From the NCBI RefSeq assembly GCF_001656035.1, contig NZ_CP010029.1, positions 3,470,074 to 3,534,073 on the forward strand: a DNA stretch of 64,000 nt. Direction: 5' to 3'. The notes under the pieces were generated by a model that did no database searches, was not told the origin of the DNA, and was given only the letters and a program-made list of their open reading frames with translations. The stretch comes from Yersinia entomophaga (GTDB lineage Bacteria > Pseudomonadota > Gammaproteobacteria > Enterobacterales > Enterobacteriaceae). Positions 1 to 64,000 of this stretch are shown here, one piece after another. How positions within the stretch are numbered: the stretch's first letter is position 1; each line of letters begins with the position of its first letter. The position numbers and the translations under genes are program-made.

Positions 1-3000
1 CAAAACGATGGGAACCGCCGCACCGAGGAAAGACTGCTGAGCCGGTCGCTCGCGATCGGACGGTAAAGTCATGCGTTCTGGTATGCCCTGCAATTTTTGC
101 AGCCAAAATTGGCCGTGGGCATGCCACTCCGGGCTATCCAGCCACTGTTGTTGCCACTGCGCATAATCAGGATATTGCAGTGGTAATGCCGGTAATGGGT
201 TGGTTTCGCCTTGAGACCAGGCTGAGTAAAGCACCCCCAGTTCGCGTGCCAAAATCTCCATTGACCAGCCATCGGTGACGATATGGTGGATAATCAACAG
301 CAAATAATGCTCACTGGCGGCGGTATGAGCCAGACTGGCGCGGATCAACGGGCCGTGGGCGATATCAAATTTATGGGCGATTTCATGCTGATACAGTTGC
401 CAGAAATCCTCATCGGCATGAGATGACGCAGCGAAATCATACTCTTGCAGTGGCGCTTGTGTGCCAACCGGCAGCAGTTGAACGTAGCCGACCCCGTTTT
501 CCGCGTGGAAAACCGACCGCAATGCATCATGACGATCCAGCAAGTGGTTAAGGCAACGCTGTAGAAGTTGGGCGTTAAGTTTACCATTCATTTTCAACAA
601 TAACGGAACGTTATAGTTCTCATCGTTGTTCCCTAGTTGCTCAATAAACCACAGTCGGTTTTGCGGGAATGACAGTGGAATCCGCGCATTAGCATCAATT
701 CGTGCAATTTGTGTGGCCGTTTGTTGCTTGGCCTGAGCAACTAATAACGCCAATTGAGCAAGCGTTGGCTGGGCAAAAAACGCCCCCATGGTGATTTTGC
801 TCTGCCAGCGGGATTGCATCTTACTTAAGAGCTTCATTGCCAGCAGCGAATCCCCGCCAATAGCAAAGAAACTGTCATTGCGCCCAATTCTCTCCTGACA
901 GAGCACTTCTCCCCATATTTCATGTAATTCCTGCTCGGTGTCTCCTTGAGGAGCCTCATAGGATTCGTGCACATAGGCATTAAAATCGGGGGCAGGCAGC
1001 TGCTTGCGATCGATTTTTCCGTTAGGCGTCAACGGTAAATGATCAACGGAAACATAGGCGATAGGCAGCATGAATTCCGGCAATAACGGGCTCAGGAAAT
1101 CCCGCAGATGGCGTGGCAGCTCTTCCGTTTCAGTATTTCCCGCCAGTACCAGATAGCTAACGAGTTGCTTTTCCCCTGATGCATTTTTATAGGCAATAAC
1201 CACGGCTTCATTAACCTGGGGGTGGCTCAATAATTTCTCTTCGATCTCGCCAGGCTCAATACGATAGCCGTTGATTTTCACCTGCTGATCGTCACGACCT
1301 AAATATTCCAGAGTGCCGTCGGCAAAATAACGAGCCAAATCGCCGGTACGATACATACGCTGATTTTTCGCAATGAAAGGATCGGCGCTATAGCGTTCTT
1401 CGGTTAGCGCAGGTTGATTTAGATAGCCACGGGTCACGCCATCGCCGCTGATATACATTTGTCCCACGGCACCGAAAGGCACGGGTTTTAACTGATTATT
1501 CAGCAAATAAATGGCTGAATTGGCAATAGGTCGGCCAATGGTTGGCAGTGAATGGGAAGCGTCAATCAGTGCCACGGTAGCGTCAACCGTGCATTCGGTT
1601 GGGCCGTACACATTGAACGCGGTAAAGTGATTTAACGCTGACAGACGCCTCCAGGTCTGAGGAGACAAGGCTTCCCCGCCGATTAACAGAATCAGTTTTT
1701 CCACCTGATTAGGCAAATCGGAGAGTAATAACATTTCCAATTGGGTTGGCGTGCAGTCGAACACGTCAATGGCATTGTCTTTAAGAAATTGCACTAACCG
1801 GGCTCCATCAACGCGAACATCTTGCGGAACGATATGGAGCTGGTGGCCACTCAGCAGGCTGAGCAGGCTTTGTAATGAAGCATCAAAGGAGATGCTGGAG
1901 TTGAGGCAAACCCTTGATTGTTTAGGGTAATAGTGGAAAATTTCCTCGTTTAACGCGTAATACAGGTTCATAACCTGCGCGTGTTCGACCATCACGCCCT
2001 TTGGTCGGCCGGTGGAACCAGAGGTAAATATCACATAGGCCAGTTGATTAACCGAAAGCTGAGGTAACTGCAGTGGCGTATCCGGTGTATCTATGGCAAG
2101 TAAGGCATCCACGTCATAGGTACGGACATCACTGCTACCGGCTAATATTTCCTGACCCAATGAGTCAACCAACAGCACTGCGGGTTCGGCGTCATGAAGC
2201 ACATCTTTTAAACGTTCGCTAGGGTAGGCGGGGTCGAGAGGAACGTAACAGCCGCCTGATTTCAGAATCCCGAATAGCGCCGCTATTTGTAAGCAACTAC
2301 GCTCCATGCACAGGGCAACACGCATATCTGCCTGAATGCCTAAACCAATTAAATGGTGGGCAATGCGGTTAGCCAGCCTATCAAACTCCAGATAAGTTAA
2401 CTGCCGTTCGCCGTGACAAATTGCGATGGCATCGGGCGTTTTTTGCACCTGTTGTTCAAATACCTGGTGAATACAGCTGTGGTTGTTAAAGTCGCATTCC
2501 CTGTGATTCAGTGTCTCCAGTAGCAGTAATTCTTCGGCTTTAGGAATAAAATTAATATTGCCAATAGAGCAGGGAAGGTTCCCAATTTCGACGCTATTTT
2601 TTAATCCTTTTAATAGATGACTATTAATTTGAGTGATTCGGTTTTCAGCTAAATAGGCGGCATTATAAATCCAGCGGAATTGACCGTTTAAGGCATTGAT
2701 TTGTAATGTTAGTAGCGGGAAACTGTCGGGATTTATCCTAGAGTGAATAAGAATGTCGCCATCGGTAATGGCCACTGCTAATGCATATAAAGGTTTGTTC
2801 TGTAATAGTTTGGTATTTCTCTTCAAGGTTTCATGGCGCAGTACGATATCTGTCGCATAGCTTTGAGCCTGATTGACTCGCTTTATTTCTTTATTAAGAT
2901 TTTCTGTAAAATCAACCAAGGATAATTGATCACAGATATCAGCTACATCCATCGGAACCCAAGGTGAGGAGAGTTGAGAACAGATATCTTCGCCCTGACG

Positions 3001-4992
3001 GAAGGCGTGATAGCCAAGCTGGAAACTATGTTCGCCAGAAAGGCTATGCAGGTAAGCGGCAAACAGACCGATAATTTTCAACCAGGAGTTATCGCCGGAG
3101 TTTGGTAACTCGGAATATTGCCATTCCCCAACGGCTAATCTGCTGCCTCCTTCGGTCTTATCAAGAGAATAAGGGAAATCTACCGGGTTGAATCTTTGAA
3201 GTTTTTCCAGCCAGAAAGGCTCATGCGTAGCCAAAGTGGCCAGTTCGGTAGATAGCGCTTCGGATTGCTGTTGGCTCAGAATCGGTAGCCGATCGCCAGC
3301 GGTCAGATGACCTTGTTCGGCTAAGGCCGTAGCGGGAACCGGGGTGCCGTCCAGCTTGCTGAAAGCGCTAATTCTGATATCCGTAGTAGTGGTCGTTACC
3401 TGCCAGCCATCATTTATGCTATCCAGACGCACCAGCGTGCCTGGGGCGAATAATGTTTTTTCTGGTAAGGTTTCAACCTGATTAACGATGAGTAATTCAT
3501 TGTTAATTAATATTTTTAACTTAGTTATCGCGGGCGGTACACCTGCCTTTTCTGATAACGCCAGTGCCAGATTGGCGATTTGCTGTGCATCCTGTACCTG
3601 CCAGTTAATAACGGCGGCGGACAGTGGGTTTCGCATGTTTTCAAACAGCGTTCTGCGAGGGGAATTGGCCCGCGCTTCCATGATTTGACGATCGACTTGC
3701 CCAATGGAATTTTGTGGATTGGCCGCCAGCTGCTCGAGGATAACGCTGAATCGACGGTGGTGGTCGAATATATCTTCCAGGCTGTGCAGCCTGTCACTTC
3801 CGTAAAAGCTGATGGATAGCCCTTTACCGTAACCTTTATCGTCGAATACGACAGAAAAGCCGTGGGTTTGGGAGCCTTTTGCTTTTATCCATTTGGTCTC
3901 GCAGTGTTGGAAGGGCGTACCGCGATCAAATAGCATCAGATTAATTGCTGGGCCGAAACTGAATTCCTGCTTGTTTTTTCGTAATATATTTTCTCCACGA
4001 TAGCGCTGATGTTTTAATATCTTTGTCAGCTGCTTATTCATGTTTCTGGCAATATCCAGAATATTATCTGTGGGAGTTACTGTAACTTCCAGCGGTAAAG
4101 TATTCGATGTCATTCCTATCAGGTTTTTGGATTCTTTACCAATGCCTGTTACCGGGAAACTGAAACTGAGTTCTTTAACTCCGGTCAAGGTATAGAAGTG
4201 AGCAGCGACGGCCGCAATATAAATATGCGTTGGCCTTAGATTATTTTTCTCTGCAATGATCTCTATCGATTTATTAACAGACTCGTCGATATATTGTTCT
4301 TCTTTTAATATACTCCGATCGTTAGGACTGTGACTAAGGAATGAAAGACGGTTAGCATTGCTAGCCTTCTGCAAGAAAGTATCCCAATAGGCTTTATCCA
4401 GAGTGAAGCGTTTTGACTGTAGATATTCAATATCTTTTCTAGCCAGCAAGTCTGGTTCGTCAGGAATAATAGTCTCCGGTTCTTTTCCAGAGATTAATTC
4501 ATCATATCGGTCGCTAATGCGTTTTGAGATGAGACCCAGACTCCGACCATCCATAAGGATATGGTGGCAGCGCTGATAGTAAATAAATTTATTTTGCGGT
4601 AAACAAATCAATGAAAAGTTGAGTAGGTTTTCATCTTCTGGCGAAATCAAAGTAGTGATATCAGCCTGTATCCAGGCGTCCAAATCGAAGCTTTCATCCA
4701 AATTATCAGTTTTATCAATTATATGTAAATTTGTGTCAAGAGTGTTATCTACATATTGATATAACTCGCCGTCGATGGCCTTGAAGCGGCTTTTCATCGC
4801 AGGGGTTTCTGCAACAATGCCACGGAGTGCTGTTTCGAAAACAGAGATGTTTAAATTTCCAGTAATTTCCGCATATTCGGAAATATTAAAGGGTAGGTCT
4901 GGCGATAATTGCTGTATCAGCCAAACTTCTTTTTGTCCTAATGTTGCTGGGGAGTAAACACAGTTTCCGTTATTCTGCTTAATGCTGTCCAT
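1..4992 (-). CDS. Non-ribosomal peptide synthetase, 5' part (C - FmtC-like - C-lobe-like - A(Gln) - PCP - C...), runs off the left edge
   Basis: Open for 1664 codons from ATG 4992 (AGGGAAAAG ahead) to the window edge, so the C-terminus is missing. Order read from the translation: condensation domain (about 1-440) with HHILMDG at 143-149; a segment at about 460-570 (INW..., APGT, GWQVTT, GDRLP) resembling the C-terminal domain of methionyl-tRNA formyltransferase; about 571-830 resembling the C-terminal lobe of a condensation domain; adenylation domain (about 835-1340) with FTSGSTGRPKG; carrier domain with GGDSLL (Ser1382 would carry phosphopantetheine); second condensation domain with HHIVTDG at 1569-1575. 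Aligned by eye to GrsA, the ten specificity residues read DAQDLGVVDK, the published glutamine code, so Gln activation is predicted. An N-terminal condensation domain implies an upstream module or an acyl starter. Product unknown. Family call is firm; the insert and substrate are inference. Confidence 0.93.
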   Translation of the reverse strand, partial: MDSIKQNNGNCVYSPATLGQKEVWLIQQLSPDLPFNISEYAEITGNLNISVFETALRGIVAETPAMKSRFKAIDGELYQYVDNTLDTNLHIIDKTDNLDESFDLDAWIQADITTLISPEDENLLNFSLICLPQNKFIYYQRCHHILMDGRSLGLISKRISDRYDELISGKEPETIIPDEPDLLARKDIEYLQSKRFTLDKAYWDTFLQKASNANRLSFLSHSPNDRSILKEEQYIDESVNKSIEIIAEKNNLRPTHIYIAAVAAHFYTLTGVKELSFSFPVTGIGKESKNLIGMTSNTLPLEVTVTPTDNILDIARNMNKQLTKILKHQRYRGENILRKNKQEFSFGPAINLMLFDRGTPFQHCETKWIKAKGSQTHGFSVVFDDKGYGKGLSISFYGSDRLHSLEDIFDHHRRFSVILEQLAANPQNSIGQVDRQIMEARANSPRRTLFENMRNPLSAAVINWQVQDAQQIANLALALSEKAGVPPAITKLKILINNELLIVNQVETLPEKTLFAPGTLVRLDSINDGWQVTTTTTDIRISAFSKLDGTPVPATALAEQGHLTAGDRLPILSQQQSEALSTELATLATHEPFWLEKLQRFNPVDFPYSLDKTEGGSRLAVGEWQYSELPNSGDNSWLKIIGLFAAYLHSLSGEHSFQLGYHAFRQGEDICSQLSSPWVPMDVADICDQLSLVDFTENLNKEIKRVNQAQSYATDIVLRHETLKRNTKLLQNKPLYALAVAITDGDILIHSRINPDSFPLLTLQINALNGQFRWIYNAAYLAENRITQINSHLLKGLKNSVEIGNLPCSIGNINFIPKAEELLLLETLNHRECDFNNHSCIHQVFEQQVQKTPDAIAICHGERQLTYLEFDRLANRIAHHLIGLGIQADMRVALCMERSCLQIAALFGILKSGGCYVPLDPAYPSERLKDVLHDAEPAVLLVDSLGQEILAGSSDVRTYDVDALLAIDTPDTPLQLPQLSVNQLAYVIFTSGSTGRPKGVMVEHAQVMNLYYALNEEIFHYYPKQSRVCLNSSISFDASLQSLLSLLSGHQLHIVPQDVRVDGARLVQFLKDNAIDVFDCTPTQLEMLLLSDLPNQVEKLILLIGGEALSPQTWRRLSALNHFTAFNVYGPTECTVDATVALIDASHSLPTIGRPIANSAIYLLNNQLKPVPFGAVGQMYISGDGVTRGYLNQPALTEERYSADPFIAKNQRMYRTGDLARYFADGTLEYLGRDDQQVKINGYRIEPGEIEEKLLSHPQVNEAVVIAYKNASGEKQLVSYLVLAGNTETEELPRHLRDFLSPLLPEFMLPIAYVSVDHLPLTPNGKIDRKQLPAPDFNAYVHESYEAPQGDTEQELHEIWGEVLCQERIGRNDSFFAIGGDSLLAMKLLSKMQSRWQSKITMGAFFAQPTLAQLALLVAQAKQQTATQIARIDANARIPLSFPQNRLWFIEQLGNNDENYNVPLLLKMNGKLNAQLLQRCLNHLLDRHDALRSVFHAENGVGYVQLLPVGTQAPLQEYDFAASSHADEDFWQLYQHEIAHKFDIAHGPLIRASLAHTAASEHYLLLIIHHIVTDGWSMEILARELGVLYSAWSQGETNPLPALPLQYPDYAQWQQQWLDSPEWHAHGQFWLQKLQGIPERMTLPSDRERPAQQSFLGAAVPIVL

Positions 4993-5432
4993 CTTACTTT
5001 TCCCTACTGGATAAATGCCAATTTGTCATATTCATCTGAAAATGAATGCGGAAAATAAATAGCACAAATTTATTTTATTGTCACAGTGAGATAATCAAAC
5101 TCTAATTATTATGTCTTAAGAAACTAACCTTATGTTTTAAATGATTTTATTTTCAGAATAGGCGTGGTGGACACCCATTATTTGATTTAAGTCGAGTTCA
5201 TCATTTAAGTAAATGGGCGGAAGTCTGTTGATGCTAATGAATCGCTATTCTTATGACTTGAGACAATCTTTAACTTGTTAGATATCACGTATTAATCTTT
5301 ATCTTATTTACGATTAATTAGTATCCTGATAAATTAGTAAATGAATAATATATGGTTAATATACTAGGTAAAAATATCTACGGTGATAAATTAATTATTT
5401 AACGTGTAATTTAACTTAAAGAGGACCAATCC
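4993..5432. other. AT-rich divergent spacer between NRPS and recombinase
   Basis: About 440 bases, clearly richer in A/T than the flanking genes, holding the promoters of the NRPS (minus) and the recombinase (plus). No open frame of useful length, no convincing Fur box, and no hix/gix-like 26-bp recombination site was found by eye. Low GC fits a horizontally acquired, silenced-type region, but this is inference. Confidence 0.5.
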
Positions 5433-6002
5433 ATGTTGGTTGGATATGCCCGTGTCTCTGCGGATGATGAAAAATTGAATTTACAACGCGATTTTTTAAA
5501 TCAGGTAGGGTGCGAAAGGTTATTTGAAGACCATTTCAACGGAGCAAAAGTGGAACGGCCCGGTTTACAACAAGCACTAAACTTTGTTCGTGCTGGCGAT
5601 ACACTCGTAGTGTGGCGATTAGATCGTCTGAGTCGTTCACTTAAAGATCTGATTGGAATGATGGCATTATTGGAAACAAAAGGCATCGCGCTAAAAAGTA
5701 TTGAAGATGGTATTGATACCTCGACCAGCTCGGGGGAGCTTATTTTTCGACTTTTTGGCGCTCTGGCTAAATTTGAACGTAATGTGATCAAGGAAAGGAA
5801 TCAGGCAGGATTAAGGGCTGCGCGCGCCCGGGGCCGTAATGGCGGCAGACCAAAAGCGCTGAGTCAGGATAAACAGGATTTGGCGGTAAAACTTTATGAT
5901 GAGAAAAATTATACCGTGGCGCAGATTTGCCAGATGATGGGGATCTCTAAGCCTACGCTGTATAAATATCTTGGTGCCGCCAGAGGTGGCCGCACGGAAT
6001 AG
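5433..6002 (+). CDS. Serine recombinase, resolvase/DNA-invertase (Pin/Hin/Tn3) family
   Basis: 189 residues, the normal length for small serine invertases and resolvases. The catalytic N-terminal domain starts GYARVS, with Ser9 the expected nucleophile. RLDRLSRSLKDL and the FERNVIKERNQAGLRAARARGR segment (the long E helix and hinge) follow. The C-terminal 45 residues form a helix-turn-helix (VAQICQMMGISKPTLYKYL). Such enzymes cut and rejoin paired short sites to invert or delete DNA. Start ATG 5433 has AAAGAGGA about 7 bases upstream. It is divergent from the NRPS and has no transposase or phage gene beside it, so it is either a remnant of a mobile element or a free-standing invertase. Its target sites were not identified. 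Confidence 0.9.
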   Translation: MLVGYARVSADDEKLNLQRDFLNQVGCERLFEDHFNGAKVERPGLQQALNFVRAGDTLVVWRLDRLSRSLKDLIGMMALLETKGIALKSIEDGIDTSTSSGELIFRLFGALAKFERNVIKERNQAGLRAARARGRNGGRPKALSQDKQDLAVKLYDEKNYTVAQICQMMGISKPTLYKYLGAARGGRTE

Positions 6003-6127
6003 GATCCATGTCTCTCGGTCGATCCTTGCAGCGTTCAGCGGATTGTATGTTAGGAATTGATTAATTTTAATCACGCCTTGATCACCGTAGAAACCAAGCG
6101 TCAGATCTGGATACAGGGAGGGAAGTC

Positions 6128-6151
6128 TTGGGGCGCAGATGTTCGCCCCAA
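6128..6151 (-). terminator. Hairpin downstream of yegS
   Basis: TTGGGGCG and CGCCCCAA form a perfect 8-bp stem with an 8-base loop (CAGATGTT), 17 bases after the yegS stop. There is no clear U tract on the minus strand, so intrinsic termination is only likely. Confidence 0.5.
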
Positions 6152-6167
6152 TCCAATAAGGAAAGAA

Positions 6168-7070
6168 TCAGCCTAATAATGCGCAGTTTGGCGGTAGACG
6201 ACATAAGAGTGCCGCAGGCATCACTTCAATTCGGAACTGGCTACCAGACAGGGGTTCGCCATCCAGATTGAATCTGATGTCATGGGGTGCGCTGATTTCC
6301 AGCCAGGGTAGCGTGGCGTCGATGACATTTTTGTTTTCTTCGCCGCTGAACAGGCTGGTCAGCAGTGCGGGCAGAAGTTCGGTGGCCGTAAGCAGTCGCA
6401 GCTGTAGTAAGCCGTCATTAATCAATGCGTTCGGACAAAGTTCTTGCCCGCCTCCGGCCTGCTTACCGTTCCCAATTCCGATCACCAGCGCTTCACCAGA
6501 CCAATGAAAATCCGGGCCGCGGATCTCGCATTGATCGGCTTTTAATGTGTCCATACGCATTAAACCGTGGACAAAGTATGAGGCACCGCCCAACGCCGAT
6601 TTCAGCATCGCAGGCGTTTCGGTAGTAATGCGTGCGCCAAATCCCCCGGTTGCCATATTGATAAAATAACGGTCGTCATTAACTTTAGCGATATCAATAG
6701 GAACGGCGCGGCCTTTTATCGCCAGCTGCAAGGCATTATCGATTTGCAGAGGAATACTACAGGCGGTGGCGAAGTCGTTAGCCGTACCGAGAGGCAAAAT
6801 GCCCAGGCTGGGAAGCGTATGGCCAGGTGGTAAAGCCGCTAACGCTGCCGCGACTTCATTGATGGTGCCATCTCCACCGCCGGCAATCACGGTATCGACC
6901 CCCAGTGCGATAGCCTCGTTAACATAACGGGCGGCATCTCCCTGTTCCCAGGTGGTACGCACATGTAGGGTTAATCCCTCATCTCGCACGTTTTTTACTG
7001 CATTACGCACTTCTGGATTTCCGCCTTCTTTACCGTTGAGAATAAGAAGGCTGGGTGGCGTTTGAGTCAT
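6168..7070 (-). CDS. yegS: YegS lipid kinase
   Basis: 300 residues, the usual length for YegS of enterics. Belongs to the diacylglycerol/sphingosine-kinase-like family. The nucleotide-binding GGGDGT motif lies at about 64-69, and PLGTANDF and GGFGA follow in the expected order. YegS phosphorylates lipids such as phosphatidylglycerol in vitro; its physiological substrate is not settled. ATG 7070 is preceded by GGAG. Monocistronic here: a hairpin follows, and the next gene upstream on the same strand is the CyaR RNA with its own terminator. Ordinary base composition and a chromosomal neighbourhood shared with E. coli. Confidence 0.93.
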
Positions 7071-7373
7071 AACATGCTCCGGAGGTGGTAGGTTATATCA
7101 CTAACAGTAAACCATAACGCTTTGCTCTGACTATCAGAATATTTGAGTAAAATCGCAGAAAATAAAAAGTAAGATCGGGTAGGTTGATTCCTATAAATAG
7201 GGGATAGCGTAGAGTTATTCTGGATTAGAATTAAACTGGATTCGGAGTATTATTACGTTAATTCGGGTTAATAAATTAAGTGAAATTTATTGGGTTATTA
7301 GCGATTATTTTAACGCGTTAGGTTAATTATTTAGTGGTGAAAAATAACTTAAAATTCAATTGGTTAAGAAATT
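7071..7373. other. Spacer between yegS and cyaR
   Basis: About 300 AT-rich bases containing the yegS promoter region. No open frame, repeat or known RNA was recognised in it beyond the cyaR terminator that borders it. Confidence 0.4.
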
Positions 7374-7450
7374 AAAAAGAAAAGGCCGGCCCAAGGGAGA
7401 TTGGGCCAGCCAAGGAGGTGGTTCCTAGTCTTGCTGTCTAACTATTTTAG
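7374..7450 (-). ncRNA. cyaR: CyaR small regulatory RNA
   Basis: On the minus strand the conserved CyaR core AGGAACCACCTCCTT occurs at about 7412-7426 and is followed immediately by a strong terminator: GGCTGGCCCAA, loop TCTCCC, TTGGGCCGGCC, then TTTTCTTTTT. E. coli CyaR has the same CACCTCC seed, the same TCTCCC terminator loop and the same place directly downstream of yegQ. CyaR is an Hfq-dependent RNA that pairs with ribosome-binding sites of ompX, nadE, luxS and yqaE. The 5' end is inferred from a -10 element TACAAT at 7457-7462, giving an RNA of about 77 nt, slightly shorter than the 87 nt of E. coli. The 5' arm upstream of the seed differs from E. coli. Confidence 0.88.
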
Positions 7451-7456
7451 TTCTTT

Positions 7457-7513
7457 ATTGTACTCGAGCTATAGTACCTTGCAGACATTATAATAGATGT
7501 GATCTATTTCTAA
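7457..7513 (-). promoter_or_regulatory. cyaR promoter with possible CRP site
   Basis: TACAAT (minus strand, 7462 to 7457) is a good -10 box about 7 bases ahead of the proposed RNA start. TGTGA at 7498-7502, followed by TCTATT and a degenerate right half (TCTAA), is a half-conserved CRP site about 55 bases upstream of the start. CRP activation of cyaR is established in E. coli; here the site is only a candidate. Confidence 0.5.
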
Positions 7514-7565
7514 TATTTGTCAAAAATGCCACTCATTGAGTGGCATTAGATATTAAGTCTAAATA

Positions 7566-8930
7566 CTACTGTTTTTCATGCGGATTACGCGTATTAGTTC
7601 CATCCAGATTACGGATTAGCAGTGCATATTCCACATCGATTTCTTCGGGAATGGGCAAATACATGATATGTCCATTTCCCGGAGCAACCTCAGCAGCCTG
7701 GCCTTTTTTATCCAGCATGCTTTCCAGCGTAAACTGAATATTGCCGGTTGGGGTCATTAATTCGACGCTATCTCCGACGGAGAATTTATTTTTAACCACC
7801 ACTTCCGCCAGCCCATCCCGCCGGTCGCCGGTAAATTCTCCAACAAACTGCTGCCGCTCGGAAACTGAGTAGCCGTAGTCATAGGTTTGTTGGTCTTCAT
7901 GGACGTGGCGACGCAGGAATCCTTCGGTATAACCGCGGTGTGCCAAGCCTTCTAGCGTGGTGAGCAGCGAAGGATCGAAAGGTTTTCCGGCAACTGCATC
8001 ATCGATAGCGCGGCGGTAAACCTGAGCGGTGCGAGCGCAATAGTAGAAGGACTTGGTACGGCCTTCAATTTTCAACGAGTGAACGCCAAGCTGAGTCAAA
8101 CGCTCTACGTGCTGGATTGCCCGTAAGTCTTTGGAATTCATGATATAGGTGCCGTGCTCATCTTCTGAGGCGGTCATGTATTCCCCCGGACGCATGGCTT
8201 CCTCAATCATAAAGACTTTATCGGTCGGTGCGCCGATACCCAGCGTTGGTTCGACATTTTTCACCGGAATTGGCTGGTGAATATGCACGATATTGCCGAT
8301 ATCGTCCTGTTTGCCTTCTTCAACTTTATATTCCCAGCGACACGCATTGGTACAGGTGCCCTGATTCGGATCACGCTTATTGATATAGCCGGAGAGCAGG
8401 CAACGGCCGGAATAGGCCATGCACAGTGCGCCATGGACGAAGACTTCCAGCTCCATTTCTGGCACTTGTTCGCGGATTTCAGCAATTTCTTCCAGAGATA
8501 GCTCGCGGGATAAAATCACCCGAGTCAGCCCCATTTGCTGCCAGAATTTCACCGTCGCCCAGTTAACTGCGTTGGCCTGCACCGACAGATGAATATCCAT
8601 CTGTGGGAAAGCTTCGCGCACCATCATGATCAGGCCGGGATCGGACATAATCAGCGCGTCCGGCCCCATATCGATCACTGGTTTCAGGTCGCGTAGGAAG
8701 GTTTTTAGCTTTGAGTTATGTGGGGCGATATTCACCACAACGTAGAAGCGCTTGCCTAAAGCATGGGCTTCCTGAATCCCTAAAGCCAGATTTTCATGAT
8801 TAAATTCATTATTGCGAACGCGTAGGCTGTAGCGAGGTTGACCGGCATACACGGCATCGGCACCGTAAGCGAAAGCGTAGCGCATATTCTTCAGCGTACC
8901 GGCTGGAGACAGTAATTCAGGTATAAACAT
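7566..8930 (-). CDS. trhP: tRNA hydroxylation protein TrhP (YegQ), peptidase U32 family
   Basis: 454 residues, matching E. coli YegQ over its whole length from MFIPELLSPAGTLKNMRYAF. Members of the U32 family use prephenate and an iron-sulfur cluster. TrhP makes 5-hydroxyuridine at position 34 of certain tRNAs, the precursor of the cmo5U/mcmo5U modifications. Cysteines likely to ligate the cluster are grouped at about 168-200 (CMAYSGRC ... CTNACRW). The active region carries LEVFVHGALC. A start at ATG 8930 has GAGAATCTCCC nearby and no better in-frame ATG upstream. It is followed downstream by cyaR, as in E. coli. Confidence 0.95.
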   Translation of the reverse strand: MFIPELLSPAGTLKNMRYAFAYGADAVYAGQPRYSLRVRNNEFNHENLALGIQEAHALGKRFYVVVNIAPHNSKLKTFLRDLKPVIDMGPDALIMSDPGLIMMVREAFPQMDIHLSVQANAVNWATVKFWQQMGLTRVILSRELSLEEIAEIREQVPEMELEVFVHGALCMAYSGRCLLSGYINKRDPNQGTCTNACRWEYKVEEGKQDDIGNIVHIHQPIPVKNVEPTLGIGAPTDKVFMIEEAMRPGEYMTASEDEHGTYIMNSKDLRAIQHVERLTQLGVHSLKIEGRTKSFYYCARTAQVYRRAIDDAVAGKPFDPSLLTTLEGLAHRGYTEGFLRRHVHEDQQTYDYGYSVSERQQFVGEFTGDRRDGLAEVVVKNKFSVGDSVELMTPTGNIQFTLESMLDKKGQAAEVAPGNGHIMYLPIPEEIDVEYALLIRNLDGTNTRNPHEKQ

Positions 8931-9075
8931 GGGAGATTCTCAGTCTGAGTTCAAGTCAGAACCACGCCCTGGGGAGTGGCAAAAGCCGATGATTGTAGCG
9001 CCAGAAAAGCGGAAAATCAGCCCTTGCACAATTTTTGTAGGGTTTAAATGATCTGGATCAAAATAGCCAAGAAGA

Positions 9076-9097
9076 GCGCGGCCTGTTACTGCCGCGC
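9076..9097 (-). terminator. Probable terminator of yegP
   Basis: GCGCGGC and GCCGCGC form a 7-bp all-GC stem with an 8-base loop, just beyond the yegP stop. The minus-strand 3' side continues TCTTCTTGG, a weak U-rich tail. Confidence 0.55.
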
Positions 9098-9122
9098 AGT
9101 CGTTAGTAGGGTACAAATTAAT

Positions 9123-9461
9123 CTACAGCGTCAGGTCTTTAATGGTGGTGGTGGGGCCGTTTTTCGTTACAGAGGCAATGCCATTTTTAGCTGCGGCTTC
9201 AGAACTATAAGATTCGCTGACGCCGATAACTTGATGATTCTTGGCTTTCAGCACAAAGTAAGGTTCATTTTTAACGTTGTGCTTTAATTCGTATTGAGCT
9301 TCCAGGGGAGAATTGCTTTGGACTGATGCGATACCATTTTCAGCGGATGCTTTACTGGCGTACATCTCGCTGGAGAGAATAACTTCATTATTGCCGGCTT
9401 TCAGATTGAAATAATATTGACCGTTCTTCGCTTTTTTAAGCTCATAGTAGCCGATGGCCAT
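9123..9461 (-). CDS. yegP: YegP, DUF1508 tandem-repeat protein
   Basis: 112 residues made of two copies of the approximately 50-residue YegP/DUF1508 repeat (GYYELKKAKNGQYYFNLKA... and YELKHNVKNEPYFVLKAK..., each ending with an ASAENGIASV-type motif). The family forms small beta-rich cytoplasmic proteins; function is unknown. Start ATG 9461 is supported by a strong AGGAG 8 bases upstream. It lies just downstream of baeR on the same strand, as in E. coli, with a 113-base gap, so it may be co-transcribed with the baeSR operon or have its own promoter. Confidence 0.93.
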   Translation of the reverse strand: MAIGYYELKKAKNGQYYFNLKAGNNEVILSSEMYASKASAENGIASVQSNSPLEAQYELKHNVKNEPYFVLKAKNHQVIGVSESYSSEAAAKNGIASVTKNGPTTTIKDLTL

Positions 9462-9574
9462 AGTGTTTCTCCTGTTGGTTGAGTAGTCTCCTAATCAGTG
9501 TAGTCAACGCTATCCATAATGGAGATTCGCGTACCTGACTCAGCCAACATAACGCACCTTTGGCATAAAATACA

Positions 9575-10294
9575 TTAGAGCAAACGACCCATTTCAGCCT
9601 CCCAGCGGTAGCCCATTCCATATACTGCGCGGATAAAGGGCTTTTCTTCATCGAAGGACTCCAGTTTTCGTCGCAGATTTTTAATATGACTGTCGATGGT
9701 ACGATCGGTCACGACCCGGTAGTCGTCATACAGATTATTCAGCAGTTGTTCACGGGAAAATACGTGCCCCGGCTGCATTGCCAGAATCTTGAGTAAACGA
9801 AACTCTGCTGGAGTGAGATCCAGGGTGTGACCCTGATAGCTGGCGTGGAAGCGTGACTCATCAATTTGTAGCGGTGCCATGTCACTGGGCATTTCTCGCG
9901 GGCTATAGCAGCGGCGCAAAATAGTTTTCACCCGAGCCACCACTTCACGCGGGCTATACGGCTTGCAGATATAATCGTCAGCGCCGATTTCCAGCCCGAG
10001 TAAACGATCGATTTCCTCAGTTTTCGCTGTGACCATCACGATAGGTACATCGGAAAAACGACGTATTTCGCGACAGATACTGATACCGTCGCTGCCGGGC
10101 AGCATCAAATCCAACAGGATAATCGCTGGCGGAGCTTGCCGTACCGAGGCGACGACTTCAGCACCATTGGTCACCCATCGGGTCTGGTAACCCGCGGCCT
10201 GTAGATAATCCACCAACAGTTGCCCAAGCTTAGGCTCGTCTTCAACGATCAGTACCGGGCCATGTTGGCCTGGGGCGAAAATAGCTTCATTCAT
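9575..10294 (-). CDS. baeR: BaeR envelope-stress response regulator
   Basis: 239 residues, OmpR/PhoB family. The receiver domain has the acidic pair ED at 18-19, the phospho-acceptor Asp62 (LLDLMLPG) and the conserved TAK. The C-terminal winged helix contains LTPAEFRLL and ...[14 protein letters not shown]. In enterics BaeR, phosphorylated by BaeS, activates mdtABCD, acrD and spy in response to envelope damage, indole and some metals. Its gene follows baeS after 6 bases. ATG 10294 is used, with AGGAAA further upstream. Intact even though the main target operon, mdtABC, is broken in this genome. Confidence 0.96.
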
Positions 10295-10300
10295 GGATAT

Positions 10301-11680
10301 TTATTTTCCTGGTGAATGTGACAACGGAAAGTCTACCTTAATCAATACGCCGCCCAAAAGTGAATGTTCGGCGGCGATTTTTCCGCCGTGGGCTTCGACG
10401 ATATTATGACAAATGGCCAGACCCAGCCCCGATCCGCCACTCGCTCGGTTACGTGAGGTTTCCGCGCGATAAAAGCGTTCAAAGATCCGCTGTAGCTGTT
10501 CGTCGCTGATACCGGGTTTGCTGTCTTGCCAGCACAGCGTGAGGGCATTGTCATCGAGACTCATGCTGATATTCAGTTGCCCACCGTTGTTGGTATAGAG
10601 CAGGCTGTTTTCCATCAGATTATGGAATAGCTGGGTGAGGCGATCCGGGTCGCCGAATATCATGGCCTGTCCGGGTAAGTGAGTTGTTACCGTCAGCCGT
10701 TTTTCCTCGATGCGACTTCGGAAACTGGCGAGCGCTACCTGCAATAAATGCACCAAATCCAGCTGAGTTTTACGGTAAGCCAGTGCCCCGCGATCGGACA
10801 TGGAAAGCTGATGCAAATCGTTGACTAGTTTGGTTAACATCGCCACTTCGGCTTGCAAGGAACTGAGTGATTCCGGCGTAGGTTGGCGAACGCCGTCCTG
10901 TAAGGCTTCCAGCTCGCCGCGTAGCACGGCCAACGGCGTCCGTAATTCGTGAGAGACGTCGGCCATAAAGTCGCGGCGCATTTGCTCATTTTTTTCCAGC
11001 GAGCTGGCTAACTGATTGAAATCTTGTGCCAGTCTTCCCAGTTCATCGCGGCTACTGACGGCTACTCTGGTGCTGAAATCCCCGGCAGCCAGTCGATGGG
11101 TGCCTTCCACCAAACGTTTTACCGGAGCCAGCATCCCCCGCGAAAGTAGCCAGGTTACGGCGGCGGCTAGCAAAGTGGAGAGGGCGACAATCATCCAACT
11201 GGTACGGCGTTGTTGCAGGTCAAAATTGATATCGGCATCGCGAGTGAGTTTTTCCGAGGGGGTGGCGATCACCCAGCCGACGATCTGATCGTCATATTTT
11301 ATGGGGAGGCGTGAACCCTCTTTAGGCACTGCTCCGGTGTGGCCAACCAACAGCTTAAAGTGACTGTCTACTACCCAAAACTGGGTGCGCCAGCCGCGTG
11401 GCGGAAGATTATGGCTATTATCGCTGTTTTGCTCGAAGGATCGCATGATTTGATACACCACACGATCGTTATTACGCAGGAAATTCCAATTGCCGTAGTG
11501 CTTGTATTGTTCTTCCAATGCGTCACCCAGCATGGCGATACGTTGCTCATTGCTGTGCTTGATATAATCGATAAAACCGCGCTCAAAGCTAGCACGCATT
11601 CCCCAATGCATGGTGATTAACACCAACATACAGGTGGCGAAAATCGCCATAAATAACTTACTGGTAATGCCAATTCTCAT
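10301..11680 (-). CDS. baeS: BaeS sensor histidine kinase
   Basis: 459 residues from ATG 11680, chosen over a longer frame to 11749 because GAGGAC lies 5 bases upstream and the protein then begins MRIGITSKLF like E. coli BaeS. Two membrane segments (about 10-30 and 165-185) frame a periplasmic sensor domain; a HAMP domain follows (PVKRLVEGTHRLAAGDFSTR). The DHp helix has the phospho-accepting His in HELRTPL, and the ATPase domain has the N box (LFHNLMENSLLYTN) and GLGLAICHNIVEAHGG. Partner of BaeR. The start lies 7 bases past the mdtD stop, so mdtD-baeS-baeR is one operon. Confidence 0.95.
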   Translation of the reverse strand: MRIGITSKLFMAIFATCMLVLITMHWGMRASFERGFIDYIKHSNEQRIAMLGDALEEQYKHYGNWNFLRNNDRVVYQIMRSFEQNSDNSHNLPPRGWRTQFWVVDSHFKLLVGHTGAVPKEGSRLPIKYDDQIVGWVIATPSEKLTRDADINFDLQQRRTSWMIVALSTLLAAAVTWLLSRGMLAPVKRLVEGTHRLAAGDFSTRVAVSSRDELGRLAQDFNQLASSLEKNEQMRRDFMADVSHELRTPLAVLRGELEALQDGVRQPTPESLSSLQAEVAMLTKLVNDLHQLSMSDRGALAYRKTQLDLVHLLQVALASFRSRIEEKRLTVTTHLPGQAMIFGDPDRLTQLFHNLMENSLLYTNNGGQLNISMSLDDNALTLCWQDSKPGISDEQLQRIFERFYRAETSRNRASGGSGLGLAICHNIVEAHGGKIAAEHSLLGGVLIKVDFPLSHSPGK

Positions 11681-11687
11681 GCTGTCC

Positions 11688-13115
11688 TCATTTCTGGCCT
11701 GTTGTATCCAGAGTGCGGTTTTTACGAATATCCTGCGGTACTTTGGCAAAGATTAACGCCGGTAAGGCAATGACAATCGCCATGCAGAGATAGCTGTAAA
11801 GGAAGGCGCTGTGGGTCGCCGGTGAGTTAGTGACGACCTGATTGTGGGCAAACATACCGAGAACGATCCCGGCGATGCTAACGCCCATACTCATAGCCAA
11901 CTGCATGACCATGGATAACAGACTGTTTCCACTGCTTGCCAGCCTGTCGGGCAAGTCTTTCAGGGTTAGCGTATTCATAGTAGAAAACCGCAAAGCGTTG
12001 AGCATTCCCTGAAAGAATAAAACCACTGGCAGCAGCCATAGCCAGCCCATCAGAGCGACTAACGGGAAGCTCAGGCTAACCACCGCCAGTAGCAGAGTGG
12101 CACTGACCAATACCTGACGATAGCCGAAGCGGTTAACCACTTGCACGATAATTCGTTTAATTCCCATGCTACCAATAATCATGGGAATCATCATCAGACC
12201 AGCGTGGAACGGAGTAAAACCCAGACCAATCTGTAGGAAAATCGGCGTCATAAAAGGCAGCATTCCACTGCCGATACGCCCCGTCATACTGCCAATTAGC
12301 CCTAAAGTGTAAACTTTATTCTTGAACAATCGCAGCGAGAATAGGGCTGAAGGATTACCTTTGGCGTGCCACCCATAGCCCAGCAGCGCCAGCAGCCCGC
12401 AAATAATTAATCCAACAATGGCGGCGGGGTGCAGGCCAAGTCCTTTATGGCCGTCGAGCGCCAGTGTCAACGTAGCCATACCGACTGCCAACATCAAAAA
12501 ACCGCTGATATCAAACCGGCGAGTTTGCATGGTGTAATTAGGCATTAACATCAGAGTGGCAATGGCGCCTATCAATCCAACCGGCAAATTAATCAGGAAA
12601 ATCCAATGCCAACTGGCGTACTCCACCAGAAAACCGCCGAGCGCTGGCCCCATCAGCGGGCCAACCTGTCCAGGCAGAGTCACAAAGGCCATCGCCGCCA
12701 TATATTGTTCGCGTGGAACGATTTTCATCACGGTTAAACGACCAACTGGCACCATCATCGCGCCGCCGATACCTTGAATGACGCGGGAGAAAACTAGCTC
12801 ATTCAGGGACGCGGATCGAGCGCACATCAGTGAGCCAATGGTGAACAGGATAATCGCGGAGAAAAACACCCACTTCACGCCAACTCGATCCGCCAGCCAG
12901 CCGCTGGCAGGGAGCATAACTGCCACGGTCAGCACATAAGAAACAACCACCGACTGCATACGCAGCGGGTTTTCCCCCAGACTGGCGGCCATTGACGGCA
13001 ACGCAGTGTTGACGATAGTGGTATCCAGCGCCTGCATGAAAAAGCCAAAGGCGACGATCCACAACTGCCAGCGAACCGACGTGGACCGAAGCGGCGTTAG
13101 CGTTTCTGGGGACAT
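11688..13115 (-). CDS. mdtD: MdtD, MFS multidrug/iron-citrate exporter-like protein
   Basis: 475 residues, DHA2-type major facilitator with 14 predicted membrane helices, collinear with E. coli MdtD ([50 protein letters not shown]). E. coli MdtD does not need the MdtABC pump and has been linked to citrate/iron-citrate export. Start ATG 13115 with GAGGA 9 bases upstream is preferred over TTG 13124, which leaves no room for that ribosome site. The start overlaps the last codons of the mdtC remnant (stop 13117-13119), so translation could once have been coupled. The gene itself looks fully intact. Confidence 0.93.
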
Positions 13116-13116
13116 A

Positions 13117-13980
13117 TTACTCAATCCTCTGTAGGGGCTGACGGCTAAAACGGCTGCACAGGCGATCGAAACACAGGTAAACCGCCGGTGTAGTATAAAG
13201 CGTCAAAAGTTGGCGCATAATCAGGCCGCTAACGATGCTCATCCCCAAGGAGGGGCGCAGTTTCGCGTCGTCGCCGCAGCCTAGAACCAAGGGCAAGACG
13301 CCAAATAGCGCCATCAGCACGGTCATCATAATCGGGCGGAAACGTAGCAAACTGGCCTGAAAGATAGCCTCTCTGGCATTGAGATTGCCGTTTCGCTGCG
13401 CTGCCAAAGCCAACTCCACCATCATGATGGCGTTATTTTTCACTATGCCAATCAGCAACATAATACCGATCAGGGCTTTCATACTGAAAGGCGCGTCAAG
13501 CACCGCCAAAGCCAACAACGCGCCGACGCCAGCGGAAGGTAACGTGGACAGAATTGTCAGTGGATGGACGTAACTTTCATTTTATCCAGCGAACTGACGT
13601 CCTGCGTATATTGCCGGGCGACTTCCATCACGACTTTGTATTGATTTAACGGCTGATAATGATAAATAGTGGAGATCTGTCGTTGCCCAAAAGCGTTATT
13701 TAGCAATGTATTGGCATCGGAAACGCGGGTGCCCAAGCGCGCCAGCCTTTCACGATCGACAGTCAGCCCCAGCTTGGCACCTTTGTGTTGTTGAGCGGCG
13801 TTAACGTCCGCCAGCTCTGGCGGTTTGGCAAATGCGGCGCGAATTTTGGCTCCCCAGATGCGCCAAGCGCTCAGAACGCCCACCTGTAAAGTGTCGTGGT
13901 TACTGGCGTTAGATTGCCTGCCGCCAATGCGGATATCCTGTGCTGCGGCTAAAAACAGGCTGGCTCCCGGCTCTTTGGTA
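13117..13980 (-). pseudogene. mdtC: mdtC remnant (deleted and frameshifted RND pump subunit)
   Basis: About 865 bases retain two separated pieces of MdtC (about 1025 residues when whole). The first runs from [10 protein letters not shown] through the [10 protein letters not shown] and [13 protein letters not shown] motifs of the periplasmic porter domain to MKVTS near 13560. The second begins at [10 protein letters not shown] near 13555 in another frame and continues to the natural C-terminus (...[12 protein letters not shown]...). Roughly 100 codons are missing between them, and the join is out of frame. The N-terminal about 630 codons are gone. No functional pump subunit can be made. It sits directly ahead of mdtD. 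Confidence 0.9.
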
Positions 13981-14095
13981 CCGCTTGCTTGGCCGCCGGT
14001 GTGAAGTGGCGCCAGACGGTAATGGCGATAATCACGACGGCCACCAGATCTGCCAGAATTACCGAGCGGGAAGTGCGTATAGGTTTGGCATTCAT
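13981..14095 (-). pseudogene. mdtA: mdtA remnant (first ~38 codons only)
   Basis: ATG 14095 opens a signal-anchor-like start ([18 protein letters not shown], then a hydrophobic stretch [11 protein letters not shown] and TPAAKQAV), as in the membrane-fusion subunit MdtA. After about 38 codons the sequence passes, near 13976-13985, directly into the middle of mdtC in a different frame and meets a TAG. The rest of mdtA, all of mdtB and the first two thirds of mdtC, about 6 kb by comparison with E. coli, have been deleted. Identity as mdtA rests on position, start context and TM anchor more than on long similarity. Confidence 0.75.
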
Positions 14096-14423
14096 AGTGG
14101 CGAAGGATTCTCTTTTATGCTTGTGATTTTACGTGGAGACGATCCGTAATAGGCGTTAGCCAGATAACTTATATTTTATTAGTTTAGCTGTCTTTTCACG
14201 GAGAATAATGAAGGAAATATGGAATAGAAAGCTGATTCTTTTCAGTTTTGTCTGGGTAACGTTCTGTTTTGTAAAAAATACGGCATTTTAAAGGATGGCG
14301 GCGCGGAAAAAAGCCATTGTGTCAATGAGTCACGGAAAGGAAGAAGGCTGCGGATAGGTGTCAATGAGGCAGGAAATAACCGTTAGTTAACCGGTGCATC
14401 CTGCCTCAACACATTCACTATTT
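14096..14423. promoter_or_regulatory. Leader of the mdtA remnant-mdtD-baeSR operon, with candidate BaeR box
   Basis: About 330 bases between yegD and the mdtA remnant. On the minus strand, ATTTCCTTCATTATTCTC at 14218-14201 matches the BaeR consensus TTTTTCTCCATDATTGGC at 13 of 18 positions by eye. An AT-rich stretch (TAAAATATAAG) downstream could hold the -10. The operon therefore probably keeps its BaeR-driven promoter even though its first genes are destroyed. The yegD end of the spacer holds a separate hairpin. No small gene seen. Confidence 0.45.
14366..14407 (-). terminator. Inverted repeat downstream of yegD
   Basis: GAGGCAGGA and TCCTGCCTC form a perfect 9-bp stem enclosing 24 bases with a further ACCG/CGGT pairing. 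It begins 17 bases after the yegD stop. No strong U tract, so the terminator role is probable rather than certain. Confidence 0.5.
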
Positions 14424-15776
14424 TTAACGATACAGCGTTTGCGCCCAGCGTGCCAGACCAGCGGTAACGGAGCCAAAATCATTGCCCCCAACCAGCGGAA
14501 TGCCCGGTAACTGTTGCTGTAGTGCGCTGCGTAACAGTGGTGAACGGGCGCTGCCGCCGGTCAGGTAGATCACGTCTGGCTTGACGTTGCTGGTGGACAG
14601 CGCCAGGTTGACTTGTTCCTGAATGCGTTGCAACGGCTGAGTGATGGCATCGGCCAATTGCTGCTGACTGATCATTTGCCCCAACTCAGGTTTGACGAAG
14701 TCCAGCGCCGTGGCGATCTGCTCGTGCTGAGACAGCGCAATTTTGCTCTCTTCTGCCGCTCTTACCAAACGGTAACTCAAACGCTGTTGGTAGACTTTCA
14801 ACAGCATTTCTACCTGTTGCGGGTTAGCCGCATCGCGAATCAAATCACGCAGGAAACGGCCGTTGGCCGTGCTGTAGAAATCGCTCTGCGCCGGAACATC
14901 GTTGGTGGCTACCGCATTCCAGTAAGGCAATGAAGGCATTGCGATGCCTTTTTCGGTTTCGCTACCCATACCAAACAGCGGCATTAACTGTTTAAACGCC
15001 AGCATGATGTCCAGATCGTTACCACCAACTCGACAGCCGCTGTGACCCAGCAGGCTTTGCTGACGATCCGCCATGCCCTGCCAGTTTGGTCCCATCAGTA
15101 ACACCGAACAGTCGGTGGTTCCGCCGCCGATATCGACGACCAGCACGGTTTTTTCTTCGGTCAGCGTCGCCTCAAAGTCCAGACCGGCGGCCACCGGTTC
15201 AAATTGGAAAGCGATATCGCGGAAACCGGCACGCTGTGCGGCGCGCAGTAAAATGCCTTCGGCCTGACGGTTAGCGTCTTCGCCGCCAGAGCCCTGGAAG
15301 TTAACTGGACGGCCAATGACGGTCTGGCTGATTTCGGTTTGTACGGCAGATTCCGCCTGACGTTTGATGTGGAACATCATGGCGCAGACCAGATCTTCAA
15401 ACAGGGCGATTTGCTGAGGTTTTAAACCGGTCGCCCCGAGGAAGGATTTGGGGGATTTAACGAAGTAAACTTCTTCCGGATCTTCGATGTATTGAGCCAG
15501 CGCCGACAGGCCAAAATGCAGGCTGTCCGCATTGACTGGAATATCTTCTTCACGGTTAAAAGCGATGGCCCGCCGTAACAACTGTTGGTTTTCATCGCTG
15601 CCGGTGGGCACCTGCCAGTGACGATGCAGGCATTCACTTACCGCCTCTCGCGTGGGCGCGCATAACATGGAAGGCAAATAAACGTCGTTATTTTCCAATA
15701 CCAGCAGTTCGGGAGCATCGTCCCGCATTATGGCCACAGAACAGTTCGCCGTGCCGTAGTCAAAACCAATGAACAT
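14424..15776 (-). CDS. yegD: YegD, Hsp70-like (DnaK-family) protein
   Basis: 450 residues, equal to E. coli YegD. It has the actin/Hsp70 ATPase core without a full substrate-binding domain: phosphate-1 motif FIGFDYGTANCSVAI at the N-terminus, phosphate-2 VVDIGGGTTDCSV at about 215-227, and adenosine motif YLTGGSARSPLL near the C-terminus. It is thought to be a chaperone-related ATPase; no client or defined role is established. ATG 15776 is the only plausible start (MFIGFD). Single gene bounded by a hairpin downstream. Confidence 0.94.
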   Translation of the reverse strand: MFIGFDYGTANCSVAIMRDDAPELLVLENNDVYLPSMLCAPTREAVSECLHRHWQVPTGSDENQQLLRRAIAFNREEDIPVNADSLHFGLSALAQYIEDPEEVYFVKSPKSFLGATGLKPQQIALFEDLVCAMMFHIKRQAESAVQTEISQTVIGRPVNFQGSGGEDANRQAEGILLRAAQRAGFRDIAFQFEPVAAGLDFEATLTEEKTVLVVDIGGGTTDCSVLLMGPNWQGMADRQQSLLGHSGCRVGGNDLDIMLAFKQLMPLFGMGSETEKGIAMPSLPYWNAVATNDVPAQSDFYSTANGRFLRDLIRDAANPQQVEMLLKVYQQRLSYRLVRAAEESKIALSQHEQIATALDFVKPELGQMISQQQLADAITQPLQRIQEQVNLALSTSNVKPDVIYLTGGSARSPLLRSALQQQLPGIPLVGGNDFGSVTAGLARWAQTLYR

Positions 15777-15918
15777 AATTGCTCCCAGGCCAAATAAAGG
15801 GGGGCGACTTTACCTTAGAGTGCGCAGAGGAGCAATCGACAAATCAGAGTCATTGGCGGGAATAATTCGGGTATCGGTTCAGGTTTTCTCTAAATGACAT
15901 TTTTGAATCTGCCGTAGG

Positions 15919-18900
15919 CTATTTATTGCTTAAATAACCGCAGCCTAAAATATCGGTCAGACGTGCGGTGCGGGCAATACTGTCACCGTCGACCAAATCG
16001 ACGCCAATATGACTAAGTTTATCCAGGATCGCCAACTGATCGGCAGGCCCCGCGAGGGTTTTGACCCCGGCTTGGTGAGCGGCGCCGTTGATAATCGAGA
16101 CCATCACTTCGTCCATTTGATTGGTATGAATATTGGCGATCAGACCGACGTCGAGTTTTAAATAATCCATCTTGAGGTGATTTAACCTACTGAAACCATT
16201 CATGTTGGCTGAAAAATCCGTCAGGATAAGTTTGCCGCCCAGCCTCTGCAGGCGAGTGATAAAATTATCGATAGTGGACGAATGGCGCAGCAGCGTAGAT
16301 TCCTGTATCAACCAATGCAGATCGGAGGCTGGAATGACGGATTGTTGCAGGCTATCCAGCAAAAAGTGGCGAAAGCTTTCTTCCTGTAGCGATTCTTCGG
16401 ATAAAGCCACGGCGACCTTGAGCGCCTTACTTTGAATATTTTCGCCCTGTATACATAACAATTGGTGGCAGATCCATTTATCTACCTCCGGGCGCAGGCC
16501 ATAAAGCAAGGAGGCCGAGAGAAAATCGTCCTGGCTCACGGCCTGTTTGTCATTCGGGATAACCGACGGGACCAGTTGGTAGAAAGCCACGTTATTCGGT
16601 ATGAGCGGCGGAGCGGCGGCGGTAGCCAAAAGCTCTAGCTGATTCTCTTCCAGAATATGCAGAATTTCATCTTTGCTCAGTAGCTCATGCTGGCGTGCCA
16701 ACAGCTGTTTTTGCCGTGGCTGGAAGAGATACACCTGCCCACGACCACTGTGTTTGGCGGTATAGCAGGCAATGTCCGCCTGCTCCATCAGTTCACTACG
16801 CTTGCTGTTTTGACTATTGATTTGGGTTATACCGGCGCTGGCGCCGATACGGTATTGCTTACCTTCCCAGTAGAACGGGTAGTCATTAATCAGCGAAACC
16901 ATTCCCTGCACCACGGTTTTAGCTCTGGTGACGCTGCAGTTTTGCAGTAACAGGCCAAATTCATCGCCGCCAAGACGGGCAACGCAATCGCTAGTACGTA
17001 AATACTTACGCATCAACGCGCTCAATTCTGTTAACAACGCGTCTCCGGCGGCATGTCCGGCTGTATCGTTAACCGCTTTAAAGCGATCCAGATCGAGGAA
17101 GCCTAATGCGTGCTGTTGATTATGTTCGATGCTTTTTTGAATCGCATTTTTCAGCTGATACTCAAAATTCGCGCGGTTAGGCAAGCTGGTCAGATTATCG
17201 TGCGAGGCGCTGTAGCTGAGTTTACGCATCATTTCGCGCGATTCGCTGACGTCCTGGAAGACCATAACGGCACCGACGGTTTCCCCTTCCAAGGTTTTCA
17301 GCGGCGCGACGGAATCCTTAATGTCATAACGTTCGCCGTCCCGATTGTGCAAAATCAGCGAAAGGTTATTTTGCGGCGGTGAAACCCCGTTAAGACAGTA
17401 CCAGACCGGATTTTCCACGTTTAAACCGGTGCTGCTATCGGTTAAGTGAATGATTTGATCGATAGGTTGGCCAAGGGCGATGGTATTGGCCCAGCCGGTC
17501 ATTTTTTCTGCCACCGGGTTCATAAAGGTAATATGCATTTCCCGATCGGTACTGATTACCGCTTCACCGATGGCGTCCAGCGTGATATGCAGGCGTTCCT
17601 TCTCTTCGTGCAGGGCTTCTGTCAGGCTTTTCACTTCGGTTAAGTCCAGCGCAGTGCCGATTAAACGCAAAATATCGCCTCGACTATCGCAAATCATATT
17701 GGCCTGATTACGAATATGGCTGATTTGGCCGCTGCGAGACACAATGCGATATTCCAATCGATAGGGCTGACAGTGAGTCAGCGCCGCGGCAAATTCGCGG
17801 TCAATGCGCGCACGGTCGTCGGGATGGATGCGATCTCGCCATGCCTCTATGCTAGGAATCGTATTCGGCGGCAGATCATACAGTTCGAACATTCGTTTAT
17901 CCCAACTGATGGTGTTCTCTTTCAGGTTCCATTCCCAAATTCCCACTCCACCGGCTTCATTCGCCAGGGTAATGCGTTCCATCAGCCGACGATTGACCAT
18001 TTCGGTTTTTTTCAGGTCATTAATATCTTCAACCTGAGAAATAAAATAGAGCGGACGCTGCTCGTGATCTCGAACCACGCTGACGACCAATAGCGCCCAA
18101 ACCACTTCGCCGTCGCTGCGAATATAGCGTTTCTCCATGGTGTAGCTGGGGATCACGCCGTCAAACAGGTCTTCCAATAGCTTGAGATCGGCGGTGAGAT
18201 CTTCCGGGTAGGTGATTTCCTGAAAGGTTAAATTGAGCAGTTCTCCTTGGCTGTAGCCGAGTAAATTGCACAAGGCTTTGTTGACCTGTATCCATTTACC
18301 TTCCGGCGACACCAGTGCCATACCGATGGCCGAATATTCCATCGCGTTCCGAAAACGGTTTTCGCTCTCGATAATATGATCTTTTTCAGTGCGAAACGCG
18401 TGCATCACCATCGACATCGCGTGTGGCGGCACTAACACCAGTAATAGCGGAATAAACGTAAAAGCCTGAATAAATAGCTGACCGCTCACCTGATTGGTGA
18501 ACAGATTGAAATTAATCATCAGCGCAATCAATACCGCGGTGAGACAGAAGATGATAAATGCTTCCAATCGGGGCAGCCGAATAGCGACCCAAATCAGCGC
18601 CATCACGATGAAAGTAAAGGGGAAGGGTAGGTAAGTCAGCGCCAGATAACAGCAAGTTAAAGATAAAATTAGCATCCAGATCATTTCAAACAGAGTTTGC
18701 GATCGCAGGGATGATCTGAAATAGCCTTGCTGATAAAGCAACCCAACGGGTGCCAACGCCAATATGCCAATGGATTCAGACATAAACCAAAGGGTGAATA
18801 GCTGGCCGAAATCGCGGTGGTCCGGAGCCAGATAAAATGCTGCCGCGAAGCCGCTGAGTATGGGGATCAGCAAAACTGCCGTCAAAACAAATTTAAGCCA

Positions 18901-19266
18901 GCTAAACAGGCTGTGTAGCGGATCTTTCGGCATTAACAGGCGGCGTAGCAGCCAGGCACCGGCGATAGACTCCACCAGATTGATTAGTGTCAAAGGGACA
19001 GAAAACCAGCTAGGGCCGTAGAGCGTGATATTCGCCAGAATAATAGCCACGCCAGCGACAAGCAGTTGCAGCGGCCAATAACGTAACCGCAGATGAAATA
19101 AAGCCACCATCAAAATAGCGGTAGGGAACCACAGCGGCGCGAGGTTACGTGAAGTTTCCGACAGTTGGATGCAAAAAAGCGCGAGCAGGTAAATCAGGCC
19201 GCTGATAAGCGCGATGTTCAGAAGAACATGATATGAATGATTTCGTGCTATCGCTCTGATTCTCAT
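15919..19266 (-). CDS. dgcE: DgcE (YegE) diguanylate cyclase, MASE1-PAS-PAS-PAS-GGDEF-degenerate EAL
   Basis: 1115 residues from ATG 19266 (AAGG 6 bases upstream; a frame to 19305 also exists). About 1-300: eight or more membrane helices of the MASE1 sensor. Then three PAS domains, recognisable by FRNAMEYSAIGMALVSPEG, the HPDDRARIDREF segment and MNPVAEKMTGW. The GGDEF domain has an intact ARLGGDEFGLLL and FLDLDRFKAVND, so cyclic-di-GMP synthesis is expected. The C-terminal EAL-like domain has lost the EAL signature (ELLATAA in its place) and should not hydrolyse cyclic-di-GMP, as in E. coli DgcE, which sits at the top of the cascade controlling CsgD and biofilm. Nothing beside it suggests an operon. 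Confidence 0.94.
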   Translation of the reverse strand: MRIRAIARNHSYHVLLNIALISGLIYLLALFCIQLSETSRNLAPLWFPTAILMVALFHLRLRYWPLQLLVAGVAIILANITLYGPSWFSVPLTLINLVESIAGAWLLRRLLMPKDPLHSLFSWLKFVLTAVLLIPILSGFAAAFYLAPDHRDFGQLFTLWFMSESIGILALAPVGLLYQQGYFRSSLRSQTLFEMIWMLILSLTCCYLALTYLPFPFTFIVMALIWVAIRLPRLEAFIIFCLTAVLIALMINFNLFTNQVSGQLFIQAFTFIPLLLVLVPPHAMSMVMHAFRTEKDHIIESENRFRNAMEYSAIGMALVSPEGKWIQVNKALCNLLGYSQGELLNLTFQEITYPEDLTADLKLLEDLFDGVIPSYTMEKRYIRSDGEVVWALLVVSVVRDHEQRPLYFISQVEDINDLKKTEMVNRRLMERITLANEAGGVGIWEWNLKENTISWDKRMFELYDLPPNTIPSIEAWRDRIHPDDRARIDREFAAALTHCQPYRLEYRIVSRSGQISHIRNQANMICDSRGDILRLIGTALDLTEVKSLTEALHEEKERLHITLDAIGEAVISTDREMHITFMNPVAEKMTGWANTIALGQPIDQIIHLTDSSTGLNVENPVWYCLNGVSPPQNNLSLILHNRDGERYDIKDSVAPLKTLEGETVGAVMVFQDVSESREMMRKLSYSASHDNLTSLPNRANFEYQLKNAIQKSIEHNQQHALGFLDLDRFKAVNDTAGHAAGDALLTELSALMRKYLRTSDCVARLGGDEFGLLLQNCSVTRAKTVVQGMVSLINDYPFYWEGKQYRIGASAGITQINSQNSKRSELMEQADIACYTAKHSGRGQVYLFQPRQKQLLARQHELLSKDEILHILEENQLELLATAAAPPLIPNNVAFYQLVPSVIPNDKQAVSQDDFLSASLLYGLRPEVDKWICHQLLCIQGENIQSKALKVAVALSEESLQEESFRHFLLDSLQQSVIPASDLHWLIQESTLLRHSSTIDNFITRLQRLGGKLILTDFSANMNGFSRLNHLKMDYLKLDVGLIANIHTNQMDEVMVSIINGAAHQAGVKTLAGPADQLAILDKLSHIGVDLVDGDSIARTARLTDILGCGYLSNK

Positions 19267-19439
19267 GGCGAACCTTATGTGTAACCTGCGAATTGCCAGC
19301 GGCATAGGAAAAATGCCGCTGGTTTTTGAATCCTAGTACAGAAGGGCGATACTGACCATTGTTCCGCGCGTTATCATGGTTGATATCGCCGCGAGAATAA
19401 GCCCTCGTTTCACATGGGTTCCTAAAAATGATAGTGAGA

Positions 19440-20915
19440 TCAGACCAAAAATAACGTTGCCAGACCGAGGAAAATAAAGAAACCCCCAGTATCGGTAATC
19501 GCGGTGATCATCACACTTGAGCCAATCGCCGGATCTCGCCCCAGCCGCGCCATGGTCATTGGAATCACGACGCCCATCAGTGCCGCAACCAACAGATTAA
19601 GCATCATTGCCAGCGTCATGACGCCGCCCATGGCTAAATCGCCGTACAGGATATAGGTCACAATGCCCATAATACCGCCCCATACTATGCCGTTGATCAG
19701 CGCGACACCCAGTTCTCTCATCATCAGGAATGAAATGTTGCTGTTGCCTAATTGGATATGGTGCAACGCCAGCGCACGGACAATCATAGTAATGGTCTGA
19801 TTGCCGGTATTGCCGCCAATGCCGGCCACAATGGGCATCAATGCTGCCAGTGCAACCAATTGAGAAATGGTATGTTCGAATAAACCTATTACTCGTGAAG
19901 CGATAAAAGCGGTGCACAGGTTAATGGCCAACCAGGACCAACGGGTGCGAACCGCGCGTCCTACCGGAGAGAACACGTCTTCTTCCGGGCTTAACCCCCC
20001 CATACGACGTAAATTGGTGTCGCTTTCTTCATTCACCACGTCAACGATTTCTTCGATGGTCAGTCGTCCCATCAGCTTGCCTTTGGCGTCCACAACGGCG
20101 GCGCTGATCAAGTCATAACGTTCGAACGCCCCGGCGGCGTCTTCTGCCTTTTGTTCCGGCTGGAAAGTGGTCGGCTCACTGTTCATCACTTTGAACACCT
20201 GAGTATCCGGTGAGTGCAGCAGAATGGTGGTGAGGGGCAATTCGCCCAGCAGCGTATTCTTCCGATCGATCACGAAAATTTTATCGGTGGCATCGGGAAT
20301 GCTCTTACGATAGCGCAGATAGCGCTGAACGGTTCCTAGCGTGATGTCGGCACGTACCGTGACCAGCTCGAAGTCCATCATCTGGCCGACGGTATCTCGG
20401 CCATATTGAATCACTTCCCGCACTCGCGCTCGTTGAGCCGGATCGAGTGACGTCAGCAAGCGCCCCATCAGGTTGCGCGGCAGGTATTCGGCCAAATAAG
20501 CCTGCTCGTCCACGTGCAGATTGCGCATGGCTTTCAGCAGGTCTTTATCGCTCATTTCTTCGATCAGGCTGTCCCACACCGTTTCGGAGGCTTCAACCAG
20601 CGTATGGCCGCGAGAGTTGTTATCCACCAGACGCCACAGCGCCAGACGTTCATCTTGCGGCAAAGCTTCCAGTAAATCGGCGAGATCCGCGGCGTGTAAG
20701 TCGGCCAGCAAATGCTTAATCTCGGCGGTTTGATCCAGCAATTGTTCATCGCTGAGTTTTTCCCGATCGTCCAGGCGACCGAGAATACCGTCAACCAGCG
20801 CTTTATTATTCAGTAATAGCGAAAGAATACGGTGACGAATAGCGGCCAGTTTTTTAGCGTCAAATTTGGCGGACGTTGGGTGCTGATGTACGTCGGAAAC
20901 GGTAGGGGCTGACAT
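19440..20915 (-). CDS. mgtE: MgtE magnesium transporter/channel
   Basis: 491 residues with the full MgtE layout: an N-terminal MgtE_N superhelical domain (about 40-150, LADLHAADLADLLEALP), two CBS domains (about 150-290), a plug helix (SDTNLRRMGGLSPEED) and five membrane helices with the signature PIVAGIGGNTGNQ. MgtE is a homodimeric Mg2+ channel gated by Mg2+ binding to the cytoplasmic domains. It is absent from this position in E. coli. No Mg2+ riboswitch (M-box) could be recognised in the 240-base leader. ATG 20915 has AAGGAC ahead of it. Confidence 0.95.
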   Translation of the reverse strand: MSAPTVSDVHQHPTSAKFDAKKLAAIRHRILSLLLNNKALVDGILGRLDDREKLSDEQLLDQTAEIKHLLADLHAADLADLLEALPQDERLALWRLVDNNSRGHTLVEASETVWDSLIEEMSDKDLLKAMRNLHVDEQAYLAEYLPRNLMGRLLTSLDPAQRARVREVIQYGRDTVGQMMDFELVTVRADITLGTVQRYLRYRKSIPDATDKIFVIDRKNTLLGELPLTTILLHSPDTQVFKVMNSEPTTFQPEQKAEDAAGAFERYDLISAAVVDAKGKLMGRLTIEEIVDVVNEESDTNLRRMGGLSPEEDVFSPVGRAVRTRWSWLAINLCTAFIASRVIGLFEHTISQLVALAALMPIVAGIGGNTGNQTITMIVRALALHHIQLGNSNISFLMMRELGVALINGIVWGGIMGIVTYILYGDLAMGGVMTLAMMLNLLVAALMGVVIPMTMARLGRDPAIGSSVMITAITDTGGFFIFLGLATLFLV

Positions 20916-21096
20916 AGTGGTCCTTAACTCAATGCATTATGGGGGGATAACCCCGCTTTTTATTTGTTCGCGTCATGTCAGGGTGACAGAGGTGTTCGGC
21001 AAACGGTGGCCGCTATGCAGCCAAAATTTTTGTCACGGTTATTTATGATTATGGGTTTTATCCGCGTAGCGCGATTCGCCACGCTCAAGACTGTGG

Positions 21097-21133
21097 GATA
21101 GGTAAGAGGTCTGCGGCAGACATCTTACCTATC
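21097..21133. repeat. Near-perfect 17/18-bp inverted repeat between yfgG and mgtE
   Basis: GATAGGTAAGAGGTCTGC, one G, then GCAGACATCTTACCTATC: 18-base arms with a single mismatch and almost no spacer. It lies 19 bases beyond the yfgG stop. There is no U tract on either side, so it may be a Rho-independent-like hairpin, an mRNA 3'-end protector, or a binding site for a dimeric protein. Confidence 0.6.
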
Positions 21134-21152
21134 TTAAGAGGCAAATCAGCTA

Positions 21153-21380
21153 TTAAGGCGTTAAATCAGGCTGAGGCGGCGTGTATTCCCGATCCACCGG
21201 TTGCTCAATCTGTTCTGATTGATTACGTTCCTGATGATGAGGAATCGCCGCGATTGCCGCGTAAAGTAAACGGCCAAACAGAATGATAAAACTGACCAGT
21301 AATATGATTTTGGTTAACTGCGTCGATTTTTTGTTTCTCATACTCGTTTTTGCACTGTGTTGTCCGTTAGAGATAAGCAT
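21153..21380 (-). CDS. yfgG: YfgG-like small membrane protein (DUF2633)
   Basis: 75 residues from ATG 21380, which gives an N-terminus of the E. coli YfgG type (…TSMRNKK…). ATG 21341 and a longer frame to 21416 are alternatives. One membrane segment, TKIILLVSFIILFGRLLYAAIAA, with a proline-rich charged tail. E. coli YfgG is a small inner-membrane protein linked to nickel/cobalt stress tolerance; the mechanism is unknown. It lies just downstream of ppx in the same orientation, with 41 bases between, as in E. coli. Confidence 0.75.
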   Translation of the reverse strand: MLISNGQHSAKTSMRNKKSTQLTKIILLVSFIILFGRLLYAAIAAIPHHQERNQSEQIEQPVDREYTPPQPDLTP

Positions 21381-21421
21381 CAGGGGCCAGCTGCGACCCC
21401 TGAATTCGGAGAGCATCGGCG

Positions 21422-22975
21422 TTAATCCGTCTCGTTTTCTGCTTCTGGCGCGTCTTCTTCCTCGATAATCAGCTTCCAGCCGATTACGTCATTCCAATAA
21501 GCCTGTTCCCGTTCAACATCGAGCTGCACCAGACTGTTTTGTGAAAAGTAGCCGTAAGGGAAGCGCAGAGTCCAATGATTATCATCGGTGATCAGCCGTA
21601 AGCTTTCTGGCTTAGTGGTGGACTGGCGTTGGTTGTTCAGTAAGGCACCCAAGCGTAGCAACTGGATCAGCGGCAGGTAGTATTTCTTTTTAAACAGGTT
21701 AAGACGCGGTAATTCATCCAGTTTCATGGCTTTACGATGGAATCGCACCAGTGACGCCAGTAATAATTGCTGTTCCTGATTAAAGCCCGGTAAATTGGTG
21801 TTTTGCAGAATATAGGCTGAGTGGCGATGCATTCCGCTGTGATTGATACTCAGCCCGACCTCATGCAGCATGGCGGCCCATTTCAACAGCGCTTCGAGCT
21901 GCGGCTGCACCAATTTAGGGTTTTGCTCCATCCACTGGGTATAGAGTAGCTCGGTGGTTTCCAGCACCCGGCGCGCCTGTTCGCGATCGATATTGTAGTG
22001 ATCGGCCAGACTTTTTGCCGTCCGCTGACGAATATCCTGATGGCGGAAACGGCCTTCCATTTCGTACAGCACGCCTTCACGCAGCGCACCGTCGGAAAGA
22101 CGCAGATCTTTGATCGCTAACGCATCGAATACGCCGCACATAATCGCTAAACCTGGCACAAATACTGATTGGCGATCTTCAGATAAACCCGGCAGGCTCA
22201 GCGCGCTAAACTGCTTGAATTGCAACACCTGCTCAACCAGCATTTCCAAACGTTCTGGCGTAATCAAACCGTCTTTTTCACCCATTTCGACCAGCACTTC
22301 ATGGGCGGCTTTAATCGTACCCGAAGCCCCAAGAGCGTACTGCCAACCTTGAATGCGATATTGCCATGCCAGCGTTTCCAACTTTTGCGCCGCTGCCAGA
22401 CGAGCGCGCTTAAAGTTAGCCTTACTGATTTCACCATTCGGGAAAAATTGCTGAGCGAAGCTGACGCAGCCCATGCGACGGCTTTCTGCCAATAGTGGTT
22501 CAAAATCTTCGCCGATAACCAGTTCGGTCGAGCCACCGCCGATATCGATCACCAGTTTGCGACCTTTCTCCGGCTGAGTGTGTTCCACGCCCATAAAAAT
22601 CAGACGAGCCTCTTCCTGACCGGAAATGATCTCGATCGGGTAGGGAATCACTTCGGCGGCGCGTTTCAGAAACACTTCGGCGTTGGCGGCCTGTCGCAGG
22701 GAGTGCGTCCCCACGATACAGACGTTATCCGGCGAGAAACCTTGTAGCCGTTCGGCAAATAGAGCCAGACAGGCCAGACCGCGTTCCATCGCTTCTTCGC
22801 TAAGAATATTGTTACTGTCTAATCCATCAGCCAAATGTACGCGCTGTTTTAAGCGGCCTAAAACCTGAAGTGCGCCGTTAACGACGCGGGCAATCACCAT
22901 ATGGAAACTATTGGAGCCAAGGTCAATGGCGGCAATTTCCTGCGGTTTAGTGGTGGAGTTACTGGTTAGCGGCAT
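21422..22975 (-). CDS. ppx: Exopolyphosphatase Ppx
   Basis: 517 residues; the E. coli enzyme has 513. N-terminal ASKHA-fold domains: [14 protein letters not shown] (phosphate-1), a conserved QEEARLIF loop and [11 protein letters not shown] (about 142-152, catalytic and phosphate-binding). The C-terminal half is an HD-like all-helical domain ([23 protein letters not shown]). Ppx removes terminal phosphates processively from polyphosphate; related enzymes also hydrolyse pppGpp to ppGpp. It begins 10 bases after the ppk stop, so ppk-ppx is one operon, giving synthesis and breakdown of the same polymer. Confidence 0.96.
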
Positions 22976-22985
22976 AGTTTTAGGC

Positions 22986-25049
22986 CTATTGCTCTGGTTG
23001 TTCCAGCGCTTTTAAATAATCATAAATGGCAATCTGTGCACGTACTTTGCGCCGATTTCCGCGCGGTACATAACGATTACTCAGTTCTTTATCAATATAA
23101 CGGGCTTTTACCGTGTCGTTGAACAGTAGCTCTAAGATATCCAACACTCGCTGTTTCAGTTTCGAATCCAGCAGGGAAACGGCCACTTCGATACGATAAT
23201 CAATATTTCGGGTCATCCAGTCCGCTGATGAGAGATAAACCAGCTTGTCGCCTTTATTCTCAAATACGTAAACGCGGTCATGTTCCAGAAAGCGGTCAAC
23301 GATGCTGGTGACCTGGATATTTTCACTGATGCCCGGCATATTGGGGATCAAAGAACACATTCCGCGTACCAATAAACGAATCTTCACGCCAGCACTGGAG
23401 GCGCTATATAACCGATCAACCAGTCCTTTATCTACTAAATTATTAATTTTCAGCGTGATCCCGGCGCTTTCTCCCGCCTGTGCATGGATGATTTCCTGAT
23501 CAATCAATTGATACAACATCAGGCGCGAGTTTTGCGGTGATACCATCAAATTGTCGAATTTAACTGGCCTATAAGGGTTCTCAATAAAGTTAAATACCCG
23601 GCGAACCTCATTGGTAATGCGTGCATCGGCAGTTAACAGCGAGTAATCGCTATAAATACGCGCGGTTTTCTCGTTAAAGTTACCCGTCCCTATATGAGCA
23701 TAACGGACGATTTGGTCGCCTTCCAGGCGGGAAATCAGGAATAATTTGGCGTGAATCTTCAGCCCTGGCGCAGAGAAAATAACGTGTACGCCCGCGGCGG
23801 TGAGGCTTTTGGCCCAGTGAATGTTGGCTTCTTCATCGAAACGCGCCTGTAGCTCCACCACCACCGTGACTTTTTTACCGTTATGGGCGGCGTGAATCAT
23901 AGATTCAATAATGCGTGAGTCTTTGGCGACGCGATAAATATTGATTTTGATTGCCAGCACGCTGGGGTCGAAAGACGCCTGACGCAGTAATTCCAGCACG
24001 TGTTCAAAGGTGTGATAAGGATAATACAGCAGCACATCCTGCTCACGGATCGCGTCAAAACCGTTGCGGAATTTATCAAACCAAATATGGCGTAGGCGCG
24101 GCATCGGGCGATTCACCAGATTGCTTTTCCCTACGTTAGGGAAGCCGATGAAGTCTTTGAAATTGTGATAACGGCCACCGGCAATGACGGAGTCATCATT
24201 GGAAATACCGAGTTTATTTCGAAGTAATTCCACCATTTCATCGGGCATATCTCGCTGATAAACAAAACGCACCGGCTCGGCGGTTAAACGCTGCTTCAGA
24301 CTGGATGACATCAACTCCAGCAGGCTGGACTCCATTTCCGTAACCAGATCGTATTCCGCATCGCGGGTCATTTTCATCGAATAAGCGTTGAGCGCATCGT
24401 AATCGAAGAAGCCTTTAAAGATTTCATCGAGACAATAACGCAGAATGTTATCCAATAAGATCATTGGCTTGCGACGGCGCGGAGCTTCTGGTGGCAAATT
24501 AACGAAGCGCGGCACTTTATCGGAAGGAATTTCCAACAGCGCATAGGCGATTTCCTGCCCGCGGATAATCTCAACCGCCAGATAGGTGTAATCGTCTTTG
24601 AGAAATTGCACCAGATTGGTGTCGTGATTGATCAGTATCGGCGTAATGTGCTGACGCAAATGCTGTTTGAAATATTGTTTGAGCCAAATCTGCTGGTTCT
24701 CAGAAATCTGGCGTTCATTGATCAGGAAAATCTGATTCCGCGCCATTTCCAACAGAAGTTCGTTATACAGGCTGTCGAATTCCTGATCGGCTTTGACCAC
24801 TTTGGCCTGAATTTTCTTTAGCAAATGGCGAGAGGACACGCCAGAGCCTTGCTCTTCGCTAATAAGAATTCGCCGCTTTAAGTCGGCAAAACGAACTTTA
24901 TAAAATTCATCCAGATTATTGGAGTAAATGCCAAGAAAGCGCATCCGCTCTATTAGCGGGTTGCTCTTATCCGCAGCTTCCTGCAATACCCGTTCGTTAA
25001 AGGATAACCAGCTGAGTTCTTTCTCGGTGTAGAGCTTTTCCTGACCCAT
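22986..25049 (-). CDS. ppk: Polyphosphate kinase Ppk1
   Basis: 687 residues from ATG 25049 (GGAG 5 bases upstream; begins [20 protein letters not shown]), the same as E. coli; a longer frame to 25136 has no ribosome site. Four-domain PPK1: helical N domain, head domain, and two phospholipase-D-like C domains. The catalytic His is in [12 protein letters not shown], and a second PLD motif contains [12 protein letters not shown]. The enzyme reversibly transfers the gamma-phosphate of ATP to polyphosphate and is peripheral at the inner membrane. Divergent from a pstCAB operon with a Pho box between, so phosphate starvation probably affects both. Confidence 0.96.
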
Positions 25050-25145
25050 TGCAACTCCATTCAGATTTTTGTGGGAGTATTTAGTGTCCGTAGACATTAT
25101 TGCGAGAGATTGACAGGAAAGTCCAACAGATATCATTAGTTAACA

Positions 25146-25174
25146 TTGTCATGCAAACGCCATAAAACTGACAT
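25146..25174 (+). promoter_or_regulatory. Candidate Pho box (PhoB site) between ppk and pstC
   Basis: Three 7-base units spaced by 4 A-rich bases: TTGTCAT-gcaa-ACGCCAT-aaaa-CTGACAT. The first and third fit the PhoB half-site CTGTCAT at 6 of 7 positions, and the 11-base period is that of a Pho box. It lies 72 bases before the pstC start and about 97 bases before the ppk start. A weaker CTGTCAA unit is present on the ppk side near 25110. Confidence 0.7.
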
Positions 25175-25246
25175 AAGATGCTCGGTCATCTCAGCGCGCA
25201 AGGGCGAATGAGTTATATAAATCATCTATAGGATCTAGTGTAGGGC

Positions 25247-27412
25247 ATGGGGCAAAGCAGAGTAGTACCACTTTCAGGCAGAGATCGCCGCCGGGCTATG
25301 ATTGACCGCGTGGTAGGCAGGATGGTGAGCGGTAGCGGCCTGCTGGTGCTACTGACCCTGATGCTAATTTTTGTCTACCTGCTGTATGCGGTGCTGCCGT
25401 TATTTAAACCGGCGGCGATTAGCCTGCACGCTCAATTTCCCGTGACCCCCAGCGCCTCCACCTTAAGTATGGGAATGGATTCCCGAGGGGAAAAGCTGTG
25501 GCGCATCGATGCTCAGGGCAACGGCGCTTTTATTCGCCTCCAGCCGGAAGGTGAGCAGGCTGAAGGGACGTTACTGGCAACTCAGGTACTTTCCGCTCCT
25601 CCTACTTCATTGGGACAGGCTTCGGGATTGCAGGCGTTGGGATTGAGTAACGGTAGCCTGATATTGGTTCGGCCGGATTTTAGCGGCGGCGCTCACTGGC
25701 ATTTCCCTTTGGGCGATCAGCCGCAGCCGCTGGATGAAAAAGGACGTCCGTTGCGACATATCGCCGTAGCGGAGCCACAATCACAGCAATTCACGCTGGC
25801 AGCCAGCACTGATGACGGGCGGGTTTTGCTCGGGAATTTCACTGAAACCGAACGAAAAATCACGCCGCTGCCGGAATCCCCGACGCGGATAGATCAACTG
25901 TTGTTAAGTCCCGATGGCCACTGGCTGTACTTACTGTCAGCGACGCAGGTTTATCTTTACCAGTTGGATAATCGCCCCAAACTGCGGGAAATAGTCGCGC
26001 TGGATCAGCAGGAGCCGCTGCACTTAGCGCTGTTAGCTGGCGGGAAATCGCTATTGGTACATTCGCCGCAGGGGCGTTTGTCTCAGTGGTTTGACGTGCC
26101 ACATACCCGGGAGCCTCAGGATAAACCGCCACATCTTACTCGTATTCGCGAGTTCTCTTCGGCAATGGGGCTGCTGAGCGTGGAAGATCACCGCCGGGTT
26201 TTTGCCACAGTGACTCCAGCGGGAGAGTTAACGCTATTTTCCAGCATTCAAACCTCTCCTTTATTGCAGGAAAAAGTGGCTAAAGGCATCAGTCATGCCG
26301 CATTTTCCCCGTGGGGTAACGCACTATTGCTGGAAAACGGCGCTAACTGGTCTTATTACCGCGTTGATAATGCCTATCCGGATATCACCTGGCGCAGCCT
26401 GTGGCAGAAAGTATGGTACGAAAACTACCCGGAACCTGCCTATGTTTGGCAATCTACGTCGGCGAATGATAATTACCAGCCTAAATTCAGCCTGATCCCG
26501 ATTATCTTTGGCACGCTAAAAGCTGCGGGTTACGCCATGTTATTCGCCGTGCCTTTGGCATTGGCCGGTGCGATTTATACTGCGTATTTTATGCAGTCTG
26601 GACTGCGGCGAGTGATTAAACCGGCGATTGAAGTTATGGGAGCATTGCCTACGGTAGTGATTGGTTTGATTGCCGGTATCTGGCTAGCGCCGGTGATTGA
26701 GCAATATCTAGCGGGCATTCTCCTATTACCGTTCTTACTGGCGCTGGCTATTCTGCTGTGCGGTTGGAGCAGCGCAAAACTATCTGAGCGAATTAAATGG
26801 CGCCTAGCTGCCGGTTGGGATGTTGTGGTGTTGCTGCCGGTTATTTTAGTCACTGGCTGGCTGACTTTGATGCTGGGGCCGCATTTGGCACAGTGGACGC
26901 TCGGCTTACCGCTCAATGAATGGCTGGGAGATAATTACGATCAGCGTAATGCGCTGGTGGTCGGCATAGCGATGGGCTTTGCCTTAATTCCCATTATTTT
27001 TTCTCTGGCAGAAGACGCGCTGTTTAGCGTGCCGCCGTCCCTGACTCAGGGGTCACTGGCCTTGGGTGCGACGCCGTGGCAAACCGTGGTGAGAGTGGTT
27101 CTGCCTTCGGCCTTTGCCGGTATTTTTTCGGCGTTAATGATTGGTTTTGGCCGGGCGGTGGGGGAAACCATGATCGTGTTAATGGCTACCGGTAATACGC
27201 CAATTATTGACGGCAGCGTTTTCCAAGGGCTGCGCGCGCTGGCGGCGAATATCGCCATAGAAATGCCGGAGGCGGTAGTGGGCAGCGGCCATTATCGGGT
27301 GCTATTCCTTACCGCTCTGGTGCTGTTTATGTTCACTTTTGTGGTTAATACCCTGGCCGAAGCGATACGGCTTCGGCTGCGGGAACGCTATCAAACGGAG
27401 CGGGATGCGTGA
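25247..27412 (+). CDS. pstC: Phosphate ABC transporter permease, PstC-type with a large periplasmic domain
   Basis: 721 residues, more than twice the 319 of classical E. coli PstC. One N-terminal membrane helix (about 25-50) is followed by about 350 residues predicted to be periplasmic, with repeated short beta-type motifs (LLLSPDGHWLYLLSATQVYLY, HAAFSPWGNALLLENG) suggesting a beta-propeller. The typical BPD permease domain (about 420-715) follows, with the EAA-type loop GSLALGATPWQTVVRVVLPSAFAGI and GRAVGETM. Architecture matches the long PstC-like permeases found in Yersinia, Serratia and Pseudomonas. No pstS lies beside it, so the large domain may take over or assist substrate capture (inference). 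Last base overlaps the pstA start. Confidence 0.88.
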   Translation: MGQSRVVPLSGRDRRRAMIDRVVGRMVSGSGLLVLLTLMLIFVYLLYAVLPLFKPAAISLHAQFPVTPSASTLSMGMDSRGEKLWRIDAQGNGAFIRLQPEGEQAEGTLLATQVLSAPPTSLGQASGLQALGLSNGSLILVRPDFSGGAHWHFPLGDQPQPLDEKGRPLRHIAVAEPQSQQFTLAASTDDGRVLLGNFTETERKITPLPESPTRIDQLLLSPDGHWLYLLSATQVYLYQLDNRPKLREIVALDQQEPLHLALLAGGKSLLVHSPQGRLSQWFDVPHTREPQDKPPHLTRIREFSSAMGLLSVEDHRRVFATVTPAGELTLFSSIQTSPLLQEKVAKGISHAAFSPWGNALLLENGANWSYYRVDNAYPDITWRSLWQKVWYENYPEPAYVWQSTSANDNYQPKFSLIPIIFGTLKAAGYAMLFAVPLALAGAIYTAYFMQSGLRRVIKPAIEVMGALPTVVIGLIAGIWLAPVIEQYLAGILLLPFLLALAILLCGWSSAKLSERIKWRLAAGWDVVVLLPVILVTGWLTLMLGPHLAQWTLGLPLNEWLGDNYDQRNALVVGIAMGFALIPIIFSLAEDALFSVPPSLTQGSLALGATPWQTVVRVVLPSAFAGIFSALMIGFGRAVGETMIVLMATGNTPIIDGSVFQGLRALAANIAIEMPEAVVGSGHYRVLFLTALVLFMFTFVVNTLAEAIRLRLRERYQTERDA

Positions 27413-29061
27413 TGAAAAGCTGGTTTAAATCAGGCTCGCCCTGGATCTGGCTGACGGCCGGTTCGGTCAGCATCAGCCTGTTGGCCTTGCTGGGTATCAT
27501 ATTGTTGCTGGCAGGGCAGGGAATGCGTTATTTCTGGCCTGCGCCGGTTTATCAGTTCGAGCTGAAACAAAGCGGTGCCGGGCTGGTCAGCTTGATCGGA
27601 GAAATCTATCAGCAGCAGCAGATCACACGGGAACAGCTGGCAACGGCGGGGATTCCTCTAGCGGACGGACGTGATTCTGTGACGCGTTATCTGATTAAAA
27701 CCGGTAATCGGGAGTTTCAGGGGCACGATTTTCAGACCTTGCTTGACAGCGATATTGTACAGCGGTGCCAGCCGAAAGATTTGCTGGTGCTTAGCCGTTT
27801 GAATCACGGTACAGCCTACGGTTTTATGGCCGGGATGCTGGATAACGGGCAGCCGCTGGTGGGGGATAATATTCCGCTGGAGCTGCAAAAACGGATCCCG
27901 CAGGTGCAGGCGTTGGTCAGGCAAGGGGATGATATTCAGTTCCGCCAGATGAACATACTTAACCAACAGGTTGAGAATTTGCGTTTGCAGGAGAAACATC
28001 TGCAAACCGCCGGTAAGCTGGACGGACGAGCGCAAGATCGCCTACGCGCTGAACGCGGAGAGGTACAGCGTCATTACGATGGATTGGCGACAACTTTGCA
28101 GGGCCTGCGCGCGGAACAAAACCGCTATACGCTGTTGCTCAAAGATATGCAGGGTCAGATACACCCGATTTCCCTCAGCCAAATCAGTAAAGCTTGGTAT
28201 CCCAACAATATGACTTTCTGGCAAAAAGTCAGGCATATGGCGGGGCAGGGACATAAATTTCTGACCGACAGTCCGCGCAATGCCAATAGCGAAGGCGGCG
28301 TATTCCCAGCGATTTTTGGCACGGTGCTGATGGTTATATTGATGTCAATTATGGTGATGCCGTTTGGGGTTATCGCCGCGGTTTATCTCCATGAATATGC
28401 CAAACGCAATTGGTTAACGCGTACAATCCGCATTGCGGTTGTGAATCTGGCGGGCGTGCCCTCTATTGTTTACGGTGTCTTTGGGCTGGGCTTCTTCGTC
28501 TATTTTATCGGCGGTTCGCTGGATAAGTTATTTTATCCGGAGGCATTGCCTAATCCGACCTTTGGCACGCCTGGCGTACTGTGGGCGGCATTAACCTTGG
28601 CGTTACTGACACTGCCGGTAGTGATTGTTTCTACCGAAGAAGGGTTATCGCGCATACCTGCCAGCCTGCGTCAGGGGTCACTGGCGCTAGGAGCCAGCAA
28701 AGCCGAAACGCTGTGGCATATTGTGTTGCCGATGGCGGCTCCGGCGATGATCACCGGCCTGATTTTGGCCGTGGCTCGTGCGGCGGGGGAAACCGCGCCG
28801 CTAATGCTGGTTGGCGTGGTGAAATCCGTACCGGTATTGCCGGTAGACGGTGTATTCCCTTTTCTGCATCTCGAACGAAAATTCATGCATTTGAGTTTCC
28901 AGATATACGATATGGCATTCCAAAGTCCGAACGTTGAAGCCGCGCGTCCGCTGGTATTTGCAACGGCGTTACTGCTGGTTGTTATTGTGGTTGGGCTGAA
29001 TTTAGCCGCGATGGGAATACGCCATCATTTACGTGAAAAATACCGTGGCCTGATGCTGTAA
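27412..29061 (+). CDS. pstA: Phosphate ABC transporter permease, PstA-type with periplasmic coiled-coil insert
   Basis: 549 residues from ATG 27412, which overlaps the pstC stop (TGATG); a GTG three bases earlier is possible. Classical PstA is 296 residues. An N-terminal membrane helix is followed by about 250 residues with a likely coiled coil (QVENLRLQEKHLQTAGKLDGRAQDRLRAE region), then the permease domain (about 290-540) with EAA-type loop GSLALGASKAETLWHIVLPMAAPAMI and RAAGETAPLM. Partner of the preceding permease. The expanded periplasmic domains in both subunits set this transporter apart from the standard Pst system. Confidence 0.88.
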   Translation: MKSWFKSGSPWIWLTAGSVSISLLALLGIILLLAGQGMRYFWPAPVYQFELKQSGAGLVSLIGEIYQQQQITREQLATAGIPLADGRDSVTRYLIKTGNREFQGHDFQTLLDSDIVQRCQPKDLLVLSRLNHGTAYGFMAGMLDNGQPLVGDNIPLELQKRIPQVQALVRQGDDIQFRQMNILNQQVENLRLQEKHLQTAGKLDGRAQDRLRAERGEVQRHYDGLATTLQGLRAEQNRYTLLLKDMQGQIHPISLSQISKAWYPNNMTFWQKVRHMAGQGHKFLTDSPRNANSEGGVFPAIFGTVLMVILMSIMVMPFGVIAAVYLHEYAKRNWLTRTIRIAVVNLAGVPSIVYGVFGLGFFVYFIGGSLDKLFYPEALPNPTFGTPGVLWAALTLALLTLPVVIVSTEEGLSRIPASLRQGSLALGASKAETLWHIVLPMAAPAMITGLILAVARAAGETAPLMLVGVVKSVPVLPVDGVFPFLHLERKFMHLSFQIYDMAFQSPNVEAARPLVFATALLLVVIVVGLNLAAMGIRHHLREKYRGLML

Positions 29062-29089
29062 TGACATTATTTAACTCGCAGGAAACCTT

Positions 29090-29902
29090 ATGGGACTGAT
29101 GATACCGGACGCCTTGCCCGTACTGGATGTACGGCACCTGAGCGATGAAAATACCGCGCTGGCGGTAGAGCATCTCAATCTGTTTTATGGTGAAAAACAG
29201 GTTTTGCACGATGTTTCTCTGCGTATCCCTAAAAATCGGGTCACTGCGCTTATTGGGCCTTCCGGTTGCGGTAAATCGACGTTATTGCGTTGTTTTAACC
29301 GAATGAATGACCTGTTGGAACATTGTCGAATGGACGGCGAAATCAGAATTGGTGCTGAAAATATCATCGGAAAAAAGGTCGATGTTGCGGCGCTGCGCCG
29401 TCGTGTGGGTATGGTGTTCCAACGGCCAAATCCTTTCCCTAAATCCATTTATGAGAACGTGGTTTACGGCCTGCGTTTGCAAGGAATTCGCGACAGACGG
29501 GTTTTGGATGAAGCTCTGGAGCGTGCTTTACGCGCCGCGGCGTTATGGCACGAGGTGAAAGATCGATTGCGGGAGAATGCTTTCCGTCTTTCCAGCGGCC
29601 AGCAACAGCGTTTGGTCATTGCTCGAGCGATTGCCATCGAACCGGAAATTTTACTGTTGGACGAGCCTACTTCGGCGTTGGATCCTATTTCGACCTTGAC
29701 CATAGAAGAGTTGATTACTTCGTTAAAACAGCACTATACCGTGGTTTTGGTCACTCATAACATGCAGCAGGCGGCGCGGGTTTCGGATTACACTGCGTTT
29801 ATCCATCAAGGTTGCCTAGTGGAATACAACGATACCGATGGATTATTTACCTCACCGGCCATGCGGCGGACGGAAGATTATATTACCGGACGTTATGGCT
29901 AA
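29090..29902 (+). CDS. pstB: Phosphate ABC transporter ATP-binding protein PstB
   Basis: 270 residues. Walker [10 protein letters not shown] at about 63-71, Q loop [15 protein letters not shown] (typical of PstB), ABC signature LSSGQQQR, Walker [14 protein letters not shown] loop [15 protein letters not shown]. The signature usually reads LSGGQQQR, so one glycine is replaced by serine. Energises phosphate uptake by the two permeases encoded just upstream (28-base gap, AGGAAA 5 bases before the ATG). The operon ends here: neither phoU nor pstS follows, so this is an accessory Pst set; the main pst-phoU operon would be elsewhere. Confidence 0.93.
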
Positions 29903-29937
29903 GATTCGATTGGTTAGGATTATCTGCGCAAAATAAC

Positions 29938-29958
29938 ACCGGAGCCCATGGCTCCGGT
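29938..29958. terminator. Hairpin between pstB and speG
   Basis: ACCGGAGCC-CAT-GGCTCCGGT, a perfect 9-bp GC-rich stem lying between convergent pstB and speG. On the minus strand it is followed by GTTATTTTG, a weak U tract, so it suits speG termination best but may serve both. Confidence 0.7.
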
Positions 29959-29965
29959 ATAGCGG

Positions 29966-30511
29966 TTAAGGCGTTTTGATCGCCGGAGTTTTATATTTTG
30001 TCAAATATTGGGGTTGGAAAATACACATACGGATAACCGTGCGGTATTCGCCGTTGATAAAGAACTCGTCGATTAACTCGCCTTCGCTTTTAAAGCCCAG
30101 CTTGCTGTAAATGTGAATGGCTTTTTCATTTTCTTTATCAACAATCAAATACAGTTTATACAGGTTCAATACGGAGAAACCGTACTCCATTGCCAGTTTG
30201 GCTGCGGTGCCTGCATAACCTTGGCCCTGATGGGCGGGATCAATGATGATCTGAAATTCTGCCCGACGGTGAATATGGTTGATTTCCACCAATTCCACCA
30301 GCCCGACTTTTGTCCCCTGACTTTCGATAATAAACCGGCGTTCGCTCTGGTCATGGATATGTTTATCGTACAGGTCAGACAGTTCAACAAAAGCCTCGTA
30401 AGGCTCCTCAAACCAATAGCGCATAACGCTGGCATTATTATCTAACTGATGAACAAACGGCAGGTCATCCCTTTCCATCGGACGTAGCCTGACGCTGGTA
30501 GTGCTAGACAT
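29966..30511 (-). CDS. speG: Spermidine N1-acetyltransferase SpeG
   Basis: 181 residues from ATG 30511 (GAGG 8 bases upstream; the frame continues to 30568 without a ribosome site). GNAT family: [15 protein letters not shown] at the N-terminus, acetyl-CoA loop [19 protein letters not shown] (Q/RxxGxG/A type) and the C-terminal [20 protein letters not shown] typical of SpeG. Transfers acetyl from acetyl-CoA to spermidine or spermine, lowering toxic polyamine levels in the cold or stationary phase. E. coli speG lies elsewhere, so its place here marks a different gene order. Confidence 0.93.
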
Positions 30512-30620
30512 GCGGATTCCTCGAAATAATAAATAAAACAGCGGACGCTGCGAGGGAATTATAACCACATAGGGCGTGGGAGAGGAGATATTCCTTTAGA
30601 TGTTGGGGTAAGGTTTATCA

Positions 30621-30824
30621 TCAATAATGATTTGAGTCTCTACTGACGGCGTACCGCGATTCGTTCCCGCTCAAACGCGGCTCGCTTGACGAGGAGTGTA
30701 CGAGAGGCGTTTTCAGACCCCCATTTGCGCGCCAACCTTGCTCGGGAACCGTTATGGCGAGTGAGAATAAACCGAAAGATTTAGCTTTCGCAACCCACAC
30801 CAATCTTGTCGTGGAAAAGCTCAA
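30621..30824 (-). repeat. Possible dispersed repeat carrying a small doubtful ORF
   Basis: A 67-codon frame (MSFSTTRLVWVAKAK...) reads through low-complexity stretches such as ANGGLKTPLVHSSSSEPRLSGNESR. I recall similar predicted peptides recurring many times in Yersinia, Serratia and Pectobacterium genomes, which points to an intergenic repeat family rather than a gene. No second copy exists in this window. No membrane segment or known domain. It sits inside a 558-base gap between divergent speG and the cupin gene. Low confidence either way. Confidence 0.35.
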
Positions 30825-31069
30825 ATACGTTCTTTAAAGTCAAAATTAGTTCACAGCTGTAATCGGAGCAAGTTCCGGTTGATATTCGATAAGTGAATAC
30901 CTTGTTCTATGGTTTAAACTGACTCATTGCCTTGAATCAAGCAATAAACCGCTTTCCTGCCATCAGCCATTGATCCTGCTAAGCTTTCAATGATGCTCAT
31001 CCATTTTTAACTGAAAATGATTGGATAAATACAGCCAGTATTAGCTGATAAATCTTTAAGGGGACAGAG

Positions 31070-31453
31070 GTGATTAAAGCTTTTTCTCAAGAAATAACCA
31101 AAGCGGTAGTTGATCCAGTGGTTGGTATTGGTATTGCGGAGTTGGCGAAAGGGAAGGCGCTGAATAGTTTCGGTACGCGTATCGCAGCGGGTAAAAAGGT
31201 GGGATGCCATGCCCATTTTCACGGCGAGGAGTGGTATATCATTCTGGCTGGAGAGGGGCGAATGTACCTGGGGGATGTGGAAAACCAGAAGTTGGTAAAC
31301 TTAAGAAATCATGATGTTAAGCAAGGGGATATCTTTTGTATACCGCCGGGAACAGCCCATCAGTTACAGGCTGAATCGCAACTGGATTTAATCTTTTTGT
31401 GCCCAAATAGCCATCTGGTGACGGATAGAATACTGTTCCCCGATATGTGCTAA
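31070..31453 (+). CDS. Cupin-fold protein of unknown substrate
   Basis: 127 residues starting at GTG 31070, supported by AGGGGACAG 3-8 bases upstream. A single cupin_2 beta-barrel: motif 1 is GCHAHFHGEEWYIILAGEG, with the metal-binding HxHxxxE pattern, and motif 2 is GDIFCIPPGTAHQL with the second His. Such proteins bind one metal ion and may be isomerases, dioxygenases or small-molecule sensors; no specific reaction can be assigned. It stands alone between speG and purN and is followed by a strong bidirectional terminator. Confidence 0.85.
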   Translation: MIKAFSQEITKAVVDPVVGIGIAELAKGKALNSFGTRIAAGKKVGCHAHFHGEEWYIILAGEGRMYLGDVENQKLVNLRNHDVKQGDIFCIPPGTAHQLQAESQLDLIFLCPNSHLVTDRILFPDMC

Positions 31454-31501
31454 CCCTTGATTACCGGCGGCCAGAAAACAACATTGGAACGTTGGGATCA
31501 A

Positions 31502-31528
31502 AAAAGGGCCATATCACATGGCCCTTTT
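31502..31528. terminator. Bidirectional terminator, cupin gene / purN
   Basis: AAAAGGGCCAT-ATCAC-ATGGCCCTTTT: an 11-bp perfect stem with an A tract before and a T tract after, fitting intrinsic termination on both strands of the convergent pair. Confidence 0.9.
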
Positions 31529-31550
31529 AGCATAAAACCGGCAGTAGCTT

Positions 31551-32192
31551 TTATTCGTCGGCTGCGTAACCCTGTAAGGGCAGCTTTTTACCATCCAACC
31601 AGGCGGCGTTCTCACGCATTTCCAATCGTCCTTCGGTAAACCAACTGACCACCAACGGATAGATATTGTGCTCCTGCGCCTGCACTCGCTCAATCACATC
31701 ATCTTCGCTATCTTCAGAAAAAATGGGCACTTTTGCCTGTAAGATAACCGGCCCGCCGTCCAGTTCCTCGGTCACGAAATGCACCGAAGTGCCGTGTTCC
31801 GTATCCCCGTTTTCGATAGCCTGACGGTGAGTGTGCAAACCCGGATACTTAGGCAGCAGCGATGGATGGATATTCAGCATTCGACCAGCGTAATGCTGTA
31901 CGAATTCCGGGCTAAGGATGCGCATATAGCCAGCTAGCACCAGCAAATCCGGCTGATAGGCATCAATAGCCTGAGCCAGCGCTAAATCAAAGCTGACACG
32001 GTCAGGGAAAGTTTTGGCATCTAGCGCATGAGCAGGAATCGCGGCCTGCGTCGCGCGCTCCAGACCGTAAGCCTGCGGATTATTACTGAAAACCGCACAA
32101 ATCGTACCCGCCAGTCGCCCTTGTTGCTGTGCGTCCATCAGAGCTTGCAGATTGCTGCCTTGACCAGAAACCAAAACCACGATTTTTTTCAT
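31551..32192 (-). CDS. purN: Phosphoribosylglycinamide formyltransferase PurN
   Basis: 213 residues from ATG 32192, which begins MKKIVVLVSGQGSNLQAL as in E. coli (212 residues); the upstream extension of the frame to 32273 overlaps purM and lacks similarity. Catalyses formyl transfer from 10-formyl-tetrahydrofolate to GAR, the third step of purine synthesis. Catalytic Asn, His and Asp are seen in MLNIHPSLLPKYPG (N and H) and HFVTEELDGGPVI (D). It follows purM after 34 bases on the same strand, forming the purMN operon controlled by the PurR site upstream. Confidence 0.96.
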   Translation of the reverse strand: MKKIVVLVSGQGSNLQALMDAQQQGRLAGTICAVFSNNPQAYGLERATQAAIPAHALDAKTFPDRVSFDLALAQAIDAYQPDLLVLAGYMRILSPEFVQHYAGRMLNIHPSLLPKYPGLHTHRQAIENGDTEHGTSVHFVTEELDGGPVILQAKVPIFSEDSEDDVIERVQAQEHNIYPLVVSWFTEGRLEMRENAAWLDGKKLPLQGYAADE

Positions 32193-32226
32193 AGAAGCTA
32201 CCGCTATCCGTCTTTTTGTTGATCCG

Positions 32227-33270
32227 TTACGGATTGATGACAACCTGCTCTGCTGCTTCTGGCAATGCAGCAATCGTACCGATTTTCCATGCTTTTTCGC
32301 CGGAAGCGGTCAGCAGTTCAACCGCCTTATCTGCCAGTTCGGCAGGTAAGGCGACAACCATACCCACGCCACAGTTAAAGGTGCGGTACATTTCGTGGCG
32401 GCTCACGTTGCCGGCCTGCTGCAACCAGCTGAATACTGCTGGCCATTCCCAACTGGATTCATCGATTACCGCCTGCGTGCCTTCTGGCAGAACCCGTGGG
32501 ATGTTTTCCCAGAAGCCGCCGCCGGTCAGGTGGGCAATGGCGTGAATCTCCAGTTGCTCGATCAGACTAAGGATAGATTTTACATAGATTTTTGTTGGTT
32601 CCAGCAAATGGTCCGCCAGAGATTTGCCTGCCAAGTGCGTTTGCTCAGGATCGGTTTTACTGACTTCCAGAATTTTACGTACCAGAGAGTAGCCGTTGGA
32701 ATGCGGGCCGCTGGCGCCTAACGCAACCAGTGCGTCGCCGGGAGCCACTTTGCTGCCGTCGATAATTTCGGATTTTTCGACAACGCCAACGCAGAAACCG
32801 GCAACGTCGTAATCTTCGCCGTGGTACATGCCCGGCATTTCAGCGGTTTCGCCGCCTACCAGCGCGCAGCCAGACTGTTTACAGCCTTCGGCAATACCGG
32901 TAATCACGCTGGCTGCGGTATCCACATCCAGTTTTCCGGTAGCGAAATAATCGAGGAAGAACAGCGGCTCTGCGCCCTGAACGACCAAATCGTTAACGCA
33001 CATCGCGACTAAATCTATACCAATGGTATCGTGACGTTTCAGGTCCATCGCCAGACGCAGCTTGGTGCCAACGCCGTCGGTGCCTGAAACAAGAATAGGT
33101 TCACGGTATTTTTGCGGTAATGCACACAGGGCACCAAATCCACCCAATCCACCCATAACTTCCGGACGACGAGTCTGTTTTACTACGCCTTTAATGCGAT
33201 CAACAAGGTCGTTGCCGGCATCGATATCTACACCTGCGTCTTTATAGCTGAGAGAGGTTTTGTCGGTCAC
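32227..33270 (-). CDS. purM: AIR synthetase PurM
   Basis: 347 residues. Starts [22 protein letters not shown] like the E. coli enzyme. ATP-grasp-like PurM fold with [21 protein letters not shown] (phosphate/metal site), [10 protein letters not shown] and [13 protein letters not shown]. Converts formylglycinamidine ribonucleotide to 5-aminoimidazole ribonucleotide with ATP. First gene of purM-purN. Its promoter region, shared with divergent upp, carries a PurR operator 66-81 bases upstream of the start codon. Confidence 0.96.
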
Positions 33271-33335
33271 TGCGAGGTCCCCACGGAGGTTGGCTGTTTG
33301 AGCTTTGGAAGAAAACGCGGCAATTCTAACAGTCT

Positions 33336-33351
33336 AGGCAAACGTTTGCGA
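33336..33351 (-). promoter_or_regulatory. PurR operator ahead of purMN
   Basis: AGGCAAACGTTTGCGA matches the palindromic PurR consensus ACGCAAACGTTTGCGT at 14 of 16 positions, including the central CAAACGTTTG. Placed for repression of purMN by PurR with hypoxanthine or guanine. Confidence 0.9.
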
Positions 33352-33454
33352 GTGGCTTGTGATGGAGTCGTTGTTTTCCATGTTCTAGAATTAAGATCCA
33401 GTTTCTATTGATCTGAATCAGGCTATTGGTTGTGGCGTTCAAAAAAAAAGGCGG

Positions 33455-33474
33455 TATAATCTCGCGATTTTTTT
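33455..33474 (+). promoter_or_regulatory. upp promoter with T-tract start region (UTP-sensing type)
   Basis: A perfect TATAAT at 33455-33460 is followed at the expected start by GATTTTTTTGG (T tract 33468-33474). In E. coli upp the same GAT(n) start region lets high UTP cause reiterative, unproductive U addition and selection between G and A starts. Conservation of the layout suggests the same pyrimidine control here. Confidence 0.75.
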
Positions 33475-33505
33475 GGCCGTCAACCGCCTTAATAGGAGAA
33501 AAATA

Positions 33506-34132
33506 ATGAAGATCGTTGAGGTGAAACACCCGCTGGTAAAACATAAGCTTGGCCTGATGCGTGAAAATGACATCAGCACCAAACGCTTCCGTGAGCTGGC
33601 TTCTGAAGTGGGTAGTTTGCTGACCTATGTGGCGACCGCCGATCTGGAAACCGAAAAGGTCACTATTGATGGTTGGAATGGCCCGGTTGAAATTGAACAG
33701 ATTAAAGGGAAAAAAATTACCGTTGTGCCTATTCTGCGTGCCGGTCTGGGCATGATGGAAGGCGTGCTGGAAAATGTTCCTAGCGCGCGTATCAGCGTTG
33801 TCGGCGTGTACCGCGATGAAGAAACCCTGAAGCCGGTTCCTTATTTCCAAAAATTGGTTTCGAACATTGACGAGCGCATGGCGCTGGTGGTTGATCCAAT
33901 GCTGGCGACCGGTGGTTCTATGATTGCAACCATCGATCTGCTGAAAAAAGCGGGCTGCCAGAGTATTAAAGTATTGGTTCTGGTTGCTGCACCTGAAGGT
34001 ATTGCTGCACTGGAAGTCGCTCATCCGGACGTTGAGCTATACACCGCTTCCATCGATCAGGGATTGAATGAACAGGGTTATATCATCCCAGGTTTGGGTG
34101 ATGCCGGTGATAAGATTTTTGGTACTAAATAG
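33506..34132 (+). CDS. upp: Uracil phosphoribosyltransferase Upp
   Basis: 208 residues from ATG 33506 (AGGAG 8 bases upstream), the E. coli length; the frame extends upstream to 33473 but lacks a ribosome site. Makes UMP from uracil and PRPP. Type I PRTase PRPP loop [15 protein letters not shown] at about 125-139, and the uracil-binding C-terminus [17 protein letters not shown]. First gene of the upp-uraA salvage unit, with a terminator-like hairpin between the two genes. Confidence 0.97.
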
Positions 34133-34140
34133 TTTTACCA

Positions 34141-34166
34141 GCCGACTGAGAAGTCGGCTTTTTTTT
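34141..34166 (+). terminator. Intrinsic terminator between upp and uraA
   Basis: GCCGACT-GAGA-AGTCGGC followed by eight T. It lies 8 bases after the upp stop and 47 bases before uraA, so it probably lowers uraA expression relative to upp instead of separating the genes fully. Confidence 0.9.
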
Positions 34167-34213
34167 GCTCCGCAGCCTAAGAATATCAATCACCTAGTCA
34201 GAGGATAGAGAAG

Positions 34214-35500
34214 ATGAGCCGTCGCACTATAGGGGTCAGCGAACGTCCGCCGTTATTGCAAACGATTCCCTTGAGTTTTCAACACCTGTTCGCCATGTTT
34301 GGTGCCACCGTTTTAGTTCCTATTCTGTTTAAAATTAACCCGGCTACGGTATTGCTGTTTAACGGCGTCGGTACGCTGCTGTATTTATTTATCTGTAAAG
34401 GTAAAATTCCGGCCTATCTCGGTTCTAGCTTTGCGTTTATTTCACCGGTATTACTGTTATTGCCATTGGGCTACGAAGTGGCGCTGGGCGGATTTATTAT
34501 GTGCGGCGTTTTATTTTGCTTGGTTGCAATGATTGTGAAAAAAGCGGGGACTGGCTGGCTGAACGTCTTATTCCCACCGGCGGCGATGGGAGCCATTGTG
34601 GCGGTTATCGGGCTTGAACTGGCAGGGGTTGCGGCCGGTATGGCTGGATTGCTGCCAGCGGCAGGCGCGACGGCGGATTCTACGACCATCATTATTTCGA
34701 TGGTAACCCTGGGTGTGACTATTCTCGGTTCAGTATTGTTCCGCGGCTTTTTTGCCATTATCCCGATTCTGATTGGCGTGCTGGTAGGATACGCGCTGTC
34801 GTTCGGCATGGGTGTGGTGGATTTAACGCCCATTCGGGAAGCCCACTGGTTTGCCTTACCGACTTTCTATACTCCGCGTTTTGAGTGGTTTGCCATTTTA
34901 ACGATCCTACCGGCGGCATTGGTCGTGATCGCCGAGCATATCGGCCATTTGGTCGTGACGGCGAATATTGTTAAAAAAGATTTGATCCGCGATCCTGGTC
35001 TGCATCGTTCGATGTTTGCCAACGGTATTTCCACGGTGATCTCCGGTTTCTTCGGCTCTACGCCAAACACCACATACGGTGAGAATATCGGCGTGATGGC
35101 CATTACCAAGGTTTACAGCACCTGGGTGATCGGCGGCGCGGCAATTCTGGCAATTATGCTTTCTTGCGTGGGCAAGCTGGCTGCGGCAATTCAGGCGGTG
35201 CCTGTTCCAGTGATGGGCGGCGTTTCCCTGCTGCTGTACGGCGTGATTGCCGCATCCGGTATTCGTGTACTGATTGAATCTAAAGTTGACTACAACAAAG
35301 CGCAAAACCTGATCCTGACCTCGGTGATCCTGATCATTGGCGTTAGCGGCGCGAAGATAAACATCGGCGCGACCGAGCTAAAAGGTATGGCGTTAGCAAC
35401 GGTGGTGGGGATTGGCCTGAGTCTGCTGTTTAAAGTCTTTAGCCTGATCCAGAAAGATGAAGAAGTGATTGAATCTGCCGAAGACCAAGCGGCGAAATAG
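34214..35500 (+). CDS. uraA: Uracil:proton symporter UraA
   Basis: 428 residues, nucleobase-ascorbate transporter (NCS2) family with 14 predicted membrane helices. N-terminal ERPPLLQTIPLSFQHLFAMFGATVLVPILF, conserved GxSFAFISP-like GSSFAFISPVL, the substrate-binding glutamate region AEHIGHLVV (Glu in TM8) and TPNTTYGENIGVMAIT (TM10) are all present. Imports uracil at the inner membrane for Upp. Start ATG 34214 with GAGGATAGAG upstream. Confidence 0.96.
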   Translation: MSRRTIGVSERPPLLQTIPLSFQHLFAMFGATVLVPILFKINPATVLLFNGVGTLLYLFICKGKIPAYLGSSFAFISPVLLLLPLGYEVALGGFIMCGVLFCLVAMIVKKAGTGWLNVLFPPAAMGAIVAVIGLELAGVAAGMAGLLPAAGATADSTTIIISMVTLGVTILGSVLFRGFFAIIPILIGVLVGYALSFGMGVVDLTPIREAHWFALPTFYTPRFEWFAILTILPAALVVIAEHIGHLVVTANIVKKDLIRDPGLHRSMFANGISTVISGFFGSTPNTTYGENIGVMAITKVYSTWVIGGAAILAIMLSCVGKLAAAIQAVPVPVMGGVSLLLYGVIAASGIRVLIESKVDYNKAQNLILTSVILIIGVSGAKINIGATELKGMALATVVGIGLSLLFKVFSLIQKDEEVIESAEDQAAK

Positions 35501-35509
35501 TAGCTAAGT

Positions 35510-35545
35510 GCCGGTGCCACTGAGGGATTATTCGGTGGTACCGGC
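35510..35545 (+). terminator. Hairpin downstream of uraA
   Basis: GCCGGTGCCACTGA pairs with TCGGTGGTACCGGC (G-U wobbles at two places), enclosing GGATTAT-like loop bases, 10 bases after the uraA stop. No clear T tract. Confidence 0.5.
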
Positions 35546-35674
35546 CAGTGATATCAGGGAAAGGCGAGATTGATCCCTTTGGCGCTTTTTTCAGGATCTA
35601 AATGGTTTTTATGAAGCTTTTGATTTTTGTGGTAAGCTCTCTCGGTTTTCTTGCCCGTTTTGGTTGAGGTGCTT

Positions 35675-36376
35675 CTGAATACGCCGGCACAGCTTTCACT
35701 GCCACTTTATCTTCCCGATGATGAAACTTTTGCGAGTTTTTATCCGGGGGAGAACCCATCCCTATTAGCTGCGATTCAGGCTGCTGTTCATCAGTCTCAC
35801 GGTAGTTATATCTACTTTTGGTCGCGAGAAGGCGGCGGACGTAGTCATTTACTCCATGCAGCCTGCGCCGAACTATCGCAGCAAGGGGAAGCCGTCGGCT
35901 ACGTGCCGCTGGATAAGCGCGCCTATTTTGTCCCTGAAGTGCTGGATGGCATGGAACAGTTGGCGCTGGTTTGCATCGATAATATCGAATGTATTGCTGG
36001 TGACGATGAGTGGGAAATGGCGATGTTTAATCTGTATAACCGCATTGTTGAAACCGGACGCACTCGTTTGTTGATCACTGGCGATCGGCCACCGCGTCAG
36101 CTTAATTTGCGTTTGCCGGATCTGGCTTCTCGCCTGGATTGGGGGCAAATCTATAAGCTTCAGCCGCTCTCTGACGATGAAAAACTCCAGGCGTTGCAAC
36201 TGCGAGCAAAACTACGTGGATTTGAACTACCGGAAGACGTGGGCCGTTTTCTGTTGAAACGACTGGATAGGGAAATGCGCACTTTGTTTATGACGCTGGA
36301 TCAGTTGGATCGTGCCTCTATCACTGCTCAGCGTAAGCTGACGATTCCTTTCGTAAAAGATATTCTCGGGCTGTAG
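35675..36376 (+). CDS. hda: Hda, DnaA-inactivating AAA+ protein, probable CTG start
   Basis: 233 residues if translation begins at CTG 35675, preceded by GAGG with 5-base spacing; the protein then begins (M)[19 protein letters not shown]. coli hda also uses a CUG start, and no ATG exists in frame near here. GTG 35669 and TTG 35651 are alternatives. N-terminal clamp-binding QLSLPLYL (binds the DnaN sliding clamp), AAA+ core related to DnaA domain III ([37 protein letters not shown], sensor [12 protein letters not shown]). With the clamp it stimulates ATP hydrolysis by DnaA and prevents over-initiation. Confidence 0.93.
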
Positions 36377-36386
36377 CGACTGAACG

Positions 36387-36413
36387 AGAATGGACCCGAA
36401 AGGTGCCCATTCT
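36387..36413. terminator. Hairpin between hda and yfgD
   Basis: AGAATGG and CCATTCT form a 7-bp stem in the 68-base gap between the convergent genes. Weak, without a clear T tract. Confidence 0.35.
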
Positions 36414-36444
36414 TGTACTGAATATCGTTACCTATCTCAATGGA

Positions 36445-36798
36445 TTATAAAATCTCAAGCACCTGCTCCGGCGGGCGACCCAGTCGCGCCTTACCCTGAT
36501 GAATAACGATCGGGCGTTCAATCAGTTTTGGGTTATTCGCCAAGGCTTGCAACAGTTGCGTTTGAGACAGGCTGCTATCGGCCAGATTTAACGTTTTATA
36601 TAACTCATCTTTGGTACGCATTAGCAGTCGGGCATCGCTGAAACCCAGCTGTTGCAGCAGTTCTGACAACGTTGCAGCGCTTGGCGGCGTATCCAGATAC
36701 AGCACCACCTGTGGCGTAATGCCTCGTTGTTCCAGCAAAGTCAGAGTCTCACGGCTCTTGGAGCAGCGCGGGTTATGGTAAATCGTGACGTTGTTCAT
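36445..36798 (-). CDS. yfgD: YfgD, ArsC-family (arsenate-reductase-like) protein
   Basis: 117 residues from ATG 36798 (AAGGA 8 bases upstream; a longer frame to 36822 has a poorer start). Thioredoxin-like ArsC fold: active Cys in TIYHNPRCSKSRETL at about residue 11 and the substrate Arg region IERPIVIHQGKARLGRPPEQVLEIL. True arsenate reduction has not been shown for YfgD; there is no arsenic gene nearby. Follows bepA on the same strand by 34 bases, as in E. coli. Confidence 0.93.
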   Translation of the reverse strand: MNNVTIYHNPRCSKSRETLTLLEQRGITPQVVLYLDTPPSAATLSELLQQLGFSDARLLMRTKDELYKTLNLADSSLSQTQLLQALANNPKLIERPIVIHQGKARLGRPPEQVLEIL

Positions 36799-36832
36799 TA
36801 TTACATTCCTTGAAAAAATCATCCTAAACGCA

Positions 36833-38302
36833 TCAGGATTTCTGGTATTTACGAAAACGTTCGTTCAATTGGCGCAATTGGTCGATGCGAGCATCGTAAC
36901 GCGCCTGCTTCAGACTGCCCAATTTTACCCGTGCGCTGGCATCGCCAAGTAAGCCAATCGCCTGTGGTAGTTTGCCACTCAGCGCCAGACTTTCTGCCCG
37001 CGCAGAGAGTTCTTCATCTCGCAAACCTTGTGCTGCAGAGGCTTGAGCCAGCAAATCCCAGCCGTTGGGATCGTTCGGATGGGCGAAAGTGTAGCGATAC
37101 AGAATTCGGCTAGCCGCCGCTGGCTGCTCGCCCTGTACGTAAGCATTGGCGAGGTTAAGCTGTAAGACTGGCTCGTTATTTTGGCTGGCAATGGCTTTCT
37201 CTAACCGGGCAATCGCCTGCGCGTTTTTATTCTGCCCCAAATCAATGTCGGTCATTAAATCGATAAACCAGATATTGTTTGGCTGTTGGGTCAGCAATGG
37301 CTGCAGCACATTACGGGCGCTATCATATTTCTTAGCCTGATAGAACAAGATTGCCTGACCGTATTTGGCCGCGAGCTGTTCCCGCGTGGTGCCTTTGCTT
37401 AGCGTGTCCAGCAAATCCGAGCTAAGGCTGTACTCGGTGGAACCATACATCCCCAGAATACGGACTTTGGCAAACAGATAATCCTGTGATGAGGCCACTG
37501 GGTGCGGCTTCATTTGGCTGGCGCGGTTACGTGCGTCGGAGAGACGGCTATCCGGCAAGGGGTGAGTCAGCAGCATTTCCGGCGGTTTGGAGGCATAGCG
37601 TGATTGATCCGCCAGTTTCTGCATAAAGTTCGGCATGGCCTGCGGATCGAAGCCGGCGCGCTGTAACACCACGATACCGATGCGGTCAGCTTCCTGTTCG
37701 TTACCCTGAGTAAAGCTGATGATACCCTGCTGGGTACCCGCCAGCGTGCCGCTCAGCCCTGCCATACCGGCCTGCGGGCTGGCCATGGTCAAAAGTATCG
37801 AACCCAGTACGCCCACCCAGGTCAGCGGAGCCATTCGCTGCTGTTCTTCCATCGCACGCGCCAAATGGCGTTGAGTTACATGGGAAATCTCATGGGCCAA
37901 CACCGATGCGAGTTCGCTTTCGTTATCCGTATAGCGAAACAGCGCCGAGTGGAGCACCACGTTGCCGCCAAAGAAGGCAAAGGCGTTCAGTTGATCATTA
38001 TTGACGATAAAGAAGTGAAAAGGGGTGCGCACCGAGTTGGCGTTGGCCACCAGTCGGTTTCCCAACTGATTGATATATTGAGTCAGTAGTGGATCGGCGA
38101 TCAGCGGCGTGCTGGCACGCATCTGGCGGACGTAAAAATCGCCCATCGCCAACTCCTGATTAATACTGAGAGTGCCGCCGGCGGTGGTGCCGATATCCGG
38201 TAACAGATCCTGCGGCGTTTCGGCAGAAACGGGCGCGATCCCAGAATAGAGCAGGGTAGTGAGCAATGTGGCGATCACTGTTTTACTTAACAGACGTGTC
38301 AT
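36833..38302 (-). CDS. bepA: BepA periplasmic metalloprotease/chaperone
   Basis: 489 residues: signal peptide (about 1-27, cut after VSA), M48 protease domain with zinc motif HEISH (in [16 protein letters not shown]) and the third ligand glutamate in NEQEADRIG, then a C-terminal TPR domain (about 310-480). BepA helps the LPS transporter LptD mature by disulfide rearrangement and degrades stalled LptD and BamA. E. coli BepA has 487 residues. Ends just ahead of yfgD. Confidence 0.96.
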
Positions 38303-38620
38303 AAACGAGACTGCCCCTACTGAGGTAATGACGATTTTGACGCCTGTGATGCGTAAGAGTTCTTCTTCCCTGCTCTGCTCTCCAGTACAATCATCACGAA
38401 CGCGTGTTGGATCACAAATAAGCGATCAGAAATCTCAAAAGCTCTGTCCTTGGCTTTGTGTCGAGATTGTCTGTTATCTTAGCTAGCTCACCAGCACAAT
38501 GGAACTTTTGCCTAGCAATATTCTTAGTTTTACTCATTAATGCTCTCCCCTGTGCTTAAAGGGCCGCAAAAGAAACCTGTATTTCGCAGGTTCGTCATGG
38601 TTTTCAAGGAGCAATCTCTG

Positions 38621-39685
38621 ATGTTAGAGATGTTATTACAGTGGTATCGCCGACGTTTTACTGACCCACAAGTCATTGCATTGCTGGTTATTTTACTGGC
38701 CGGATTCTGCATTCTTTATTTTTTCAGCGGCATTTTAGCTCCGCTGCTGGTGGCTATTGTGTTGGCGTATTTGCTGGAGTGGCCAACGGCTCGTTTGCAA
38801 CGCATCGGCTGTTCGCGACTGTGGGCGGCCAGTATAGTGCTGATTTTGTTTGGCGGTATCGCCATGCTGTTGGTGTTGGTGGTTGCGCCGACCGCGTGGC
38901 AGCAAGGGATTAATCTGATTTCGGATATGCCGAAAATGTTGAATCAATTCAATGCGTACGCTCAGACCCTACCGTCACGCTACCCGGCACTGGTGGATGC
39001 TGGCATCGTGGATATGATGGCGGAAAATATGCGCGGTAAGCTTTCCGGCATGGGAGACTCGGTCGTTAAATTCTCGCTGGCTTCGATAGTTGGCCTGCTG
39101 ACATTGGCTATCTATCTGATTTTAGTGCCGCTGATGCTGTTTTTCCTGCTTAAAGATAAAGAACAGATGCTGAATGCGGTGCGCCGGGTATTGCCACGTA
39201 ACCGTGGCCTGGCGGGGCAGGTATGGAAAGAGATGAACCAACAGATTACCAATTATATTCGCGGCAAAGTGATGGAAATGGTGATTGTGGGTATTGCTAC
39301 CTATCTGGTGTTCTTTATCCTGGATATGCGCTACGCGCTGCTGTTATCGGTTTTGGTGGGTTTCTCGGTGCTGATTCCCTATATTGGCGCGGTGATTGTC
39401 ACTATTCCTGTGGTGCTGGTGGCGCTGTTCCAATGGGGTATCGGTGCCGATTTCTGGACGCTCATCGTGGCCTATCTGGTGGTTCAGGGGCTGGATGGCA
39501 ACCTGCTGGTGCCAATTTTGTTCTCGGAAGCGGTGAATCTGCATCCGTTGGTCATTATTCTGTCCGTGATTATTTTCGGCGGAATGTGGGGGTTTTGGGG
39601 CGTATTCTTCGCGATTCCTTTAGCGACGCTGGTGAAAGCGGTGATTCATGCCTGGCCAGAAGAGTTTATTCCTGACGCTGATTAA
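38621..39685 (+). CDS. perM: PerM, AI-2E/permease-like membrane protein
   Basis: 354 residues from ATG 38621 (AAGGAG 9 bases upstream), beginning MLEMLLQWYRRRF as in E. coli (353); the open frame reaches back to 38540. Seven or eight membrane helices, with conserved PLMLFFLLKDK and NPLVI-like SEAVNLHPLVIILSVIIFGGMWGFWGVFFAIPLATL at the C-terminus. AI-2E transporter superfamily (TqsA relatives); the substrate of PerM is unknown. Convergent with bcp across a shared terminator. Confidence 0.94.
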   Translation: MLEMLLQWYRRRFTDPQVIALLVILLAGFCILYFFSGILAPLLVAIVLAYLLEWPTARLQRIGCSRLWAASIVLILFGGIAMLLVLVVAPTAWQQGINLISDMPKMLNQFNAYAQTLPSRYPALVDAGIVDMMAENMRGKLSGMGDSVVKFSLASIVGLLTLAIYLILVPLMLFFLLKDKEQMLNAVRRVLPRNRGLAGQVWKEMNQQITNYIRGKVMEMVIVGIATYLVFFILDMRYALLLSVLVGFSVLIPYIGAVIVTIPVVLVALFQWGIGADFWTLIVAYLVVQGLDGNLLVPILFSEAVNLHPLVIILSVIIFGGMWGFWGVFFAIPLATLVKAVIHAWPEEFIPDAD

Positions 39686-39714
39686 TGTCGGCGAATACCC
39701 AATATTACCCATAA

Positions 39715-39738
39715 AAAAGAGCGCCTGGGCGCTCTTTT
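39715..39738. terminator. Bidirectional terminator, perM / bcp
   Basis: AAAAGAGCGC-CTGG-GCGCTCTTTT, a perfect 10-bp stem with flanking A and T tracts between convergent genes. Confidence 0.9.
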
Positions 39739-39771
39739 ACTTTATCTGAATCCTATTTGTTGGCAGACAAA

Positions 39772-40242
39772 TCAGGCATTTTGCTGTAGGTAAGCCATCA
39801 CGATATCGTGGTGATTGGTGGTTTTGAAGTTATCGAACACGTGTTCGACCTTACCTTCGCTGTCAATCAGGAAACTGATGCGATGGATGCCGTCATAGGT
39901 TTTCCCCATGAAGCTCTTTTCGCCCCACACGCCAAACTGTTCAGCAACCTGATGATCTTCATCAGAAAGCAAAGTGAAGTTCAGCAACTCTTTTTCTGCA
40001 AAGCGAGAAAGTTTCTCGGGTTTATCGGTACTGATACCTAGCACTTCTACACCGGCGTTTTTCAATGTATCCATGTTGTCACGCAGGCCACAGGCCTGGA
40101 CGGTGCAACCCGGCGTCATCGCTTTCGGGTAGAAATAAACCAATACGCGTTGTCCAAGGAAGTCGGCCAAACTAATTTGCTCACCGTCTTGATCGGGCAA
40201 ACTGAATTTTGGCGCAATATCACCGGCTTTCAATGGGCTCAT
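39772..40242 (-). CDS. bcp: Thiol peroxidase Bcp (peroxiredoxin Q)
   Basis: 156 residues, as in E. coli. Peroxiredoxin fold with the peroxidatic Cys46 in YFYPKAMTPGCTVQAC and the resolving Cys51 five residues on, the pattern of atypical 2-Cys BCP. Reduces hydrogen peroxide and organic hydroperoxides with thioredoxin. Begins 2 bases after the gcvR stop, so gcvR-bcp is an operon with translational coupling likely. Confidence 0.96.
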   Translation of the reverse strand: MSPLKAGDIAPKFSLPDQDGEQISLADFLGQRVLVYFYPKAMTPGCTVQACGLRDNMDTLKNAGVEVLGISTDKPEKLSRFAEKELLNFTLLSDEDHQVAEQFGVWGEKSFMGKTYDGIHRISFLIDSEGKVEHVFDNFKTTNHHDIVMAYLQQNA

Positions 40243-40244
40243 TA

Positions 40245-40814
40245 CTAACTCTCCATTCGGTCGTCATGCTGTGGGTAGTTCACAACGCTAATACTGCCCT
40301 GCGCATTGAGTTCTGTACATAGCTGATGAAAAGCTTGTTCAATAATAGAACTGTTTTGGCTGGCAGGGCTGTGGGCGCTGATCTGAATATGTAGCAAAGG
40401 CGAATTATTGCCCTCTGCCGGCTGGGTTTTTGAGACCAGTTCCGCAATGTTCATATTGTGACAATGGAACAGGTTAGTGAATCGCTCAATAATATGTGGG
40501 GAATCTTTAACTTCAACCTTTACCCAGACGGTAGCAGGCATGGCTTGCTGATCCTGCGCGTTAGTGCGTTTCATCACAATCAGTAAATCCAGCTCGGCCC
40601 CTTTCTGCGGCAAAGTGGACTCAATCAGAGTGATGGCGTTCCAACTACCGGAGAGCAACATGATGAATGTGAACTCTTCACCGAACATCGCCAAGCGGCT
40701 ATCTTCAATATTACAACCGCAACTGCTCACATGGCGGGTGATAGTGTTTACGATACCTGGGCGGTCTGCACCCAGTGCGGTTATGACCAGATAATGTTCA
40801 TCAAGCTGCGGCAA
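40245..40814 (-). CDS. gcvR: GcvR, repressor accessory protein of glycine cleavage
   Basis: 189 residues beginning at TTG 40814, the only start that has a ribosome site (AGGAAGAG, 5 bases upstream) and gives the E. coli-like N-terminus (…HYLVITALGADRPGIVNTITRHV). Two ACT domains (about 5-85 and 95-180). GcvR binds GcvA in the absence of glycine to repress gcvTHP and gcvB; glycine breaks the complex. Divergent from dapA. Confidence 0.94.
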   Translation of the reverse strand: MPQLDEHYLVITALGADRPGIVNTITRHVSSCGCNIEDSRLAMFGEEFTFIMLLSGSWNAITLIESTLPQKGAELDLLIVMKRTNAQDQQAMPATVWVKVEVKDSPHIIERFTNLFHCHNMNIAELVSKTQPAEGNNSPLLHIQISAHSPASQNSSIIEQAFHQLCTELNAQGSISVVNYPQHDDRMES

Positions 40815-40960
40815 AGTCGCTCTTCCTGTGTCGCTCTATGGGGTTACCATGGTAAACATAAAAAAAACCTGCTGCCAAGCGCTTACAACACAGTTGTTTA
40901 CTTGCTTTTGGATAGAGGTCAAAAGTACCATGAGGAACTTGTTTGTGGAGGAGATGGCCG

Positions 40961-41842
40961 ATGTTTACGGGAAGTATAGTTGCGCTGGTAACGCCGATGG
41001 ACGACAAAGGTGCTGTCGATCGTGCGAGCCTTAAAAAACTGATTGATTATCATGTGGCCAGTGGAACTGCCGCTATTGTCTCCGTCGGCACGACGGGTGA
41101 GTCTGCAACGTTGAATCACGACGAGCATGCGGATGTGGTGATGATGACTTTGGATCTGGCCGATGGCCGTATTCCGGTCATTGCAGGAACCGGCGCAAAT
41201 GCTACCTCGGAAGCCATTTCTCTTACTAAACGTTTTAACAATACGGGCGTCGTTGGCTGTTTGACCGTTACGCCGTATTATAATCGTCCAATGCAGGAAG
41301 GTTTGTTCCAGCATTTTAAAGCTATTGCTGAAAGTACCGATTTGCCGCAGATTCTCTATAATGTGCCTTCGCGTACCGGTTGCGATATGTTGCCGGAAAC
41401 GGTTGCACGTTTAGCTAAAATTAAGAATATTGTTGCGATAAAAGAAGCCACGGGGAACTTATCGCGGGTAAGTCAGATCCAAGTGCTGGTTGATGATGAA
41501 GATTTCATCCTGCTAGGCGGCGACGATGCCAGTGGGCTGGACTTTATGCAACTGGGTGGTAAAGGCGTTATCTCGGTGACTGCGAACGTAGCAGCCCGTG
41601 AAATGGCACAGCTTTGTGCCCTGGCGGCCGCAGGCGATTTCGCTGAAGCACGCCGTTTAAATCAACGCTTGATGCCGTTGCATCAGCATTTATTTGTAGA
41701 AGCAAATCCAATTCCGGTGAAATGGGCCTGTAAGGCGCTGGGGTTGATGGCAAATGACACTCTGCGTCTGCCGATGACGCCGCTGACTGACCCTGCCAAG
41801 CTGGTAGTGGAAAAAGCGTTGAAAAGCGCCGGTTTGCTGTAA
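40961..41842 (+). CDS. dapA: 4-hydroxy-tetrahydrodipicolinate synthase DapA
   Basis: 293 residues from ATG 40961 (GGAGGAG 9 bases upstream); begins [15 protein letters not shown] as in E. coli. TIM barrel: GTTGESATL at about 43-51, catalytic Tyr in TPYYNRP, and Schiff-base Lys161 in VAIKEATGN. Condenses pyruvate with aspartate semialdehyde, the first committed step toward diaminopimelate and lysine; E. coli-type enzymes are inhibited by lysine. bamC follows by 16 bases, in the conserved dapA-bamC pair. Confidence 0.97.
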
Positions 41843-41858
41843 CTCTTAGGGAAATTTG

Positions 41859-42908
41859 ATGGCAATATCATTGCAAAAGTCGATGGTGGCAAAGGTTGTG
41901 GGTGTTTCGTTGGTCATGCTGCTGGCAGCTTGTACAACGGATCAACGCTATAAACGTCAGGTTAGCGGAGATGAAGCCTATCTCGATGCGCCGGCGCTCA
42001 AGCCGCTTAACGCACCTGCTGGTATGATTCTGCCGTTGCAAAACGGTGATTTTGATATTCGTGAAGTTCGTTCTACTGGCAACGTCGGCAAGGCTCTGGA
42101 CATTCGTCCTCCGGTGCAGCCGTTGGCGCTGTTGAGCGGTTCGCGCACGGAATATACTAGCGATACCAGCAAGCTGTTGTTAGAAAGTAGCCCGCAGAAT
42201 CGTAACCTTTGGAGCCAGGTCACCCGCGTGATTCAGGATAAGAATCTGCCGGTTGCCAGCCGTCAGGATGCGAATCAAACGCTGACTACCGACTGGATCA
42301 AGTGGAGCCGCGGCGATGAAGACGTGCAGTTCGAAGGCCGCTATCAGGTGAGCGTCGTAGAGCAGGGTTATCAGTTGTCGCTGGTGGTGAAATCACTGGA
42401 ACTGCAGCAGGGGGGGAAACCCGTCACCGAATATAGCGCTATTCAGCGTTATAACGGCGCAATGCTGAACACCATTATTGAAGGTCTGGATAAAGTCCGT
42501 ACCGACGCTGAAAACAATCAGGCCGCTCGCAAAGTGGGTTCTCTGGATGTTCAAAGCGGCAGTGACGATACCGGCTTGCCGAACCTGATCGTCCGTGTAC
42601 CTTACGCCACGCTGTGGGAACGTCTACCAGCTGCGCTGGAGAAAATGGGCATGAAAGTGAGCGACCGCAGCCGTCCACAGGGTACCGTGGCCGTGACCTA
42701 CAAATCTATGAGCAGCAGTAGCTGGGATGCGTTGGGTGCGAAAGATCCGGAGCTGAAAGAAGGCGATTACAAACTTCAGGTCGGCGATCTTGATAACCGC
42801 AGCAGCTTGCAGTTTATTGATCCTAAGGGCCATACCTTAAGCCAATCGCAGAACGATGCGTTGGTGGCGGTGTTGCAGGCCGCGTTCAGCCAGACGAGCG
42901 CAAACTAA
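41859..42908 (+). CDS. bamC: Outer-membrane assembly lipoprotein BamC
   Basis: 349 residues from ATG 41859 (a TTG directly before is possible). Lipoprotein signal with lipobox LLAAC, so Cys near residue 25 is lipidated. The conserved unstructured N-terminal segment that contacts BamD follows ([25 protein letters not shown]), then two helix-grip domains. Part of the BamABCDE machine that inserts beta-barrel proteins. E. coli BamC has 344 residues. Confidence 0.96.
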
Positions 42909-42910
42909 AC

Positions 42911-42930
42911 AAAGGGGCTTCGGCCCCTTT
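42911..42930 (+). terminator. Terminator of dapA-bamC
   Basis: AAAGGGGC-TTCG-GCCCCTTT: an 8-bp stem capped by a UUCG tetraloop, followed by TGTCTTTG, directly after the bamC stop. Confidence 0.88.
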
Positions 42931-43000
42931 TGTCTTTGTGTTTATTAGCTATATCGGGCGGTGCTGGAACGATGCGGCGCGGCTCTGTAGGTAAAGTTAA

Positions 43001-43045
43001 TTTTGTTAACATTCGTTTTGTTAATGCCAGTTTTGTCAACATAGT
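43001..43045 (+). repeat. Three 15-bp tandem repeats upstream of purC
   Basis: TTTTGTTAACATTCG, TTTTGTTAATGCCAG and TTTTGTCAACATAGT follow one another with a 15-base period, all sharing TTTTGTYAA. They end 41 bases before the purC start, in the promoter region. They could be direct repeats bound by a regulator or simple slippage; no known operator consensus fits clearly. Confidence 0.6.
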
Positions 43046-43085
43046 CATTCTTTATCAAAGATTGTCACACTATTGGAGTAATAAG

Positions 43086-43799
43086 ATGCAAAAGCTAGCT
43101 GAGTTGTATCGTGGGAAGGCGAAGACCGTCTATACCACCGAAAATCCTGACCTGTTGGTACTGGAGTTCCGTAACGATACGTCAGCACTGGATGGTCAGC
43201 GCATTGAGCAGTTCGATCGTAAAGGCATGGTCAACAACAAGTTTAACCATTTCATTATGACCAAACTGCAAGAAGCCGGTATCCCGACCCAAATGGAGCG
43301 CCTGCTTTCTGATACCGAAGTGTTGGTGAAAAAGTTGGATATGATTCCCGTAGAATGCGTGATTCGTAACCGTGCCGCCGGTTCTTTGGTTAAGCGTCTG
43401 GGCATTGAAGAAGGTCTGGAACTGAACCCGCCGCTGTATGATTTGTTTCTGAAAAACGATGCCATGCATGACCCAATGGTCAATGAATCTTACTGTGCAA
43501 CCTTTGGCTGGGCTAGCGAAGCGCATTTGGCTCGTATGAAAGAATTGAGCTACAAAGCGAACGACGTACTGAGCAAAATCTTTGACGACGCCGGTCTGAT
43601 TTTGGTGGACTTCAAACTTGAGTTCGGTTTGTTCAACGGCGAAGTGGTGTTGGGCGACGAGTTCTCTCCGGATGGCAGCCGCCTGTGGGACAAGAAAACC
43701 CTGAATAAGATGGACAAAGACCGTTACCGTCAAAGTCTGGGTGGTTTGATTGAAGCCTACGAGGAAGTTGCGCACCGTATCGGCGTTAAATTAGACTAA
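43086..43799 (+). CDS. purC: SAICAR synthase PurC
   Basis: 237 residues from ATG 43086 (TTGGAGTAATAAG upstream), the E. coli length. Begins [21 protein letters not shown]-binding and substrate motifs [28 protein letters not shown] [18 protein letters not shown] and LVDFKLEFG are present. Joins aspartate to CAIR with ATP in purine synthesis. Single gene between terminators; the longer frame back to 42930 runs through the promoter repeats and is not coding. Confidence 0.96.
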
Positions 43800-43839
43800 C
43801 CGCGCAATCGATTACGTTGTTTTTCCAATCTCGTTAATC

Positions 43840-43864
43840 AGGGGAGAGCGTTCGTTTCTCCCCT
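43840..43864 (+). terminator. Hairpin downstream of purC
   Basis: AGGGGAGA and TCTCCCCT form an 8-bp stem with a 9-base loop about 40 bases after the purC stop, followed by CTATTTCTG. Confidence 0.65.
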
Positions 43865-43980
43865 CTATTTCTGTGTTTTTGATTAAAATCCTGCCATTTC
43901 TTTCTTACGACACTATTTTTAATGGTATTCATCCATATGATTTTCTACGATGAGTGGAAAGTCTGTTCTGGAGTAAAGCT

Positions 43981-44844
43981 ATGCGTTGGCAAGGTCGTCG
44001 TGAAAGTGACAATGTGGAAGATCGTCGGGGAGCTTCATCTGGTGGCGGCGGTGGTTTTCGCCCACCGATTGGAGGCAGGGGCGGGCTGGTAATCCTGATT
44101 GTGGTGCTGGTAGCCGGTTATTACGGTGTGGATCTCACGCCGTTGCTCAACGGCAGCGATCCGACGCAGCAAACCAACCAGCAATCCAGTGCGCCAATTA
44201 GCCCGAAAGATGAGCAAATGGCCAAGTTTACCAAGGTTGTGCTGGCCGATACCGAAGATACCTGGAAACCTATTTTCCAGAAGATGGGCAAAACCTATCA
44301 GGATCCGAAACTGGTGATGTATCGCGGCGCAACGCGTACCGGTTGCGGTACTGGGCAATCGGTTATGGGGCCATTCTATTGCCCGGCGGACAGCACCGTA
44401 TATATCGACTTATCGTTCTACGAAGAGATGAAAAATAAGCTGGGTGCTGGCGGTGATTTTGCTCAGGCTTATGTTATTGCTCATGAAGTAGGGCATCACG
44501 TTCAACATTTGTTAGGGATTGATGCCAAAGTACGCCAGCAACAGCAGGGAGCCTCTCAGGTTGAAGCTAACCGCCTTTCCGTGAAGATGGAACTCCAGGC
44601 CGATTGTTTTGCCGGCGTGTGGGGCAAAGCGATGGATGAGCAACAGGTACTGGAAGAGGGTGATTTACAGGAAGCTCTCAATGCTGCGCAGGCCATCGGC
44701 GACGATCGTCTTCAGCAAAAGAGTCAGGGGCGAGTTGTGCCGGATAGCTTTACCCACGGCACATCCCAGCAACGTTACACTTGGTTCAAGCGCGGTTTTG
44801 ACAGCGGTGACCCAAACAGTTGTAACACTTTCGCCAGCCGCTAA
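43981..44844 (+). CDS. ypfJ: YpfJ, zinc-metalloprotease-like membrane protein
   Basis: 287 residues from ATG 43981 (GGAG 7-8 bases upstream). Gly-rich N-terminus, one membrane helix (about 40-56), then a periplasmic domain with the HExxH motif [15 protein letters not shown] at about 170 and [11 protein letters not shown], which supplies a third ligand; several cysteines (GCG, FYCPAD, NSC) may pair. Member of the neutral zinc metallopeptidase family PF04228. No substrate is known. In E. coli it also follows purC. Confidence 0.93.
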
Positions 44845-44964
44845 AATACTTCATCGCTGCGTGACAGCATGATTCTCCGATCCTTGCCGGCGCATTAGCG
44901 ACCGGCATTTGTTTTTTGAATATTTTACTTTTTGACTACATTGCACTTTGACTAAAAGGTAGGG

Positions 44965-45423
44965 ATGACCATGGCTACACTCGATCCTACATTGCTAATC
45001 CTGCTGGGATTGGCTGCGTTGGGTATTATCAGTCACAACATGACGGTAACGCTGGCGATTTTAACCTTGCTGGCCATCCGTATTACGCCGTTGAACCAGT
45101 ATTTTCCGCTAGTGGAAAAATACGGTTTAACCATAGGGATACTGATTCTGACTATTGGTGTGATGACGCCTATCGCCAGCGGACGAATTAGCGCCAGCGA
45201 GGTACTTAACTCCTTTGTTCACTGGAAATCGATTCTGGCGATAGCTGTCGGTATCGGAGTGTCCTGGCTGGGTGGGCGCGGGGTGTCTTTGATGACGCAT
45301 CAGCCTTCGGTAGTCGCCGGACTATTAGTCGGCACAGTATTGGGCGTAGCGCTGTTTAAAGGTGTGCCGGTTGGCCCGTTAATCGCCGCTGGCTTGCTGT
45401 CACTGGTTATCGGTAAACAATAA
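44965..45423 (+). CDS. DUF441 (YeaL-like) membrane protein
   Basis: 152 residues with four membrane helices, similar throughout to E. coli YeaL ([65 protein letters not shown]). Function unknown. ATG 44965 follows AGGTAGGG. In E. coli yeaL is elsewhere; here it lies between ypfJ and tmcA and ends one base before tmcA, implying co-transcription. Confidence 0.9.
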
Positions 45424-45424
45424 C

Positions 45425-47440
45425 GTGATTGACACTCTGGTTGCCTTACAGCCGCAGATGGTGCAGCAGGGCATACGCCGTTTGGTGGTATTGAGCGGTT
45501 GCGCTGACTGGAGCCGCCAACAGGCGAAAGCGCTGTATCAGCGATTAGGCAGTGGCGTTTGGCTGGCTGAACAGGGGCCGGATTCCGCTGAAATGATTGC
45601 TCCATTATCGGCAAAAACCTTATTGGGACAGGAGCGCCTGCACGGCTTTTTCGATGCTACCCAAGGGTTGAATATCGATGCGTTGGCGATTTTGGCTGGA
45701 ACGTTGCAGGCGGGAAGCTGGTTGGTTTTGCTGGTGCCAGAGTGGGAAAACTGGCCAATGCAGCCGGATGAAGACAGCCTGCGCTGGAGCGAGCTTACGC
45801 AGCCGATTGCCACGCCGAATTTCATTCGTCATTTGCAACGGCATATGTTGGCTGATGCGGAAACCATAGTGTGGCGGCAACATCAGGTGGCTCAACCGCC
45901 GCAGTTTGCCAAGCGTGCAACCTGGCAACCGGCAACGGGCGCGCCTACTCAAGAGCAGCGGGCGATTTTGTATGCGCTGTTGCGTTCTGAGGCTGATATT
46001 TGGGTTGTGACCGCGCCTCGTGGCCGTGGCAAATCGACGCTGGCTGGAATGCTGGTAAACCAGTGGCCAGGTGCCTGTTGGGTTACGGGGCCGACTCGGT
46101 CAGCCACTGAAATACTCAATCACTGCGGCGATAGAAAAGCACAATTCTGGGCTCCGGATGCATTATTGCAACACCTTGAAACTGAAGCCAATCATGACGC
46201 AGACTGGCTGATTGTCGATGAGGCCGCTGCGATCCCGACGCCGCAGCTATCCGCCATGTTAGTTCATTTCCCACGTGTATTATTGATCAGTACCGTACAG
46301 GGTTATGAAGGTACTGGACGTGGATTTTTGCTGAAGTTCTGCGCGTCGTTACCTCACTGGCAAGGTTTCACTTTAAAAGATCCTATTCGTTGGGCAAATA
46401 ACGATCCGTTAGAAAATTGTTTGGACCGCGCGTTGCTGTTTACCGATCCGATCGCCACTGACTCAGCCGGTTTGGTAACGATCCGTCGTTGCCAGCAGCA
46501 GGATTGGCTCAACGATCCCGATCTTTTAGCCGAGTTTTATGGTTTGTTATGTAGCGCTCATTACCGAACTTCTCCGCTGGATTTACGACGTTTGATGGAC
46601 GCGCCGGGAATGCATTTTTCCGCTGCGGTGAGTGCTGGGCAGGTGATTGGCGCGTTATGGTTGGTGGATGAAGGTGGATTAACGGCGGAATTAGCTTGGG
46701 AAGTTTGGGCGGGACGGCGTAGGCCGCGAGGCAGCTTGGTAGCGCAGTCTCTGGCGGCTCACGGAGGACTGTGGTGGGCGCCGACGCTGCGTTCTCGTCG
46801 GGTGAGTCGGGTTGCAGTGCTGGCGCAACGGCGGCGTGAGGGCATTGCGCGACAAATTATCGCTGAAGAAACTCGGCGGGCAAAAGATCAAGGTGTGGAT
46901 TTTCTCTCCGTCAGTTTTGGTTTTACCGAGGATTTATGGCAATTCTGGCAGTCCTGCGGTTTTGAACTGGTGAGAATCGGTAGCCATAAAGAGGCAAGCA
47001 GCGGTTGCTACGCAGCAATGGGAATTTTACCGTTAACATCTGACGCGGTAGCACTATGTTTGGCGGCAAAGGAGCAACTGGCTCGCGACTGGCGCTGGTT
47101 GCGTCGTTGGATAGATTTGACGTTGCCTTTCCCCGATTGCGCAGATACGGCTCTCGATGAAAATGACTGGCAGGAACTGGCTGGATTTGCCTTTGGTTTC
47201 CGCCCGATAGAAGCCAGTCTGGCGGCGTTGAACCGATTGTTACTGCACAGTATTTTGCCGCTACCGGCATTGCGACAATATTTACAGGAAGGGGTGTCTA
47301 CTGCGGAGATTAGCCAAAACCTGAAACTTAGCGGACGAAAAGCGCTGGTTGCCCGTTGGCGGGAAGAAACTGCGCTTGGATTGAGTGAATGGGATGTGGC
47401 GTTGACGGGTCGGTGGCAGGAAAGGGTAAAGGGGGAGTAG
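45425..47440 (+). CDS. tmcA: tRNA(Met) cytidine acetyltransferase TmcA
   Basis: 671 residues starting at GTG 45425, one base after the preceding stop. N-terminal RNA-binding/helicase-like domain with Walker [14 protein letters not shown] at about 196 and Walker [13 protein letters not shown], then a GNAT acetyltransferase domain (about 350-530; [15 protein letters not shown] is the acetyl-CoA loop) and a C-terminal tRNA-binding part. Uses acetyl-CoA and ATP to make N4-acetylcytidine at the wobble position of elongator tRNA-Met, preventing misreading of Ile codons. E. coli TmcA has 671 residues. Confidence 0.96.
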
Positions 47441-47657
47441 GTTTTGATCTTAGTCCGGCGAGCCAGAGCTAGATTCACCTGCGGGCGTTATCAGAGCGCC
47501 ATGCCATTCCCATCATTGCAATAAATGGAATAACTCATTCAAGAAAACCCGATATTCATCTCGTCGCAGCGGCGTATAGTATTTCTATCGCTACCTGAAT
47601 ACAGGGGCACCTTTTCGGCTCCGTAGAGCCAGTATTTATTGAATTAAGGAGTATCCT

Positions 47658-48347
47658 ATGAACCACGAGCATTTCGTTGTACAAAGCCCCGCGACACCGG
47701 CTGAGCAGCTGATTTTGCTCTTTCACGGTGTAGGAGATAATCCAGTCAATATGGGGCAGATCGGCAGCTATTTTGCTAAAGAATTCCCGCAGGCGCTGGT
47801 GGTCAGTATCGGCGGACCTTTCGCCAGCGGCCTGGTTAATGGACGCCAATGGTTTTCCGTGCAGGGTATAACGGAAGATAACCGGCAGGCACGTATTGAT
47901 GAAGTTTTACCGCAGTTTGTCGCGGTGGTACGCCACTGGCAGCAACAAAGCGGACTGGGCGCGCAGGCCACGGCGCTGGTCGGTTTTTCTCAAGGGTCAA
48001 TTATGTCCCTCGAAGCGGTTAAAGCGGAACCTCAACTGGCTGGGAGAGTAGTGGCATTTAGTGGACGTTTTGCTACCTTGCCGGAGCAGGCGCCAAAAGA
48101 TACGGTTATCCATCTGATTCACGGCGAAGATGACAATGTTATCAACGTTGAACAAAGTAAAGCGGCGGCGACTCGTTTAGCCACTTTAGGCGCAGATGTC
48201 ACGCTAGATTTGGAGGAAGATAATGGCCATGCGATTAATCAGGGCATGATGGATTCCGCACTGGAACGCCTGCGTTACTATGTGCCCCAGCATTATTGGG
48301 ATGAGGCTTTGTCCGGTAAACGCGGTGAACTCATCGCTTTCCGATAA
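47658..48347 (+). CDS. ypfH: YpfH serine esterase
   Basis: 229 residues, alpha/beta-hydrolase of the phospholipase/carboxylesterase family. Oxyanion region LLFHGVGDNP, nucleophile elbow GFSQGS (about 115), Asp in HGEDDNVI and His in DNGHAINQ complete the triad in order. E. coli YpfH hydrolyses short-chain p-nitrophenyl esters; no natural substrate is known. ATG 47658 with AAGGAG 7 bases upstream. The 217-base gap to tmcA shows no gene. Confidence 0.94.
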   Translation: MNHEHFVVQSPATPAEQLILLFHGVGDNPVNMGQIGSYFAKEFPQALVVSIGGPFASGLVNGRQWFSVQGITEDNRQARIDEVLPQFVAVVRHWQQQSGLGAQATALVGFSQGSIMSLEAVKAEPQLAGRVVAFSGRFATLPEQAPKDTVIHLIHGEDDNVINVEQSKAAATRLATLGADVTLDLEEDNGHAINQGMMDSALERLRYYVPQHYWDEALSGKRGELIAFR

Positions 48348-48361
48348 GCTGCCAAAAAAAT

Positions 48362-48399
48362 AGGGCAAGCGTCTGAGAATATCGCGCTTGCCCTTTTTT
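48362..48399 (+). terminator. Terminator of ypfH (and possibly ypfN)
   Basis: AGGGCAAGCG pairs with CGCTTGCCCT (10-bp perfect stem, 13-base loop), followed by six T; an A tract precedes it, so it can also work on the minus strand. Confidence 0.92.
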
Positions 48400-48454
48400 A
48401 TGCTTAATAATCAGAACGCTAGCTGTTTTATCCTATATAAAGAATGATCGCAGG

Positions 48455-48649
48455 CTACTTTTTGTTCTTATTATCCGGCCAGTCATCGTCGTCGTCCCAT
48501 TGAGCATTATTATCTCGGTGTGGCGGTAACTCCGGCTTATTGCTCAAAAACTTCTTATGGTCGAGCCGACGCAGCTCTTTGATCCCATTCAAAATAATCC
48601 CTACCAGCAGGATCAGTACAATCCACCAGTAATCTGCTAACCATTGCAT
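48455..48649 (-). CDS. ypfN: YpfN, small single-pass membrane protein
   Basis: 64 residues from ATG 48649, matching E. coli YpfN (66): one N-terminal membrane helix ([16 protein letters not shown]), then conserved [17 protein letters not shown] and an acidic WDDDDDWP tail. UPF0370 family; function unknown. Its start falls 13 bases inside the 3' end of the upstream M15-peptidase gene, so the two overlap and are probably translationally coupled. Confidence 0.92.
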
Positions 48650-49326
48650 GGGCGCACTCCTTTGGTTGTCGATATGAAACGCGAGAATACCAGTGGTAAA
48701 TGGCTGGCAAGCCACTCAATACCGGCAACGTCCTGTTGTTGCCAGGCTTCAAGCAGCAGTTCTGGCGTGAGTAAATGCTCAGCCTGGTCCGCCAATGGTC
48801 GGTAGCTTAAATGCCATGGCTCTACCGCTACGCCGCCGCTGTCTTCAACGAAGGGGCGATAGAAGCCAAAATTGGCCATATTGGCGCTAAGCCATTGGGT
48901 TAAAGAATAAAAATATCCGCCAGCTTCATATTCCCAAGGCTCTAACTGTAGTTTTTCCCCTTCGGGCAGCAGGGTCGGATCGTAAATATCCAAATCGCTG
49001 CCCCAGTGATGACGACTGGCACCCGGTAATGCTGACCAGCGCAGAATGGCCTCACAGCGTTCGCCCGCACTCATTCCTGAAATATCCAGCGGCTGGCTGT
49101 TGTGATCTAATACTGGCCGCTCACCGCGGAATTTACCATTCCAGATTGCTAATTGTCGTTCAAAATCCCGAAAGGTACTAGCGGGTTGCAGATTCAGACC
49201 AGCGTCTTTAGCCGCCTGCTGCATAGCGAGAAACGCTTTTACGGCCTGAGGTTGCAGACGGTGATTCCCACTGAGCGGAACCAGATGCTCACAGGTTTTG
49301 CCGGTCAGCATTTCCGGGGTCATCAT
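48637..49326 (-). CDS. M15-family D-alanyl-D-alanine carboxypeptidase-like protein
   Basis: 229 residues. VanY/M15 zinc peptidase motifs: [27 protein letters not shown] (SxHxxGxAxD type, His and Asp ligands) and [10 protein letters not shown] (catalytic Glu and His ligand). No signal peptide is evident, so it looks cytoplasmic. A role in trimming D-Ala-D-Ala-containing peptides or recycled muropeptides is inferred. Start ATG 49326 overlaps the dapE stop as ATGA; it overlaps ypfN at its end. E. coli lacks this gene between dapE and ypfN. Confidence 0.85.
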
Positions 49327-50450
49327 GCGATCAATTGTTCCATAATGCGTTGATACATGCGGCTAAGTAACTGCAAATCAGCCGCGTTAACGCATTCATT
49401 TACTTTGTGAATAGTGGCGTTAACCGGGCCTAGTTCAACCACCTGTGCGCCCATCAGTGCGATAAAACGCCCATCGGAGGTGCCGCCGGTGGTCAATAGT
49501 TGAGGCGTCACCTCATTATACAACTCTACCGCGTTCACCACCGCATCCACTAAAGCTCCGCGTGCGGTCAGGAACGGCTGACCGGAAAGCACCCAATCGA
49601 TGCTGTAATTGAGTTGATGGCGCTCCAGCAAAGCTTCGACACGCTGCCGGATGAGCGCATCGGTCAATTCGGTGCTGAAACGGAAGTTAAACTGAACGTA
49701 AAGTTCGCCTGGGATAACGTTGTTGCTGCCGGTTCCCGCTTGCACGTTGGCAATTTGCATACTGGTCGCCGGGAAGAATTCGTTGCCTTCATCCCATTGA
49801 GTGGTAACCAGTTCCTGCAATGCAGGCATCGCGCGATGCACCGGATTATCCGCCAGATGAGGATAAGCGACGTGACCTTGAACGCCATGAATACGCAGAT
49901 TGGCGGTGATTGACCCGCGGCGGCCATTTTTCACCACGTCACCGACGCGTTCAGTGCTGGATGGTTCACCAACCAGACAATAGTCCAGCCGCTCGTTACG
50001 TGCCATCAGCGTGTTGACCACTTTCACCGTGCCGTTAATCGCCTTCGCTTCTTCATCGGAGGTGATCATAAAGGCCAGACGCCCTTTATGATTCGGATTA
50101 GCGGCGACGAAACGCTCAGCGGCCACTACCATTGCGGCGAGTGAACCTTTCATGTCGGCAGCACCACGGCCATAAAGCATACCGTCCCGAATGACCGGAT
50201 CGAACGGCGGATTAGTCCAATGGCTTTCATCGCCGGTGGGCACCACATCGGTATGGCCGGCAAAAGCCAGGGTTTCGCCTTCACCGCGCCACGCCCAGAA
50301 ATTTAGCGTATCGCCAAAATTCATCGGTTCGACGGTAAAACCAATCGCCTGTAGGCGCTGGATCATCATCTCCTGACAACCGGCATCTTCTGGGCTGAGA
50401 GAGGGGCGACGGATTAACTGTTGGGCAAGTTCAATAACGGGGCAGCTCAT
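49323..50450 (-). CDS. dapE: Succinyl-diaminopimelate desuccinylase DapE
   Basis: 375 residues from ATG 50450, which begins [20 protein letters not shown] as in E. coli (375); the frame extends to 50468. M20 di-zinc peptidase: [10 protein letters not shown] (first His and catalytic Asp), [11 protein letters not shown] (bridging Asp), TSDEEA (catalytic Glu pair), and C-terminal [10 protein letters not shown] (last His). Removes succinate from N-succinyl-LL-diaminopimelate in the lysine/peptidoglycan pathway. The gene starts one base after the yffB stop. Confidence 0.97.
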
Positions 50451-50451
50451 C

Positions 50452-50835
50452 TTAACGCACCTCTGCAAAAAACTGTTGATAGCTCTCAGGTTTGAAACCG
50501 AGCAAAATGCCGCCGTTTGCCGCTTCCAGCACCGGGCGTTTAATGATTGCCGGTTGTTCCAGCATTAGAGCCTTGGCGGTATGCGCATCGACCACGGCGG
50601 CGCGCTGCGCTTCATCCAGTTTACGCCAGGTGGTGCCGCGAGTATTCAGCAGGGATTCCCAGCCTAAATGTTCGATAAAACCTTGCAAAAGCGTATCGGT
50701 TAATCCGTCAACGCGGTAATCGTGAAACCTATAGGGAATCGCGTTGTCTTCCAGCCAGCGGCGGGCCTTTTTAATCGTGTCGCAATTTTTAATGCCATAG
50801 AGGCTAATTGGGGGATTTTCCGGGCTATCTGACAT
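50452..50835 (-). CDS. yffB: YffB, ArsC/Spx-family protein
   Basis: 127 residues from ATG 50835 (a nearby ATG at 50844 is possible). Thioredoxin-like ArsC fold with [16 protein letters not shown], whose single Cys is the active-site candidate, and [23 protein letters not shown]. coli YffB (118) has no proven activity; glutathione-dependent thiol reductase has been proposed. First gene of yffB-dapE-M15-ypfN, all closely packed. Confidence 0.92.
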
Positions 50836-51080
50836 AAATAACAATGGCCTCTACAAAATTATGGGCAAATGAGTGCGGGTAAACCCAAAAGTTGTATGGA
50901 ACCTCGGATTTAGGCTACATCACATAATGCGGCAAAATGCCCTGTGAATCCAGACGGCTATTGTCGTATTCCCTCAATGGGGTATTTCGCGCAGGTTGAG
51001 CCGGAGAGGGTTGCCATTTCAGTTTATGTCCTGATAACGTAGATCCTTATTTCGGTGCTTGTTTAGATAGGGATATTAAT

Positions 51081-51623
51081 ATGCAGGGAATATTACGCTT
51101 TTGTGTTTTTTTCGGATGTTGTATGACGATGTTTACAGCCAGTGCTGCCGGGCCAGATGGCGTATTTTCGCTGATTGATCAGCGTTTATCTTATATGAAA
51201 GATGTCGCGGGCTATAAGGCCGCCCATCATCTGCCTATTGAAGATTTAGCGCAGGAAAAACGGGTATTGCAGCAGGTGATGGATGAGGCTGAAAGAAAGG
51301 GGATTGATCCTGAATCGATTAAACCCTTCTTTATCGCTTCGATGGATGCGGCTAAGGCGATTCAATATCGTTATCGGGCCGAGTGGTTATCTAAACCGGC
51401 AAAGGGATGGGAACTACGCAGCCTAGATAAAATCCGGCCTGAAATCGCCAATTTAAGTAAGCAATTGATCGCAGAAATTTATTCGCTACTGGCTTCCGGT
51501 CAAACCATTGAACAGAGCGAACGGCCACGTTTTATGGATATCGTGCATCAGATGAATTTGAATGATAATGATAAAATGCGTTTATTCTCAACTCTACGGT
51601 TAATTAAACTGAGTCAGAAATAA
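51081..51623 (+). CDS. aroQ: Periplasmic (AroQ-gamma) chorismate mutase
   Basis: 180 residues with a cleavable signal peptide (about 1-22, ...TASAAG). The mature protein has the AroQ helical pattern: VFSLIDQRLSYMKDVAGYKAAHHLPIEDLAQEKRVL, with Arg (IDQR) and Lys (KDVAGYK) at positions expected to bind chorismate, then a second helical repeat. Secreted AroQ-gamma enzymes are known in Yersinia pestis, Salmonella and Mycobacterium tuberculosis; they convert chorismate to prephenate outside the cytoplasm, for reasons still debated. Not an E. coli gene. Own promoter region of about 240 bases and its own terminator. Confidence 0.85.
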   Translation: MQGILRFCVFFGCCMTMFTASAAGPDGVFSLIDQRLSYMKDVAGYKAAHHLPIEDLAQEKRVLQQVMDEAERKGIDPESIKPFFIASMDAAKAIQYRYRAEWLSKPAKGWELRSLDKIRPEIANLSKQLIAEIYSLLASGQTIEQSERPRFMDIVHQMNLNDNDKMRLFSTLRLIKLSQK

Positions 51624-51630
51624 TGCAATT

Positions 51631-51650
51631 GCCACCCCGTTGCGGGTGGC
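51631..51650 (+). terminator. Terminator between the aroQ-gamma and TPR genes
   Basis: GCCACCC-CGTTGC-GGGTGGC followed by GTTTCTT, 8 bases after the aroQ stop, between convergent genes. Confidence 0.8.
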
Positions 51651-51680
51651 GTTTCTTAGATTAGCCATTTATTCTCTGCA

Positions 51681-52154
51681 TCAGCCAATCCGATCCAAGT
51701 CTGCTGCGTACTGTCGAATTGCCCGTTGATATAGGCTGATTTCTTTATGGTTAGAGGTTTCTGCCAGAAGCAATAGCAATGAGGCGACAGCGTCTTTGGT
51801 TTCGCCCAGATTATATAACGTCATGGCGCGAAATAGCGTTATCTCTTTGGCATCAGGGAATTGCGTTAATGCCTTTTCGAATACATCCAGCGATTCTTTA
51901 TATAGACCCAGAGTACGGTAGGTACTGCCTAATCCCAGATAAACTGCCTGTAATTCTTCTGCGCCCAGATGGTTGTCAATGGCGGTCAGATAAAATGGAA
52001 TCGCCTGCATTTCTAAACCCTGAACGTCGTACAACGAGGCAATTTTATGCAGCAGGCTACCGTTATGGGGATCTTCAACCAGTAATTTGAATGCCAAAGT
52101 CATGGCATCGTCATAACGGCCCAGTTTTTCCAGAGAATCTATGGTGTGTTTCAT
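51681..52154 (-). CDS. Tetratricopeptide-repeat protein
   Basis: 157 residues made of about four TPR units (ALTQFPDAKEITLFRAMTLYNLGET, AVYLGLGSTYRTLGLYKESLDVFEKAL and others). No signal peptide or catalytic domain. Likely a small protein-interaction adaptor; the specific partner cannot be named. ATG 52154 is the start. It is convergent with aroQ-gamma and divergent from ypfM. Confidence 0.8.
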   Translation of the reverse strand: MKHTIDSLEKLGRYDDAMTLAFKLLVEDPHNGSLLHKIASLYDVQGLEMQAIPFYLTAIDNHLGAEELQAVYLGLGSTYRTLGLYKESLDVFEKALTQFPDAKEITLFRAMTLYNLGETKDAVASLLLLLAETSNHKEISLYQRAIRQYAADLDRIG

Positions 52155-52321
52155 GGCATATGGCGCGTTAATGTGAGAATAACCCGCACGCTACTCTGTC
52201 GGGCTGAAACAGGCAAGCCTGCATGTGTAATAACCTGAGTTATTTCAATATCTCCGCCAACGAAATTATATCCTAAATGATTAGTCTATTATTTCGCCTT
52301 TATTTGTTCGAAAACTAATCG

Positions 52322-52334
52322 TATAATCACGGCG
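52322..52334 (+). promoter_or_regulatory. ypfM promoter -10 element
   Basis: A perfect TATAAT at 52322-52327 sits 26-31 bases before the ypfM ATG, predicting a short leader of about 20 nt with a start near 52334. Confidence 0.6.
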
Positions 52335-52352
52335 GTTATTAGAGAGGACATT

Positions 52353-52415
52353 ATGGTTGATGTAGAGTTAAACACATGGAAAGAGTTTATCGAGTCAATG
52401 CTGAGTAAGGCATAA
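52353..52415 (+). CDS. ypfM: YpfM microprotein
   Basis: A 20-residue peptide: MVDVELNTWKEF, then IESMLSKA. E. coli YpfM (19 residues, MIERELGNWKDFIEVMLRK) has the same E-L-x-x-W-K-x-F-I-E-x-M-L pattern and the same position next to acrD. ATG 52353 has GAGAGGA 5-6 bases upstream. The peptide is amphipathic and has no signal; E. coli YpfM is known to be expressed but its role is unknown. A hairpin and a strong terminator follow, making a self-contained transcript of about 190 nt. Confidence 0.88.
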   Translation: MVDVELNTWKEFIESMLSKA

Positions 52416-52472
52416 TTCGATAAATGAGTAATAGCGGTTGATGCTATTTTGTATGACTTAGATTTACCCAGG

Positions 52473-52525
52473 GAGCGAGTGACTCGCTCGCAAAAAGGCA
52501 GGTTCTCAAAGAATCTGCCTTTTTT
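52473..52525 (+). terminator. ypfM terminator with an extra upstream hairpin
   Basis: GAGCGAGT-GA-CTCGCTC style hairpin (about 52474-52490), then GGCAGGTTCT-CAA-AGAATCTGCC (52497-52519, one G-U pair) followed by six T. The second is a textbook intrinsic terminator. Confidence 0.85.
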
Positions 52526-52771
52526 ATTTGGGTCACGGCACGTTTGATATGAAAGCTATTTTAGATGTCGTCAATATTATTCACGTTATCCGATGAATAA
52601 CTTATCAAATAACAATAACTTTTTAGTCGACATTAATAATGTGGTTTTCTCCGCTGAATGTATTACTTCCTCTATTTATTAGGAAATAATTTAGCAGGGG
52701 ATTGTTAAGGAAAATTTAATATTGATTAATCATTCACTCATACAATATCGTTATTTTTTTCTGAAGATGTG
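52526..52771. other. AT-rich spacer between ypfM and acrD
   Basis: About 245 AT-rich bases between the ypfM terminator and the acrD 3' hairpin. No open frame, repeat or RNA recognised. Confidence 0.4.
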
Positions 52772-52809
52772 GCGCCAATCAATTCACTGAAATAGTGAAC
52801 GATTGGCGC
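52772..52809 (-). terminator. Hairpin downstream of acrD
   Basis: GCGCCAATC pairs with GATTGGCGC (9 bp), and inside it TTCACT pairs with AGTGAA, giving a long stem 23 bases after the acrD stop. A U tract is missing on the minus strand. Confidence 0.6.
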
Positions 52810-52832
52810 AATCATTGTGAATGAATAAAGAA

Positions 52833-55800
52833 TTAGTGCTCATCAGCCTGATTAGGCTGGCTCCCACGAATCGGCCTTCCCGGGAAACGACGGCGAACCA
52901 AAACAAAGAATAATGGCACGAAGAAGATGGCTAGAACCGTCGCTGAAATCATGCCGCCCATGACGCCGGTACCCACAGCGTGCTGGCTGCCAGAGCCTGC
53001 GCCCTGACTGATAGCCATAGGCAATACGCCGAAGATAAAGGCCAATGAAGTCATCAAAATAGGTCTGAGGCGTTGACGCGAGGCCTCCAGCGTGGCTTGA
53101 ACCAGATCTTTGCCTTTGTTATTTAATTCATTGGCAAACTCGACTATTAAAATGGCGTTTTTGGCCGATAGCCCGATGATAGTCAACAATCCGACCTGGA
53201 AATACACATCGTTTTCCAGCCCGCGCATCCAGGTCGCCGCGACGGCACCAATCACCCCCAAAGGCACTACCAGCATAACGGAGAACGGAATAGACCAGCT
53301 CTCATACAGCGCTGCCAGACACAGGAACACCACTAATAACGAGATAGCGTAAAGCGCCGGAGCCTGTGAACCGGACAGGCGTTCCTGATAGGACATGCCT
53401 GTCCATTCCAGCCCGAAACCATTCGGTAACTGGCTCACCAGCTTTTCCATGATGTCCATTGCAGCACCGGTACTGACGCCTTGGGCGGCTTCCCCGACAA
53501 TTTCCAGTGCGGAATAACCGTTGTAACGCTCGAGACGCGGCGAGCCAAATTCCCAGCGGGTAGTGGCAAAGGCAGAGAAAGGCACCATGCCGCCGCTATT
53601 ATTCCGGACATACCACTTATTGATGTCTTCCGGCAGCATTCGAGCGGTAGCTTCCGCCTGAACGTAAACTTTCTTCACCCGTCCGCGGTCGACAAAGTCA
53701 TTCACATAAGTTGAGCCCCAGGCGGTTTTCAGCGTGTTATTAATATCATCCAGCGATACGCCCAGTGCCTGAGCCTTGCGTTGATCGATATCGATTTGCA
53801 GCTGCGGGCTGTCGTCCAGACCGTTATGACGAACTCGCGTCAGCTCTGGCTGTTTGGCCGCTAGCTGTAACAGTTCATCCCGCGCGGCCATTAATTTATC
53901 GTGCCCCTGACCGCCGTGGTCCTGCAATTCCAGATCAAAGCCAGAGGAGTTGCCCAGACCTGAAATTGCTGAGGGACTACTGGCTGAAACCTTGGCTTCA
54001 GTAATTTTGTTAAAAGCCTGGGTTGCCCGCTCAATAATGGCAAAAGAAGAATCCTGACTGTTGGATCGCTGATCCCAGCTTTTCAAACGGACAAACAGGC
54101 GAGCAACGTTTTGCCCGTTACCGCCGGGGCCTGAACCCACGGTAGAAAACACCGATAGCACGTTATTTTTTTCTTCCGTCAGGAGGTAATTCTCCACTTT
54201 TTCCACTACTTTCAGCGTTTGTTGCTGAGTGGAACCGACGGGTAACTGAACCTGAGCCATAAATACGCCGCGGTCTTCCTGCGGTAAAAACGAAGTCGGT
54301 AACTTGAGGAATAAAAACGCCAGGCCGCCGAGTAAGAGTAAATAAACCAGGATATAGCGCAGGCTATGATGTAAAACCCGAGCGACGCCGTTTTCATAGC
54401 GTTTCGCATTGCGGTCAAACATACGGTTAAACCAGCCAAAGAATCCACGTTTACCGTGATGATGCCCGGCTACGACCGGTTTGAGTAAGGTGGCGCACAG
54501 CGCTGGCGTCAGGATGAGAGCGACTAAAACCGACAGAACCATGGCAGAAACGATAGTAATAGAGAACTGACGGTAAATCGCGCCGGTCGTGCCGCCAAAG
54601 AAGGCCATAGGGATAAATACCGCTGAAAGCACCAGTGCGATACCGACTAACGCCCCTTGTATCTGCCCCATAGATTTCCGTGTGGCTTCTCTTGGTGGCA
54701 ATCCTTCTTCGCTCATGACGCGTTCGACGTTTTCCACCACCACGATGGCGTCATCTACCAACAGCCCAATGGCTAATACCACGGCAAAAAGGGTGAGGGT
54801 GTTAATGCTAAACCCGAAAGCCGACAAAATGGCGAACGTCCCCAATAACACTACCGGAACGGCGATGGTCGGAATTAAAGTAGCACGGAAATTTTGTAAA
54901 AACAGATACATAACCAGAAACACCAATAGCACCGCTTCAACCAGGGTTTTGACTACGTCTTTGATTGAGGCTTGTACGAAAGGGGTAGTTTCGTAAGCGA
55001 TTTTGGCTTCCAGCCCGTGGGGGAAGAACGGAGCCAGTTCGGCAATACGCGCTTTCACGAGCTTATCGGTTTGTAATTCATTGGCACCAGAGGCCAGTTT
55101 GATACCCATTCCTGACGCGGGCTGCCCGTTAAACCGGCTGAGATAATCATATTTCTCTGCACCCAGCTCAACTTTTGCGACATCGCCTAAGGTCACCAAT
55201 GAGCCGTCTTGATTCACCCGTAGGGTAATTTCACGGAACTGTTCTGGGGTTTGCAATTGGGATTGAGCGTTCATGGTGGCATTCAGTGCTTGATTATCCA
55301 CCGAAGGCGTACCGCCAAGCTGCCCGACGGCAATCTGACTGTTCTGGGATTTGATGGCATCCACGACATCCTGAGTGGTTAATCGGTAGTTAGTTAGCTT
55401 GGAAGGATCGAGCCAAATGCGCATAGCATATTGGGAACCAAAGGCATCCACGCTGCCGACGCCTTCAATACGGCTGATTGGATCTTGCAGGTTACTGGCC
55501 ACATAATCGGCAATATCCTGTTTATCCATGCTGCCGTCGGTAGAGACAAACGCGAGCATCATCAGGGTATTATCACCAGATTTAGAGACGTTAACCCCTT
55601 GTTGCTGGACATCCTGCGGTAACTTTTTAACCGCAGACTGTAACTGGTTCTGCACCTGCTGCATGGCTTCATTTGGATCGGTGCCGGCCTGGAAAGTCAG
55701 CGTGACGCTGGCACTCCCGGCATTACTGCTCTGGGAGGACATATACAGCAGGTTGTCCAGGCCTGTCATGCTCTGTTCGATTACCTGAGTGACGGTGTTT

Positions 55801-55973
55801 TCGAGCGTTTGAGCCGACGCACCCGGATAACTGGCAGAAATCCGCACATTTGGCGGAGCCAGATTAGGATACTGTTCGACGGGTAAAGAGAAAATGGCCA
55901 ACATCCCGGTCAGGCAGAGAATTATCGCTAACACCCATGCAAAAATGGGGCGATCGATGAAGAAATTTGCCAT
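52833..55973 (-). CDS. acrD: RND multidrug efflux pump AcrD
   Basis: 1046 residues, inner-membrane RND transporter with 12 membrane helices and two large periplasmic loops. N-terminus [25 protein letters not shown]4 proton-relay pair DD in [19 protein letters not shown]10 Lys in [14 protein letters not shown]. Assigned acrD over acrB by its place beside ypfM and narP/nap and the absence of an adaptor gene: AcrD borrows AcrA and TolC. AcrD exports aminoglycosides and other hydrophilic amphiphiles. A BaeR-like site lies upstream, so BaeSR may drive it. Confidence 0.92.
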
Positions 55974-56065
55974 GTAGCGGGAACCTCGTTAAGCGTGACC
56001 TTATCACTGGAATAGGAAAAATATTACTTTTGTGAATCTGTCGCTACTTTACGTGTGAATCAGTG

Positions 56066-56083
56066 ATGAAACGTGGAGAAAAA
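56066..56083 (-). promoter_or_regulatory. Candidate BaeR box upstream of acrD
   Basis: On the minus strand TTTTTCTCCACGTTTCAT starts with ten bases identical to the BaeR consensus TTTTTCTCCATDATTGGC; the second half is weaker. It is 93-110 bases before the acrD start. BaeR control of acrD is established in E. coli and Salmonella. Confidence 0.6.
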
Positions 56084-56263
56084 AAGGAGATAGTGTAAAA
56101 AAACACAAGGTCGCTTTTTTTTGCTGCCTTATTGCTCATAACTCGCGATATCCAGAGGTTATTTCTCATCGCGCAGATTGATGTCCGGCGGTTTGGCGTC
56201 GAACAGCAATGTCGCCTGAGAACGTCCTTGAACCAAAATAGTATCTTTAAACAGGATATAACT

Positions 56264-56542
56264 ATGGAACTCAATCCGGTATTCGCCCGGCGACTTTATC
56301 TGTGCTGGTTACTTAGTGTAAGTGATAAGCCCAATGTGCCGCGATTAATGGCGTTAACCGGCTGGCCGCGGCGCACCTTGCAGGACGTGTTGAAAGCCTT
56401 GCCGGGGCTGGGCGTCACTTTAACCTTTGTTCAGGACGGGATAAGAAATAATGACGGTTTTTACTGCCTGGAAAGCTGGGGGCCGCTGAATAAAAAGTGG
56501 GTGCTGGAGCACCATAAAGTCATTTTAGCGGCCATAGAGTAG
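56264..56542 (+). CDS. Small winged-helix DNA-binding protein (HTH_43-type)
   Basis: 92 residues from ATG 56264 (AGGA 8 bases upstream; an upstream extension to 56132 has no similarity). MELNPVFARRLYLCWLLSVSDKPNVPRLMALTGWPRRTLQDVLKAL is a helix-turn-helix recognition segment, followed by a wing with RNNDGFY and WGPLNKKWV. Matches my memory of the PF09904 winged-helix family of gammaproteobacteria, a putative regulator with unknown targets. Convergent with narP (22-base gap) and divergent from acrD. Confidence 0.75.
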   Translation: MELNPVFARRLYLCWLLSVSDKPNVPRLMALTGWPRRTLQDVLKALPGLGVTLTFVQDGIRNNDGFYCLESWGPLNKKWVLEHHKVILAAIE

Positions 56543-56564
56543 CCCCGGTTGACCGGGGTTAGTC

Positions 56565-57194
56565 TCAGTGGCGCTTGTTTTCCAGATACAAAATGGTGGC
56601 GGCGACCCGTGAACGCACATTCAGTTTACGTAACAGGTTACGAATATGAACTTTCACCGTTTCTTCGGAAATATGTAGCTCGAAAGCTACCTGTTTATTG
56701 GACATGCCGCGCGCAACTTCCTGAAGAACATCCAATTCACGCTCGGTTAGTTCTGCAAAGGGATTAATCTGTTCGTGGCGAGAGGAGAGATACTCTTGCA
56801 CTTCTTCGCTGAACACGCTTTCTCCCTGAGCGGCCTGCCGCAAATGCTCCAGCAGAATTTCTGGCTCGCTGTCTTTTAACAGGTATCCGTCGGCGCCGGC
56901 GTCAATCATGGCGTACACGTCGCTGCGGGCGTCCGAAACGGTTAATACGATAATTCTGGCGCCAATGCCGTCGTTACGTAACGCTTTCAGCGTGTCTAAG
57001 CCGTTCATTCCCTTCATATTCAAATCGAGCAAAATAACGTCGGGTAGAGTTTGACTGGCCAATTCCAATGCTTCTTCGCCGTTATTGGCTTCGGCGACTA
57101 CGGTAAATGCCGTTTCCAGTTCTAACAGCTGCCTGATGCCGCGACGCATTAACGGATGGTCGTCAACAATCATAATGGTGTGATTTGTCGTCAT
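56565..57194 (-). CDS. narP: NarP nitrate/nitrite response regulator
   Basis: 209 residues, NarL/FixJ family. Receiver domain with DD at 11-12, phospho-acceptor Asp57 (ILLDLNMKGMNG) and conserved TVSD and LKDSE. C-terminal LuxR-type HTH: LTERELDVLQEVARGMSNKQVAFELHISEETVKVHIRNLLRKLNV. NarP, phosphorylated by NarQ (and NarX where present), activates nap and other anaerobic genes. Neither narQ nor narX lies in this window. Divergent from the nap operon across 740 bases with NarP-type sites. Confidence 0.94.
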   Translation of the reverse strand: MTTNHTIMIVDDHPLMRRGIRQLLELETAFTVVAEANNGEEALELASQTLPDVILLDLNMKGMNGLDTLKALRNDGIGARIIVLTVSDARSDVYAMIDAGADGYLLKDSEPEILLEHLRQAAQGESVFSEEVQEYLSSRHEQINPFAELTERELDVLQEVARGMSNKQVAFELHISEETVKVHIRNLLRKLNVRSRVAATILYLENKRH

Positions 57195-57935
57195 GATAGG
57201 TAATGCTCCCTGTAGCCAGTAAAACGTACCGCAACAGGCAAGGTTATGCCGATTCCGGTAGCAAGATTATGGTGGAATTACGTGGTGATAGCCGAAAAAC
57301 CTTTAGCCAACCTAAAGTGGATTCTTTTTATTGCGTAACCTGGAACCCATTACGCTCCGTTAAAACGGTACGATCCGCTATTTATTGTACCGCAACCGCC
57401 CTGAATATTATAAACCTGTTCTGCTTTAATTCATGATTTCTGTCTATATAACACGGTAAAACGGTTATTAGGTGATTAATTTTATATGCATACAGTTATG
57501 CGAATTATTTAATAAATAAGATCACCTTGATTATTCTATTTGATAAATAAAATAATCATGAAAATACTGATCGTGCTCATCTTGGCTTAATCTTGATTCA
57601 GCCGTTAGTTAAATCGTTATGTAAAAATATAAATAACGCAAATCGGTTAAAGCAGGAGGGAAAGGACAAATAACGCTGGAAATAATTGATCTGGCGCAAT
57701 CTTTCCCTCTGATTAACTCTAAAGGGTAATTATGTTTTTACCAATAATTGGGTATCTACTGTTACCAAACTAGGGAAACCATTTAGTGGTAATACGAATA
57801 ATAATAATTATCACCATTTTGATTTTCCGGCCAGAGCAGCCGGGTCCTATTTGCTAAACCACATAATAATCTGGAAGCAATTAGGTATTTAAATAAATGG
57901 CAAGCAGTGTTGCCAGCAATGTCAAGGGTATCAGT
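57195..57935. promoter_or_regulatory. narP-nap regulatory region
   Basis: 740 bases without a gene, AT-rich in the middle. Nap side: a possible FNR site TTGATctggCGCAA at 57686-57699 (left half perfect, right half 3 of 5) and a cluster of NarL/NarP 7-2-7 heptamers at 57739-57797. narP side: TACAAT near 57380 on the minus strand is a possible -10. An extra ATG at 57897, in frame with napF, has a weak ribosome site. Confidence 0.6.
57739..57754. promoter_or_regulatory. NarP/NarL binding site, perfect 7-2-7 palindrome
   Basis: TACCAAT-AA-TTGGGTA fits the TACYYMT-N2-AKRRGTA inverted-heptamer arrangement closely. Two weaker copies follow: TACCAAA-CT-AGGGAAA at 57763-57778, and AACCATT-TA-GTGGTAA around 57777-57793. 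Confidence 0.8.
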
Positions 57936-58431
57936 ATGGCCGATTTGTCCCGACGCCGATTGCTTTCAGGGCATTGGCGGCGCAATGCTGACCATTCGTC
58001 TTCCGTTATCCGGCCGCCCTGGTCGGTTGCCGAAGCTGAGTTCACGGCTGGCTGCACGCGCTGCCACGCTTGTATCCACGCCTGCGAAACCGGAGTGCTT
58101 ATTGCCGGCCGCGGGGGGTTCCCCGAGATAGATTTCCAACGTGCCGAATGTACTTTTTGTACTCATTGCGTAACCGCCTGCGAGGCACCGGTTTTTACCT
58201 CGCCGGATCGCGAACCGTGGCAGTTGAAAGCCACATTCTCGGCAAGTTGTCTGCCTTTTAAAGGCATCGAATGCCGTAGCTGTCAGGATAGCTGCGAAAG
58301 CCGGGCGATCGGATTCCGCCCGCGTTTAAACGGCATTGCCCAACCAGAATTAGAGATCGACGCCTGCAACGGATGCGGAGCCTGTGTGCCCGGATGTCCG
58401 GTACAGGCCGTGACTCTTACCCGGAGCGAAG

Positions 58432-58442
<11 letters not shown>
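57936..58442 (+). CDS. napF: NapF iron-sulfur protein
   Basis: 168 residues from ATG 57936 (AAGGG 7 bases upstream; E. coli NapF has 164), preferred over ATG 57897. Contains four cysteine clusters: CTRCHACIHACETG, CTFCTHCVTACEAP, CRSCQDSC, CNGCGACVPGCPV, enough for three or four [4Fe-4S] centres. NapF is cytoplasmic, binds NapA and helps its maturation before export. An SRRRLLSGHWR start resembles a twin-arginine motif but lacks a hydrophobic core. First gene of napFDABC; overlaps napD by 11 bases. Confidence 0.93.
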
Positions 58443-61181
<2,739 letters not shown>

Positions 61182-61267
61182 CCCTGATACCCAGCCTGCT
61201 GTCGGAGCCGTTTTAAGGCACGCAGGCCGATTTAGGGAAAGATGAAGTGTCTTTCGGGAGCCAAATA

Positions 61268-61720
61268 ATGAACAACAAAATGTTTAAGTCGTTTAGCCGC
61301 TGGTTGGTGCTAGTGGCACTGATTTTGGGCGGAGCGGCTTATGCCGCCAGCAATGTCGAAATGGATTTGAGCCAATCGCCGGAGGTGTCCGGAACTCAGG
61401 AAGGCAAGGTAAAAATGCCTAAACAACAACAGCGTATGGCGCTGAACTATGTTAACCAACCACCGATGATTCCTCACAGCGTGGAGGGTTATCAGGTCAG
61501 CAAAAACACCAATCGCTGCTTACAATGTCACGGCGTGGAACATTATCGCACCACCGGTGCACCGCGCGTCAGTCCGACCCACTTTATCGATCGTGATGGA
61601 AAAGTATCGAGCGAAGTTTCGCCGCGTCGATATTTCTGCCTGCAATGCCATGTGCCGCAAACGGACGCGGCGCCCATTGTAGAAAACACCTTCCAGCCTG
61701 CACCGGGCTTTGGTAAATAA
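61268..61720 (+). CDS. napB: NapB di-haem cytochrome c subunit
   Basis: 150 residues from ATG 61268 (GGGAG 8 bases upstream; E. coli 149). N-terminal signal peptide ending AAYA. Two haem-binding motifs, CLQCHG (at about 88) and CLQCHV, with further His for axial ligation. Passes electrons from NapC to NapA in the periplasm. The upstream spacer after napA is 86 bases; no terminator seen. Confidence 0.95.
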   Translation: MNNKMFKSFSRWLVLVALILGGAAYAASNVEMDLSQSPEVSGTQEGKVKMPKQQQRMALNYVNQPPMIPHSVEGYQVSKNTNRCLQCHGVEHYRTTGAPRVSPTHFIDRDGKVSSEVSPRRYFCLQCHVPQTDAAPIVENTFQPAPGFGK

Positions 61721-61731
61721 CCGAGGTAGTT

Positions 61732-62331
61732 ATGACAGAGGAAAAAAAACCGGGTGTGATCCGGCGGTTATGGCAGTGGTGGCGCAGGCCGAGCCGATTG
61801 GCGCTAGGGACGTTACTGCTGATCGGTTTTGTTGCTGGGATTATTTTCTGGGGTGGTTTCAACACCGGAATGGAAATGGCTAACACCGAAAAGTTCTGTA
61901 TCAGTTGTCATGAAATGAAAGACAACGTGTACCAGGAATATTTGGGCACTATTCACTACAGTAACCGCAGCGGCGTCAGAGCCACTTGTCCGGATTGCCA
62001 CGTTCCGCACGAATGGGGCCCGAAAATGTTGCGTAAAATCAAAGCCAGTAAAGAACTGTACGCGAAAACCTTTGGTTTGATTGATACGCCGCAGAAATTT
62101 GAGGCGCACCGGCTGACGATGGCGCAGAGTGAATGGGCGCGTATGAAAGCCAATAATTCGCAAGAATGTCGAAACTGTCATAACTTCGACAATATGGATT
62201 TCACCGCGCAGAAAACCGTGGCGGCCAAAATGCATAATAGCGCGATTACCGAAGGCAAAACCTGCGTAGATTGCCATAAAGGTATTGCCCATAAACTACC
62301 GGATATGCGGGAAATTCCTAACGGCTTTTAA
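61732..62331 (+). CDS. napC: NapC membrane-anchored tetra-haem quinol dehydrogenase
   Basis: 199 residues, NapC/NirT family. One N-terminal membrane helix (about 22-43) and four CxxCH haem sites: CISCHE, CPDCHV, CRNCHN, CVDCHK. Oxidises menaquinol or ubiquinol and delivers electrons to NapB. With napGH missing, it is the only quinol route encoded in this operon. Start ATG 61732, 11 bases after napB. Confidence 0.96.
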   Translation: MTEEKKPGVIRRLWQWWRRPSRLALGTLLLIGFVAGIIFWGGFNTGMEMANTEKFCISCHEMKDNVYQEYLGTIHYSNRSGVRATCPDCHVPHEWGPKMLRKIKASKELYAKTFGLIDTPQKFEAHRLTMAQSEWARMKANNSQECRNCHNFDNMDFTAQKTVAAKMHNSAITEGKTCVDCHKGIAHKLPDMREIPNGF

Positions 62332-62363
62332 TTCCCTCCTCGTATCTGAGTGCTGTATTTTTC

Positions 62364-62400
62364 AACACCTCGCTGGCTTTTGCTGACGAGGTGTTTTTTT
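62364..62400 (+). terminator. Terminator of the nap operon
   Basis: AACACCTCG and CGAGGTGTT form a perfect 9-bp stem (14-base loop) followed by five more T, 33 bases after the napC stop. Confidence 0.92.
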
Positions 62401-62475
62401 ATTGCAAAGTTATCTCCACTAGCGTTAGCTAGCGCCAGGAAAAAAAACTTCAATTACATGATACGGACTGAATAT

Positions 62476-63051
62476 ATGTCAGCAAAAATCGAGAATATCC
62501 AACGCACGTTATTATCTGATAATTGGTATGTGCTGAATAAATATTCTTACGACTTAAAAAGAAAAAACGGTGAGTTAGTCCATCAGGAGCGTGAAGTCTA
62601 CGACCGAGGCAACGGTGCCACTATCTTGTTATATAACCGCGCCAAAGGAACCGTAATATTAATCAACCAATTTCGTATGCCTACATATGTTAACGGCAAT
62701 GAAAGCGGCATGTTATTAGAAGCCTGCGCTGGTCTGTTGGATGCGGATACTCCGGAAGACTGTATTCGCAGGGAAGCGATAGAAGAAACCGGTTTTGAAA
62801 TTGGCGAAGTGGAAAAACTATTTGCTGCGTATATGTCACCCGGCGGCGTCACCGAACTGGTGCATTTCTTTGCTGCGGAATATCTGCCGGAACAGCGTAT
62901 TTATGCCGGTGGCGGTATTGATGACGAAGATATAGAGGTTCTGGAAATTCCCTTCAAAGAAGCGCTGGCGATGATTGCCGATGGTCGCATCAAAGACGGC
63001 AAAACCATCATGCTGCTACAGCATGCGCAGATTAAGGGCTGGTTTGAATGA
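62476..63051 (+). CDS. nudK: NudK GDP-mannose (nucleotide-sugar) hydrolase
   Basis: 191 residues from ATG 62476 (E. coli length); the open frame starts further upstream inside the terminator region and is not used. Nudix motif [26 protein letters not shown] (GX5EX7REUXEEXGU pattern) at about 95-120. Conserved [19 protein letters not shown] and [13 protein letters not shown]. Hydrolyses GDP-mannose to GMP and mannose-1-phosphate in E. coli. Lies between nap and maeB, the latter as in E. coli. Confidence 0.93.
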
Positions 63052-63209
63052 CCGAGGCACTTTTCAACAAATTCATCTTATGTAAGTAACTAAAGCGTAA
63101 AATGTTGCGAAGAGTTTGGGCTGCTTCATGGTTTAGGCCTATTGACTCACTATACTGGTTCTGTTCCTGATTTTACCTCTCAACATATAAAAGCAAAAGG
63201 GATCCTATA

Positions 63210-64000
63210 ATGGACGAACAGTTGAAACAAAGTGCCCTGGATTTTCACCAATATCCCACTCCGGGTAAAATCCAGGTCTCGCCAACCAAGCCGCTGGCCA
63301 CGCAACGAGATCTGGCGCTGGCGTATTCTCCTGGCGTAGCGGCACCTTGTCTGGAGATTGCGGCCGACCCTTTGGCTGCCTATAAATATACTGCGCGCGG
63401 CAATTTGGTTGCGGTGATTTCTAACGGCACTGCGGTGCTGGGGCTAGGTAATATTGGCGCTTTAGCCGGAAAACCGGTTATGGAAGGCAAGGGCGTTCTG
63501 TTTAAAAAATTCTCAGGTATTGATGTTTTTGATATTGAAGTTGACGAGCATAATCCCGATAAGTTGATCGACATTATCGCCTCACTGGAACCGACCTTCG
63601 GCGGTATTAATCTGGAAGATATTAAAGCGCCAGAGTGCTTCTATATTGAACAAAAACTGCGCGAACGGATGAACATTCCGGTATTCCACGACGATCAGCA
63701 CGGCACTGCGATTATTTGTACTGCAGCTGTTCTGAACGGTCTGCGCGTAGTTGAGAAAGATATTTCTGATGTTAGGCTGGTGGTTTCCGGGGCAGGGGCT
63801 GCATCCATTGCCTGTCTGAATCTGCTGGTTGCACTGGGGCTGAAACGTCACAATATTACGGTTTGCGACTCAAAAGGCGTTATTTATCAAGGTCGCGAAC
63901 CCAATATGGAGGCGACCAAAGCCGCGTATGCCATTACGGATAACGGCCAGCGTACTTTGGGAGATGCCATTCCAAACGCCGATATTTTCCTTGGCTGCTC
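63210..64000 (+). CDS. maeB: NADP-dependent malic enzyme MaeB, N-terminal part
   Basis: 263 codons visible of about 759; the gene continues past the right edge. ATG 63210 has AAGGGAT 7-8 bases upstream. Begins [20 protein letters not shown]. Malic-enzyme N domain with catalytic region [10 protein letters not shown] and the metal/malate motif [10 protein letters not shown], then an NADP-binding Rossmann [13 protein letters not shown]. Decarboxylates malate to pyruvate with NADPH. The missing C-terminus would carry a phosphotransacetylase-like regulatory domain. Confidence 0.96.

Follow-up and report, generated by a model that had tools for sequence, protein, structure and literature searches.

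Nonribosomal peptide synthetases (NRPSs) that begin with a capping domain offer the closest comparisons for the module described here. In the F-A-T start module of linear gramicidin synthetase (LgrA) an N-terminal capping domain is, as at our locus, fused to the adenylation (A) domain; to our knowledge LgrA has no C-lobe, i.e. the C-terminal half of a condensation (C) domain, before its first A domain. In lipopeptide starter modules the starter C (Cs) domain directly adjoins the A domain. The starter C domains of RzmA, HolA, and CDA are of the same type as the first C domain (C1) of our locus, and that of surfactin presumably is as well. Formylating start modules, which occur in Photorhabdus, Mycetohabitans, rhizobia, and cyanobacteria, consist of a formyltransferase core, the formyltransferase C-terminal domain (FTC), a C-lobe, and an A domain. 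Formylation domains are scarce according to the consulted part of a 2022 review, which names three formylated products (PMC8949500). For engineering, two questions are open: the gain and loss of capping in NRPS start modules, and swap points that spare the A domain.

The locus studied here has the FTC, C-lobe, and A domain in the same order as the formylating start modules and with homologous sequence, but a starter C domain stands in place of the formyltransferase core and the FTC lacks an RAx(1-3)FG motif. From the lipopeptide starter modules it differs by the FTC and a second C-lobe between Cs and A domain. A search of open-licence PMC papers, mostly at the level of titles and abstract beginnings, gave no description of a C-lobe in formylating modules or of a C-FTC-C-lobe-A module. 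The FTC-C-lobe-A form is already present in the databases as sequence; the acylating hybrid would be a variant of which we saw no description.

The window, that is the whole stretch of 64,000 nucleotides of Yersinia entomophaga DNA that was analysed, contains the N-terminal 1,664 residues of an NRPS. Its gene is a minus-strand open reading frame (ORF) that starts with an ATG at window position 4992 and runs past the left window edge. Together with the neighbouring stretch of the genome the gene is intact and encodes 3,939 aa in the order C-[insert]-A-T-C-A-T-C-A-T-reductase (Table 1). Pfam found three Condensation, three AMP-binding, and three carrier stretches in the whole protein, with a NAD_binding_4 reductase at the end, and two Condensation stretches in the window part; it gave a position for the best stretch of each domain only.

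Table 1. Features of the NRPS gene and its surroundings (window positions unless a genome or locus prefix is given)
Feature	Residues	Position	Strand	Evidence
Whole NRPS gene	1-3,939	G000:C1:3463246-3475065	-	
C1, starter-type condensation domain	1-440	3673..4992	-	solved-structure matches, NCBIfam
HHILMDG active-site motif of C1	143-149	4546..4566	-	motif scan
FTC, formyltransferase C-terminal domain, without preceding formyltransferase core	446-570	3283..3657	-	
Extra C-lobe, C-terminal half of a C domain, without N-lobe or HHxxxDG	571-835	2488..3282	-	profiles, motif scan
A1 adenylation domain, code DAQDLGVVDK	about 841-1332	997..2472	-	Pfam; code by eye
T1 carrier domain	1354-1416	745..933	-	Pfam
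C2 condensation domain, start		1..684	-	Pfam
C2-A2-T2-C3-A3-T3-reductase, rest of the gene left of the window		G000:C1:3463246-3470073	-	Pfam
Resolvase/invertase-like recombinase ORF, just upstream of the NRPS gene		5433..6002	+	by eye
Ivy (lysozyme inhibitor) gene adjoining the NRPS gene, left of the window		L003:7648-8106	+	

The original prediction had claimed about 370 extra residues between C1 and A1, and the domain boundaries bear this out. Matches to C1 end near residues 434-436 and the A1 match begins at 845, leaving a gap of about 400 residues, whereas C2 (end 1880) and A2 (start 1901) are separated by about 20. The starter C domain is thus not joined to A1 by a short linker. The code of A1 was read by eye exactly as predicted, its last K being taken by convention, and we take it to be the label for Gln.

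The insert had been proposed to consist of a formyltransferase C-terminal domain followed by the C-terminal half of a C domain without HHxxxDG, to be checked by a scan for PF02911 and PF00668. When the insert was scanned alone, PF02911 (Formyl_trans_C) matched with E=0.0029 and 18.2 bits, below the gathering cut-off of 21.1; it is absent from the Pfam listing of the whole 3,939-aa protein. Five relatives scanned whole gave two PF02911 matches above the cut-off (24.0 and 27.1 bits), two below it (17.5 and 19.2 bits), and in one case nothing. No Condensation match was obtained with the insert alone (Pfam, E up to 10) and the motif scan found no HHxxxDG in it. The insert therefore does not hold a complete C domain with N-lobe and active-site motif; the C-terminal half alone matches.

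Two profiles were built, A1 from the window and four close rows, and A2 from 11 family members including formylating relatives. Profile A1 finds the formylating relatives (L010 with 1.8e-50). Columns ~16-124 of profile A2 match methionyl-tRNA formyltransferases, namely the Fmt of the own genome (5.5e-11), 3r8x (9.6e-7), and 1fmt (8.6e-6), and the first third of this profile matches solved Fmt and ArnA structures. Columns ~117-392 match C-terminal halves of C domains (8hlk with 9.3e-11); in the McyB C-A protein this part aligns with residues 199-469, and in other C domains the alignment begins near the middle. With profile A1 or the bare insert as query no Fmt or C-domain match was found in the PDB. 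We regard both pieces, FTC and C-lobe, as well identified from sequence. An assembly error, which might have created the insert, is ruled out by four homologues of 3,937-3,941 aa that bear the same insert at 52-89% identity.

Judged by sequence, the nearest other family of the insert is that of the formylating start modules. These share the FTC and C-lobe pair, so that the parallel drawn in the original prediction to ACV synthetases, whose A domain is said to follow a C-lobe-like piece, is not needed. LgrA is matched by the formyltransferase core of an F-type relative alone (residues 80-214), and no LgrA chain is listed among the matches of the FTC-C-lobe profile to solved structures. Three forms can be distinguished: F-type (formyltransferase core-FTC-C-lobe-A), C-type (starter-type C-FTC-C-lobe-A), and C-lobe-A alone. 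In the window no formyltransferase-core match, and hence no core with its Asn and His, precedes the FTC; a C domain stands there, while the FTC and the C-lobe between FTC and A are both present.

A search with the insert in 198 genomes of the same family gave matches in five, i.e. the window's own genome, Serratia silvae (G078), G070, G138, and G148. FTC and C-lobe are preceded by a C domain in G070 and G148, as in the window. In G138, Photorhabdus-like by its matches, the pair comes after a formyltransferase core with which the NRPSs begin. In wider searches 14 of 392 genomes of the family had matches, at 28 places (E 1e-18; 11 C-type, spread over 8 genomes, 9 F-type, and 8 C-lobe-only), as had 10 of 398 genomes of the phylum, at 13 places (10 F-type, 1 C-lobe-only, 1 uninformative, the window being the sole C-type). 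The 41 loci of these genome searches comprise 20 F-type, 11 C-type, 9 C-lobe-only, and 1 uninformative. A C-lobe was detected in 16 of the 20 F-type loci, once weakly (16 bits); the match is missing in the other four, which are divergent, one being a short fragment. The window insert is 28-29% identical to rows L010 and L013 and 25% identical to L017.

With the formylating form as query, a protein search returned 237 matches; the names among the 120 listed include Photorhabdus, Xenorhabdus, Mycetohabitans, rhizobia, Bradyrhizobium, cyanobacteria, Chloroflexi, and others. Scored by profiles of the pieces, 188 proteins divide into 110 F-FTC-C-lobe, 23 C-FTC-C-lobe, and 53 without FTC, besides one F-FTC protein without a detected C-lobe and one with neither front domain; this census is biased, since the proteins came from FTC-C-lobe queries. 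FTC and C-lobe thus accompany 110 of the 111 formyltransferase cores, and the N-x-H...LP signature of the core is present in 109 of these 111 proteins. C-type proteins, which lack the core, were seen in the window, some Serratia, Erwinia, and further relatives. In Erwinia amylovora P0017 the C1 motif reads HHSLIDV, the Gly being lost. The exact motif is likewise missing from P0018, so that these proteins may have a changed starter C domain. In several F-FTC-C-lobe-A modules (P0121, P0125, P0139, and others; L036) a luciferase-like monooxygenase (PF00296) was noticed, which in L036 sits inside the A domain by eye.

The NRPSs of L019, L021, L023, and others (G138 and related genomes) start with a short MKDNI-type leader followed by a lone C-lobe and the A domain. 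This leader resembles those of F-type proteins of the same genome, which points to an apparent loss of the whole formyltransferase, although an upstream frameshift may also have produced this form.

F-type and C-type FTCs differ in one motif. RAx(1-3)FG occurs in 92 of 111 F-type proteins and in none of 11 non-redundant C-type rows (of the 23 C-type rows, 12 near-duplicates were left out), and it may face the formyltransferase side. The PGT and barrel pattern is kept in the consensus lines of both types.

In a tree of 99 FTC-C-lobe segments, for which the F rows were thinned by similarity to 88, a branch with 100/99 support separates the 11 C-type rows and 26 of the F-type rows, most of which bear proteobacterial and three of which bear fungal names, from the 62 other F-type rows. 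Fourteen rows were named for omission (near-duplicate Serratia, Erwinia, Yersinia, and G070 rows, P0050, and P0073). In a smaller tree of 35 rows two changes are needed and two C-type groups stand apart; a single C-type origin is nevertheless not rejected (p-AU 0.55), the constrained tree being slightly likelier. A long stem (1.07 and 1.4) leads to the clade of the window, and the F-type pair P0106/P0109 has an equally long one. Loss of the core is the best reading because the FTC is half of a formyltransferase and is present without the other half. The trees have no true root; the proposed order with the F-type first is based on this fact and on the grouping of the C-types. We infer that the formyltransferase core was lost and that a Cs domain came to the same joint.

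C1 has the properties of a starter C domain: it is N-terminal, belongs to the first module, carries HHxxxDG, and is nearest to starter C domains. Its closest solved structures are the RzmA starter C domain (7c1k, 3.3e-40), CDA-C1 (4jn3, 2.2e-34), and EntF (5ja1, 9.2e-31). The domain was found in two of 25 genomes of the genus (E 1e-30).

In a structure model (overall pTM 0.58) the C-lobe and A domain superpose on C-A didomains, a packing that comes from a predictor already exposed to many C-A structures; C1 is poorly modelled, with a pLDDT of about 40 over much of its length. The insert had been suggested to orient an unusual substrate or to contact a partner. Since the C-lobe is predicted to pack against the A domain in the manner of an ordinary C-A pair, the idea of a partner can be made more specific: it is likely the A domain of the module itself. 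The FTC is likely an adaptor to the starter C domain.

The ratio dN/dS was determined pairwise against Y. nurmii (Nei-Gojobori) for ten segments: C1 0.127, FTC 0.194, C-lobe 0.318, A1 0.099, T1 0.220, C2 0.102, A2 0.219, C3 0.138, A3 0.128, and reductase 0.112. The C-lobe has the highest value and the FTC lies inside the range of the others. The insert measures 391-393 aa in five proteins, with many invariant residues. These comparisons indicate that the insert is kept by purifying selection, the C-lobe most loosely.

We consider it probable, at roughly 70%, that the first module is a hybrid that combines a Cs domain with the chassis of a formylating start module; the Cs domain would acylate, and FTC and C-lobe would be non-catalytic. 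A1 would load a Gln-like residue onto T1, which would swing to C1, where an acyl group would be moved onto this first residue. The donor would probably be an acyl-CoA of primary metabolism, because the flanks, as far as examined, showed neither an acyl ligase gene nor one for a carrier. Modules 2 and 3 would extend the chain and the terminal reductase would release an N-acyl tripeptide aldehyde or alcohol. The C-lobe would fill the usual C-A interface, supporting and perhaps tuning A1, and the FTC would be the joint that holds C1 at the position of the formyltransferase core, neither contributing chemistry.

This function is deduced from the parts, and slow decay would also fit the long stem and the top dN/dS of the C-lobe. 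FTC and C-lobe would then be decaying leftovers without a role, tolerated as a long linker. The loose constraint on the C-lobe leaves room for this, the FTC value exceeds those of C1 and A1, and RAx(1-3)FG has gone from the C-type FTCs. Yet both ratios (0.19 and 0.32) are well below 1, that of the FTC being no higher than those of A2 or T1 (0.22), and length and many residues have hardly changed. Moreover, four of the C-type groups in the tree retain the insert and the C-lobe persists without FTC in 9 of 41 loci, and we regard mere decay as improbable.

The retained FTC could instead be a docking or gating site for a separate protein, a trans-acting formyltransferase or an acyl carrier, which would allow an optional second capping. 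The FTC of Fmt helps to hold the tRNA. In another bacterium Fmt formylates a nonribosomal peptide, glidonin, according to the consulted part of PMC10587159. Against such docking speak the loss of RAx(1-3)FG and the genes nearby, as the examined parts of the flanks show none for a formyltransferase, an acyl ligase, or a carrier and include a 288-aa ORF that has no Pfam match; we consider it very improbable. Compatible with the hybrid module but unlikely would be an acyl or aryl donor bound to a carrier protein made elsewhere, as for EntF or MxcG, instead of free acyl-CoA. C1 does match the NCBIfam models of MxcG (3.8e-53) and EntF (4.3e-35), both far below the curated whole-protein cut-offs, but its best solved-structure scores are those of the RzmA and CDA starter C domains and the examined flanks hold no carrier gene. 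The likeness to RzmA and CDA is not decisive, because an ACP serves CDA (PMC7804268, in the part consulted).

The consulted part of the Y. entomophaga paper (PMC4885058) names two NRPS genes, of which PL78_15615 adjoins a second Ivy gene, PL78_15610. Judging from the adjoining Ivy gene among other fits, the NRPS is probably PL78_15615, and the Ivy gene beside it is probably this second copy. That part gives no product for PL78_15615, and neither locus tag was found in a further open-licence PMC paper. The recombinase ORF upstream may mark how the NRPS gene came in. Y. nurmii has at the matching place an ORF that is likewise 189 aa long (L006:7666-8235), and the upstream neighbours differ in Serratia silvae. 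The A2 code, which lies within L003:8181-20000 on the minus strand, is DACVFGNVVK in the window's species and, read by eye, about DVCIAAGVLK in Serratia silvae; the A1 codes differ at one position and the A3 codes look alike. Since the A2 codes seem to differ, the products may differ at residue 2.

More generally, FTC-C-lobe-A could be a natural exchange chassis that accepts a formyltransferase core, a starter C domain, or no front domain and always keeps the C-lobe, a proposal to which we give an even chance. If so, nature would already have tested the joint before the FTC as a site at which the first NRPS step can be swapped, starter acylation would run from the formylation site, and a dead C-lobe would occupy the canonical C-A platform. 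Speaking for interest in this arrangement are the single chassis with three front ends in living genomes, the sharpness of the joint, and an FTC motif that the formylating forms keep and the C-type has lost. It would also explain a conserved odd half domain, in that the half of the C domain on which the A domain leans is retained. The parts of the module are well identified and its function is one that we infer; as such it hints at the way in which the first step of NRPS assembly lines is exchanged in nature.
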